From assembly GCA_030425485.1 (NCBI GenBank), contig JAUIAM010000029.1, forward strand, positions 1 to 39,463: a stretch of DNA of 39,463 nucleotides. The letters run 5' to 3'. The DNA is from Verrucomicrobiia bacterium. Its GTDB lineage: Bacteria; Verrucomicrobiota; Verrucomicrobiia; Opitutales; Cerasicoccaceae. Shown piece after piece: positions 1-39,463 of this stretch. Under the pieces are notes generated by a model. It made no database searches. It was not told the origin of the DNA and was given only the letters and a program-made list of their open reading frames with translations. Position 1 is the stretch's first letter, and every line of letters starts with the position of its first letter. Made by a program: the position numbers and the translations under genes.

Positions 1-227
1 TCCCTTGCCTTGGTTGTGATCCACTTCAGTTGACCAATATTCACTGCTGCATAGTTCGAGTCCACCCAGGCCGCCCACACCTCAGGCTCGTGCCCCACTT
101 CCCCCGGAGGCGTAGGGGGCTGATTATCGGCCACATCCCAATCAATCCACCAGGCCGGATAGCTGGGGTCAGAGAATAAACTCGAACAAACCGATACACC
201 GAGAGCAAAAACAAGCAGTAACTTCAT
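1..227 (-). CDS. Secreted hypothetical protein, N-terminal part (cut by window edge)
   Basis: An open frame reads leftward from an ATG at 227 and is still open at base 1, giving 75 codons. It begins with a short hydrophobic signal peptide (MKLLLVFALGVSVCSSLFS). A Trp/Pro-rich stretch follows, then the segment NYAAVNIGQLKWITTKA at about residues 58-74. I recall similar N-x-GQLK segments from secreted proteins of Verrucomicrobia, but I cannot name a function. An A/T-rich non-coding stretch lies upstream. The call as a real, exported protein is fairly secure from the signal peptide and continuous frame. The rest of the protein lies outside the window. Confidence 0.6.
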   Translation of the reverse strand, partial: MKLLLVFALGVSVCSSLFSDPSYPAWWIDWDVADNQPPTPPGEVGHEPEVWAAWVDSNYAAVNIGQLKWITTKAR

Positions 228-460
228 AACAAAATACAGTAGAAAGCGTAAACATCGCTGATGCATGGGCCCCGACCTCGAACGCTACAATTGCGATATC
301 ACAGTAAAGCACATCATATGCGAATTTTAGGCATAAAGTACATTAAACAATTAAAACTGGCGATAAAAAAAATATAGACAATCAAATTCCACTGATTAAC
401 TCCATGATGGCATCCCAGAAATGAGAGGGCATGCATGCATTGCCAATTACAAAGCCAAAG
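228..460. other. A/T-rich intergenic stretch
   Basis: This stretch is clearly more A/T-rich than the rest of the window and contains runs of A. I see no convincing gene. It should contain the promoter of the leftward secreted-protein gene, but no good -35/-10 pair stands out. It ends at the possible terminus of the IS3-type remnant. Confidence 0.5.
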
Positions 461-800
461 TGACCCGCCTACGCAAACGGTACCGCGTTGAGAGTTAGTC
501 TAAGCGGGTTAATGATGTGATTTAGTGTTAGGTTGTAGAGGGTGTCAAGGCTTGGGCGGAATGAGGGCGTAGCCCATGCCTTGGAGGTTGGTTTCGAAGG
601 GCTCTGGTGCGGTTTCTTTGGCTGCAAACTCCAGTGGCGTGAGCAGTCCGAGTGAACGATGCGGCCGGATGTTGTTGTAGTACTCGCGCCAGTCGGCGAA
701 GACGACGCGGGATTCGCTGAGGGTGTAGAGCAGCTCTCGGTCGAGGCACTCGGTGCGGAAGCGACTGTTAAAGGACTCAGCGCAGCTTGCCGCCTCGCTG
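461..800 (-). mobile_element. Truncated IS3-family insertion sequence remnant
   Basis: The element is defined by the 3' part of an IS3-type orfB (stop at 545). A plausible terminus lies 84 bp beyond the stop, at 461, beginning tgacccgcct. IS3-family ends commonly start with TG, and this one can fold back on gcgggtta at 503-510. The other end is missing: the transposase similarity stops near 785-800, where the sequence passes into the relaxase remnant. No orfA, frameshift window or second inverted repeat is visible. The exact limits are inferred. Confidence 0.5.
545..800 (-). pseudogene. IS3-family transposase OrfB, C-terminal fragment
   Basis: Read leftward, the fragment contains AESFNSRFRTECLDRE, then WREYYNNIRPHRSLGLLTP and EFAA. 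These are the standard C-terminal motifs of the DDE integrase (rve) domain of IS3-family OrfB. The ESFNSRFR segment includes the final catalytic Glu, and the YNxxRPHxSLG block is diagnostic. The two upstream catalytic Asp regions are missing. An open frame continues to 901, but its first 35 or so residues do not resemble a transposase and belong to the neighbouring sequence. The gene is dead and was truncated by a deletion or by rearrangement with the adjacent relaxase remnant. Confidence 0.8.
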
Positions 801-881
801 GGTATCGCCGCACCTGGAGGCTCTATGTCTGAAAACAGGACGCCTGATCGATGTCGCCATCGAAGAGGATGGAAGCGCATA

Positions 882-1349
882 ATGGTTCCCGTCATTGCCA
901 CCAGAGGTGCTTCCTTTGCTGGAGCCTTCGCTTATTACTGCCACGACAAGAAAGCCTCGACATCAGAACGTGTGGCGTGGGCAATAGAACGAAAAAGGCA
1001 TGACTTAGAGCAGAAGTTGGACCTGCAAGGTATGCGGACTTTGATTGATAATCTGAAATCAAGAATATCCCATGATGGTTGGCTCCAACGTATCGTTGGA
1101 CTCCACCACCACCGTAAGAGGAAGGTTGCGGAGAAAGAGGCTAAATTAGCGAGCTATCATACCTACTTAAAAATGGCCATCAGCAGGCTGGAAAACGAAA
1201 AGGTAAACGCTCTACTTAGCCTAAGACGGATGCAAAGCAATGAGCTAGAGGCATTGCAGGTCGCATCGAGGATGCAGGTGGATTCTGCTAAATATCCTCC
1301 TAATGATGATCTGCGATATTTCCAGCCGGAGCCGAAAACATCGCCGTAG
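882..1349 (+). pseudogene. Relaxase (mobilisation protein) remnant with internal deletion
   Basis: The ATG at 882 starts MVPVIATRGASF followed by AYYCHDKKASTSERVAWA. This matches the N-terminus of relaxase/MobA-type nucleases as I know them (G-x-SF-x-GA..YYLHDK...ERVAW). From about residue 34 the sequence turns directly into a Lys/Arg/Leu-rich, coiled-coil-like segment (residues 35-135), which resembles the C-terminal tail of such proteins. The middle with the catalytic His triad is absent, so the 155-residue product cannot nick DNA. The frame is open to the stop at 1349, so the deletion was in frame. The frame could also start at 753, inside the transposase remnant, but the relaxase-like start at 882 is preferred. 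It marks a former conjugative or mobilisable element. Confidence 0.55.
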
Positions 1350-1355
1350 TTCATA

Positions 1356-1370
1356 AAGCTTTAAAAGCTT
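1356..1370. promoter_or_regulatory. 15-bp palindrome upstream of the Fic-MerR gene, candidate operator
   Basis: aagctttaaaagctt is a perfect inverted repeat of two 6-bp arms around a 3-bp centre. It lies 33 bp before the preferred start of the Fic-MerR gene. Because that protein carries its own MerR-type DNA-binding domain, an autoregulatory site is possible. This is inference; a run of A and T can form such a palindrome by chance. Confidence 0.3.
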
Positions 1371-1403
1371 GAAAACTGTAAAGTGATGCTTTATGGTTTA
1401 TGG

Positions 1404-2390
1404 ATGAATTGGGAAAGGCTTACAGAGAAAAGAGCGAAGCTCGATAGCTACAGACCACTGCCACCGGAGTTGGTGCAAAACCTGGAGCAGTGGTTTATTG
1501 TCGAACTGACCTACACCAGCAATGCGATTGAGGGCAATACGCTCACGCGCAAGGAAACGGCTGTTGTCGTCGAGAAGGGGCTGACCGTTAGCGGAAAATC
1601 GCTGGTAGAGCATCTGGAGGCCGCTAACCACGCCAATGCGCTTCAAAAGGTGCTACAACTAGCTAAGGGCAAGACGAAAGACCTGACCGAACATTCGATA
1701 CTGGATATTCATGAAACCATTTTACGGGGCATCGATGACAGCAATGCGGGCCACTACCGTTCGATTCCAGTCAGGATATCAGGCTCCATGGTCGTGTTGC
1801 CCAACCCAGTCAAAGTGCCGGACTTGATGACCAAGTTTACAAAGGATATTACAGCACCCGGCAAGCGGCATCCGGTAGAATTGGCAGCGGAAGCGCATTA
1901 CCAACTCGTCACCATTCACCCCTTTGTTGATGGCAACGGTCGTACCGCGCGTTTGCTGATGAACCTGATCCTGATGCAAAACGGCTACCCGCCCGCGCTT
2001 ATTCGTAAACGGGATCGCCTCCGCTACATTAAATCACTGGAGCAGGCCCAGCTTGGCGGCAGTAAAGAGGACTATTACAAGATCATATCCGATGCCGTTG
2101 ACCGCTCGTTCGAGATTTACCTCAAAGCTCTGTCTCAGGAGGAAGAGCCAGCGCAACCAACGGGTAAACTGCTCCGCATTGGCCAACTTGGAAAGCTCAC
2201 GGGCGAAAGCAACGCTACGCTGCGCTTCTGGACGAAAGAAGGGCTACTTGAAGTGGCCGGGACCACTGAGGCAGGATATCAGCTATATGACCCCTCAATG
2301 GTCGAACGCACTCAGAAAATCAGGCATCTCCAAGGTGAACGTTATACGCTCAGGGAAATCCGAACGCAGCTATCCAGCAAGGGAGATTGA
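1404..2390 (+). CDS. Fic-domain protein (putative AMPylase) fused to a MerR-type DNA-binding domain
   Basis: Fic enzymes usually transfer AMP from ATP to a target protein hydroxyl. Numbered from ATG 1404 (328 aa), residues 172-183 are HPFVDGNGRTAR, an intact HPFx(D/E)GNGRxxR motif with catalytic His172. Residues 39-44, SNAIEG, fit the (S/T)xxxE(G/N) inhibitory motif, with Glu43 as the expected autoinhibitory residue. Because this motif precedes the Fic core, the protein is class II. Residues about 255-323 (RIGQLGKLTGES, RFWTKEGLL, YQLYDP, QKIRHLQ) match a MerR-type winged helix. GTG 1383 and ATG 1386 are alternative starts, but MNWERL at 1404 resembles usual Fic N-termini. No partner antitoxin gene is visible. 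It is the only intact gene in the decayed element. The target and bound DNA are unknown. Confidence 0.88.
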   Translation: MNWERLTEKRAKLDSYRPLPPELVQNLEQWFIVELTYTSNAIEGNTLTRKETAVVVEKGLTVSGKSLVEHLEAANHANALQKVLQLAKGKTKDLTEHSILDIHETILRGIDDSNAGHYRSIPVRISGSMVVLPNPVKVPDLMTKFTKDITAPGKRHPVELAAEAHYQLVTIHPFVDGNGRTARLLMNLILMQNGYPPALIRKRDRLRYIKSLEQAQLGGSKEDYYKIISDAVDRSFEIYLKALSQEEEPAQPTGKLLRIGQLGKLTGESNATLRFWTKEGLLEVAGTTEAGYQLYDPSMVERTQKIRHLQGERYTLREIRTQLSSKGD

Positions 2391-2401
2391 GCTAATAGTG
2401 C

Positions 2402-3259
2402 ATGCCTTGTCGCATGGCGGGAACCCAGAAGCGTTTCTCACCCAAAACGCTTAATGACCACTTGGATGCCATTCGCGCATTGCTCAATTGGATGATGGAT
2501 AAGGAGTGCATTGTCGCCAACCCCATCACCAAGCTCAAGAAGGTCGATATTCGAGGCAAGCAGGCCAGGCGGCGCGCTTTTTCCGACAACGAATTCAAGC
2601 GTCTTTTGGAAATCGCCAATGAAAACCGTCGCCTCATTTACCTCTGCGCCGCTTATACTGGTCTGCCTGCATCCAGAGCTGGCCCATCAGCTTGAGGCAT
2701 TTAAGCCGAGCGACGCCAAGTTGTCCGACCCTGTGTTCCCCCGCATGAAGGATATCAGCCACGCTTTTGTAGTCGATATGGAGCGGGCAGGGGTTGAGCG
2801 GGTCGGGTCGATGCGCTTGGGCGGAAGCTCGATTTCCATGCCCTGCGTTACACCTTTGCCACCAACATGGCCCGGTATGGCATCTCCCAACGCTTGGCTC
2901 AGGAGTTGATGCGCCACAGCGATCCCAAGCTCACCGCTCAGGTCTATACGGACGCTTCACAGCTTCCCATACAGGCCGCCATTCAGCAGCTGCCTTGGCA
3001 GGGGCTTGAAATCCACTCAGTTACGAAAGCAACCGATGGCAGCACAGCTTCACAAATAGCTTCACAAAACCCAGACTTTTCGGGACTTTTGCAGTCACGA
3101 ACTGACAAACTTAATCACGAGACCTCCTATACAGAAGTCGTTGATTTGGAGGTGGTTAATCACGAATTGGCGCAAACTGGCGCGCCAAAAAATGGCGTCC
3201 CCACGGGGATTCGAACCCCGGTCGCTGGAATGAAAATCCAGTGTCCTAGACCTGACTAG
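2402..3259 (+). pseudogene. Broken tyrosine recombinase (phage/island integrase)
   Basis: Frame 2402-2695 encodes a core-binding (SAM-like) domain (KTLNDHLDAIRALLNWMMDK) and the start of the catalytic domain (RAFSDNEFKRLLEIA, YTGL). The box I Arg that normally follows YTGL is gone. Another frame then carries ELAHQLEAFKPSDAKLSDPVFPRM. After a further shift near 2815, KLDFHALRYTFATNMARYG (box II, HxxR), LMRHSD and the tyrosine motif AQVYTD appear, in the frame that ends at 3259. An internal deletion and at least one frameshift make it inactive. Its tail reads antisense into tRNA-Glu. An integrase facing the 3' end of a tRNA is the usual layout for an island integrated there. Confidence 0.8.
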
Positions 3260-3270
3260 ACGATGGGGAC
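3193..3270 (-). tRNA. tRNA-Glu (anticodon TTC), CCA encoded; probable att site
   Basis: Read leftward, the sequence starts gtccccatcgtctag and has a 7-bp acceptor stem (gtcccca/tggggac). The anticodon stem ctgga/tccag carries the loop ttttcat, giving anticodon TTC. The T arm contains ggttcgaatcc. The discriminator is G, followed by an encoded CCA at 3195-3193. The tRNA appears intact. Its 3' end faces the broken integrase, which suggests that a mobile element integrated here and restored the tRNA. I found no second copy of the tRNA 3' end in the window. Confidence 0.95.
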
Positions 3271-3405
3271 TTGCCTAATCGAAAGACGAAGAAAGTACCT
3301 TTCAGCGGTCATTGCGCAAGGCTTTTTTTCGCCTTTTTTGAAATTATTTTTTTGGCGCATTTCCAACGTTGCCGCTAACTGCTTTTCTCCCTTAATCAGT
3401 GGCTT

Positions 3406-4323
3406 ATGACATTCGACGAAGTTAAGGCTGCGCTGCCAGAAATCGCCATGAGAGAAATCGACGGACTGCCCTATCCGCACATTGGCTCGGGTAAGGTGCG
3501 TGAGATTTACGACCTCGGCGACAAGCTCCTGCTCATCGCAACGGACCGCCTCTCGGCCTTTGACGTCGTGCTGCCGGACGGCATCCCCGGCAAAGGTATC
3601 ATGCTCACCCAGGCCAGCCTTTGGTGGTTTCGCCAAACCGAGCCCCTGATCGCTAACCATCTCGTTGATGACCACGACGCGGCCTTGCGCGTGGTACTGG
3701 CCGATCACCCCCAACTCATCCCCTACAGCATGCTGGTTAAGAAGCTCACGCCCGTGAAGCTCGAGGCTGTCGCGCGCGGCTATCTAGCTGGCAGCGGCTG
3801 GAAGGAGTACCGCGACACAGGCAAGCTCTTCGAGTACCCCCTACCCTCGGGACTTATCGAGAGCAGCGCGTTACCCGAGCCGCTCTTTACCCCCACTACG
3901 AAGGCCGACGCCGGGCACGATATGCCAGTGACCGAGGACGAGGGGCGCGAAATCGTCGGCAAGGAGATTTATGAGCAGGTCAAGGCCACCGCGCTCAAGA
4001 TATTTGGCATGGGTACGGAGGTCGCTGCCAAGAGCGGGCTTATCCTGGCCGACACCAAGTTTGAATTCGGCACGGATGCCGCGGGCAAGCTGCACCTCAT
4101 CGACGAAGTGCTCACGCCCGACTCCTCCCGCTATTGGCCGCAGGAGGATTACGAGCCCGGTCGGGCCCAGACCGCCTTTGACAAGCAGTTTGTCCGCGAT
4201 TACCTGGAGTCGCTCGACTGGGACAAAACCTACCCCGGGCCAAGCCTGCCCGCAGAAGTCATTACCAAGACGCAGGAGCGATACCTGACCGCGCTGGAAA
4301 AACTCTGGACCGCCTTGGCTTAA
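3406..4323 (+). CDS. purC: Phosphoribosylaminoimidazole-succinocarboxamide synthase
   Basis: PurC condenses CAIR with aspartate, using ATP, to form SAICAR in cytosolic purine biosynthesis. The 305-residue length is typical of the longer bacterial and yeast-type form. Visible family features are the N-terminal GSGKVREIYDL and ATDRLSAFD (nucleotide and substrate binding), VKLEAVARGYLAGSGW, and the signature LIDEVLTPDSSRYWP at about residues 232-246. The ATG at 3406 follows a T-rich leader with no strong Shine-Dalgarno sequence. The gene is divergent from tRNA-Glu and lies just outside the mobile region, so it is probably the first native chromosomal gene to its right. Its stop is only 3 bp from the stop of the convergent exosortase gene. 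Confidence 0.96.
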   Translation: MTFDEVKAALPEIAMREIDGLPYPHIGSGKVREIYDLGDKLLLIATDRLSAFDVVLPDGIPGKGIMLTQASLWWFRQTEPLIANHLVDDHDAALRVVLADHPQLIPYSMLVKKLTPVKLEAVARGYLAGSGWKEYRDTGKLFEYPLPSGLIESSALPEPLFTPTTKADAGHDMPVTEDEGREIVGKEIYEQVKATALKIFGMGTEVAAKSGLILADTKFEFGTDAAGKLHLIDEVLTPDSSRYWPQEDYEPGRAQTAFDKQFVRDYLESLDWDKTYPGPSLPAEVITKTQERYLTALEKLWTALA

Positions 4324-4326
4324 GCC

Positions 4327-5289
4327 CTACTTAAGCAGTTCCACTACTGCCGCACTGGCCAAACCAATCAGGCAATATACGCCCAGCGTGATGACTAGCG
4401 GGCTCGCGTTGAGCGGCAGGTTTTCCTGCGGCATGGCCTTGACGGGTAGTTTCTTCTCCAGTGCCGTGATGAGCTCTTCCTTGATAAAAAAGCCGAAGAC
4501 CACGATGGCCGTCATGGAGATGAGCTCCGAGCCGAGCCCGTGGTGGAAAAAGTCGAACCACTTCGTATTCTTCACGATCAGTACCAGCAGGTCTGTCCGC
4601 AAAATACTGATGACGAACCCCGTGCCCAGTGCGGCAAAGAGCATCTTCCAGAAAATGCGGCGCAGCTCAAGCAGCATGAGTAGCAGGATAAAGAAGAACG
4701 AAAACAGCATGTAGAACAGCTTCAGCCCTGAGCACTCGGCAATGATCCGTACCGTGCTGTCTCCGATAAAAATCGTGTCGTGTTTCACCGCGACCTCAAA
4801 GCCTACGTAATGCAGGGAAAAGGCTGAGATCTTTGCCACGATGAGCGAGTAGCCGAATAGGCTCTCGATCAGATTCTCGACCAGGCCCGCAGGCACAGCG
4901 GCCAGGGCAAACAGGCCCAGACACTGCGCATGCAACTTGCTCAGGCGGAACCCAGTGGCAGCGAAGGCTACCCCCAGCGGGCCGAGGATGAATCCCAATC
5001 CCGGCTCGCGCAGCACGCCTTTCAAATCGAGCACGCAAAGCACGCCCGAGGCCAACACCAGGAGGCCCCCCGCCAACATGCCGGGAGTCGAGGGGCGAAG
5101 GACAAAGCGTGCGCGGTTTAAATAAACGCAGGCCAAAGCGGCGGTCACCGCGACGCCCTTGATGGTCATGCGGGCCTTCTCAGTCGAAGTGGTATTGGCT
5201 AGAAACGGTGCGAGGCACACCAGCAGCAGGGCCACAAGCAGGGCTGTTTGCAGGTGCCGGGACAGGCCTGGGCGGACTTCGCTTTGCAT
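4327..5289 (-). CDS. Exosortase/archaeosortase family transpeptidase
   Basis: Exosortases are polytopic membrane cysteine peptidases thought to cut and anchor proteins with PEP-CTERM tails. This 320-residue protein has about eight hydrophobic segments. It carries the three expected catalytic residues: Cys186 in AECSGLKLF, Arg231 in SILRTD, and His249 or His250 in FFHHGLGS. The order and spacing fit the family. No EpsI domain is fused at the C-terminus; the protein ends with one more membrane helix (about 298-316). It lies 6 bp downstream of the HpsJ-like gene on the same strand, so the two are very likely co-transcribed. Three PEP-CTERM proteins elsewhere in the window are plausible substrates. 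The exosortase subtype was not determined. Confidence 0.9.
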   Translation of the reverse strand: MQSEVRPGLSRHLQTALLVALLLVCLAPFLANTTSTEKARMTIKGVAVTAALACVYLNRARFVLRPSTPGMLAGGLLVLASGVLCVLDLKGVLREPGLGFILGPLGVAFAATGFRLSKLHAQCLGLFALAAVPAGLVENLIESLFGYSLIVAKISAFSLHYVGFEVAVKHDTIFIGDSTVRIIAECSGLKLFYMLFSFFFILLLMLLELRRIFWKMLFAALGTGFVISILRTDLLVLIVKNTKWFDFFHHGLGSELISMTAIVVFGFFIKEELITALEKKLPVKAMPQENLPLNASPLVITLGVYCLIGLASAAVVELLK

Positions 5290-5295
5290 CGCTAC

Positions 5296-6180
5296 CTAGC
5301 CCTCGCGCGGCACATCCATGCCTTCATCGCCATCCTCATCGGCCGCACTAACGTCCTTAAAGCCGGAGGCACCCCCTTTGCCCAGCGCGTCCTGCTTGAG
5401 CAGTTGGCGGTAGCTACGGCTCTTGATGAAGAGGAAGAAGAAACCGATCATGGAGACAACCGCCCCCAGCACGCCCTTTACCAACGTAATAAAGAGCGAG
5501 CGCACCTGCGACCGGTAGTTTACCTCCAGCGTCTCGGTGCGCTCCGCGTGAAGCTTGCGGTAAATGTCTTCAATGTTCTCCTTGAGCTTCAGCAGCTCGG
5601 GCTCGGCGTAGAGGCTGGTCTTGAGACCCAGGTCCTGTGTACGGGCGCGAATTTCCTCCACGCTATCCATTTCATAGAGCGCATCCATGGCGACCTCGAC
5701 CGCAGTGCTGCGCTGCTCCAACTCGCTGGCGCGTACGCGGTTTAAACCCTCATAAATGCGGTTCGCCGTGATGATGCCAAAGGGCAGGACAAAGATGTAG
5801 CACAACGCCAGGCCAAGGGCGATCCACGACAAGAGCGCGCGCGCCTTAAGCTCGATGTACGAGGTGGTGTTGGCCAGCGGGGTCAGGATCAAAGCCAGAC
5901 CAAAGAGCGGCCCCCAGACGTGGTCCACTAGTTGTCCGAAAAAGCGAAACTCCCACAAGGGATTCATGAAATCCATCGGGGCCAGGATGAACAGGTAATC
6001 CAGCAACCCAAAAACAAGGAACAGCACGCCAATCCACGGCATGATGCTCTGCATACTGGCAAAGGACTCGGCCCGCAAACGGATACGCCGATCGCGTTTG
6101 TTGGACTGGGTACTCTCGGGACTGGGATCGCTATCCCCGCGCCGACGAGAGGAACGGGAGCGCCTGGAACGTCGTGACAT
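5296..6180 (-). CDS. HpsJ-like membrane protein, exosortase-associated
   Basis: The 294-residue protein starts with an Arg/Ser-rich basic cytoplasmic tail (residues 1-40). A hydrophobic segment (about 46-68) is followed by LNP-type text (MNPLWEFRFFGQLVDHVWG) and two more membrane segments to about 140. Next comes a charged, probably coiled-coil region (about 148-225) with many Glu, Arg and Leu residues, then a last membrane helix (about 228-252) and an acidic tail. The N-P-x-WEF..G.LV...PL.GL block resembles HpsJ of cyanobacteria, where HpsJ-like proteins accompany cyanoexosortases. I infer that it supports the exosortase encoded immediately downstream, perhaps in the export of anchored proteins or polysaccharide. 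The family assignment is from memory of the motif and has not been searched. Confidence 0.65.
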   Translation of the reverse strand: MSRRSRRSRSSRRRGDSDPSPESTQSNKRDRRIRLRAESFASMQSIMPWIGVLFLVFGLLDYLFILAPMDFMNPLWEFRFFGQLVDHVWGPLFGLALILTPLANTTSYIELKARALLSWIALGLALCYIFVLPFGIITANRIYEGLNRVRASELEQRSTAVEVAMDALYEMDSVEEIRARTQDLGLKTSLYAEPELLKLKENIEDIYRKLHAERTETLEVNYRSQVRSLFITLVKGVLGAVVSMIGFFFLFIKSRSYRQLLKQDALGKGGASGFKDVSAADEDGDEGMDVPREG

Positions 6181-6286
6181 AGGTCTTGGTACTGAAGTAG
6201 TTGTCCTTGTGGAGTGGAAGAGGCAAGGATATTCCCCTACTCGGACATAACGCCAGTGACTTAAGGGAAGTTAAACGGCCGTTTGC

Positions 6287-7396
6287 CTAAGCCCCCACCA
6301 ACACCAGCGCGTCGCGGTGGATGACTTCTACCCGCTTGCGCCCGGTAAACAGCTCGCGAATCTCGGACGAGCCCTTGCCCAGAATACGGGTTAACTCCGC
6401 GCTCGAATACGCCACCAAGCCGCGGGCCAGCGGCTCGCCGTCGGGCCCGTATACGACCACGACGTCGCCCTCCTGAAACTCGCCTACGCAGCGCACCACG
6501 CCTTTAGCCAGCAGGCTGGAGCCTTTTTCGCGCAGCGCACAGGCCGCCCCGGCATCGATCTCCAGTCGCCCTTGTGGCTTCACAAACCACGCGAGCCAGC
6601 GCTTCTGCGAGCGCATGGGCAACCGATTCGGCGTAAAGAGCGTCCCCGTGGCATGGCCATCAAAGAGTGAGGCAATGATGCCCGCGTCTTGGCCGCTACC
6701 GATAAACACCCCGCACCCGGCACGTGTCGCCAACCGCGCAGCCTCAATTTTCGTAATCATGCCACCCGTGCCGACCACGGTCCCGCTCTCGCCCGCCATG
6801 GCGGCGATCTCGGGCGTGATCGACTCCACCACCGGGACAATCTCCCCGCTACCCTCCATGTCCACCAACCCGGGAGCGGTGGAAAGGATGATGAGCAGGT
6901 GGGCCTTGGTCATGGCCGAAACCATGGCCGAGAGCACGTCGTTATCGCCAAACTTGATCTCAGCCGCGCTGACCGTGTCGTTCTCGTTAATGATCGGCAC
7001 GATACCGCTCGACAGCAACTCTTCGAACAAGTCCTTGATCGCGACGTGGCGCTTGCGTGAGCGCACGTCCTCCCGGGTCAGCAGGAGTTGCCCTACGGTG
7101 ATGCCGTGCGGCTCGAAAGCATTCTGCCAAAGCTCGGTCAGCTTACTCTGGCCAACAGCGGCGCACATCTGGAGCGCAGCCAGACGCTTCGGCCGCTGGG
7201 CCAGCCCAAGCCGACCCCGGCCAAGACCAACCGCTCCCGAGCTGACCAAGATCACCTCCAGCCCACGCGCCTTGAGCGCAGCCACCTGCTCGGCGATGCC
7301 GCGCACGACATCGGTGTTTAAGTCGCCCGTGCCCGAAGTCAGGACACCTGTCCCGAGCTTGATGACGACGCGCTGGGCATTTTCCAGAAAGTGCAT
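6287..7396 (-). CDS. proB: Glutamate 5-kinase
   Basis: ProB phosphorylates L-glutamate to gamma-glutamyl phosphate, the committed step of proline synthesis in the cytosol. The 369-residue protein has the amino-acid kinase fold: VIKLGTG at 11-17, SSGAVGLG at 52-59, INENDTV at 136-142 and FGDNDVLSA at 149-157. A C-terminal PUA domain (about 282-355, starting GRLEIDAGAACAL) matches the full-length bacterial enzyme. ATG 7396 gives the normal N-terminus. It is the last gene of a leftward run pyrH-frr-proB, 54 bp after frr, and may be co-transcribed. proA is not in the window. Proline feedback control is known for the family but cannot be read here. Confidence 0.96.
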   Translation of the reverse strand: MHFLENAQRVVIKLGTGVLTSGTGDLNTDVVRGIAEQVAALKARGLEVILVSSGAVGLGRGRLGLAQRPKRLAALQMCAAVGQSKLTELWQNAFEPHGITVGQLLLTREDVRSRKRHVAIKDLFEELLSSGIVPIINENDTVSAAEIKFGDNDVLSAMVSAMTKAHLLIILSTAPGLVDMEGSGEIVPVVESITPEIAAMAGESGTVVGTGGMITKIEAARLATRAGCGVFIGSGQDAGIIASLFDGHATGTLFTPNRLPMRSQKRWLAWFVKPQGRLEIDAGAACALREKGSSLLAKGVVRCVGEFQEGDVVVVYGPDGEPLARGLVAYSSAELTRILGKGSSEIRELFTGRKRVEVIHRDALVLVGA

Positions 7397-7450
7397 GGCT
7401 GGATCAGGAGCCGGGAGACTGCTACCTCCCCTGCTCTGGCGAAACCGGAG

Positions 7451-8011
7451 CTACACCTTGGTGAGCTCGGCTTCCTTGTGCTTGAGGTGCTCGTCGATTT
7501 CCTTGACGAACTTGTCCGTGAGGGTCTGCACCTCTTTCTCGCCGCGCTTCTCCTCGTCTTCAGAGATTTCCTTGTCCTTCAGCGCGTTCTTGAGGGCCGT
7601 CATGGCCTCCTGACGGGCGGCACGGATGCCGACGCGTCCGTTTTCACCCAAAGAGTGCGTCATCTTGACCATTTCCTTGCGGCGCTCACCGGAAAGCTCG
7701 GGCAGCGGGCAAAGGATGGAGTTGCCACGGGCCACGGGGTTGAGGCCGAGGCCCGCCGTCATGATGGCCTTTTCGATCGGCTGCTGGGTGCCCTTGTCCC
7801 AGGGCTGGATAGCGATCGTGCGGGAGTCGGGCGTCGTGATGGCCGCGACTTCCATCAGGCGCATGTTGCTGCCGTAGACGTCAACGACCACGTTTTCCAC
7901 CATAGCGGGCGATGCCTTGCCGGTGTGGATGGTGCTGAGTTCGTGCAGGGTGTGGTCGACTGCTTTCTGCATGTCGGCCTGGGCTTTCTTCAAAACTTGA
8001 TCGGGGGTCAT
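7451..8011 (-). CDS. frr: Ribosome recycling factor
   Basis: RRF, with EF-G, splits the post-termination ribosome so that it can be reused. The 186-residue length is typical (E. coli 185). Family segments include STIHTGKASPAMVENVVVDVYG near residues 46-67 and RREMVK-like text (GERRKEMVKMTH), followed by the long C-terminal helix rich in Lys and Glu (KDKEISEDEEKRGEKEVQ). The start at 8011 is an ATG that aligns with the usual N-terminus. It lies 77 bp downstream of pyrH, the widely conserved bacterial order pyrH-frr, with no obvious terminator in the gap. tsf and rpsB, which often precede pyrH, are absent. Confidence 0.96.
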   Translation of the reverse strand: MTPDQVLKKAQADMQKAVDHTLHELSTIHTGKASPAMVENVVVDVYGSNMRLMEVAAITTPDSRTIAIQPWDKGTQQPIEKAIMTAGLGLNPVARGNSILCPLPELSGERRKEMVKMTHSLGENGRVGIRAARQEAMTALKNALKDKEISEDEEKRGEKEVQTLTDKFVKEIDEHLKHKEAELTKV

Positions 8012-8088
8012 AATGTCTGGAATTGGGTTAAACGCCCATCATTACAGGATTTGCGGTGATGAACAGGAAATTTTTTCTACACGAAAAG

Positions 8089-8841
8089 CTACTTCACGTG
8101 ATGCACCAACGTGCCGACGCGCTCGCCCTGGACGGCGCGCACGATGCTGTCGGCTTCGTGCATGTTAAAGACCAGAATCGGCACGTTGTTCTCCATGCAG
8201 AGGGTAAAGGCGGTCGTATCCATGACCTTGAGTCGGCGGTTGATTGCCTCGGCGTAGCTGACCTCGTCAAACTTGACCGCGTCCTTGTGCTTCATCGGGT
8301 CCTTGTCGTAAACGCCATCCACCTTAGTCGCCTTCATGATGCAGTCGGCGTGGATTTCGCTACCGCGGAGCGCGGCGGTAGTGTCGGTTGAAAAGTACGG
8401 GTTGCCCGTACCAGCAACGAAGATGACCACGCGCCCCTTTTCCATATGGCGCACGGCGCGGCGCAGGATGAACGGCTCGGCCACCTTGTCCATCGGGATA
8501 GCTGTCTGCACGCGGACGGGTACGCCGATCTTTTCCAGGCAATCCATGAGCGCGAGGCCGTTAATGGTCGTGGCCAGCATGCCCATCGTGTCGCCCGTCG
8601 TGCGGTCTACGTTACGGTGCTGGGCACCGAGCTGGCCGCGAAAGATGTTGCCCCCGCCGATGACGAGCCCGACCTGGACCCCGAGCGCGTGGACCTTTTT
8701 AACCTCTGCGCAAACCGTCTGCAAAATGTCCCCATCGATGGGATCGCCGTTCTCGGTATTGCGCAGTGCCTCGCCGCTAAGCTTCAGCACGATGCGCCGG
8801 AATTTTGGTTGAGTGCCCCCGTCAGCCTGTTGATCCGTCAT
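8089..8841 (-). CDS. pyrH: Uridylate kinase (UMP kinase)
   Basis: PyrH converts UMP to UDP with ATP in pyrimidine nucleotide synthesis. From ATG 8841 the protein has 250 residues. It shows the bacterial UMP-kinase motifs: RIVLKLSGEAL near the start, VIGGGNIFRG, DTMGMLATTINGLAL, FVAGTGNPYFSTDTTAALR and ATKVDGVYDKDP. The open frame extends to a TTG at 8868. The ATG at 8841 is preferred because it is a standard start and the extra nine residues are not family-like. No strong Shine-Dalgarno sequence is visible before either. It is the first gene of the leftward pyrH-frr-proB group and is divergent from the multihaem cytochrome gene. Confidence 0.95.
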   Translation of the reverse strand: MTDQQADGGTQPKFRRIVLKLSGEALRNTENGDPIDGDILQTVCAEVKKVHALGVQVGLVIGGGNIFRGQLGAQHRNVDRTTGDTMGMLATTINGLALMDCLEKIGVPVRVQTAIPMDKVAEPFILRRAVRHMEKGRVVIFVAGTGNPYFSTDTTAALRGSEIHADCIMKATKVDGVYDKDPMKHKDAVKFDEVSYAEAINRRLKVMDTTAFTLCMENNVPILVFNMHEADSIVRAVQGERVGTLVHHVK

Positions 8842-8992
8842 ATGGTCTAGAGGGTATGGCCAAGCCAAGGCTGGACGTCAACCACTAGCTCCACCGAACA
8901 GGCAAAATGTCAGCCTGCGCCCACACGCGAAGAATGCACAGCAATACCCGAGTCGTCTTGACCCCTGGCGAGCAAACTGGACAATTGCAGGC

Positions 8993-11206
8993 TTGAGGAC
9001 GACTTCGATAACCGCCTGGGTACTCGGCGCGCTGTGCATTGCGGTGGGCCTGGGCGTCGCCGGATTCGCGCTCTGGCCCGGCAAGCCCGCCCCCCTTGCC
9101 CAATCGACTCCCTCGCCGCAGGCTGCTTCTGCTTCTCCCTCAGCTATCACCGAGCCTTTTCCAGAAACCTTCTTTCCCGAGCGGCATGCCAAGCTCAGCG
9201 CGACAGCCTGCATGGCCTGCCACGAGGATGTCTTTGCCGACTGGGAGCACAGCCACCATGCCCTGGCCAACCGTCCGCTCGACCCGGCGCTGGACAAGCC
9301 CGCCTTTAGCCCGCCCCGGGAAGTCGTCGGCGACGGCGTTGCCATGACCCTCACCCTCAACAGCGGGCAGCCCGTGCTCATTGCCACCGACCTCAAGGGC
9401 GAGAACACCGAGTACGCGCTGGGCGGCGTCATCGCGCTCACCCCCATGCGGCAGTACCTGGCCCGCTTCCCCGGTGGACGCTGGCAGGCCACGAGCCTGG
9501 CCTACGATCCACAGGCCAAGGACTGGTTTGACGTCTTTCACGGCGACGGACGCCAGTCCGGCGAGTGGGGGCACTGGACTGGACAGGGCATGAACTGGAA
9601 CGCCAACTGCGCCTGGTGTCACATGACCGATTACCAGAAGAACTTTGACCTCGAAACCAACAGCTACCACTCCACCTGGCTTGAACAGGGCGTCTCCTGC
9701 CTGCAGTGCCATACGGGCATGGAGGAACACGTCGCCAACGCAGGCAAGCCCGGCTACACCTCCACGGTCAAAACGCTCAGCACGGAGCAGATCATTCAAA
9801 ACTGCGCATCGTGCCACTCCCGACGCGACGAAATCAACGGGGACAGGTTCCGCCCCGGCGACGACTACCACCAGTTCTTCAGTCTCTCCCTCCCCGATCA
9901 ACCCGGCCTCTACTACGCCGATGGACAGATCCTCGACGAGGACTACGTCTACGCCTCCTTTCTCATGAGCAAAATGGGCCACGCGGGCATCAGTTGCCTC
10001 GACTGCCACAGCGCCCATAGCGGCGAGACCATCCTGCCCTACGAAAACAACGCCCTGTGCATGCGTTGCCATGATTCCGGCCTCAACGGTGCGACAGTCA
10101 TTAAGCCAACCGAGCACAGTCACCACGCCGAGGGCAGCACCGGAAACCGATGCGTTTCCTGCCATATGCCCGAGACCACCTACATGCAGCGCGACCCCCG
10201 GCGAGACCACGGCTTTCTCTCTCCAGACCCACACATGACGCTTGAGCTCGGCATCCCCAATGCGTGCAGCACTTGCCACAGTGACCAATCCGTTGAGTGG
10301 GCCGTTGAGTGGACAGACAAATGGTACGGCGACAAGCTCGCGGCCAAGCCCCAGCGTCAACGTGCCCTCGCCCTCTCGCTGGCCTACGCCATTGAGCCAG
10401 AGGGAGCCGACGCCCTCCTCGCCCTGGCCCGCATGGAGGAGATAGCCGCCTGGCGCGCCACCTATGTCGGCCTGATGGAGCTCTACCTGGACAGGCCGGA
10501 TGTGCTGGCTTATGTGCGAAGCGCCCTGAATGACGAGAGCCCGCTGGTCCGCGAACGCGCCGTGCGCAGCCTTTCCGCTATCCCACAGGCCCTGCCCGAG
10601 CTCCAGCCATACCTGCGAGACGCATACCGCAATGTCCGCCTCGCCGCAGCGCGGGCCTTCGTCAGCCACCGTCAGCCCATCCCAGACCCGACAGCCGCAG
10701 CGGAATGGCGCGCCTACCTGGAGTTTCACGCCGACCGCGTCGACGGAGCCTTTCAACTGGCCAACATGGCCATTGCCGAAAATCAGCCGGAGCAGGCCAG
10801 GCAACTTATCGAGCAGGCCATGCAGCTGGATGTATCGAATTCCGACGTCCTGCATCAGGGAGCCGTGCTCTACAGCATGCTGGGCGAAAACGCCAAGGCC
10901 CAGCCGTTGCTCATGCGCGCCCTCCAGCTCGCCCCCGGCAACCCCTCCCATCACTACGCCCTCGGCCTGCTCCTCCACGAACAGGGCAAAACCGAAGAAA
11001 GTCTGGTATACTTTAAAAACGCCGTGCGCCACGACCCGGAGTTCTACCGCGGCTGGTACACGCTCGGCCTGGCCTATACCAAGCTCGAACGCTGGCAGGA
11101 AGCCCTCGAAGCCCTCCAGGAGGCCTCCCCCGGCATGGCCTACGACCCGGGCTGGCAGCAAGCCTACGCTATCACCGCGCGTGCTCTACGCGACCAGCAA
11201 CGCTAA
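8993..11206 (+). CDS. Eight-haem c-type cytochrome with C-terminal TPR repeats
   Basis: The 737-residue protein has an N-terminal membrane anchor or signal (about residues 7-28), a Pro/Ser/Ala linker and eight CxxCH haem-binding motifs. These begin at residues 73, 206, 236, 271, 335, 356, 387 and 425. The stretch GHWTGQGMNWNANCAWCH and the preceding GGVIALTPMRQYLARFPGG match a family of TPR-containing multihaem cytochromes (cytochrome c554-like) known from Planctomycetes and Verrucomicrobia. After residue 440 comes an alpha-helical HEAT-like part, then TPRs (about 585-725). It probably acts in periplasmic electron transfer; substrate and partners are unknown. The start is a TTG, as no upstream ATG or GTG gives the signal sequence. 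It stands alone, without maturation or reductase genes. Confidence 0.88.
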   Translation: MRTTSITAWVLGALCIAVGLGVAGFALWPGKPAPLAQSTPSPQAASASPSAITEPFPETFFPERHAKLSATACMACHEDVFADWEHSHHALANRPLDPALDKPAFSPPREVVGDGVAMTLTLNSGQPVLIATDLKGENTEYALGGVIALTPMRQYLARFPGGRWQATSLAYDPQAKDWFDVFHGDGRQSGEWGHWTGQGMNWNANCAWCHMTDYQKNFDLETNSYHSTWLEQGVSCLQCHTGMEEHVANAGKPGYTSTVKTLSTEQIIQNCASCHSRRDEINGDRFRPGDDYHQFFSLSLPDQPGLYYADGQILDEDYVYASFLMSKMGHAGISCLDCHSAHSGETILPYENNALCMRCHDSGLNGATVIKPTEHSHHAEGSTGNRCVSCHMPETTYMQRDPRRDHGFLSPDPHMTLELGIPNACSTCHSDQSVEWAVEWTDKWYGDKLAAKPQRQRALALSLAYAIEPEGADALLALARMEEIAAWRATYVGLMELYLDRPDVLAYVRSALNDESPLVRERAVRSLSAIPQALPELQPYLRDAYRNVRLAAARAFVSHRQPIPDPTAAAEWRAYLEFHADRVDGAFQLANMAIAENQPEQARQLIEQAMQLDVSNSDVLHQGAVLYSMLGENAKAQPLLMRALQLAPGNPSHHYALGLLLHEQGKTEESLVYFKNAVRHDPEFYRGWYTLGLAYTKLERWQEALEALQEASPGMAYDPGWQQAYAITARALRDQQR

Positions 11207-11281
11207 TACTTCGCATGGCTATTAGCTGACCTGCAAATGCGTTTGACCCCTGCCCGCATTCGCTAAAACTTGGCAGGAGCC

Positions 11282-12418
11282 ATGAGTAGCGACAAGCAGC
11301 GACCGGAATGGGTGCCCGAGGGCGCAGACGAAAAGACCTTCACCACCCATGTCATGGGCGGCGTTGACGGCGGACACGACGGCATGCCCGGCCAGAGCGT
11401 GGGCAACCCCCATGTCCGCACACGCTTAAAGAAGCGGCCCCGCCTCTCGGCCTCCGATTACATCGACGGTATCCGCAACCAGAACCGCACCATCCTCGCG
11501 CGGGCCATCACGCTGATCGAGAGCAACGCCCCCGCCCATCAGGACTTGGCCAGGGAAGTGCTGGCCGCACTACTCCCCGATGCCGGGCAATCCGTCCGTG
11601 TGGGCATCACCGGCGTTCCGGGCGTGGGCAAGAGCACCTTTATCGAAGCCTTTGGCATGGAGCTTTGCGAGCGAGGTAAGCACGTGGCCGTCCTCGCGGT
11701 TGACCCGACCAGCACCGTCAGCGGCGGCAGCGTACTCGGGGACAAGACCCGCATGGAAAAGCTTTCCCGCTGCCCTGAAGCTTTCATCCGTCCCTCTCCC
11801 GCCGGGGGCACTCTTGGCGGCGTAGCCCGCAAGAGCCGGGAAACACTCATGCTTTGCGAAGCAGCGGGCTTTGACACCATTTTGGTCGAGACGGTCGGCG
11901 TCGGGCAAAGCGAAGTCACCGTGCGCCACATGGTGGACTTTTTTCTCCTCCTCATGCTGGCCGGGCAAGGCGACGAGCTACAGGGCATCAAGAAAGGCGT
12001 CATCGAGCTGGCCGACGCGATCTTTGTCAACAAGGCCGACGGCGACAACATCCCCCGGGCCAAGGCCAAACGCTCCGAACTGCACAGCGTAATGCGCTTT
12101 CTCCAACCAGCCACACCGGGCTGGAAGCCCATCGCTGGCACCTGCTCGGCCCACACCGGCGAGGGCGTGGACGATGTCTGGAACACGGTCGAGCGGTTTG
12201 TCACCACGACACAAGAGAGCGGGAGCTTTTCCCGCCGCCGCCAGAAGCAGGAAATCGAGTGGATGCACACCCTGATCGAAGAGGGCTTGAAGGCGCACTT
12301 CTTTGCCCATCCGCTGGTCAAACAGCGACTGCCCGAGATGGAGGCCTCGATCCGGGAGGGTAAAGCTACCGTTGCTGGCAGCGTCGAAGCACTCCTAAGC
12401 GAGTACACCGGACAATAA
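11282..12418 (+). CDS. meaB: MeaB/ArgK-type G3E GTPase, chaperone of methylmalonyl-CoA mutase
   Basis: MeaB uses GTP to guard and reload B12-dependent methylmalonyl-CoA mutase. The P-loop GVPGVGKST lies at residues 111-119 and is followed by VLAVDPTST, a conserved ETVGVGQSE block and the base-recognition motif NKAD. ATG 11282 is chosen because AGGAG lies just upstream (11275-11279); an in-frame TTG at 11270 would place that site inside the gene. The protein is 378 residues long, with about 50 extra N-terminal residues (including GGVDGGHDGMPGQ) that I do not recognise as part of the core GTPase. The mutase genes are not in the window, so the partner is inferred from the family. Confidence 0.93.
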   Translation: MSSDKQRPEWVPEGADEKTFTTHVMGGVDGGHDGMPGQSVGNPHVRTRLKKRPRLSASDYIDGIRNQNRTILARAITLIESNAPAHQDLAREVLAALLPDAGQSVRVGITGVPGVGKSTFIEAFGMELCERGKHVAVLAVDPTSTVSGGSVLGDKTRMEKLSRCPEAFIRPSPAGGTLGGVARKSRETLMLCEAAGFDTILVETVGVGQSEVTVRHMVDFFLLLMLAGQGDELQGIKKGVIELADAIFVNKADGDNIPRAKAKRSELHSVMRFLQPATPGWKPIAGTCSAHTGEGVDDVWNTVERFVTTTQESGSFSRRRQKQEIEWMHTLIEEGLKAHFFAHPLVKQRLPEMEASIREGKATVAGSVEALLSEYTGQ

Positions 12419-12434
12419 TTTCACATTGCTCCAT

Positions 12435-12463
12435 TTGACACTTGCCAAGGAGCGGCACATTAT
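12435..12463 (+). promoter_or_regulatory. Probable sigma-70-type promoter of the ars operon
   Basis: A perfect -35 box, TTGACA, lies at 12435-12440. After a 17-bp spacer, CATTAT at 12458-12463 matches four of six -10 consensus bases. The ArsR start at 12491 is 27 bp further on. The palindromic operator overlaps the end of the -10 box, which fits repression by steric block. Confidence 0.65.
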
Positions 12464-12482
12464 ATTCCTCCAAGGGAATATA
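12461..12482. promoter_or_regulatory. Palindromic ArsR operator
   Basis: The arms tatattcc (12461-12468) and ggaatata (12475-12482) form a perfect 8-bp inverted repeat around a 6-bp centre. It overlaps the -10 box and ends 8 bp before the arsR start codon. Size and place fit a dimeric ArsR/SmtB repressor that controls its own operon. Confidence 0.7.
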
Positions 12483-12490
12483 TTAAATTC

Positions 12491-12823
12491 ATGCAAGCCG
12501 CACAATTCTATCGTTGCCTGAGTGAGCCGCTCCGCCTGCGCATCCTCCACCTGCTCGCGGAGGGGCCGCTGTGCGTATGCCACCTGCAGGAGGCCCTGGA
12601 GGAAAATCAGGTCAAAGTGTCAAAGCACCTGGCCTACCTGCGCCGCTGCAAACTCGTCGACCGCCACAAGGAAGGCACCTGGGCCCACTACCAGCTCAAC
12701 CCCGAGGCCGGCCCCTTTCTAATCGAAAACCTGAAACTCTCCTCCCTCTACTCCGAGGAACGTTCCTGCTTCGAGCACGACCTCGCCCGGCTCAAACGCG
12801 CCAAAATCGAACTTTGCCAATAG
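12491..12823 (+). CDS. arsR: ArsR-family arsenic-responsive repressor
   Basis: ArsR repressors bind operator DNA as dimers and release it when As(III) binds. This 110-residue protein has the typical winged-helix order: [20 protein letters not shown], then the sensor segment [10 protein letters not shown] with Cys28 and Cys30 in the As-binding helix, then [20 protein letters not shown] (recognition helix and wing). The CxC pair matches the classic ELCVCDL motif of arsenite sensors, although the third Cys of plasmid R773 ArsR is not in the same helix. The gene starts 8 bp after the operator palindrome. It is followed 4 bp later by arsC, so arsR, arsC and acr3 form one operon. Confidence 0.94.
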
Positions 12824-12827
12824 CATC

Positions 12828-13274
12828 ATGAACAAACCCACCGTCCTCATCCTCTGCACCGGAAACTCATGCCGCAGCCACATGGCTGAAGGCATCCTGC
12901 GTCACGAAGCCGGCGACCTCTTCGAAGTCCGCAGCGCCGGGTCGAAGCCCGCGGGCTACGTCCACCCGATGGCCATCGAAGCTCTGAGGGAAATCGGCAT
13001 CGACATTTCTGCGCACACCTCGAAGCACCTCGACCAGTTCAAGCACGAGGATATCGACACCGTCATCACGGTGTGTGGTAACGCCAGCGAGGCCTGCCCG
13101 GTCTTCCCCGGTCAGATGAACCGCTACCACTGGGGCTTTGAAGACCCGCCTAAGGCCGTACGCCCCGGCGAAAGCGAGCTCGACGCCTTCCGCCGCATCC
13201 GCGACGAGATCCAAAAGGTCTTCCAAGCCTATGCCAGCGGTTACCGCCAGGCATTCTCAACATCAGCACGATAG
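12828..13274 (+). CDS. arsC: Arsenate reductase, low-molecular-weight phosphatase type
   Basis: This cytosolic enzyme reduces arsenate to arsenite for export. The 148-residue protein carries the phosphatase P-loop CTGNSCRS with Cys10, Cys15 and Arg16. It also has the redox pair Cys83 and Cys90 in [10 protein letters not shown], equivalent to Cys82 and Cys89 of the thioredoxin-linked S. aureus enzyme. The DPP motif (FEDPPKA, about 105-110) supplies the acid. These features point to the thioredoxin-coupled ArsC class rather than the glutaredoxin-type E. coli ArsC. It lies 4 bp after arsR and 15 bp before acr3, in the same operon. Confidence 0.93.
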
Positions 13275-13289
13275 CACTTTTATTCTGTC

Positions 13290-14387
13290 ATGACCAAAGC
13301 CACCACCCTCCCCGCATGCCCACCCTGCAAGAAGAAGCTCGGCTTCCTTGATCGCTTCCTCACTCTGTGGATATTCCTCGCCATGGCGGTCGGAGTCGCC
13401 ATCGGTGCACTCTGGAACGGAGCGGATGATTTCCTGAACCGCTTTCAGGTCGGCACGACGAATATTCCCATTGCCATCGGGCTCATCCTGATGATGTACC
13501 CGCCGCTGGCCAAGGTGCGCTATGAGGAAATGCCCCGCGTTTTCCGCAACGTAAAGGTGCTCATGCTCTCGCTCGTGCAGAACTGGATCATCGGTCCGGT
13601 GCTGATGTTTCTGCTCGCGATTCTCTTCCTGCCCAACCACCCCGAGTACATGACGGGCGTCATCCTGATCGGGCTGGCCCGCTGTATCGCCATGGTCATC
13701 GTGTGGAATGAGCTCGCTGAGGGGGACAACGAGTACGCTGCCGGGCTCGTCGCCTTTAACAGTGTTTTCCAAATCATCTTTTTCAGCCTCTACGCCTGGG
13801 TCTTCATCACCTGGCTGCCCGACCTCTTCGGGCTCGAAGGTAGCGTCGTGGCCATCAGCATGGGCGAAGTGGCCCAGAGCGTACTCATCTACCTGGGCAT
13901 CCCCTTCTTTGGCGGCATGCTCACGCGCCTTATCGGCGTGAAGCTCAAGGGCCGTAAGTGGTATGAGCAAACCTTCATCCCCAAAATCAGCCCCGTCACG
14001 CTGATCGCCCTGCTCTTCACCATCGTGCTCATGTTCAGCTTCAAGGGGGACAAGATTCTGGAGCTGCCCTTCGACGTGCTGCTCATCGCCGTACCGCTGA
14101 CAATCTACTTCGCCATCATGTTCGTGGTCAGCTTCTTTATGGGCAAATGGGTCGGTGCCGACTACCGCCAGAGCGTCACGTTGAGCTTCACCGCGGCCAG
14201 TAACAACTTCGAACTCGCCATTGCCGTGGCCGTCGCGGTCTTCGGGATTGGCTCCGGGGTGGCCTTTGCCGCGGTCATCGGGCCACTGGTCGAAGTCCCC
14301 GTCATGATCGCCCTGGTCAACCTCGCCTTCTGGATTCGCAAGCGCTACTTCGCGCATGAGTCCCAACTTGCCAGCAGGACTAGCTGA
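13290..14387 (+). CDS. acr3: Arsenite efflux permease, ACR3 family
   Basis: ACR3 exports arsenite across the inner membrane using the proton motive force. The 365-residue protein has about ten hydrophobic helices. It carries the key family segment [22 protein letters not shown] with Cys132, the essential residue in characterised ACR3 proteins. The second repeat has [22 protein letters not shown], also typical. An N-terminal hydrophilic stretch contains two extra Cys residues (10 and 13, in CPPCKK), as in many bacterial members. It is the last gene of arsR-arsC-acr3. No arsA, arsD or arsenite methyltransferase gene is present. Confidence 0.95.
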
Positions 14388-14465
14388 GCTGTCCCCACTG
14401 CGCTTTTACTGGGCCAAACTCGACCTGAGATTGACCCCGGCCTATTTCCATGGCATATTTGCGTT

Positions 14466-15776
14466 ATGCGTACGGATTGCCGAGGCGTGCCCGTGTCCGC
14501 CAAGAGCGAGTCGGCTCTCAGCGCGGGAGATCTGTTTAACCAGCGCTTGCTGCGTATGGACCTCGGCGTGGGCGAGTTGCTCGATGCCCAAAAGTCCGAA
14601 CCGGAAGATCCCCTGCTCAATCTCTACGCCGCGCTCATTTCGCTCTACGGACAAACAGACGAAGGCAACCAGCAGGCAGAAAAGCACCTGAAACATGCCA
14701 TGGCCCGCCGGGCAGACCTCACTCCACGCGACCACCAACTGCTTGAAGCCCTCAGCGCGTTTCAACAAAAGCAGTACTACCTGGCCATGCAGATACTGGA
14801 GGAAATCACCGAGGATTTTCCACAGGATCTGCTCAGTGCCAAATTTTGCGAGTTCGTCTACTTCATGCTCGGGCAACAGTTTTGCGGGCCACGCTTTCAG
14901 GTCCATATGATGCGCCTGGCGGAGCAGCAAAGCCGCCCCGACCCGGATCTGCTGGGCATGCTGGCCTTTGCCACGGAACTCAGTGGCAACTATAAGCACG
15001 CGGAGACCCTGGCCCACGATGCGCTGGAGCTCGAACCGCGCAACCCCTGGGCTCAGCACGCACTGAGCCACGCCCTCATCCGCGAAGGCCGCATCGAGCG
15101 CGGCATTTCGCGCATGGAGGCGTTCATGCCGCTGCTGAAAACTTGCGACCCGCTCATCCTCTGCCACAACGCCTGGCACCTTGCCCTGCTCTACCTGGAG
15201 CAACTCGACGAGGCCAATGCCCGACGCGTTTTCAACGAGCGCATCTGGATGAACCTCCCCGATACCGTGGGCGAGCAGATAGACGCCATTGCCCTGGCCT
15301 GGCGCATGGAGATGGCGGGCTACGCGATGGATGAGTTTTGGCCACAGGTCTGCGACCACGCCGAAGCACACGCGACCGATGTGCTTACGCCCTTTCTCTC
15401 CGCCCACTTCGCCTACGCCCTGGCGCGAGCGAATCGCGACGACGCCCTGGCTGAGCTGCTTGCAAATGTCGCCCAACGTACGACGGTCGACGATGAGGAG
15501 GGTCGCCACATCTGGACCCCCGTAGGGCAAAACCTGGTCGAATCCAGCGCTATGAGCGCGAATACCCAGCACCGTGATTGTCTACGGCTCATGCAGCCCG
15601 CCATCGAGAGCATTGCCTGCGTGGGAGGGAGTGACGCCCAGGTCGATCTCTTCCGGATGGCCTATGCGCACAGCCTCGTCCAGAGCGGCAAGTTGGCCGA
15701 GGCCGCTTCGTTCCGCCGCCACTGGATTCCGCTCAAGCTCCCCACCGCGCTAGACGCCCGGCTATTTGCAAGCTAG
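14466..15776 (+). CDS. TTC38-like tetratricopeptide repeat protein
   Basis: The 436-residue protein is almost all alpha-helical and lacks a signal peptide or membrane helix, so it is probably cytosolic. Segments such as AETLAHDALELEPRNPWAQH, ALSHALIREGRIERGI and LCHNAWHLALLYLEQLDEA resemble the TPR-like repeats of TTC38 (tetratricopeptide repeat protein 38), including the His-rich AQHALSH and HNAWHLAL blocks. The function of bacterial TTC38 homologues is not known to me. A later in-frame GTG near residue 10 is an alternative start. It follows acr3 by 79 bp on the same strand but has no visible link to arsenic. Its stop codon overlaps that of the convergent cimA. Confidence 0.72.
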   Translation: MRTDCRGVPVSAKSESALSAGDLFNQRLLRMDLGVGELLDAQKSEPEDPLLNLYAALISLYGQTDEGNQQAEKHLKHAMARRADLTPRDHQLLEALSAFQQKQYYLAMQILEEITEDFPQDLLSAKFCEFVYFMLGQQFCGPRFQVHMMRLAEQQSRPDPDLLGMLAFATELSGNYKHAETLAHDALELEPRNPWAQHALSHALIREGRIERGISRMEAFMPLLKTCDPLILCHNAWHLALLYLEQLDEANARRVFNERIWMNLPDTVGEQIDAIALAWRMEMAGYAMDEFWPQVCDHAEAHATDVLTPFLSAHFAYALARANRDDALAELLANVAQRTTVDDEEGRHIWTPVGQNLVESSAMSANTQHRDCLRLMQPAIESIACVGGSDAQVDLFRMAYAHSLVQSGKLAEAASFRRHWIPLKLPTALDARLFAS

Positions 15777-17365
15777 GCGGTTTCTTCGCCGCTATCGAGC
15801 AGGAGCTTGTACTCGTAGGAGTCGAGCAGTGCTTCCCAAGAGGCTTCGATGATGTCGTCGGAGGCCCCCACGGTTCCCCAGGTATGTTCGCCGTCGGTGG
15901 ATTCGATCTGCACGCGGGTGATGGAGCCCGCGCCCTGCGAACCATCGAGAATACGCACCTTGAAGTCCGTCAGGCGAACGTCATGGATTTTTGGATACAC
16001 CTGGCCAAGCGCCTGGCGGATGGCCTTGTCCAGCGCGCCAACCGGCCCCGTGGCCTCTGCCACGGTGTGGTAGGGCGCGCCGTTGATGCGCAGTTTTACC
16101 GAGGCCTCGGAGGTGAGTTCGTCCTTCCACTCGCCATGCACATCGATCAGACGGTAGTGCACAACTTCAAAGTGGTCACGCTTCTGCTTTAGGAAACGCG
16201 AGAGCATGAGTTTAAAGGACGCGTCCGCGGCTTCGTACTCGTAGCCACGATATTCCAGCTCCTTCAACTCGGAAAGAAAGGTCTTCATCTCGGGCGACTT
16301 CGGATCGACATCGAGCCCGAGTTCGTTCGCCTTCATCATGATGGAGGAGCGGCCTGACATGTCAGAGATGAGCACGCGGGTGCGGTTGCCCACGGCCTCA
16401 GGGCGGATGTGCTCGTAGGAGTGCTTGACCTTGTTGACTGCATCGGCGTGAACGCCGCCCTTATGGACGAAGGAAGTCGCGCCCACGTATGGCGCGCGGA
16501 TGTCCGAGCGCAGATTGGCCAAGTCGTCGATAAAGAGCGAGAGGTCGCGCAGCTTTTCCATCTGCGGAGCGCAGTTGAGCTCGTAGCCCATCTTGAGCGC
16601 AAGGTTGGCGATGATGGTGGTCAGGTTCGCGTTGCCGTTGCGCTCGCCAAAGCCATTCATCGTGCCCTGCACCGCGGTCGCGCCGTTACGCACGCCCGCG
16701 AGCGAGATAGCCACGCCCAGGCCGCAGTCATTATGACAGTGCATGCCGATCGCTGTCTCGGGGAAGTGCTCCTTGACCGTTTTCACGATCTCCTCGGCCT
16801 CGTGGACCATGAGCCCGCCGTTGGTGTCACAAAGCACGAGAAAGTCCGCCCCGCCCCGCTGCGCCGCCTGAAGCGTGCTCAGCGCGTACTCGGGGTTGTC
16901 CTTGTAGCCGTCGAAAAAGTGCTCGGCATCGTAGTGGACTTCGCGCCCGTTCTGCTTCAGGTAGCGCACCGTGTCTTCGATCATGGCGAGGTTTTCCTCT
17001 GCCGTGGTCCGGATGACCTCTTCGACGTGCAGGAGCCAGGTCTTGCCAAAAATGGTCACAACGGGCGTCTCGGCATCGAGCAGGAGCTGTACCTGCGGGT
17101 CTTCGGCCACATCAACCTTGGCCCGACGGGTCGAGCCGAAGGCTGCGATTTTAGCGTGCTTAAGCTCGAGCTCCTTCGCCTTGGTAAAAAACTCCACGTC
17201 GCGCGGGTTCGACCCCGGCCAACCGCCTTCGATGTAATCAACGCCGAACTGATCGAGCTTTTCGGCGACACGAAGTTTGGCCGCGACGGAGAATGAGACG
17301 CCTTCTCCCTGCGTGCCGTCGCGCAGGGTGGTGTCGTAAACAAATACTTTGGATTGAGAATGCAT
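15773..17365 (-). CDS. cimA: (R)-citramalate synthase
   Basis: CimA condenses pyruvate with acetyl-CoA to citramalate, opening a threonine-independent route to 2-oxobutyrate and isoleucine. The 530-residue protein begins with VYDTTLRDGTQGEG (about 9-22), the DRE-TIM metallolyase signature. The metal-binding GMHCHNDCGLGVA lies near 203-215, and a C-terminal regulatory LeuA dimer domain covers about 410-520 (HTVAEATGPVGALDKAIRQA). The N-terminus YDTTLRDGTQGEGVSFS and the 530-aa length fit the citramalate synthase branch better than 2-isopropylmalate synthase (LeuA). It is leftward, 249 bp after thrC. The shared ctag at 15773-15776 gives the two convergent genes overlapping stop codons. Confidence 0.9.
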   Translation of the reverse strand: MHSQSKVFVYDTTLRDGTQGEGVSFSVAAKLRVAEKLDQFGVDYIEGGWPGSNPRDVEFFTKAKELELKHAKIAAFGSTRRAKVDVAEDPQVQLLLDAETPVVTIFGKTWLLHVEEVIRTTAEENLAMIEDTVRYLKQNGREVHYDAEHFFDGYKDNPEYALSTLQAAQRGGADFLVLCDTNGGLMVHEAEEIVKTVKEHFPETAIGMHCHNDCGLGVAISLAGVRNGATAVQGTMNGFGERNGNANLTTIIANLALKMGYELNCAPQMEKLRDLSLFIDDLANLRSDIRAPYVGATSFVHKGGVHADAVNKVKHSYEHIRPEAVGNRTRVLISDMSGRSSIMMKANELGLDVDPKSPEMKTFLSELKELEYRGYEYEAADASFKLMLSRFLKQKRDHFEVVHYRLIDVHGEWKDELTSEASVKLRINGAPYHTVAEATGPVGALDKAIRQALGQVYPKIHDVRLTDFKVRILDGSQGAGSITRVQIESTDGEHTWGTVGASDDIIEASWEALLDSYEYKLLLDSGEETA

Positions 17366-17614
17366 GGAAAGAAAGTCTGGGTGGGTTAGAAAAACAGGTT
17401 CACGCGTAGCCGCAAGCCACGACTGAAAAAGCTAAAACGCTCTGCCCGAAGACCCTTTCCTGATTACAATACGCCAATACGGCCCGGAGAGGATCCCGGG
17501 CTACCGAATTCGCTCGATGGCGATAACTGGCTGAAAGGTTTGCATCAAAGTGAAGTAAGTTGCCCGAACCGCCCCCTCGGGGCAAGGCTAAAAGCACGCA
17601 TATGCCCCACCGGC
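17366..17614. other. Intergenic region between thrC and cimA
   Basis: I see no convincing gene here. The stretch holds an inverted repeat gcccgg/ccgggc around 17481-17500 and another, gcccc/ggggc, around 17572-17584, close to the thrC stop. Neither is followed by a clear T-run on the thrC strand, so factor-independent termination is uncertain. The cimA promoter should lie here, but I cannot place it. Confidence 0.35.
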
Positions 17615-18988
17615 CTAGTCGCCGTCCGTCTGCGCGTGCTGCTCGATGAAGGCGCGAATAGCGGCTTCGTCCGCCGGGAGTTTGTGCTTCACGATGTCCA
17701 AAGACTTGGTTTCTTCCAGCGTTGGGTGCGTCGGCTCGATACCGATGGCCTCCGTGATCGTGTCCGGAAACTTGGCCGGGCTGGCCGTAGAGAGCACGAT
17801 ACTGGTACGGGACGGGTCGCGCTCGACAAAGCCGCAGGCCGTGTGCGGATCGCAAACGTATCCATATTTTGAATACACGTCCTTGATGATTTTCCGTATG
17901 CCAGCGTCGTCCGTACGGCTGGCGCTAAAAGCCTCCGCGGCGAAGCCCTCGAACTGATGACGTCCGGTTTCGCGAAAAGCCTTCATCACCTCGCGGACAC
18001 GAGCGGAGTCCTGCCCTTCGAGGTAGTAGAGAAAACGCTCAAAGTTGGAAGCGACCTGAATATCCATGGACGGAGCCAGACTCGGTGCAACGTCCGTCAC
18101 CTCATAGAGTCCGGTCGTAAACAAACGGTAGAGGATGTCATTCTGGTTGGTGGCCACGCGGAAGCTCGCCCCGGGAAGCAGGCCCATCTGCGCCGCCATC
18201 CAACCAGCGAGGATGTTGCCAAAGTTACCCGTCGGCACGATGAACTCGATCTTGTCGCGCTGCTCGGACGGAAGCTGGAATCGCGCATAAACGTAGTAGA
18301 CGCACTGGGCGAGGATGCGCGCGAGGTTGATCGAGTTGATGGCCGACAGGCGGTATCGCTGCTTGAGTGCGAGATCGCCAAAGAGGTCTTTCACGATGCG
18401 CTGGGCGTCATCAAAGCTGCCCGTGATCGCGATGGGGAAAACATTGTCCGCGCCGGTGGTGGTCATCTGCCGCTCTTGCAGCGGGGAAATGCGTCCGTCT
18501 GGATAGAGGATGAAAATATTAACGCCGTCCTTACCCAGAAGACCGTGGATGGCGGCCGATCCAGTGTCGCCCGAAGTCGCGCCGAGCACGTTAATAAAGT
18601 CCCCGCTCTGGTGGATTTGCTCTTCGTAGAGATTCCCCACGAGTTGGAGGGCAAAGTCCTTAAAAGCCAGGGTCGGGCCATGAAAAAGCTCCAGCACATG
18701 GAGGTCATCAGCCAGCGGTACCAGCGGCGCGATCTTATCGTGGGTAAAACGCGTATAGGAGGCGTCAACGAGCTTACGCAGCGTGGCCTCGTCCATGTCT
18801 GTAGCCAGCTCCCGCATGAAGGCAAAGCACAGGTCGGCATAGCCGAGGTTTTCCCACTCGGGCAGCTTCGCACTGAGGTCGGGCATGGTCTCGGGCAGGT
18901 AGAGCCCGCCATCGGGCGCAAGACCCGTCGCGACCGCCTTGGAGAAAGTTACCGGCTCAGATTGCCCGCGTGTGCTGATGTACTGCAT
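17615..18988 (-). CDS. thrC: Threonine synthase
   Basis: ThrC turns O-phosphohomoserine into threonine using PLP. From ATG 18988 the protein has 457 residues and starts MQYISTRGQSEPVTF, which aligns with the usual N-terminal domain (YxSTRG). The PLP lysine is Lys110 in HGPTLAFKDFALQ. Also visible are NVLGATSGDTGSAAIHGL (phosphate binding) and VPTGNFGNILAGW. The open frame runs on to 19027, but those 13 residues are hydrophobic and not family-like. It is the long (E. coli/yeast-like) form of the enzyme. It lies in a loose leftward group with hom, lysC and cimA, supporting threonine and isoleucine supply. Confidence 0.95.
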   Translation of the reverse strand: MQYISTRGQSEPVTFSKAVATGLAPDGGLYLPETMPDLSAKLPEWENLGYADLCFAFMRELATDMDEATLRKLVDASYTRFTHDKIAPLVPLADDLHVLELFHGPTLAFKDFALQLVGNLYEEQIHQSGDFINVLGATSGDTGSAAIHGLLGKDGVNIFILYPDGRISPLQERQMTTTGADNVFPIAITGSFDDAQRIVKDLFGDLALKQRYRLSAINSINLARILAQCVYYVYARFQLPSEQRDKIEFIVPTGNFGNILAGWMAAQMGLLPGASFRVATNQNDILYRLFTTGLYEVTDVAPSLAPSMDIQVASNFERFLYYLEGQDSARVREVMKAFRETGRHQFEGFAAEAFSASRTDDAGIRKIIKDVYSKYGYVCDPHTACGFVERDPSRTSIVLSTASPAKFPDTITEAIGIEPTHPTLEETKSLDIVKHKLPADEAAIRAFIEQHAQTDGD

Positions 18989-19075
18989 AAGGGCTAATAG
19001 CGTTAGCAAGGACAGCGCGGGCGACAAGCGGATTTTTCCCTCCCGGCGCAGAGTCGCAAACTATCAGCAATCAGG

Positions 19076-19633
19076 CTACCTCCCAGGATAGAGCCATTTG
19101 GCAAAAACTTTACTCAGAAACGGCATGACGAAAAAAGCCATGAGGAAGGTCACGATCGGAACAGAGAAAAGCAGCCGTCCCCAGAGCGGGATGCCCTGTG
19201 GCAATACCGGGCGCAGGGTGTAGAGCGAAACCACGACCAGCGGATACACGGACAGGAAAGTCATGCACCACATCTTGAGCTTGTTCGGGGGCGGCGGTGC
19301 CCCCGCAGAGGCCGGGGGCGGAAACCACGGCTCGAAGCCCTTCAAACGGGCCATGCGCTGGTGCTCGATAAGGGGGTCCAGCTTGGCGTACCAGCCGTTG
19401 CGGATGTCGGAACGCTCCCAGGCCTTGAGCGCGTCACAACTGTCGAAGGTGACCAACACGTCGAAAAAAAGCGCGTCTCCCTCCTCCCCATGACGCTCCA
19501 GCGCCTTGCTGGAGACATAGCCGGGGAATGCCGAGCAGGCGTCACGAATGCCCTGCGACCAAGCCTCGATCTCAGCCTCCATACCTGGCTTGATACGGCG
19601 GGAAATAAACACTGTGACGGGCTCGTCCGACAT
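19076..19633 (-). CDS. Antibiotic biosynthesis monooxygenase (ABM)-domain protein with C-terminal membrane helices
   Basis: From ATG 19633 the protein has 185 residues. The first 95 or so (VTVFISRRIKPGMEAEIEAW, PGYVSSKALE, FFDVLVTFDSCDALKAWERS) match the small ferredoxin-like ABM fold found in quinol monooxygenases and haem-degrading proteins. A Pro-rich linker (PWFPPPASAGAPPPP) leads to two hydrophobic helices (about 118-138 and 149-170). Proteins with an ABM domain and two membrane helices are known as uncharacterised families. The substrate is unknown, and some ABM members are not enzymes. It lies between lysC and thrC on the same strand, so it may be co-transcribed, though no pathway link is evident. 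The frame extends to 19672, but MSDEP is the natural start. Confidence 0.7.
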   Translation of the reverse strand: MSDEPVTVFISRRIKPGMEAEIEAWSQGIRDACSAFPGYVSSKALERHGEEGDALFFDVLVTFDSCDALKAWERSDIRNGWYAKLDPLIEHQRMARLKGFEPWFPPPASAGAPPPPNKLKMWCMTFLSVYPLVVVSLYTLRPVLPQGIPLWGRLLFSVPIVTFLMAFFVMPFLSKVFAKWLYPGR

Positions 19634-19711
19634 GGTTAAGCTTCTGCCACAAAAGCCGCCCGGAGAACACAAAAAATTTCTCCTGCTACGGCACGGTAGC
19701 GGGATGCCACA

Positions 19712-20944
19712 TTACTGATCTAACTCGAATCCGTCGTGCACGGCCTGCGCGGCCTTATCGGCGTCGGCCAGATCGATCGCAACCGAGATGCGAATCTCTG
19801 AGGTGGAGATCATCTGGATGTTGACCTCGTGGTCGGCCAGAATGCTGAACAAGGTAGCGGCAACACCCGCGTGGCTGCGCATGCCCACCCCGACGATGGA
19901 GACCTTGGCAATGTCGCCCACGTAATTGGCCGCACCGCCGCCCATCTCACTTAGCACTTTTTCCACGGCCTCGACGGCGCGGTGGACGTCGTCCTTGCTC
20001 ACGGTAAAGGTCAAGTTGGCCGCACCCCCGCGTCCGATGTTCTGGACGATCATGTCGACGATGACGTTGGCATCGCCCAGAGCCTTGAAGACCTTGGCCG
20101 CGCTGCCGGGCTTATCCGGCAGGTCGCTGACGGCGATCTTGGCCTGATTCTTGTCGAGCGCGACGCCGCTCACGACGACGTCTTCCATGGAAGGGGCTTC
20201 GGATTTCACGATGGTTCCGGGGTTGTGGTTAAAACTGCTGCGAACTTCAAAAACGACATCATGCTTTTGCGCGAACTCCACCGCACGGGCTTGCATGACT
20301 TTGCTGCCCATGGAGGCGAGCTCCAACATTTCTTCGTAGGAAATTTCTTCAATCTTGCGGGCATTGGGAACGACGCGCGGGTCGGCGGTGTAGACGCCCT
20401 CGACGTCGGTGTAAATCTGGCAAAGATCGGCCTTGAGCCCGGCGGCCAGCGCAACGGCAGACAGGTCACTGCCCCCACGCCCCATGGTGGTGATCTCGCC
20501 ATCGTCACTCAGTCCCTGGAAGCCGGCCACGATGACGACCTTGCCCGCGGCGAGTTGGTCGGGGATGTCGCCGCCGGTGATTTCCCTAATCCGGGCACGC
20601 GTGTGGGCGGTGTCCGTTTTAAAACCGGCCTGTGAGCCGAGGCGGGAAATAGCCGGTATACCGAGCGCATGCAGGGCGATCGCGGTCAAGGCAATGGTTT
20701 CCTGCTCACCGCAAGCCAGAAGCATGTCCATCTCGCGGTCATCGGGCTGCCCCTTGGGGTCACTGGTCTGGGCCAGCTCGCGGGCCCGGGTAACGAGCTC
20801 GTTGGTCACACCGCCGCGGGCGGATACGACCACCGCGACCTGGTGACCTTCGTCAACGGTCTGCTTGATGCGCTGGGCGACATTGCGGATGCGGTCCACG
20901 TCTTTAACCGACGTGCCGCCGTATTTCTGTACGATCAGTGCCAT
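19712..20944 (-). CDS. lysC: Aspartate kinase
   Basis: Aspartate kinase makes aspartyl phosphate, the first step towards lysine, threonine and methionine. From ATG 20944 the protein has 410 residues and starts MALIVQKYGGTSV, the KYGGTS signature. GRGGSDLSAVALA and YTDVEGVYTADPR complete the kinase domain. Two ACT domains follow (about 265-335 and 345-408; ISTSEIRISVAI), usually the site of feedback inhibition by lysine and threonine. The size and single-domain form match the class found in most bacteria, with no fused homoserine dehydrogenase. The upstream in-frame start at 20962 is less likely because family members begin at MALIVQ. It belongs to the leftward amino-acid group with hom and thrC. 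Confidence 0.95.
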   Translation of the reverse strand: MALIVQKYGGTSVKDVDRIRNVAQRIKQTVDEGHQVAVVVSARGGVTNELVTRARELAQTSDPKGQPDDREMDMLLACGEQETIALTAIALHALGIPAISRLGSQAGFKTDTAHTRARIREITGGDIPDQLAAGKVVIVAGFQGLSDDGEITTMGRGGSDLSAVALAAGLKADLCQIYTDVEGVYTADPRVVPNARKIEEISYEEMLELASMGSKVMQARAVEFAQKHDVVFEVRSSFNHNPGTIVKSEAPSMEDVVVSGVALDKNQAKIAVSDLPDKPGSAAKVFKALGDANVIVDMIVQNIGRGGAANLTFTVSKDDVHRAVEAVEKVLSEMGGGAANYVGDIAKVSIVGVGMRSHAGVAATLFSILADHEVNIQMISTSEIRISVAIDLADADKAAQAVHDGFELDQ

Positions 20945-21092
20945 GGGTAAACGGTCAATCAACCGAAAAGCTTATCAGACTTCAAGCGAGAAAGATAGAC
21001 CAGCCCGCAGTTACCCTCATCCCTGTTGGCCGGTCGGTTGTCAGCATGTAAGAAAGCTTTAAGCATCAAATCCCCCTGATTAAGCCTTGAGC

Positions 21093-21098
21093 TATAAT
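21093..21098 (+). promoter_or_regulatory. Possible -10 box of the PEP-CTERM gene at 21121
   Basis: A perfect TATAAT lies 22 bp before the start codon. No good -35 box stands 16-18 bp upstream, so the promoter may rely on an activator or another sigma factor. A weak Shine-Dalgarno sequence (aaggg) follows at 21113-21117. Confidence 0.35.
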
Positions 21099-21120
21099 AC
21101 AAACTTATTAGTAAGGGTGC

Positions 21121-21807
21121 ATGAAACTACTACTGCCTACACTTTGCTTGACAATGCTTTGCGGCGTTAGCTTCGGTGCGGTCGAAGTGCGTGTCGATTA
21201 TGGTTTCGCTGCCGACCCATCCGGCGGAAACTGGAACAATGTCACCGCCAGTCTGACAAACTACGACCTGATCGACTTCAACACTGGACTCGACACCGGG
21301 ATCAACGGCCTCAGCGGTGGTAATCCCGCCAGCGCGGGCGGCTCCTTCGCCAAGGACTGGTTTGGCACGACCGCGAGCAGCGACATGTTTTTTACCACTC
21401 AGCACGTAGCCAATATCGCGTTCTTCTCCAATGTGCCCGTCGGCGAGTACATGGTGGAAATCCTGCTTTCGGGCGATTTTGCAGAAGACCAGCTCGGCGC
21501 GGAATTTACCATTATCGGTGACACCACGACTGCGGCAGACCGTACCTACAACGGCACGCCTGTCCCCAGCGAGCCCTGGAATTTCAAGATCGATGGCTTT
21601 CAGCCGCAGAACTGGCTCATCTGGGATAGCGTTTCGCCGAACGCTTCTGGAACCCTCACCATTCGCAGCACAAAAGAGCTCGGCACTTTCAACTCAACGG
21701 GGGTCAACGCCATCCGCATCACCACCGCCGTACCGGAAGCCTCCAGCTACAGTCTGCTTGTCGGCCTCGGCGCAATGCTGGTCATGCTGCGTCGCCGCAG
21801 TGCCTAG
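21121..21807 (+). CDS. PEP-CTERM-type exported protein (PEA variant)
   Basis: The 228-residue protein has a signal peptide (MKLLLPTLCLTMLCGVSFG). A mature domain rich in Asn, Thr, Gly and Ser follows. It ends with VPEASSYSLLVGLGAMLVM followed by LRRRSA: a PEP-like motif, a membrane helix and an Arg cluster, the tripartite PEP-CTERM sorting signal. The usual Pro-Glu-Pro is Pro-Glu-Ala here. The mature part resembles no domain I can name. It probably passes through the Sec system and is then handled by the exosortase encoded at 4327-5289. It stands alone on the plus strand among leftward amino-acid genes. Confidence 0.78.
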   Translation: MKLLLPTLCLTMLCGVSFGAVEVRVDYGFAADPSGGNWNNVTASLTNYDLIDFNTGLDTGINGLSGGNPASAGGSFAKDWFGTTASSDMFFTTQHVANIAFFSNVPVGEYMVEILLSGDFAEDQLGAEFTIIGDTTTAADRTYNGTPVPSEPWNFKIDGFQPQNWLIWDSVSPNASGTLTIRSTKELGTFNSTGVNAIRITTAVPEASSYSLLVGLGAMLVMLRRRSA

Positions 21808-21842
21808 ACAATTTTCCTCGGAGCTCGCGACGTTGGTAGGGA

Positions 21843-21905
21843 CAGCCGTCCGCGGCTGCCTGGGGTAGGCAGCTCTACCCAGCCCACCGAGTTTATTATT
21901 TTTAT
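21843..21905 (+). terminator. Hairpin pair after the PEP-CTERM gene, possible terminator
   Basis: Two hairpins lie 35 bp after the stop: cagccg/cggctg with loop tccg (21843-21858), and gggtag/ctaccc with a 6-nt loop (21863-21880). A T-rich tract follows at 21892-21905, but not directly after the stem. The hairpins could also serve the convergent hom gene. A weak terminator is likely but not certain. Confidence 0.4.
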
Positions 21906-21943
21906 GGGAAGACGATCTTATCCGCTCGGTTTAAGACACATCC

Positions 21944-23281
21944 CTAGCTCTCGAAAATTCTGAGCAGGAACGGTGCATCGATCACGGTCTTGAGCTTCTT
22001 CAGGCGCTTGAGGGTTTCGCCCATGACATGCTCGTTGGACTCGTGAGTCGTGAAGAGCAGGGTTGCACTTCGGCTGGAGAGCTCTTCGTGCTGAATCATG
22101 GAAGCGATGGAAACGCCCTGCTCGGAGAGGACCTCGGTGATTTTTGCCAAAACGCCAGGCTGGTCCTTTACCCGGAGCCGGAGGTAGTAAGATGCGTGAA
22201 TATCCGACGGGCTGGCCAGCTCGACCCCGGCTCCGAGGTCCGCATAGACCTCGGCATCTTCTTCGCAAATGATCGGTGCGGGCGCGCCCAGCAGCGCGTG
22301 AACGGCATCGGCGATGTCGGAGATCACCGCGCTGGCGGTGGCATCCTGCCCTGCCCCACGGCCTACCAGCAATGTGGTGCCGACGACATCTCCGGTCAGG
22401 CTGATTCCGTTAAAGACCTCGTCCACGCTGGCCATCATCTCGCGAGCCGGGATGAGCGCGGGGTGCAGGCGCACGCTGAGGCGGTTGCTGTCAAAGTCAC
22501 GCGTGATGACCGCGAGCAGCTTGATCTTGTAGCCCAACTCACGGGCATAGGTGATGTCGTGCTGGGTGATGTCACGGATGCCCTCGACGAGCATGTCCTT
22601 GAGTTTTACCCAGCGGCCATGCGCGAGGTAGGCCAGGATGACGGCCTTGTGGGCGGCGTCCCACCCATCGAGGTCGAGCGACTCATCCGCCTCGACGTAG
22701 CCCAGCGCACGGGCGTCTCCGACAATGTCCTCAAAGCTCAGCCCCTCGCGTTCCATGCGCGTGAGGATGTAGTTTGAAGTGCCATTGAGGATGCCGTAAA
22801 TAAGCGGGAAGCGATTCGCCACCAAGCCCTCGCGCAGGGTCTTGATGATGGGAATGCCCCCGGCCACACTGGCCTCGAAAAAGTAATGCGTGCCGTGCTT
22901 GCGGGCGCAGGCGAAAATCTCTTCGCCGTAGTCACAGATGAGCGCCTTGTTGGCCGAGACGACGATCTTGCCCGCCTTGAGCGCATCCAGGGTGAGCTTG
23001 CGGGCGAGCTTGGTCCCGCCGATCAGCTCGCACACGATGTCGATGGACGGGTCGTCCACGATGGTCTGCGGGTCGTCCGTCAGCTTGCTCTTGGCCACGC
23101 GGACATCGCGCTTTTTGCTGAGGTCAGAGACGGCTGCACGGGCCAGCTCGAGCTTGACGCCCAGGCGTTGCTCCAGCGCGGAGCGGTCCGCCGTGAGGTG
23201 CTTCCACACGCCCTGCCCGACCACGCCAAACCCCAGCAGGCCAATTTTAATCGTACGTTTAGATGACTGATTTGCTACCAC
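21944..23281 (-). CDS. hom: Homoserine dehydrogenase
   Basis: Hom reduces aspartate semialdehyde to homoserine with NAD(P)H. The 445-residue protein begins with a Rossmann motif, GLLGFGVVGQG (about 14-24). The catalytic part shows VAGGIPIIKTLREGLVANR and GILNGTSNYILTRM, and ALGYVEADESLDLDGWDAAHK carries substrate-binding residues. A C-terminal ACT domain lies at about 355-440 (YLRLRVKDQPGVLAKITEVL). The start is a GTG at 23281; no ATG in frame precedes the Rossmann motif. It is the first gene of the leftward hom-lysC-thrC-cimA set, but a PEP-CTERM gene on the opposite strand separates it from lysC. Confidence 0.95.
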   Translation of the reverse strand: MVANQSSKRTIKIGLLGFGVVGQGVWKHLTADRSALEQRLGVKLELARAAVSDLSKKRDVRVAKSKLTDDPQTIVDDPSIDIVCELIGGTKLARKLTLDALKAGKIVVSANKALICDYGEEIFACARKHGTHYFFEASVAGGIPIIKTLREGLVANRFPLIYGILNGTSNYILTRMEREGLSFEDIVGDARALGYVEADESLDLDGWDAAHKAVILAYLAHGRWVKLKDMLVEGIRDITQHDITYARELGYKIKLLAVITRDFDSNRLSVRLHPALIPAREMMASVDEVFNGISLTGDVVGTTLLVGRGAGQDATASAVISDIADAVHALLGAPAPIICEEDAEVYADLGAGVELASPSDIHASYYLRLRVKDQPGVLAKITEVLSEQGVSIASMIQHEELSSRSATLLFTTHESNEHVMGETLKRLKKLKTVIDAPFLLRIFES

Positions 23282-23443
23282 AAGACCGGCAAGAGTGGCG
23301 AAATTTCATGAACGGGGGAAGGAGAAAGTTACACGCATGTCGGGCAAATGCGGTGCCTGGTTTGCCACCCAGCTTGCTATAGCATGCCACTGGCGGGCTA
23401 GGTTTTGGGTAAATTAGCTGGGACTGACTCAACCACAACATAA

Positions 23444-23479
23444 GTGAAACACAGTTTCACAGGTCAAGGACTGGGTCCT
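23444..23479. repeat. REP-like double hairpin
   Basis: gtgaaac/gtttcac (7-bp arms, 3-nt loop, 23444-23460) and aggac/gtcct (5-bp arms, 3-nt loop, 23467-23479) are perfect inverted repeats. The core cacaggtcaaggactgggt closely resembles cacaggtgcaggactacgt near 32171-32189, which suggests a dispersed repeat. It may also end tRNA-Cys transcription. Confidence 0.55.
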
Positions 23480-23481
23480 AG

Positions 23482-23556
23482 TGGAGGTGCGGGGCGGAAT
23501 CGAACCGCCGAATACAGGTTTTGCAGACCCGGGCCTTACCACTTGGCTACCGCACC
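23482..23556 (-). tRNA. tRNA-Cys (anticodon GCA), CCA encoded
   Basis: Read leftward, the sequence starts ggtgcggtagccaagtgg. The acceptor stem ggtgcgg/ccgcacc is perfect. The anticodon stem cgggt/acctg carries loop ctgcaaa, giving GCA. The T arm contains ggttcgattcc. The discriminator is U, the usual cysteine identity base, followed by an encoded CCA at 23484-23482. Confidence 0.95.
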
Positions 23557-23707
23557 CCATTCAGGAAACGATTCAGTCTGCCCATGGAACGAAACCTTTC
23601 AAGCGGTTTTTTCAGGAAATGTGCAAAATGTTTGCCAAGGGACCCATGTCCGGCCTGTTTTCTTTCTAGCGTTCAGACACACTCACGCTACATTTCTACA
23701 AAAGACC

Positions 23708-24487
23708 ATGAGCTGTACCGTATTTTCTATTGCCAACCAAAAAGGCGGCGTGGGCAAGACCACGACCGCGATTAACCTCGCCTGGGGCCTGGCCGAGCGC
23801 AAAGTCCCCACCCTGCTCGTCGATCTCGACCCGCAGGCTAATGCCACCAGCGCACTGGGCTTTGAAAAGACGCCCGGCTCCAGCCTCTACGGTGCGCTGC
23901 ACGGTGACGGCGCCGCCGAAGAGCGTGTGGTCGAAACCCGTCAGAAAAATCTCTACCTCATCGGCAGCGAAGTCGATCTGGCCGCAATCGAGATCGAGCT
24001 GGGCCAACAGGAGGACTACTTGATTCGCCTGCGCGACGTGCTCAAGCCCCTCCGCGAGAGCGGCAAGTACCGCGCCATCATTTTAGACAGCCCCCCGGCC
24101 CTGGGCATGATTTCCATGAACGGCCTGGCTGCCGCCGACCACCTGCTCATCGCCCTGCAGTGTGAGTACATGGCCATGGAGGGCCTGGGCCAGATCATGA
24201 ATGTGGTCGAGCAGCTCAGCAGCGCGGGCGTCAACCCCGACCTCACCGTGGGCGGGGTCGTCATGACCATGTACGACAAGCGCACCAACCTCTCCCGCCA
24301 AGTCGTGGAAGAAGTCCGCGAGCACCTCGGCGACCTTGTCTTCAACACCGTTATACCGCGCACCGTCCGCCTGAGTGAGGCCCCCAGCTTTGGCCAGTCC
24401 ATCTTCGAGTACGAACGCTTCGGCGCGGGCTCCGGCGCGTACAAGGCGTTCGCCAAGGAATTTATCAAACGCTTCGACCTGAAGTAG
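23708..24487 (+). CDS. parA: ParA/Soj-family ATPase
   Basis: ParA ATPases position chromosome origins or other cargo through ATP-dependent binding to the nucleoid. From ATG 23708 the protein has 259 residues. The deviant Walker A motif KGGVGKTTT starts at residue 12, and VDLDPQANATSALG and the Walker B region (ILDSPPALG) are intact. The C-terminal half has RLSEAPSFGQSIFEY, typical of chromosomal Soj/ParA. The open frame extends to 23444 across tRNA-Cys, but that part is not protein-like. No parB or parS-like cluster was recognised in the window, so its partner is either elsewhere or different. tRNA-Cys lies upstream and divergent, and rnc lies 106 bp downstream. Confidence 0.92.
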   Translation: MSCTVFSIANQKGGVGKTTTAINLAWGLAERKVPTLLVDLDPQANATSALGFEKTPGSSLYGALHGDGAAEERVVETRQKNLYLIGSEVDLAAIEIELGQQEDYLIRLRDVLKPLRESGKYRAIILDSPPALGMISMNGLAAADHLLIALQCEYMAMEGLGQIMNVVEQLSSAGVNPDLTVGGVVMTMYDKRTNLSRQVVEEVREHLGDLVFNTVIPRTVRLSEAPSFGQSIFEYERFGAGSGAYKAFAKEFIKRFDLK

Positions 24488-24593
24488 CTACGGACACAGC
24501 TTTTTTTGAACAGGAGGAAACGGAGACCACAGAGTCTTGTTCAGATTGTAAATTCCCCTCAGCTACCTCTGCTTACTCCTGTTAATTTCGATA

Positions 24594-25283
24594 ATGTCCC
24601 AAGACCTCGCAGACTTCGAGCAGCACATCGGCTACGCCTTTACGGACCGTGGCCTGCTGGAGCGTGCGCTGACGCACCCCTCCTGCCTGGCCGAGGGAGC
24701 CGCCCTGCACAACCAGCGCCTGGAGTTCCTGGGGGATTCGGTCCTGTCGCTCATTTTGGCGGAGGAGTTGTTCAAACTCTTCCCCGGCGAGCGCGAGGGG
24801 CACCTCGCGCGGGCACGTTCGGCTCTGGCCAAGGGGGCGTGTCTGGCCGATATGGCACGCAAACTCAACCTCACCGCTTACCTCCGCGTGAGCGAGCAGG
24901 AGGAAAAAGCGGGCGGCCGCGAGCGCGAATCCAGCCTTGAAGACGCGCTTGAGGCGGTCGTTGCCGCAGTCTACCTGGACAGCGACTTCGTCACCGCGCG
25001 CAAGGTCGTGCTTGGCTGGTACGGGGACGTCATGGCCGTGACGGACGAACTCCTCTCCAGTGACAATCCCAAGGGCCGCCTGCAGGAACTCGTCCAGGGG
25101 CAAGCACCGGACAGCAGCATCGACTACGAACTCGTCCACGCCGACGGGCCCGACCACCGCAAAATTTTCATCATGGAAGTCCGCATCGACGGGCGCGCCT
25201 GCGGGCTCGGCCAAGGCCACTCCAAAAAAGATGCCGAGGAAGCCGCCGCCCGTGAAGCGTTGAAAAAGCTGGAGACGGCGTAG
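24594..25283 (+). CDS. rnc: Ribonuclease III
   Basis: RNase III cuts double-stranded RNA and matures rRNA. The 229-residue length is typical (E. coli 226). The signature NQRLEFLGDSVL lies at residues 40-51 with catalytic Glu44 and Asp48, and the second acidic pair lies in EDALEAVVAAVYLD. A C-terminal double-stranded RNA-binding domain covers about 156-228 (NPKGRLQELVQGQ, GQGHSKKDAEEAAAREALKKL). ATG 24594 gives the normal start. It follows parA in the same direction, with a 106-bp gap holding a short purine-rich direct-repeat-like stretch near 24508-24535. Confidence 0.96.
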   Translation: MSQDLADFEQHIGYAFTDRGLLERALTHPSCLAEGAALHNQRLEFLGDSVLSLILAEELFKLFPGEREGHLARARSALAKGACLADMARKLNLTAYLRVSEQEEKAGGRERESSLEDALEAVVAAVYLDSDFVTARKVVLGWYGDVMAVTDELLSSDNPKGRLQELVQGQAPDSSIDYELVHADGPDHRKIFIMEVRIDGRACGLGQGHSKKDAEEAAAREALKKLETA

Positions 25284-25388
25284 GCGGTGTATGCAAAGCT
25301 CAGGGATTTTCATGCCAAAGCCGACCTGGAGAATTGCCTCGCGAACATACCCTGAAATATATTACGAATACGTCACTGTTCATTGACC

Positions 25389-27410
25389 ATGCCACGCCAC
25401 AACTGCTTCCCTCTACTTTGCCTGTCAACCCTCGTCATCAGTATGCTGCCAGCGTGCCTAGACCGGCCTGAAACGTCTGCGACACCGCTTTCTTTGAGCA
25501 ACCCCCTACTTAGCCAGATTCTCGTGATCGACGGCGAGCCCATGGAGGTGAGCATCGCACCCGTTTATGACAACAAGACGTGGGCCTTCACCACACGTTG
25601 GGACGACAACAACCAGAACAACTTCAACATGCTGGCCGTCATGCAGGAGATTGGCCTGGAGGGGAGTTTTTACCTGAATTCCTTCGGTGAAGGAGAAGTC
25701 GAGGAGTACGCGAAAACGTTAAGCGAGGCAGGCGGAGACATCGGCGGGCACACCATGAATCACCCTTTCCTGCCCACGATGAAGAAGAACGTCATCTTTC
25801 GCGAAATCCTCTTCAACCGCATCATCCTCGAGTCCAGCACAGACCAGCAGGTCAATTCCTTCGCCTTCCCCTTTGGCAGCTATCAGGACAAGCACGACCC
25901 GGAGGCCTTGGAGCGCATATCCGAGACCTGGCTGACCAGTGGTTACCTGAACAATGTGTACAGCCACTTTATGCGCGATAACCCCGTGCTGGCGCACAAG
26001 AATGTCTCGACCAGCAATCAGGTCCGCCCTGGAGACAGGGTGATCGATGCCGAGGGCTTTCGCGCCCAGATGGAAGCCATTCTAAGCAATCCGGCAAAAT
26101 ACCGTGCGATTTCGCCCGCCATCAGTGTCGGCGTCCACGCCTGGCAATCGCCTGAAGAATTGGAGAAGTTCAAAACCCTGCTGGCCGAATACACGGGGCG
26201 CGACGACTTCTGGTACTGCAACCAGACCGAGCTGGCCTCCTACCTGTTCCAGGCCAGAGCTACGTTTATCCGCCCGTTGCAAGGGCAGCCCGGGCATTTC
26301 GAAATTTCTCGCCCCTGGGCCGCCTATGCCGGCAGCGATGTCCAGCTGACGCTCATTCTCAAGGGACCCAGGCGGCCAAACGAGGTCAAGCTCGGCAGCC
26401 GCTGGTCCAGTCAGGAGGCGTACACCTCCTACACGACGCTGGACATCACACCGGGCAGCGAGCCCTTCACCTGGCAGGTCAACCTCCCCTATCCGGCCTT
26501 CCAACCCGCCCCAACCAAGATCGATTGGGTGGCCTGCGGGCCGGGCTTTAGCGAGCCACGTAAAGCGGAGAAGTTCCCCGGACTGGAGGTAACCGTGAAG
26601 CCCGAGAAAGATGGCTACTTGGGCGTCAGAATCGAAATGAATGGCGAGGGGAAGATCGAGCGCGGCACCATCTACCCGCGCACCTCCGAACTTTACAGAC
26701 CTCATCAATTGAATTTTATCGGACCGATATCCAAACGTGGCGGCATGGGGACGATGATGTTTCGAAACCTACCTCCCGAAAGCCAAGGGCCTGACGAGGG
26801 GCAGCCTTTTATCGCGTTCCAGATCGACTTTTTCCTCGATGGGGAAGCCGGGCGCGTCTACGCGGTTTACCTGGGAGAAGACACCACCCCGGAATTCGTC
26901 AACGGCTCAAGGGACGGCGTGGCCACTGCGGGGCCGTTGTCACCTGAGTACGACAGGGGCAAACTGCTCGCACTCAGTAAGCCGGGTGCAACCCTCGGTC
27001 CGCTGGACACCTCACCGCTCGGCCAGTGGCATCTGCCCACGCAGAAGCAGCGTAGCCTCTACTTAGCCGATCGATTTATCACCGTGGTGCCGGATGCAGA
27101 GTGGAAAGCTGCCGCGAAATCCTTCGAGGATAAGTCCGGCTACATCGTATGTGTGGGAGAAATTGAACTCGATCAGTCTGCGGCCCTGCACGTCGAGTCA
27201 GCCCTGCCCGTTCAATTTGCCGCCGTCGATGGCGAGGAGATCAAGATTGTAGAGGGGCAAACGCCCGAGCTGAAAGCTGGCAAACATCGCCTGCTCCTGG
27301 TCCTGGACAGTAAAGGTCAGATGCGATTCAACCGTGAAAAGCCGCAGTGGCTAAAGCTTACGGCGAGCGGCAAGCCTGTCACCTGGATGCCCGCGAGCAA
27401 GCTGCTTTAG
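25389..27410 (+). CDS. Polysaccharide deacetylase-like lipoprotein
   Basis: From ATG 25389 the protein has 673 residues. It starts with a lipoprotein signal peptide ending SMLPAC, so Cys23 is the probable lipidated residue. A NodB-like domain covers about residues 50-290: FTTRWDDNN (metal-binding Asp pair), GGHTMNHP at 119-126 (the HxxxH metal ligands), FAFPFGSYQ and a late VGVHAW. These match the core motifs of family 4 carbohydrate esterases in relaxed form, so it may deacetylate a surface or environmental polysaccharide. The last 370 or so residues form beta-rich domains I do not recognise; they may bind carbohydrate. An in-frame TTG at 25383 is an unlikely start. It stands alone between rnc and mfd. 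Confidence 0.78.
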   Translation: MPRHNCFPLLCLSTLVISMLPACLDRPETSATPLSLSNPLLSQILVIDGEPMEVSIAPVYDNKTWAFTTRWDDNNQNNFNMLAVMQEIGLEGSFYLNSFGEGEVEEYAKTLSEAGGDIGGHTMNHPFLPTMKKNVIFREILFNRIILESSTDQQVNSFAFPFGSYQDKHDPEALERISETWLTSGYLNNVYSHFMRDNPVLAHKNVSTSNQVRPGDRVIDAEGFRAQMEAILSNPAKYRAISPAISVGVHAWQSPEELEKFKTLLAEYTGRDDFWYCNQTELASYLFQARATFIRPLQGQPGHFEISRPWAAYAGSDVQLTLILKGPRRPNEVKLGSRWSSQEAYTSYTTLDITPGSEPFTWQVNLPYPAFQPAPTKIDWVACGPGFSEPRKAEKFPGLEVTVKPEKDGYLGVRIEMNGEGKIERGTIYPRTSELYRPHQLNFIGPISKRGGMGTMMFRNLPPESQGPDEGQPFIAFQIDFFLDGEAGRVYAVYLGEDTTPEFVNGSRDGVATAGPLSPEYDRGKLLALSKPGATLGPLDTSPLGQWHLPTQKQRSLYLADRFITVVPDAEWKAAAKSFEDKSGYIVCVGEIELDQSAALHVESALPVQFAAVDGEEIKIVEGQTPELKAGKHRLLLVLDSKGQMRFNREKPQWLKLTASGKPVTWMPASKLL

Positions 27411-27494
27411 CCGTCCCTGACCCCGACAACAAAGGCCCATCGCAGGTCTTGCCATCGGGCAAGGCATAGGGCATGGTGACCCGTTTTCGCAGAC

Positions 27495-30400
27495 ATGAAA
27501 CCGGTCACACTGGATAAAGCCACCGATGCCCTGCTCATTACGGGTGCGGCAGAGGCGGCGATGGGGCACCTGGCGGACAGTACGCTGGCCCAGTTTGCTG
27601 TGCCCGCGGCTGTGCTCATGGCAAAGGACGCCAAGACCCTGGACGCGTGGTGCGATGCCTTGTCCTTTTTTGCTGAGTACGAGGGCGACGAGCCACCCCG
27701 CATCCAGCGCGTGCCCGAGTTGGGCGAACTGGCCGAGGACGACGCCCGCGCTTTTGAGCTGCGCTGCGACATCATTGCCGCGCTCACTGCCCTGCGCGAA
27801 GCTGACGACCCCGAGCGCCCCGTCATCCTGGCCACAACCCCTGCCGGGCTGCTTCAACCCTGCCCGCACCCCGACGTCATGGCCCGGGGGGAAATCCACC
27901 TCAAGCCCGGGCAGGCGATCTCCCTTACCGGACTGGCCGACCAGTTGGCCCAACGCCTCGGCTACGACAGCGAAGCCGTCTGCGAAACACCAGGGCAATT
28001 TGCCGTGCGCGGCGGGCTGATCGACGTCTACCCGCTCAATGCCGACGCCCCCGTCCGGCTGGATTTTTTCGGCGACGAGATTGAGTCGATTCGCGAGTAC
28101 GACCCCACGACGCAGCGCTCGGGCGATTCGCTGTCGCGACTGGTCGTTGCCTCTGCTGAGGCCGGGCTCGACTCGTCCAAGCAGGCCATGGCGCTGGACT
28201 TTCTGCCCGACAGCGTGCTCTGGGTACTGCGTCAGCCGGACAAGTTGGAGCAGGCTTTTAACGACTTGTTTCAAATTCCGGAAAAGATAGCCGCGCCGAC
28301 CCGCAGCATGGCCACTGTGCTGACCAAACGCGCCAACAAGGCCGACTGCTGGGTGGGACTGACAGATGTTGAGACGAGTCAGGCCTTTTTCCCTTCTACC
28401 GTAGAAACGCGCCAGGTGCTCAGCGAGTCGCTGGAGCACTACCGGACCTTTGCCGATGCGGACAAGCTGGGCATTGTGCGGCTGGAGGCTGGGACCGAGT
28501 CTCGCACGGGCTTTCTCAAACAACTCTCCGGCTGGCAGACCGACGGCTACACGGTCAACTTCGTCTGCCGCAATGAGGGTGAAGAAACACGTCTACGCGA
28601 GATATTAGCCGAGACGCCGGACGTTCGCGGGCTTGAGTTTGGTTTCCTCAAAGGCGTTCTGCCCGAGGGTTTCCGTCTGGCCGACGGCGAGCGCAAGGTC
28701 GTCTTTGCCACAGAGGCCGAGGTGGCCGGACGCCAGCGCGTCCACGTAGGCAAGCGCCGCCGCAAGCTCCCCGAACGCCATCAGGTGGACCAGTTGCTGG
28801 ACTTCTCCGAGCTGGCCGACGGCGACTACCTCGTCCACCTCTCCCACGGTGTCTGCATCTTCCGCGGCCTGCAAAAGCTCGAAACCGAGGGCAAGGAAGA
28901 AGAAGTCATCTCGCTGGAGTTCGACGATTCCGTCACGCTGCACGTGCGCCTGCACGAATCCCACCTGCTGAGCCGCTACGTGGGCCTGAGCAAGATGTCG
29001 CCCAGGCTTGGACGCCTCGGCACCAACGCCTGGGACAAAACCCGACGCGCAGCCGAGCGCGCCACCCTCGATCTGGCTGCCCAACTCCTGAGCCTGCAGG
29101 CCGAGCGCAGTTCGCAGCCCGGTTATGCTTTTTCCTCGGACCAGCCGTGGCAGCGCAGCTTCGAGGATAGTTTTCCCTACAACGAGACGCCGGACCAGCT
29201 CACGGCTATTCGCGAGGCCAAAGCCGACATGGAGCTGCCCACCCCGATGGATCGCCTCATCTGCGGTGACGTGGGCTTTGGCAAGACCGAGGTGGCTCTG
29301 CGCGCGGCCATGAAGTGCGTGCTCGATGGCAAACAGGTCGCCGTCATGCTGCCAACCACGGTGCTTTGCCAGCAGATGTTTCACAACTTCAGCCAGCGCT
29401 TTGCCGAATACCCCATCACGGTAGAAATGCTGAGCCGTTTTCGCACCGGACGCCAGCAGACCAAAATCCGTACCATGCTGCGCGAGGGGAACATCGACAT
29501 CATCGTGGGGACGCACAGCCTGCTGGGAAAGGCGGTGCAGTTTCGCGACCTCGGGCTGCTCATCATCGACGAGGAGCACCGCTTTGGCGTACGCCAGAAG
29601 GAAAAGCTCAAGCTCATGCGCAAGGACATCGACGTACTGAGCATGAGCGCAACACCCATTCCCCGCACCCTGTACTTTGCCCTCGTTGGGGCGCGCGAAA
29701 TGAGCGTCATCGAAACGCCCCCGCGGGACCGCCTCCCGATCCAGACCATCGTCAAATCCTACGACGACAAGCTGGTCAAAGAAGCGATCGACTTTGAAAT
29801 CAAACGCGGCGGGCAAGTCTTTTACCTGCACAACCGCGTGCAATCCATCGAAACCGTGGCCGGACGCATCCGCGAGCTGTGCCCGGGGTTAAACGTCGCC
29901 GTCGGCCACGGGCAGATGGAGGAGTCCGAACTGGAGGACATTATGATGCGCTTTGTGGCGGGCGAGTTCGACGTCCTCGTCTGCACCACCATCATCGAAT
30001 CCGGACTCGATATCCCCAACTCGAACACCATCATCATCGAGGGGGCCGACCGCTTTGGCCTCTCCCAGCTTTACCAGCTAAGGGGCCGCGTGGGCCGCTT
30101 TAACCGCCAGGCCTACTGCTACCTGCTGCTCCACCGCCACGGCAAGCTGCTGGACATCGCCCGCAAGCGCCTGGGCGCAATCAAGCAGTTCAATCAGCTC
30201 GGGGCCGGCTTTCGCATCGCCATGCGCGACCTCGAACTCCGCGGCGCGGGCAACATCCTCGGGGCGCAACAGAGCGGCCACATCGCAGGCGTGGGCTTTG
30301 ACCTGTACTGCCAGCTCCTGCGCCAGAGCGTAGCCCGGCTCAAGGGGGACTCCACCGCCGCGCTCATCCGGGCAAACGTACGCCTGGACTTCGTGCTGGT

Positions 30401-30869
30401 GGGTGAATACCGGGACGGCGCCACCCCGCAGGAGACGCCGGACCGCTTCGCCGCCCTCAAGGCGGACGAGCTGAAGGACGAACGCGGCGAAGTCATCGAG
30501 GCCTTTCTGCCCACGGACTACATCCCGGAAGCCCGCCTGCGGATCGATTTTTACCGCCGCCTGGCCATGGCCTCCAAGGAAGAGCAGGTGGCCGAGATAG
30601 CAGAGGAACTGGCCGACCGCTTTGGCGAGCCGCCGCAGAGCGTCCTCGCGCTGCAAAAGATGACAGAAATTCGCTGCATGGCTGAACGAAAAGGCATTTC
30701 CTCCGTCGAAACAGAAGGCAATCGACTGAAGTGCCGCCTGGCGGAGACCCGACAGGTCAGCTTCGTGAAAGTCGGTGAGCGCTTTCCCCGCTTGACCGCT
30801 AAAAAGCCACTGCCTAAGTTAGAAGAAATCAGGACTTTTCTGGCCCGACAGCCAACACCCAAAAGATGA
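27495..30869 (+). CDS. mfd: Transcription-repair coupling factor
   Basis: Mfd removes RNA polymerase stalled at DNA damage and recruits UvrA. The 1124-residue length is close to E. coli Mfd (1148). A UvrB-like N-terminal part (GQFAVRGGLIDVYPLNADAPVRLDFFGDE region, about 165-200) is followed by the RNA-polymerase-interacting CarD-like domain (about 430-500, DYLVHLSHGVCIF). The helicase motor comes next: Walker A GDVGFGKTE near 590-598 and DEEH near 691-694, plus the RecG-like TRG part. The C-terminal domain begins around 980 (RFAALKADELKDERGE). The N-terminus is shorter than usual before the UvrB-like motif. Its stop overlaps the next start by 4 nt (atga at 30866-30869), so it is probably co-translated with the SurA-like gene. 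Confidence 0.97.
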   Translation: MKPVTLDKATDALLITGAAEAAMGHLADSTLAQFAVPAAVLMAKDAKTLDAWCDALSFFAEYEGDEPPRIQRVPELGELAEDDARAFELRCDIIAALTALREADDPERPVILATTPAGLLQPCPHPDVMARGEIHLKPGQAISLTGLADQLAQRLGYDSEAVCETPGQFAVRGGLIDVYPLNADAPVRLDFFGDEIESIREYDPTTQRSGDSLSRLVVASAEAGLDSSKQAMALDFLPDSVLWVLRQPDKLEQAFNDLFQIPEKIAAPTRSMATVLTKRANKADCWVGLTDVETSQAFFPSTVETRQVLSESLEHYRTFADADKLGIVRLEAGTESRTGFLKQLSGWQTDGYTVNFVCRNEGEETRLREILAETPDVRGLEFGFLKGVLPEGFRLADGERKVVFATEAEVAGRQRVHVGKRRRKLPERHQVDQLLDFSELADGDYLVHLSHGVCIFRGLQKLETEGKEEEVISLEFDDSVTLHVRLHESHLLSRYVGLSKMSPRLGRLGTNAWDKTRRAAERATLDLAAQLLSLQAERSSQPGYAFSSDQPWQRSFEDSFPYNETPDQLTAIREAKADMELPTPMDRLICGDVGFGKTEVALRAAMKCVLDGKQVAVMLPTTVLCQQMFHNFSQRFAEYPITVEMLSRFRTGRQQTKIRTMLREGNIDIIVGTHSLLGKAVQFRDLGLLIIDEEHRFGVRQKEKLKLMRKDIDVLSMSATPIPRTLYFALVGAREMSVIETPPRDRLPIQTIVKSYDDKLVKEAIDFEIKRGGQVFYLHNRVQSIETVAGRIRELCPGLNVAVGHGQMEESELEDIMMRFVAGEFDVLVCTTIIESGLDIPNSNTIIIEGADRFGLSQLYQLRGRVGRFNRQAYCYLLLHRHGKLLDIARKRLGAIKQFNQLGAGFRIAMRDLELRGAGNILGAQQSGHIAGVGFDLYCQLLRQSVARLKGDSTAALIRANVRLDFVLVGEYRDGATPQETPDRFAALKADELKDERGEVIEAFLPTDYIPEARLRIDFYRRLAMASKEEQVAEIAEELADRFGEPPQSVLALQKMTEIRCMAERKGISSVETEGNRLKCRLAETRQVSFVKVGERFPRLTAKKPLPKLEEIRTFLARQPTPKR

Positions 30870-31936
30870 AGCTATCACCCTTTCCCCTCTGCGCACTGCT
30901 GCTGTGCGCGGCTAGTAGTGTTTTTGCCCAGACAAACGGGGTCAAGAATGACTGGAACGTGCCGTTTACCAACGGGATCGCCGCCCAGGTCGAGGACAAG
31001 ATTATCACGCTGGAAGAAGTACGCAAGGAGGTCACCCCCCTCGTGCCCCAGATCCGCATGAATTCGCGTACGCGCTACGACTTTGATCGCAACATCGAGA
31101 TGGTCACGCGGGAAATCCTGCAAAACCTCATCGACCGCATCCTCATCATCCGGGACTTCGAAGACCGAAAGGGCACCATCCCCTCCTCCGTCATCCAGGA
31201 GGAGCTGGAGAGCTATATCATCAAGGAGTTCAACGGCGACCGCTCGGCCTTCTTGGAGTTCCTCCGCATCCAGGGCAAAAGTGAGCTGGATTTTCGCGAG
31301 CAGATGCGCTCCGACATCATCGTCAACTACATGCGCAGTCAGTCCATGCCTTCGCAGAGCTCGGTCAGCCCCAAGAAAATTGAGGAATACTACCAGAAGA
31401 ACAAGAGCCGCTACTTTGAGGAAGAGGGCGTCAACCTGAGCATGATTATGCTCGTGCCCATCGCCAACGAGAACCCGGATGTGCTCCTGCAAAACGCCAA
31501 CGCCATCGTACAAAAACTCGATGAAGGCGAAGACTTTGCCGAGCTGGCCAAGCAGTACAGCCAGGACGACCGACGCGACGACGGCGGCGACTGGGACTGG
31601 ATCAGCCGCAACGACCTCATCCCGCAGTTGGCCGATGCTGCCTTTGCCCTCGAATCCGGCGAGCACTCGCAGCCCATCGTGATTGGCGAATACGTCTACA
31701 TTTTGCTGGTAAAGGACAAGCGCGAAGCCGGGATCAAGGAGCTCGAAAAAGTGCGCAACGAGATCGAGCAGGAGATCACCGCCCAGATTGCCCGTCAGGC
31801 CCAGCAGCGCTGGCTCGAACGCCTGCGCAAGGACGCCTACATCAAGTACTTTATCCGCGAAGGAAGCGGCCGCGACCAGGCTCCCAAGTCCATGGAAATG
31901 CGACTCGGCGAAAGCAACAGCACCCAGGACAGCTAG
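30866..31936 (+). CDS. SurA-like periplasmic peptidyl-prolyl isomerase
   Basis: The 356-residue protein has a clear signal peptide (MKLSPFPLCALLLCAASSVFA). The N-terminal SurA-type chaperone region (about 35-180) has the pattern AAQVEDKIITLEEVRKEV and REILQNLIDRILIIRD. One parvulin (PpiC) domain covers about 187-293 (VNLSMIMLV, GEDFAELAKQYSQD, GGDWDWISRNDL). E. coli SurA has two parvulin domains; this protein has one, like many SurA-like proteins outside Proteobacteria. Its probable role is folding of outer-membrane or exported proteins. The start codon overlaps the mfd stop by 4 nt, so translation is coupled. Three perfect hairpins begin immediately after the stop. Confidence 0.88.
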   Translation: MKLSPFPLCALLLCAASSVFAQTNGVKNDWNVPFTNGIAAQVEDKIITLEEVRKEVTPLVPQIRMNSRTRYDFDRNIEMVTREILQNLIDRILIIRDFEDRKGTIPSSVIQEELESYIIKEFNGDRSAFLEFLRIQGKSELDFREQMRSDIIVNYMRSQSMPSQSSVSPKKIEEYYQKNKSRYFEEEGVNLSMIMLVPIANENPDVLLQNANAIVQKLDEGEDFAELAKQYSQDDRRDDGGDWDWISRNDLIPQLADAAFALESGEHSQPIVIGEYVYILLVKDKREAGIKELEKVRNEIEQEITAQIARQAQQRWLERLRKDAYIKYFIREGSGRDQAPKSMEMRLGESNSTQDS

Positions 31937-31998
31937 AAGGGCCATGCCCTTCACCCGTGAGCAGGGCATAGCCCTGCACCCGTGATCCTTCGGATCAC
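31937..31998. repeat. Cluster of three REP-like hairpins after the surA-like gene
   Basis: Three perfect inverted repeats with 3-nt loops follow one another: aagggc/gccctt (31937-31951), gcagggc/gccctgc (31961-31977) and gtgatcc/ggatcac (31982-31998). The first two are each followed by acccgtga, so the unit is partly a direct repeat. They begin right at the surA-like stop and may protect or end the mfd operon transcript. The downstream T-run is short and distant. Confidence 0.7.
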
Positions 31999-32091
31999 CC
32001 TGCTGTTTGGGTTTTAGTACCAGCTTCGCTATATTCTGCCGCCACGAGGTAGAGGAATCGCTTGAAGCGGCGCAAGAGTGTTCATGTTGTT

Positions 32092-32108
32092 TGCTCAATC
32101 GTTGAGCA
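32092..32108. repeat. Perfect 7-bp inverted repeat with 3-nt loop
   Basis: tgctcaa and ttgagca flank tcg. It has the same 7-3-7 form as the hairpins at 31937-31998 and 32178-32194, within the same intergenic region. Confidence 0.5.
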
Positions 32109-32177
32109 TAGATAAACACCCCAACATGTGTTTACCCACCCGCACTAATAAATGAGTGATGCGCCAGCATCACAGGT

Positions 32178-32194
32178 GCAGGACTACGTCCTGC
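32178..32194. repeat. REP-like hairpin beside the CLC gene stop
   Basis: gcaggac and gtcctgc flank tac, a perfect 7-3-7 hairpin 18 bp beyond the CLC stop. Its context cacaggtgcaggact matches the repeat near tRNA-Cys (23457-23472). It may help end the CLC transcript. Confidence 0.55.
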
Positions 32195-32211
32195 CGTCCT
32201 GCCCTCCTGCC

Positions 32212-33987
32212 CTAGCGGCCCACCTGATCGATGACGGCGTTCTGCTGGCGGGCGATGTCGTGCAGGGTCACGATGCCGAGCAGCTTGGTTTCGTCCTTTA
32301 CACTCACCACGGGCACCTGAAGCACGTCCTCTTTAATCAACTTGGCAGCAACGTTGCGGATCGAGGTGTCCGGATTTACGGTGATGACCTTCTTGGACGA
32401 CACGAGTTTTTCGATCGGATCGTCAATGGCGTGCTCCACGTGTTCGAGCATCTCGTGATGCGTAATCACGCCACAGAGCAGCCCCCCGGCATCCAGCACC
32501 GGATAACCATGATGCGACTTGCTTGAGAGCTCTTCGAGATTCTCGGCGCTGTTGCGGGTACCGTCCACGGTCACGCAGTCGTGCGTCATGATCGCGCTGA
32601 CGGGAAGATTCTGGTAATCGCGGGCTCCCTGGTAGCTGGGCATTTTGCGCAGCGTCACGCCGTCCTGTATCAGCAGAGAGTCGTAGAGCGGGACGTGCTG
32701 CTGCCGTGCGGAGATAAAGAACGCAATGGTGTTGCCTGCGATCAGCGGCAGGATAAAGGCGTAGTTCCCCGTCATCTCGAAGATAATGACAAGTGACGTA
32801 ATCGGGCAGCGCACGATAGCGGCAAACATCGCCCCCATGCCGAGCAAAACACAGGCACCGATAGCGTCTTTCTCCGCCGGGAGGTTGATCAGCAGGCCGG
32901 TCTTCTGGTTCACGATGACCAGCACCACGCCAAAGAGCCCGCCCAGCATGCCCCCGAGAAATAGTGTGGGCGAAAACAAGCCACCGCTGCCACCCGTGGC
33001 GTAGTTGATTAGGACCGCGATGAATTTCAGGACGAAGAGCGTCAGCAGGATACTCGCGATCAACTCGCCTTCGAAGGCCGCCTCCAGGCTGTTGTAACCG
33101 ATGCTGAACACCCCGTTTTGCGGGTCTCCCAAGTAGGCCGTCAGGGCCAGGGCAATCGTTCCGACGAGCCCCATGGCCAGCCCTCCCGCAGCCGGCTTGA
33201 GCCATACCGAGACGTGCGCGTAGCTCTTTATTACACCACGCAGCTTGAGCAGCATTTTGACAAAAAATGAGCCAACAAAGCCCGAGGCCACCCCCAGTGG
33301 GAGCGAGATCAGCATCCACCACGACGTCACGATGTCTTCCTCGCGCAGGCTGACCTGCAACACCGGGTCTTCACCCAGAATGATGCGCGACACCACCGCC
33401 GCAACCAAGACGGCAATCACGATACCCCCGAGCGCCTTGCTGCTGAAGTCCGAGAGCAGTTCCTCAAAGACAAAGAACATGGCCGAGATCGGCGCATTAA
33501 AGGCCGCCGCGATCCCCGCCCCCATCCCCACCGGGACCATGGCCTGGATGCGCGCTTTGGCCAGCCCGGCTACCTGCCCCAGCTTTGAGGCGATGGCGGC
33601 GCACATGTGCACCGTCGGCCCCTCGCGGCCCAGCGCATTGCCAAAGCCGATGTAGATCGAACCGAGGATAAAACGAAAGATCCCGTCCTTGAGCTGTATC
33701 TTGCCAAAGTCATTGTAGAAGGCCGCCTTGGTCTGCGGGATGCCGCTGCCGACCGACTTCGGCGATAGCTTCCACAAGCAGAGCCCGACAAACAATCCGC
33801 CGACAGCAGGCATGAGCGGGATCACGATCCAAAACCAGACCGGACCGAGCTGTTCAGCGAGATGCCAGAGCTGGTGAAAAATGAACTCGATGGAGAGATG
33901 AAACCCCACCGCGGCCAGCCCGCAGAGTACCCCGGCGACGGTGCAAAGAATCAAAAACCGCTGATTGTCCGAGAAACGCTTTCGCAA
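32212..33987 (-). CDS. CLC-type chloride transporter with C-terminal CBS pair
   Basis: CLC proteins form dimers that exchange chloride for protons or act as chloride channels. Numbered from TTG 33987 (591 aa), GSGIPQ is at 80-85, GREGPTVH at 120-127 with gating Glu122, and GGLFSPTLFLGG later. The FEE segment in the first half keeps the Glu that carries protons in E. coli ClcA. Two CBS domains (about 458-585; VSAIMTHDCVTVDG, KLVSSKKVITVNPD) probably bind adenine nucleotides. The start is uncertain: no ATG or GTG lies in frame before TTG 33987, yet AAGGAG sits 8 nt before an in-frame ATA at 34026 that overlaps the stop of the upstream CLC gene. The two CLC genes are almost contiguous. Confidence 0.92.
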   Translation of the reverse strand: MRKRFSDNQRFLILCTVAGVLCGLAAVGFHLSIEFIFHQLWHLAEQLGPVWFWIVIPLMPAVGGLFVGLCLWKLSPKSVGSGIPQTKAAFYNDFGKIQLKDGIFRFILGSIYIGFGNALGREGPTVHMCAAIASKLGQVAGLAKARIQAMVPVGMGAGIAAAFNAPISAMFFVFEELLSDFSSKALGGIVIAVLVAAVVSRIILGEDPVLQVSLREEDIVTSWWMLISLPLGVASGFVGSFFVKMLLKLRGVIKSYAHVSVWLKPAAGGLAMGLVGTIALALTAYLGDPQNGVFSIGYNSLEAAFEGELIASILLTLFVLKFIAVLINYATGGSGGLFSPTLFLGGMLGGLFGVVLVIVNQKTGLLINLPAEKDAIGACVLLGMGAMFAAIVRCPITSLVIIFEMTGNYAFILPLIAGNTIAFFISARQQHVPLYDSLLIQDGVTLRKMPSYQGARDYQNLPVSAIMTHDCVTVDGTRNSAENLEELSSKSHHGYPVLDAGGLLCGVITHHEMLEHVEHAIDDPIEKLVSSKKVITVNPDTSIRNVAAKLIKEDVLQVPVVSVKDETKLLGIVTLHDIARQQNAVIDQVGR

Positions 33988-34022
33988 CCAATCCGGAATG
34001 CGGTGAATACCCAGCGGCAGCT

Positions 34023-35372
34023 TTATGACGCCTGCTCCTTCCCGCGACGTTCACGGAAGACCCGTAAGAAGGTCTCGGAAATTTCTTCGTAAAGCGAATT
34101 GCGACACACCATATGCGAAAACTCATACGCGATAATCGCACAGATAAGCAAGGGCAGGATCATCTGGTAGGCGCTCGTCATCTCGACCAGAATAACCGCC
34201 GAGGTGATCGGGCTCTGCACCACACCGGAGAAAAAGGCCACCATCGCCAGCAAAATAACCGCCTGGGCCGGAACGCTCGGAAACAGCTCGCTAAAGAGTT
34301 GGCCAAAGCCCGCACCCGCCGAAAGCGTCGGGTCAAACAGCCCCCCGGGTATGCCACTCACGAGCGTGGCGAATGTCGCCAACATGCGCGCAAACGGATA
34401 GTACCAGGGCAAGGTTTCACCTTCGATCAGGATTTGCTTGGCATGGAGAAAGCCGCTGCCGTAACTCAGCCCCGAGGATGCAAGACCAATCAAGCCCAGC
34501 ACGAGGCCAATACCGCCCGCCATTCGGTACGGATGCGTCTGCCAGAGCTTCACCGTCACATCGACCATTTTTAGCAAGATACGTGAAAAAGCCCCCCCCA
34601 ACAGCCCAAGTACAACCGCGATAATCAGGAGTGCCACCCAGCCACGCACGCTCACGAGCTCGACATTTACCACGCCGTAAAACAAATAAAACTCACCCAG
34701 GCAAAGCAGCACGACCTGACAGGCGATGGCCACAGTCAACACAATCGTCGTGGCGTTGTGCTTCTCAAAGGAGCGCCCGATTTCCTCAAAGGCAAACACG
34801 ATGCCCGCCACCGGCGCGTTAAAGGACGCTGCGATGCCTGCCCCGCCCCCGCCGAGGATCAACCCGCGCTCCAGCAAGTGGCGAGGATATTTAACGTATA
34901 AGCTGATCGTGTGCAGAATACTTGCACCTATCTGCACCGTGGGGCCTTCGCGCCCGATGGACGCCCCGCAAAACAGCCCCATCGCCGTGAGCAGAAACTT
35001 ACCGATAGCAATGCGCAGCGAAAGCAGGATATGCCGATCCTTGCCATAGGGCATCTTCAGCGCGGCAATGGTCTGCGGGATGCCCGTACCCTGCGTACCG
35101 TGAAAAAAACGGTTGCGCAGGTAAATAATTGCCATGAGTCCCAGCGGCGCTCCAAAAAACGGAATCGCCCACGAGGTCTCATTGGCCCATGTCAGGTAGC
35201 GCCCAGATAAGTGTTCCAAGAGCGTGAAGAGATAGGCCGCAACACCGATTGCCACCGCCCCGAGCAAGAACAGGGCAAAACCTCGCCAGGCCATCGGCGT
35301 AAAGCAGCGCTCTCGCAGTGGTATTTGCCCGTCCGGATAGCTGTTCTGGCTCACCTCCATCCTCATTGGCAT
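34023..35372 (-). CDS. CLC-type chloride transporter without CBS domains
   Basis: The 449-residue protein has the CLC core with three signature loops: GTGIPQTIAA, GREGPTVQIGAS (gating Glu present) and GGLFDPTLSAGAG. A conserved FEE segment (VFAFEEIGRSF) suggests proton-coupled exchange rather than a pure channel. No CBS domain follows the last helix; the protein ends in a short charged tail. ATG 35372 is taken as the start, with a GGAGG run about 13 nt upstream; MEVSQ at 35360 is an alternative. It lies directly upstream of the CBS-containing paralogue, whose gene begins at or within 40 bp of its stop. The two may form a heteromer or serve different conditions. Confidence 0.92.
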   Translation of the reverse strand: MPMRMEVSQNSYPDGQIPLRERCFTPMAWRGFALFLLGAVAIGVAAYLFTLLEHLSGRYLTWANETSWAIPFFGAPLGLMAIIYLRNRFFHGTQGTGIPQTIAALKMPYGKDRHILLSLRIAIGKFLLTAMGLFCGASIGREGPTVQIGASILHTISLYVKYPRHLLERGLILGGGGAGIAASFNAPVAGIVFAFEEIGRSFEKHNATTIVLTVAIACQVVLLCLGEFYLFYGVVNVELVSVRGWVALLIIAVVLGLLGGAFSRILLKMVDVTVKLWQTHPYRMAGGIGLVLGLIGLASSGLSYGSGFLHAKQILIEGETLPWYYPFARMLATFATLVSGIPGGLFDPTLSAGAGFGQLFSELFPSVPAQAVILLAMVAFFSGVVQSPITSAVILVEMTSAYQMILPLLICAIIAYEFSHMVCRNSLYEEISETFLRVFRERRGKEQAS

Positions 35373-35544
35373 ATGCTGCCACCCCCCTCCACGTCAAGTG
35401 TGCAAGCGCCTTGCCATGAGCATAAAGCAGAATAAATGCCCCCCAACTGCACACCTGCGAGATTTTTTTAAAAAAGTGCTTGGCAAGCCCCCGCCCGATA
35501 ACCATTTTACTCGTTTTCCTGAATTGGAAATCGCCGCTTTCGAG

Positions 35545-35631
<87 letters not shown>

Positions 35632-35643
35632 TTTTACTTTTAC

Positions 35644-35671
35644 GCCTCTCCAAGACCGGAGGGGCTTTTTT
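35644..35671 (+). terminator. Rho-independent terminator of tRNA-Tyr
   Basis: An 8-bp stem (gcctctcc/ggaggggc, one G-T pair) with a 6-nt loop is followed directly by six T residues. It lies 12 bp after the tRNA CCA end. Confidence 0.9.
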
Positions 35672-35838
35672 GTAATTTGGTGGGAAAATATCTGGGGCGG
35701 ATTTTTTCGTGACAGGTGTTATCTACACTAAGCTGAAATAGTCACAAACCTGTCAGGCCATACCGCATCACCGCATCCGCCGCATCGCTCTGGATGCCTT
35801 GCCAGTCCACTTTACAACGATAATCTCACCCGGCTACC

Positions 35839-37122
35839 ATGAAACACTACCCCCTGTTGCTCCTTACCCTCTTTGTTGGCGCTAACCTACTCGCCGACCT
35901 TAAAACCTATGTCGAAAAGCCTGACGACAGCTTTACCTACGAAGTCGTTCAGGAGGAGTCCATGGGACTGGCCAAGACCCAAACCATACAAATAACTAGC
36001 CAGACATGGAACGGCGAACCCTGGCAGCACTGGCTTTACATCGTCTCTCCCTCCAAGGTCCAGCACCCCGGCAAGGCCATCCTGATTATCGTCGGCGGCT
36101 CGAACAAAGCCAAGATGCCCCGCATCCCCAAGGAGATTCGTATCATCATTGCCGCGGTCGAACAATTGGGCGTACCAGTGGCCGTCGTTAACCAGATCCC
36201 CAATCAGCCTCTGTTCGGAAACTTGAAAGAAGACGACATCATTGCTCACACCATGACGCAGTATTTTGAGAGCAATGACCCCGAGGACGTCCTTCTGTTC
36301 CCCATGGTCAAGTCAGCCGTACGCGCTATGGACTGTGTCTCCGCCGTGATGGCCGAGGAGGGCAACCCGATCAGCGAATTTGTCGTCAGCGGTGCGTCCA
36401 AACGCGGCTGGACCACCTACCTCTGTGCAGCGGTGGACGAGCGGGTCATCGCCGCCGCCCCCATGGTTATCGATATGCTCAATATGCCTGAGCAACTGGC
36501 TGGGCAGAAGCGCGCCTATGGTAGCGAGATGAGCCCCCAAATCGAGCCCTATACCTCTCGCGGCGTGGTGAAGCAATTCGACACCGAGCAAGGTCACGCC
36601 CTGCTCGAGTTGGTGGACCCCTTTGCCTACCGGGAAAAGCTGACCATGCCCAAGCTCCTGCTGCTGGGCACAAACGACCCTTTTTGGACCGTGAACGCCG
36701 CCAACATCTACTTCGATCAACTGCCGTCCGAGACTTATCTCCACTACGTCCCCAATGCGGGTCACGACCTAAACCTGACTGCGTTGCCTACCCTGCTCAG
36801 CTTCTTTAAGGCCGCCGTCCAGCACATGACCTACCCGGACTTCAGTTGGACGCTGAACGAGGATGGCTCCACCACCATCGACGAGCATGATGGCGCCCAG
36901 CTCACACTCTGGCAGGCTCAGAGTCCCAGCATGGACTTCCGCGCGGCCAAGTGGAGATCAAGCGCCATCGATAACAGCGAGCAAATTAACATCAAGCCGC
37001 AGACCCCCGAGGATGGCTTCCTCGCCTACTACGTGCAGGCTTCCTACCCCGGGGATGCGAACATCATGCCCTACAGCCTGAGTTCTCAGATTCAGGTTAT
37101 CGAAGCGGATAAGGCTGAATAA
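35839..37122 (+). CDS. PhoPQ-activated pathogenicity-related (PqaA-type) protein, secreted alpha/beta hydrolase
   Basis: The 427-residue protein has a signal peptide (MKHYPLLLLTLFVGANLLA). The following part matches the PqaA-type family: YEVVQEES, TIQITSQTWNGEPWQHWLYIV, and a hydrolase core with the nucleophile elbow SGASKRGW (Ser near 187). An acid region (LLLGTNDPFW, Asp near 278) and a His region (VPNAGHDL, near 308) complete a likely triad. The C-terminal 90 or so residues form a beta-rich domain. Despite the family name, members are widespread in environmental bacteria and no pathogenic role is implied; the substrate is unknown. It stands alone after tRNA-Tyr and is convergent with the PEP-CTERM genes. 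Confidence 0.88.
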   Translation: MKHYPLLLLTLFVGANLLADLKTYVEKPDDSFTYEVVQEESMGLAKTQTIQITSQTWNGEPWQHWLYIVSPSKVQHPGKAILIIVGGSNKAKMPRIPKEIRIIIAAVEQLGVPVAVVNQIPNQPLFGNLKEDDIIAHTMTQYFESNDPEDVLLFPMVKSAVRAMDCVSAVMAEEGNPISEFVVSGASKRGWTTYLCAAVDERVIAAAPMVIDMLNMPEQLAGQKRAYGSEMSPQIEPYTSRGVVKQFDTEQGHALLELVDPFAYREKLTMPKLLLLGTNDPFWTVNAANIYFDQLPSETYLHYVPNAGHDLNLTALPTLLSFFKAAVQHMTYPDFSWTLNEDGSTTIDEHDGAQLTLWQAQSPSMDFRAAKWRSSAIDNSEQINIKPQTPEDGFLAYYVQASYPGDANIMPYSLSSQIQVIEADKAE

Positions 37123-37420
37123 AGAGCGCGCCAGTGTGCCGCTGGCCAAGTTCTTTATAGAATGCAGATGGCCACAAAAAGGCACAAAAGCACAAAAGGG
37201 CAGAGGGCATTGCCAGAGATTGAGGATGAACCTGAAGCTCTCTCCGTCTTTGCGGTGAAATCGTTCAGACAGGAAATAAGCTAACAGGACACCAGGGTAA
37301 GGATGGAGCTCGGTTCCCCACCCCACACACCAGGCCATGGCCCAAGCCAGAGCGATTTTCGGAAGCACTGCGACCTCGGCCATGGTGGTGTAATGTGAAG
37401 TGAGTTTTGTCTTCTGCTGC
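37123..37420. other. Intergenic stretch with CACAAAA-type repeats
   Basis: No gene is convincing here. The segment 37169-37201 holds ggccacaaaaaggcacaaaa with further copies of cacaaaa, followed by ctccgtctttgcggtgaaat at 37240-37259. This resembles a degenerate intergenic repeat I recall from environmental bacterial genomes. It lies between two convergent genes and may act as their shared 3' region. Confidence 0.4.
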
Positions 37421-38245
37421 TCAAGCTTTGCCCCGCCGTCGGAGCACCAGCAAGCCCAAGAGCGCCCCTATGCCATAGAGGAAATTCGCGGGCTCCGGAA
37501 TGGCTGCCGGAAGTATGCTGCCGCCCGGTGCCAGACTTCCCTGGTCCAACTGCATACCATAAATTTGAGCATGCTGGACGGGATTCATCGTGACCCAGAA
37601 CTCGGTGACTTCTTCGCCGACACCGCTCAGATCCCATTGGAACCCATAGGTATAAACACTGGCGTTCACCCACGGGCCATAGCCTGGCGAAGGGATATCA
37701 CCAAAGATGGACGAATAGTCGGCTTCGAGATACTCGACTGTGCCCGACGCTGCCGTATAGCTCAGTGTAGGCATCTGGTCCTGATAGAAGTCGAAGACGA
37801 TGGCCTGTCCCATCTGGAGCTGGAAGACAACCGTGCTTAGGCTTGAGACGGGGCTACTCTCGTAGACACGCAGGGCGCCCCCGTCTATATCCCCTAGAGC
37901 AGTGCCACCAAAATAGAGTGAGCTGCTCGCCGGATAAGCCGTTCCACCCGCGCCCGCGCTGACTTGTTGCAAGCTTGCGCTTGTACTGCCGCTGTTTGGA
38001 GCAATGTGTGAAGGCCATGCTCCACCAGGAAACCCGGGGTAATCGGGATGGTCTTTGCTGCTTAGGCCGTCCCAAAGGGAAACGATGCTGCTTGAGCCAA
38101 GGTCAAAGCCGACGAACGGCTCGCCCGGAATGCCACGGTCGAGATCATCGAACCCGGAAACGGTGGTGACTTGTACGGTAGCCGCATATGCGCTGCCTGC
38201 GAGGAGCGTCCCCGCAAGCAGTGTAACAAATGAAGAGCGATTCAT
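37421..38245 (-). CDS. PEP-CTERM exported protein
   Basis: From ATG 38245 the protein has 274 residues; an upstream in-frame TTG at 38251 is less likely. The signal peptide is MNRSSFVTLLAGTLLAGSAYA. The mature part is rich in Ser, Gly, Asp and Tyr with few charged residues, as in extracellular beta-rich proteins. It ends IPEPANFLYGIGALLGLLV followed by LRRRGKA, a complete PEP-CTERM signal. No domain was recognised. It lies 20 bp downstream of another PEP-CTERM gene on the same strand, and the two are likely co-transcribed. The exosortase at 4327-5289 is the probable processing enzyme. Confidence 0.85.
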   Translation of the reverse strand: MNRSSFVTLLAGTLLAGSAYAATVQVTTVSGFDDLDRGIPGEPFVGFDLGSSSIVSLWDGLSSKDHPDYPGFPGGAWPSHIAPNSGSTSASLQQVSAGAGGTAYPASSSLYFGGTALGDIDGGALRVYESSPVSSLSTVVFQLQMGQAIVFDFYQDQMPTLSYTAASGTVEYLEADYSSIFGDIPSPGYGPWVNASVYTYGFQWDLSGVGEEVTEFWVTMNPVQHAQIYGMQLDQGSLAPGGSILPAAIPEPANFLYGIGALLGLLVLRRRGKA

Positions 38246-38265
38246 AATCAAAATAATCCGTTTGG

Positions 38266-39075
38266 TTATGCTTTGCGGCGACGGCTGACCATGATGAGTA
38301 TGCCGCTGAGCAGACCCACAATCAGGGCGGAGTTTGGCTCGGGAACCAGTGTCAACGTAGGCGTCAGATCCGGTTGTACGGCATTAGAGTAGTCGAAGTT
38401 AATCGAGGTGGCATCCGGGCCCGCGAGCAAGAAACCAAGGCCGTAGTTTTCCTTCTCACCGGAGATCCAGTCGTTGACCAGGTCAGTGATGTCAGCCGTA
38501 CCGTAATCATACATCTCGAAACCATTCGTCGTAACCGTGGTCAAGGGTGTGACGCCCTCGCCAAACTGGCTATTGTACCAGGCGGTTGCTTCTGCCGGGT
38601 AGCCGTTGTGTTCCGTATAGTACTCTCCAATGGTATAATCACCATCGGAATAGGTCGGATCACCATCATCCCCAACGAAGTCACGAAAATCTCCGTCAAA
38701 CAGGCCGTCTTCATCCAGATAGGCAGAGGTTAAGGCAAAAACTTCAATCGTGGCGCCGGGGCCCGTTTTTGCCCCTCTTGTACGCTCGATGATCAATTTC
38801 AATACCGCTTGCTGCACCTCCTCTGTTTGCCCGGAGAGGTCAAACTTCAGGAATCCGAAAGACCATTGGTTATACGTTGGGTAGTTTTTTCCAAAGATTC
38901 TAGTGTTATAGACCGTGTGGAGCTCCGCAATGGTCGGTATCTCGTCGATAAAGTAATGTCCACCTGAGACATCGGTAGCGTTAAGGACAGTCGCAGCATG
39001 AGTGCTTCCACAAATGGCTGTCAGCGCGAAAGCGGCCGTGAGAATAGCGTTATTAGTGTGTTTCTTTATTTTCAT
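38266..39075 (-). CDS. PEP-CTERM exported protein with a DNRLRE-like domain
   Basis: The 269-residue protein has a signal peptide ending near GSTHA (residues 1-27). The middle part (FGFLKFDLSGQTEEVQQAVL, then ADITDLVNDWISGEKENYGLGFLLAG) resembles the DNRLRE/CBM96-type beta-sandwich found in extracellular polysaccharide-related proteins, where one strand pair reads as a KFDLS and a VNDWxxG..NYGL block. It ends VPEPNSALIVGLLSGILIM followed by VSRRRKA, a full PEP-CTERM signal. A carbohydrate-binding or adhesive role is inferred. It is the first gene of a two-gene PEP-CTERM unit. Confidence 0.82.
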   Translation of the reverse strand: MKIKKHTNNAILTAAFALTAICGSTHAATVLNATDVSGGHYFIDEIPTIAELHTVYNTRIFGKNYPTYNQWSFGFLKFDLSGQTEEVQQAVLKLIIERTRGAKTGPGATIEVFALTSAYLDEDGLFDGDFRDFVGDDGDPTYSDGDYTIGEYYTEHNGYPAEATAWYNSQFGEGVTPLTTVTTNGFEMYDYGTADITDLVNDWISGEKENYGLGFLLAGPDATSINFDYSNAVQPDLTPTLTLVPEPNSALIVGLLSGILIMVSRRRKA

Positions 39076-39463
39076 AAAATATGATTACTAGTGAAAATCC
39101 TTTATTTTCTATAGATTAAGCTCGCATTGCCCATTCTGCTTTCGAGTAAAACTTACTTATTCAGGATGCGCTCGAAACCTGCCCCACGGAGCCAAGTCGA
39201 GGTGATGCCTACAAAAACAGCGATGGCGCAATAATGTTACTGAGACTCAGTTGCATATATTGCAAGGTGTTTTTTAGAAAAATGTTAAAAACTTGCAACT
39301 ACGGGCCTAGGCCGTGTGGACAAAATAGCTCAACTTCTCAAGCTTTTGACTTGCAAAATCTTATGACACATTCATACTCTTTTAATGTTAAAACACAAGG
39401 CCGACGAGCTGCCTTTCGCTCTGCGTGAAGGCTTAAAAAAATCAACACTGCTTATCGCGTAGA
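39076..39463. other. A/T-rich intergenic region at the right edge
   Basis: No convincing gene is visible. A 64-codon open frame at 39234-39428 has no ribosome-binding site or recognisable sequence. The promoter of the leftward PEP-CTERM pair should lie in the first 100 bp, where the sequence is A/T-rich, but no clear -35/-10 pair was found. Confidence 0.4.

Follow-up and report, generated by a model that had tools for sequence, protein, structure and literature searches.

The question raised by this locus is whether HpsJ, a membrane protein family whose HpsJ_like_A type NCBIfam curators already link to cyanoexosortase A in the model names, is also coupled to an exosortase outside Cyanobacteria and, if so, what it may do there. 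The window analysed here, the whole stretch of 39,463 nucleotides of contig JAUIAM010000029.1 (assembly GCA_030425485.1), belongs to a member of the Verrucomicrobiia (Opitutales; Cerasicoccaceae) and carries such a pair of genes. The original prediction held that the pair is a functional module shared across phyla. By sequence, the presence of a CrtA-type/HpsJ/PFE-CTERM sorting system outside Cyanobacteria is well supported, and the idea of a shared module stands with a qualification: the pair appears to be part of a larger system, in which HpsJ is linked not only to the enzyme but also to substrates.

The HpsJ–exosortase pair of the window

The features of the locus, all on the minus strand, are the following.

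5296..6180 (−): HpsJ-like membrane protein (HpsJ_like_A type), 294 aa, from HpsJ profile matches, AlphaFold2 and hydropathy
5947..5964 (−): N-P-L-W-E-F block of HpsJ, residues 73–78, after the first transmembrane segment, from alignments
5290..5295 (−): 6-bp spacer separating the HpsJ stop codon from the exosortase start, from the sequence
4327..5289 (−): exosortase of the cyanoexosortase-A lineage, 320 aa with 8 hydropathy-predicted transmembrane segments, from profiles and tree
4732..4734 (−): codon of the predicted catalytic Cys186, in an A-E-C-S-G motif, from alignment
4597..4599 (−): codon of the predicted catalytic Arg231, from alignment
4543..4545 (−): codon of the predicted catalytic His249, from alignment

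An HpsJ-like gene with an N-P-x-W-E-F block lying 6 bp upstream of an exosortase is what had been proposed, and both the coordinates, which proved exact, and the profile matches, which lie far beyond chance, bear this out. From their spacing, the two genes are likely to share one transcript. The match to HpsJ is significant: NF038305 (HpsJ_fam) reaches 83.4 bits against a cut-off of 60, which makes the protein a member of the HpsJ family, and NF050013 (HpsJ_like_A) gives an E-value of 1.9e-40 and 138.8 bits, missing its cut-off of 140 by 1.2 bits. The HpsJ_like_B model scores 32.3 bits (cut-off 260). Two other HpsJ proteins of the same genome score 150.2 and 136.7 bits with HpsJ_like_A, and the enzyme-linked HpsJ proteins of three genus-mates about 63–70 bits. 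Residues P74, W76 and E77 are invariant in two alignments and are found as well in the HpsJ of the cyanobacterium Halotia; W76 is absent from some paralogues that are linked to substrate genes.

The exosortase passes the cut-offs of PF09721 (68.8 bits, cut-off 25.7) and TIGR04178 (30.9 bits, cut-off 23) and carries the Cys/Arg/His set, which places it in the exosortase/archaeosortase superfamily. Its best named model is TIGR03763 (CrtA), at 62.1 bits under a cut-off of 150. Cys186, Arg231 and His249, which we take to be the catalytic residues, are nearly constant among 48 aligned exosortase ORFs, some of them badly called (Cys in 44, with three gaps and one Val; Arg in 48/48; His in 47, with one gap). 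No match to the CrtA-associated domain (TIGR04153) was found at this locus, either fused to the exosortase or in an adjacent ORF. Around the pair lie purC, proB, frr and pyrH, genes that serve neither polysaccharide synthesis nor export.

HpsJ is laid out as a charged N-terminus, transmembrane segments, a helical hairpin, a last transmembrane helix and a charged C-terminal tail. Hydropathy gives three strong segments in the window protein and four in some paralogues, and the AlphaFold2 model built from six sequences (mean pLDDT 73.5, pTM 0.54) consists of transmembrane helices and a long helical hairpin. The positive-inside rule would place the basic N-terminus in the cytoplasm and the hairpin in the periplasm. 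Comparison of this model with solved folds returned no match, the best hit (E 0.025) reflecting a general long-helix similarity. A sequence search of the PDB gave one chain for HpsJ at E 0.77, which is not credible, and none for the exosortase, whose own AlphaFold2 model was poor (pLDDT 48) and was not used.

Lineage of the enzyme and its cyanobacterial counterparts

The pair is kept in 4/4 genomes of the genus, with gaps of 6, 137, 166 and 214 bp, and one of these genomes has only 2 contigs; because of this conservation, the pair is no assembly accident. Each of the four carries three HpsJ-like genes and three exosortases. The two remaining exosortases of the window genome, both PF09721 matches, lie on contigs C17 and C28, neither of which holds an HpsJ gene. 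Among the 10 genomes of the family, exosortases occur in all (46 matches) and HpsJ in 5, the same five that carry a CrtA-type exosortase, so that the presence of HpsJ tracks that of the CrtA type in 10/10 genomes. The five HpsJ partners are CrtA-like, and none of the 41 other matches is, as judged for 26 of them by tree, for 16 loci by profile (5 of which are also in the tree) and for 4 more by profile. With a local exosortase profile whose members include the window enzyme, the five partners score 215 to 278 bits; among the 16 further loci, 8 reach at most 50 bits and 8 have no match at E ≤ 1e-5, and the last four matches give 46.8, 40.7 and 13.3 bits and, in one case, none. Near another exosortase type of the same family, two large proteins that look by eye like Cas9 are encoded on the minus strand (L082, 5498–8761; L087, 5549–8794).

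In the exosortase tree, for which the cyanobacterial sequences were thinned to every second row and in which, as in the second tree below, long branches were flagged, the five partner enzymes form one group (100/98). This lies within a set with cyanobacterial CrtA (98/94), made up of 24 CrtA-labelled rows and L129, and CrtB and 26 further family exosortases fall outside that set; the C17 and C28 enzymes fall in a group separate from that of the window enzyme. The phylogeny proposed as a check on the window exosortase hence gives it a shared ancestry with CrtA, and not with the remaining exosortases of its host. For nine sampled rows, the CrtA or CrtB label was checked by profile. Among six CrtA rows, L129, L178 and L122 pass TIGR03763, and three fused ones stay just under its cut-off of 150 (L118, 146.6 bits; L208, 120.7; L117, 114.6); two CrtB rows score 420–467 bits, and CrtB forms a group separate from the window enzyme.

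In Cyanobacteria, the CrtA (TIGR03763), HpsJ_like_A (NF050013) and PFE-CTERM (NF050011) families are the same three protein kinds as in the window genus, with HpsJ adjoining the exosortase. The substrate tails have the same build, V/I-P-F followed by a hydrophobic helix and a basic cluster, and the enzymes group together in the tree. The window pair differs in that it belongs to another phylum, has HpsJ first and is without an adjacent or fused CrtA-associated domain; in the window genus, moreover, two of the three HpsJ genes per genome sit with substrates. Among 292 cyanobacterial genomes, HpsJ_like_A exceeds its cut-off in at least 39 and PFE-CTERM in at least 12, counts from the genome searches being lower bounds, with only the best first-pass candidates scored. 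HpsJ_like_A is found in 11/12 of the PFE-CTERM genomes (the exception is G469) vs 28/280 of the others (Fisher p 6.7e-10).

Of the 51 cyanobacterial HpsJ loci examined (49 over the HpsJ_like_A cut-off and two under), some on contigs that end nearby, 40 have a CrtA-type exosortase no more than 2 kb away, lying upstream of HpsJ in 28, downstream in 10 and on the opposite strand in 2. Together with the 5/5 HpsJ-bearing genomes of the family, these loci confirm the expected co-occurrence of HpsJ homologues with exosortase genes. Nine of the 49 over-cut-off genes have no exosortase within 2 kb, and only one of them, L177, has an evident PFE-type gene directly upstream. A direct substrate–HpsJ order is seen in two cyanobacterial loci, L177 (tail of 22.9 bits; no exosortase in the stretch examined) and L201 (36.9 bits). 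A stricter tail pattern found no substrate beside the 11 exosortase-less HpsJ genes of the 51; it missed L177, whose tail is without the required Pro or Gly.

The closest parallel in gene order is the plasmid NZ_CP124544.1 of Halotia branconii, where HpsJ also precedes the exosortase, at 28 bp. Its HpsJ is about 30% identical to that of the window (E 5e-12), and proteins with VPFDIPGG-type tails are encoded close by. Unlike that of the window, the Halotia exosortase (CrtA 114.6 bits, with a further recorded score of 84.9 bits) is fused to the associated domain (167.1 bits), and glycosyltransferase genes then follow. The same plasmid has a second HpsJ without the N-terminal part (L117, 4888–5439, minus strand), near a transposase gene. 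In Trichormus, an HpsJ ORF of 93 aa (L123, 7893–8174, plus strand), in which the first and last parts seem to be joined without the helical middle, adjoins an intact exosortase gene.

It could be argued that HpsJ is a general factor of polysaccharide synthesis, found near exosortases only because both serve the cell surface. The glycosyltransferase genes of the Halotia A-type locus would agree with this, and so would the hormogonium-related name itself, which derives from the hps genes of Nostoc (PMC10581220). However, the window pair and, by eye, the substrate pairs described below lie away from such genes, and within the family HpsJ follows the CrtA-type exosortase in 10/10 genomes, so that a polysaccharide factor appears improbable; the linkage of HpsJ to both enzyme and cargo would fit better with an escort or adaptor. 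The putative B-type system of Nostoc, HpsJ with CrtB, has the HpsJ family in common with the window. Deletion of crtB in Nostoc is reported to abolish motility, biofilm and scytonemin (PMC12188702), in a paper that makes no mention of HpsJ. A literature search returned no paper joining 'exosortase' and 'HpsJ', and did not find 'PFE-CTERM'; this is weak evidence, as most subscription journals are outside the reach of the search.

HpsJ genes beside putative cargo

The pair itself is real, as the original prediction had it, and what that prediction missed is that the third component of the A system of Cyanobacteria, the PFE-CTERM signal (NF050011), is present too. In 4/4 genomes of the genus, the two HpsJ copies that do not adjoin the enzyme lie directly downstream, on the same strand, of a gene for a secreted-looking protein that ends in a short C-terminal signal, for example VPFGVNPLPGLAIIGFFGWRRLRKR. 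The signal model, NCBIfam NF050011, has a cut-off of 24; because it covers only 28 residues, weak PFE-CTERM genes may go undetected. A first tail pattern also picked up many antisense ORFs, and NF050011 scores and conserved context were used instead. In a scan of five HpsJ-linked proteins, two passed (34.7 and 33.5 bits) and three failed (20.1, 19.6 and 15.9), and the search of the four genus genomes gave scores of 39.2 (L074 locus), 37.8 (L078) and 13.6 bits (L079). Three places of the window genome were flagged over the cut-off, at 38.1, 24.3 and 23.9 bits (24.3 with neighbours); as called proteins, gene calls being longest-ORF calls, they score 34.7, 21.1 and 20.1, only one being clear of 24. 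The window genome accordingly has at least one PFE-CTERM protein. Several substrate tails stay under the cut-off, at 13.6 to 23.9 bits, and each genus genome has 3 to 6 signals at E up to 1.

The substrate pairs of the genus are not eight independent cases, as they comprise two recurring pairs (L067, L071, L074 and L078; and, at a yidC locus, L072, L075 and L079) plus L068. The gaps between substrate and HpsJ run from −59 to 200 bp. PFE-CTERM genes without an adjacent HpsJ also occur in the genus (L110, L111, L112), and the notion of one obligatory HpsJ per substrate was dropped. In a group of six substrates, comprising the HpsJ-linked L067, L071, L074 and L078 and the HpsJ-less paralogues L111 and L112, one Cys (residue 82 of L067) and one Gln (residue 158, within A-F-Q-L-A-x-W-E-L) are invariant. 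These recall the residue pair of a thioester domain, a lead on which the Pfam TED model stays below threshold (E 0.13). L111 and L112 adjoin a gene that looks by eye TatC-like. A gene of a genus-mate gives a partial match to Verru_Chthon_A, at 37.9 bits vs a cut-off of 332.3.

The position of these extra copies beside apparent cargo suggests that HpsJ helps to select or handle it. The main rival to a role in sorting holds that HpsJ acts after cleavage, taking the processed substrate and fixing it to polysaccharide or passing it to an outer-membrane exporter, so that each product has its own fate. Direct placement downstream of the substrate genes at such gaps would suit this, and glycosyltransferase genes come after the HpsJ/CrtA pair of Halotia; against it, other HpsJ copies adjoin the enzyme itself, and the surroundings of the window pair contain no gene for polysaccharide or export, which leaves a post-cleavage role rather unlikely.

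When 372 genomes of the order were searched with our own profile (E ≤ 1e-8), HpsJ was detected in at least 7, which carry 19 HpsJ genes and include members of two more families. Seven of these genes adjoin an exosortase, 10 others directly follow a PFE-CTERM-like gene, and 2 have neither neighbour. The second HpsJ of G390 and the loci of G693 and G903 served as out-of-sample checks. In another genus of the window's family (G390), a PFE-like substrate (22.7 bits, under cut-off), the exosortase and HpsJ (142.1 bits) follow one another with overlapping ends, and a second HpsJ, at the same yidC locus as in the window genus, has a PFE-like substrate directly upstream (19.2 bits, under cut-off). G903, of a further family, has substrate, exosortase and HpsJ (103.3 bits) in consecutive order, so that its exosortase locus, like that of G390, also contains a substrate gene; the tail of the G903 substrate gave no PFE-CTERM match at E ≤ 1. 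The third case, G693, likewise of a further family, has four HpsJ genes. One has, 17 bp away, a CrtA-type exosortase (130.2 bits vs a cut-off of 150) that carries a fused CrtA-associated domain (54.4 bits vs a cut-off of 100), another is behind a PFE-CTERM gene of 32.2 bits, and two (L239, L242) adjoin neither exosortase nor substrate. The HpsJ-like ORF of L242 (2231–3544, plus strand; 437 aa) has a long charged C-terminal extension.

Across the phylum, HpsJ exceeds its cut-off in at least 3/387 genomes, and PFE-CTERM in the same 3/387; among the matches listed, the phylum and cyanobacterial samples have no genome in common. The co-occurrence looked for in the wider survey is there, yet HpsJ is rare. 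In 16 of the 19 phylum genomes with HpsJ matches at E ≤ 1e-3, the matches stayed under the cut-off, lay largely in the helical part and were put down to chance; one of them is in the family of G903. Weak PFE-CTERM matches, under the cut-off, were found in G314 and G383.

A second exosortase tree kept 11 of the 26 other exosortases of the family and had two rows fewer on the CrtB side. In it, the G693 and G903 enzymes fall among fused CrtA from Anabaena and Halotia (100/91 and 98/87), and with these two genomes added the enzymes nest in two places, a hint that transfer between phyla took place more than once. As for HpsJ, a tree that left out the two most distant loci does not reject a single clade for the 14 family rows (p-AU 0.557), and in a second one, which left out nine distant or near-identical loci, 18 of all 19 rows fall together with modest support (82/84), G903 being apart on a very long branch.

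Such transfers might also mean that HpsJ and the substrates merely hitch-hiked with a transferred cluster and stay together without a joint function; the nesting of the G693 and G903 exosortases with fused cyanobacterial CrtA would be in line with this. The linkage, however, persists over long branches, is shared by two genera at the yidC locus and recurs at different loci (L067, L068, L072, L241), and with 3 to 6 signals per genus genome the number of such pairs expected by chance is estimated at far below one overall. Neutral hitch-hiking is the least probable of the explanations considered, and a very remote one.

A model for HpsJ in substrate sorting

By sequence criteria, the window genome brings together the three families, with HpsJ linked both to the enzyme and to substrates, an exosortase of common descent with CrtA and its Cys/Arg/His set, and the window genes would represent the enzyme locus of a CrtA-type/HpsJ/PFE-CTERM sorting system. 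The model proposes that substrates leave via Sec and would be held in the inner membrane by the C-terminal signal, in which V/I-P-F, in many cases with N/S-P behind it, precedes a hydrophobic helix and an Arg/Lys cluster. At the outer face of the membrane, the exosortase would cut at this signal and perhaps transfer the protein to an acceptor. The helices and hairpin of HpsJ may hold the substrate, and pass it to, or receive it from, the exosortase, an arrangement from which we infer a cargo adaptor. The HpsJ next to the enzyme would then be a general or enzyme-bound copy, and most others could each serve the substrate whose gene directly precedes theirs; not every substrate needs an HpsJ of its own, because the PFE-CTERM genes of L110, L111 and L112 have none beside them.

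HpsJ is thus probably a membrane accessory of the CrtA/PFE-CTERM system that has been duplicated and assigned to single substrates. A more far-reaching version can be offered only tentatively: HpsJ proteins would be substrate-dedicated exosortase escorts, one copy serving the enzyme and the others co-evolving with a single cargo and choosing what is sorted, and the cassette would be portable, having crossed phyla more than once, with a three-gene operon of substrate, exosortase and HpsJ, as in G903, for its minimal form. Outside its known phylum, then, HpsJ pairs physically with single cargo genes and with the enzyme. This cargo pairing makes the accessory protein testable, in genus genomes with only 3 to 6 detectable signals.

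Other genes were seen in the window, all on the plus strand. A long protein encoded at 8993–11206 has by eye several C-x-x-C-H haem-binding motifs in its first half and tetratricopeptide-like matches in the second. In one ORF, at 1383–2390, a Fic-type domain precedes a MerR-like DNA-binding domain, the NCBIfam matches all being under cut-off. A small arsenic cluster at 12491–14387 comprises an ArsR-like regulator (by eye), an arsenate-reductase-like protein of 129–130 bits, under cut-off, and an ACR3 arsenite transporter of 449 bits.
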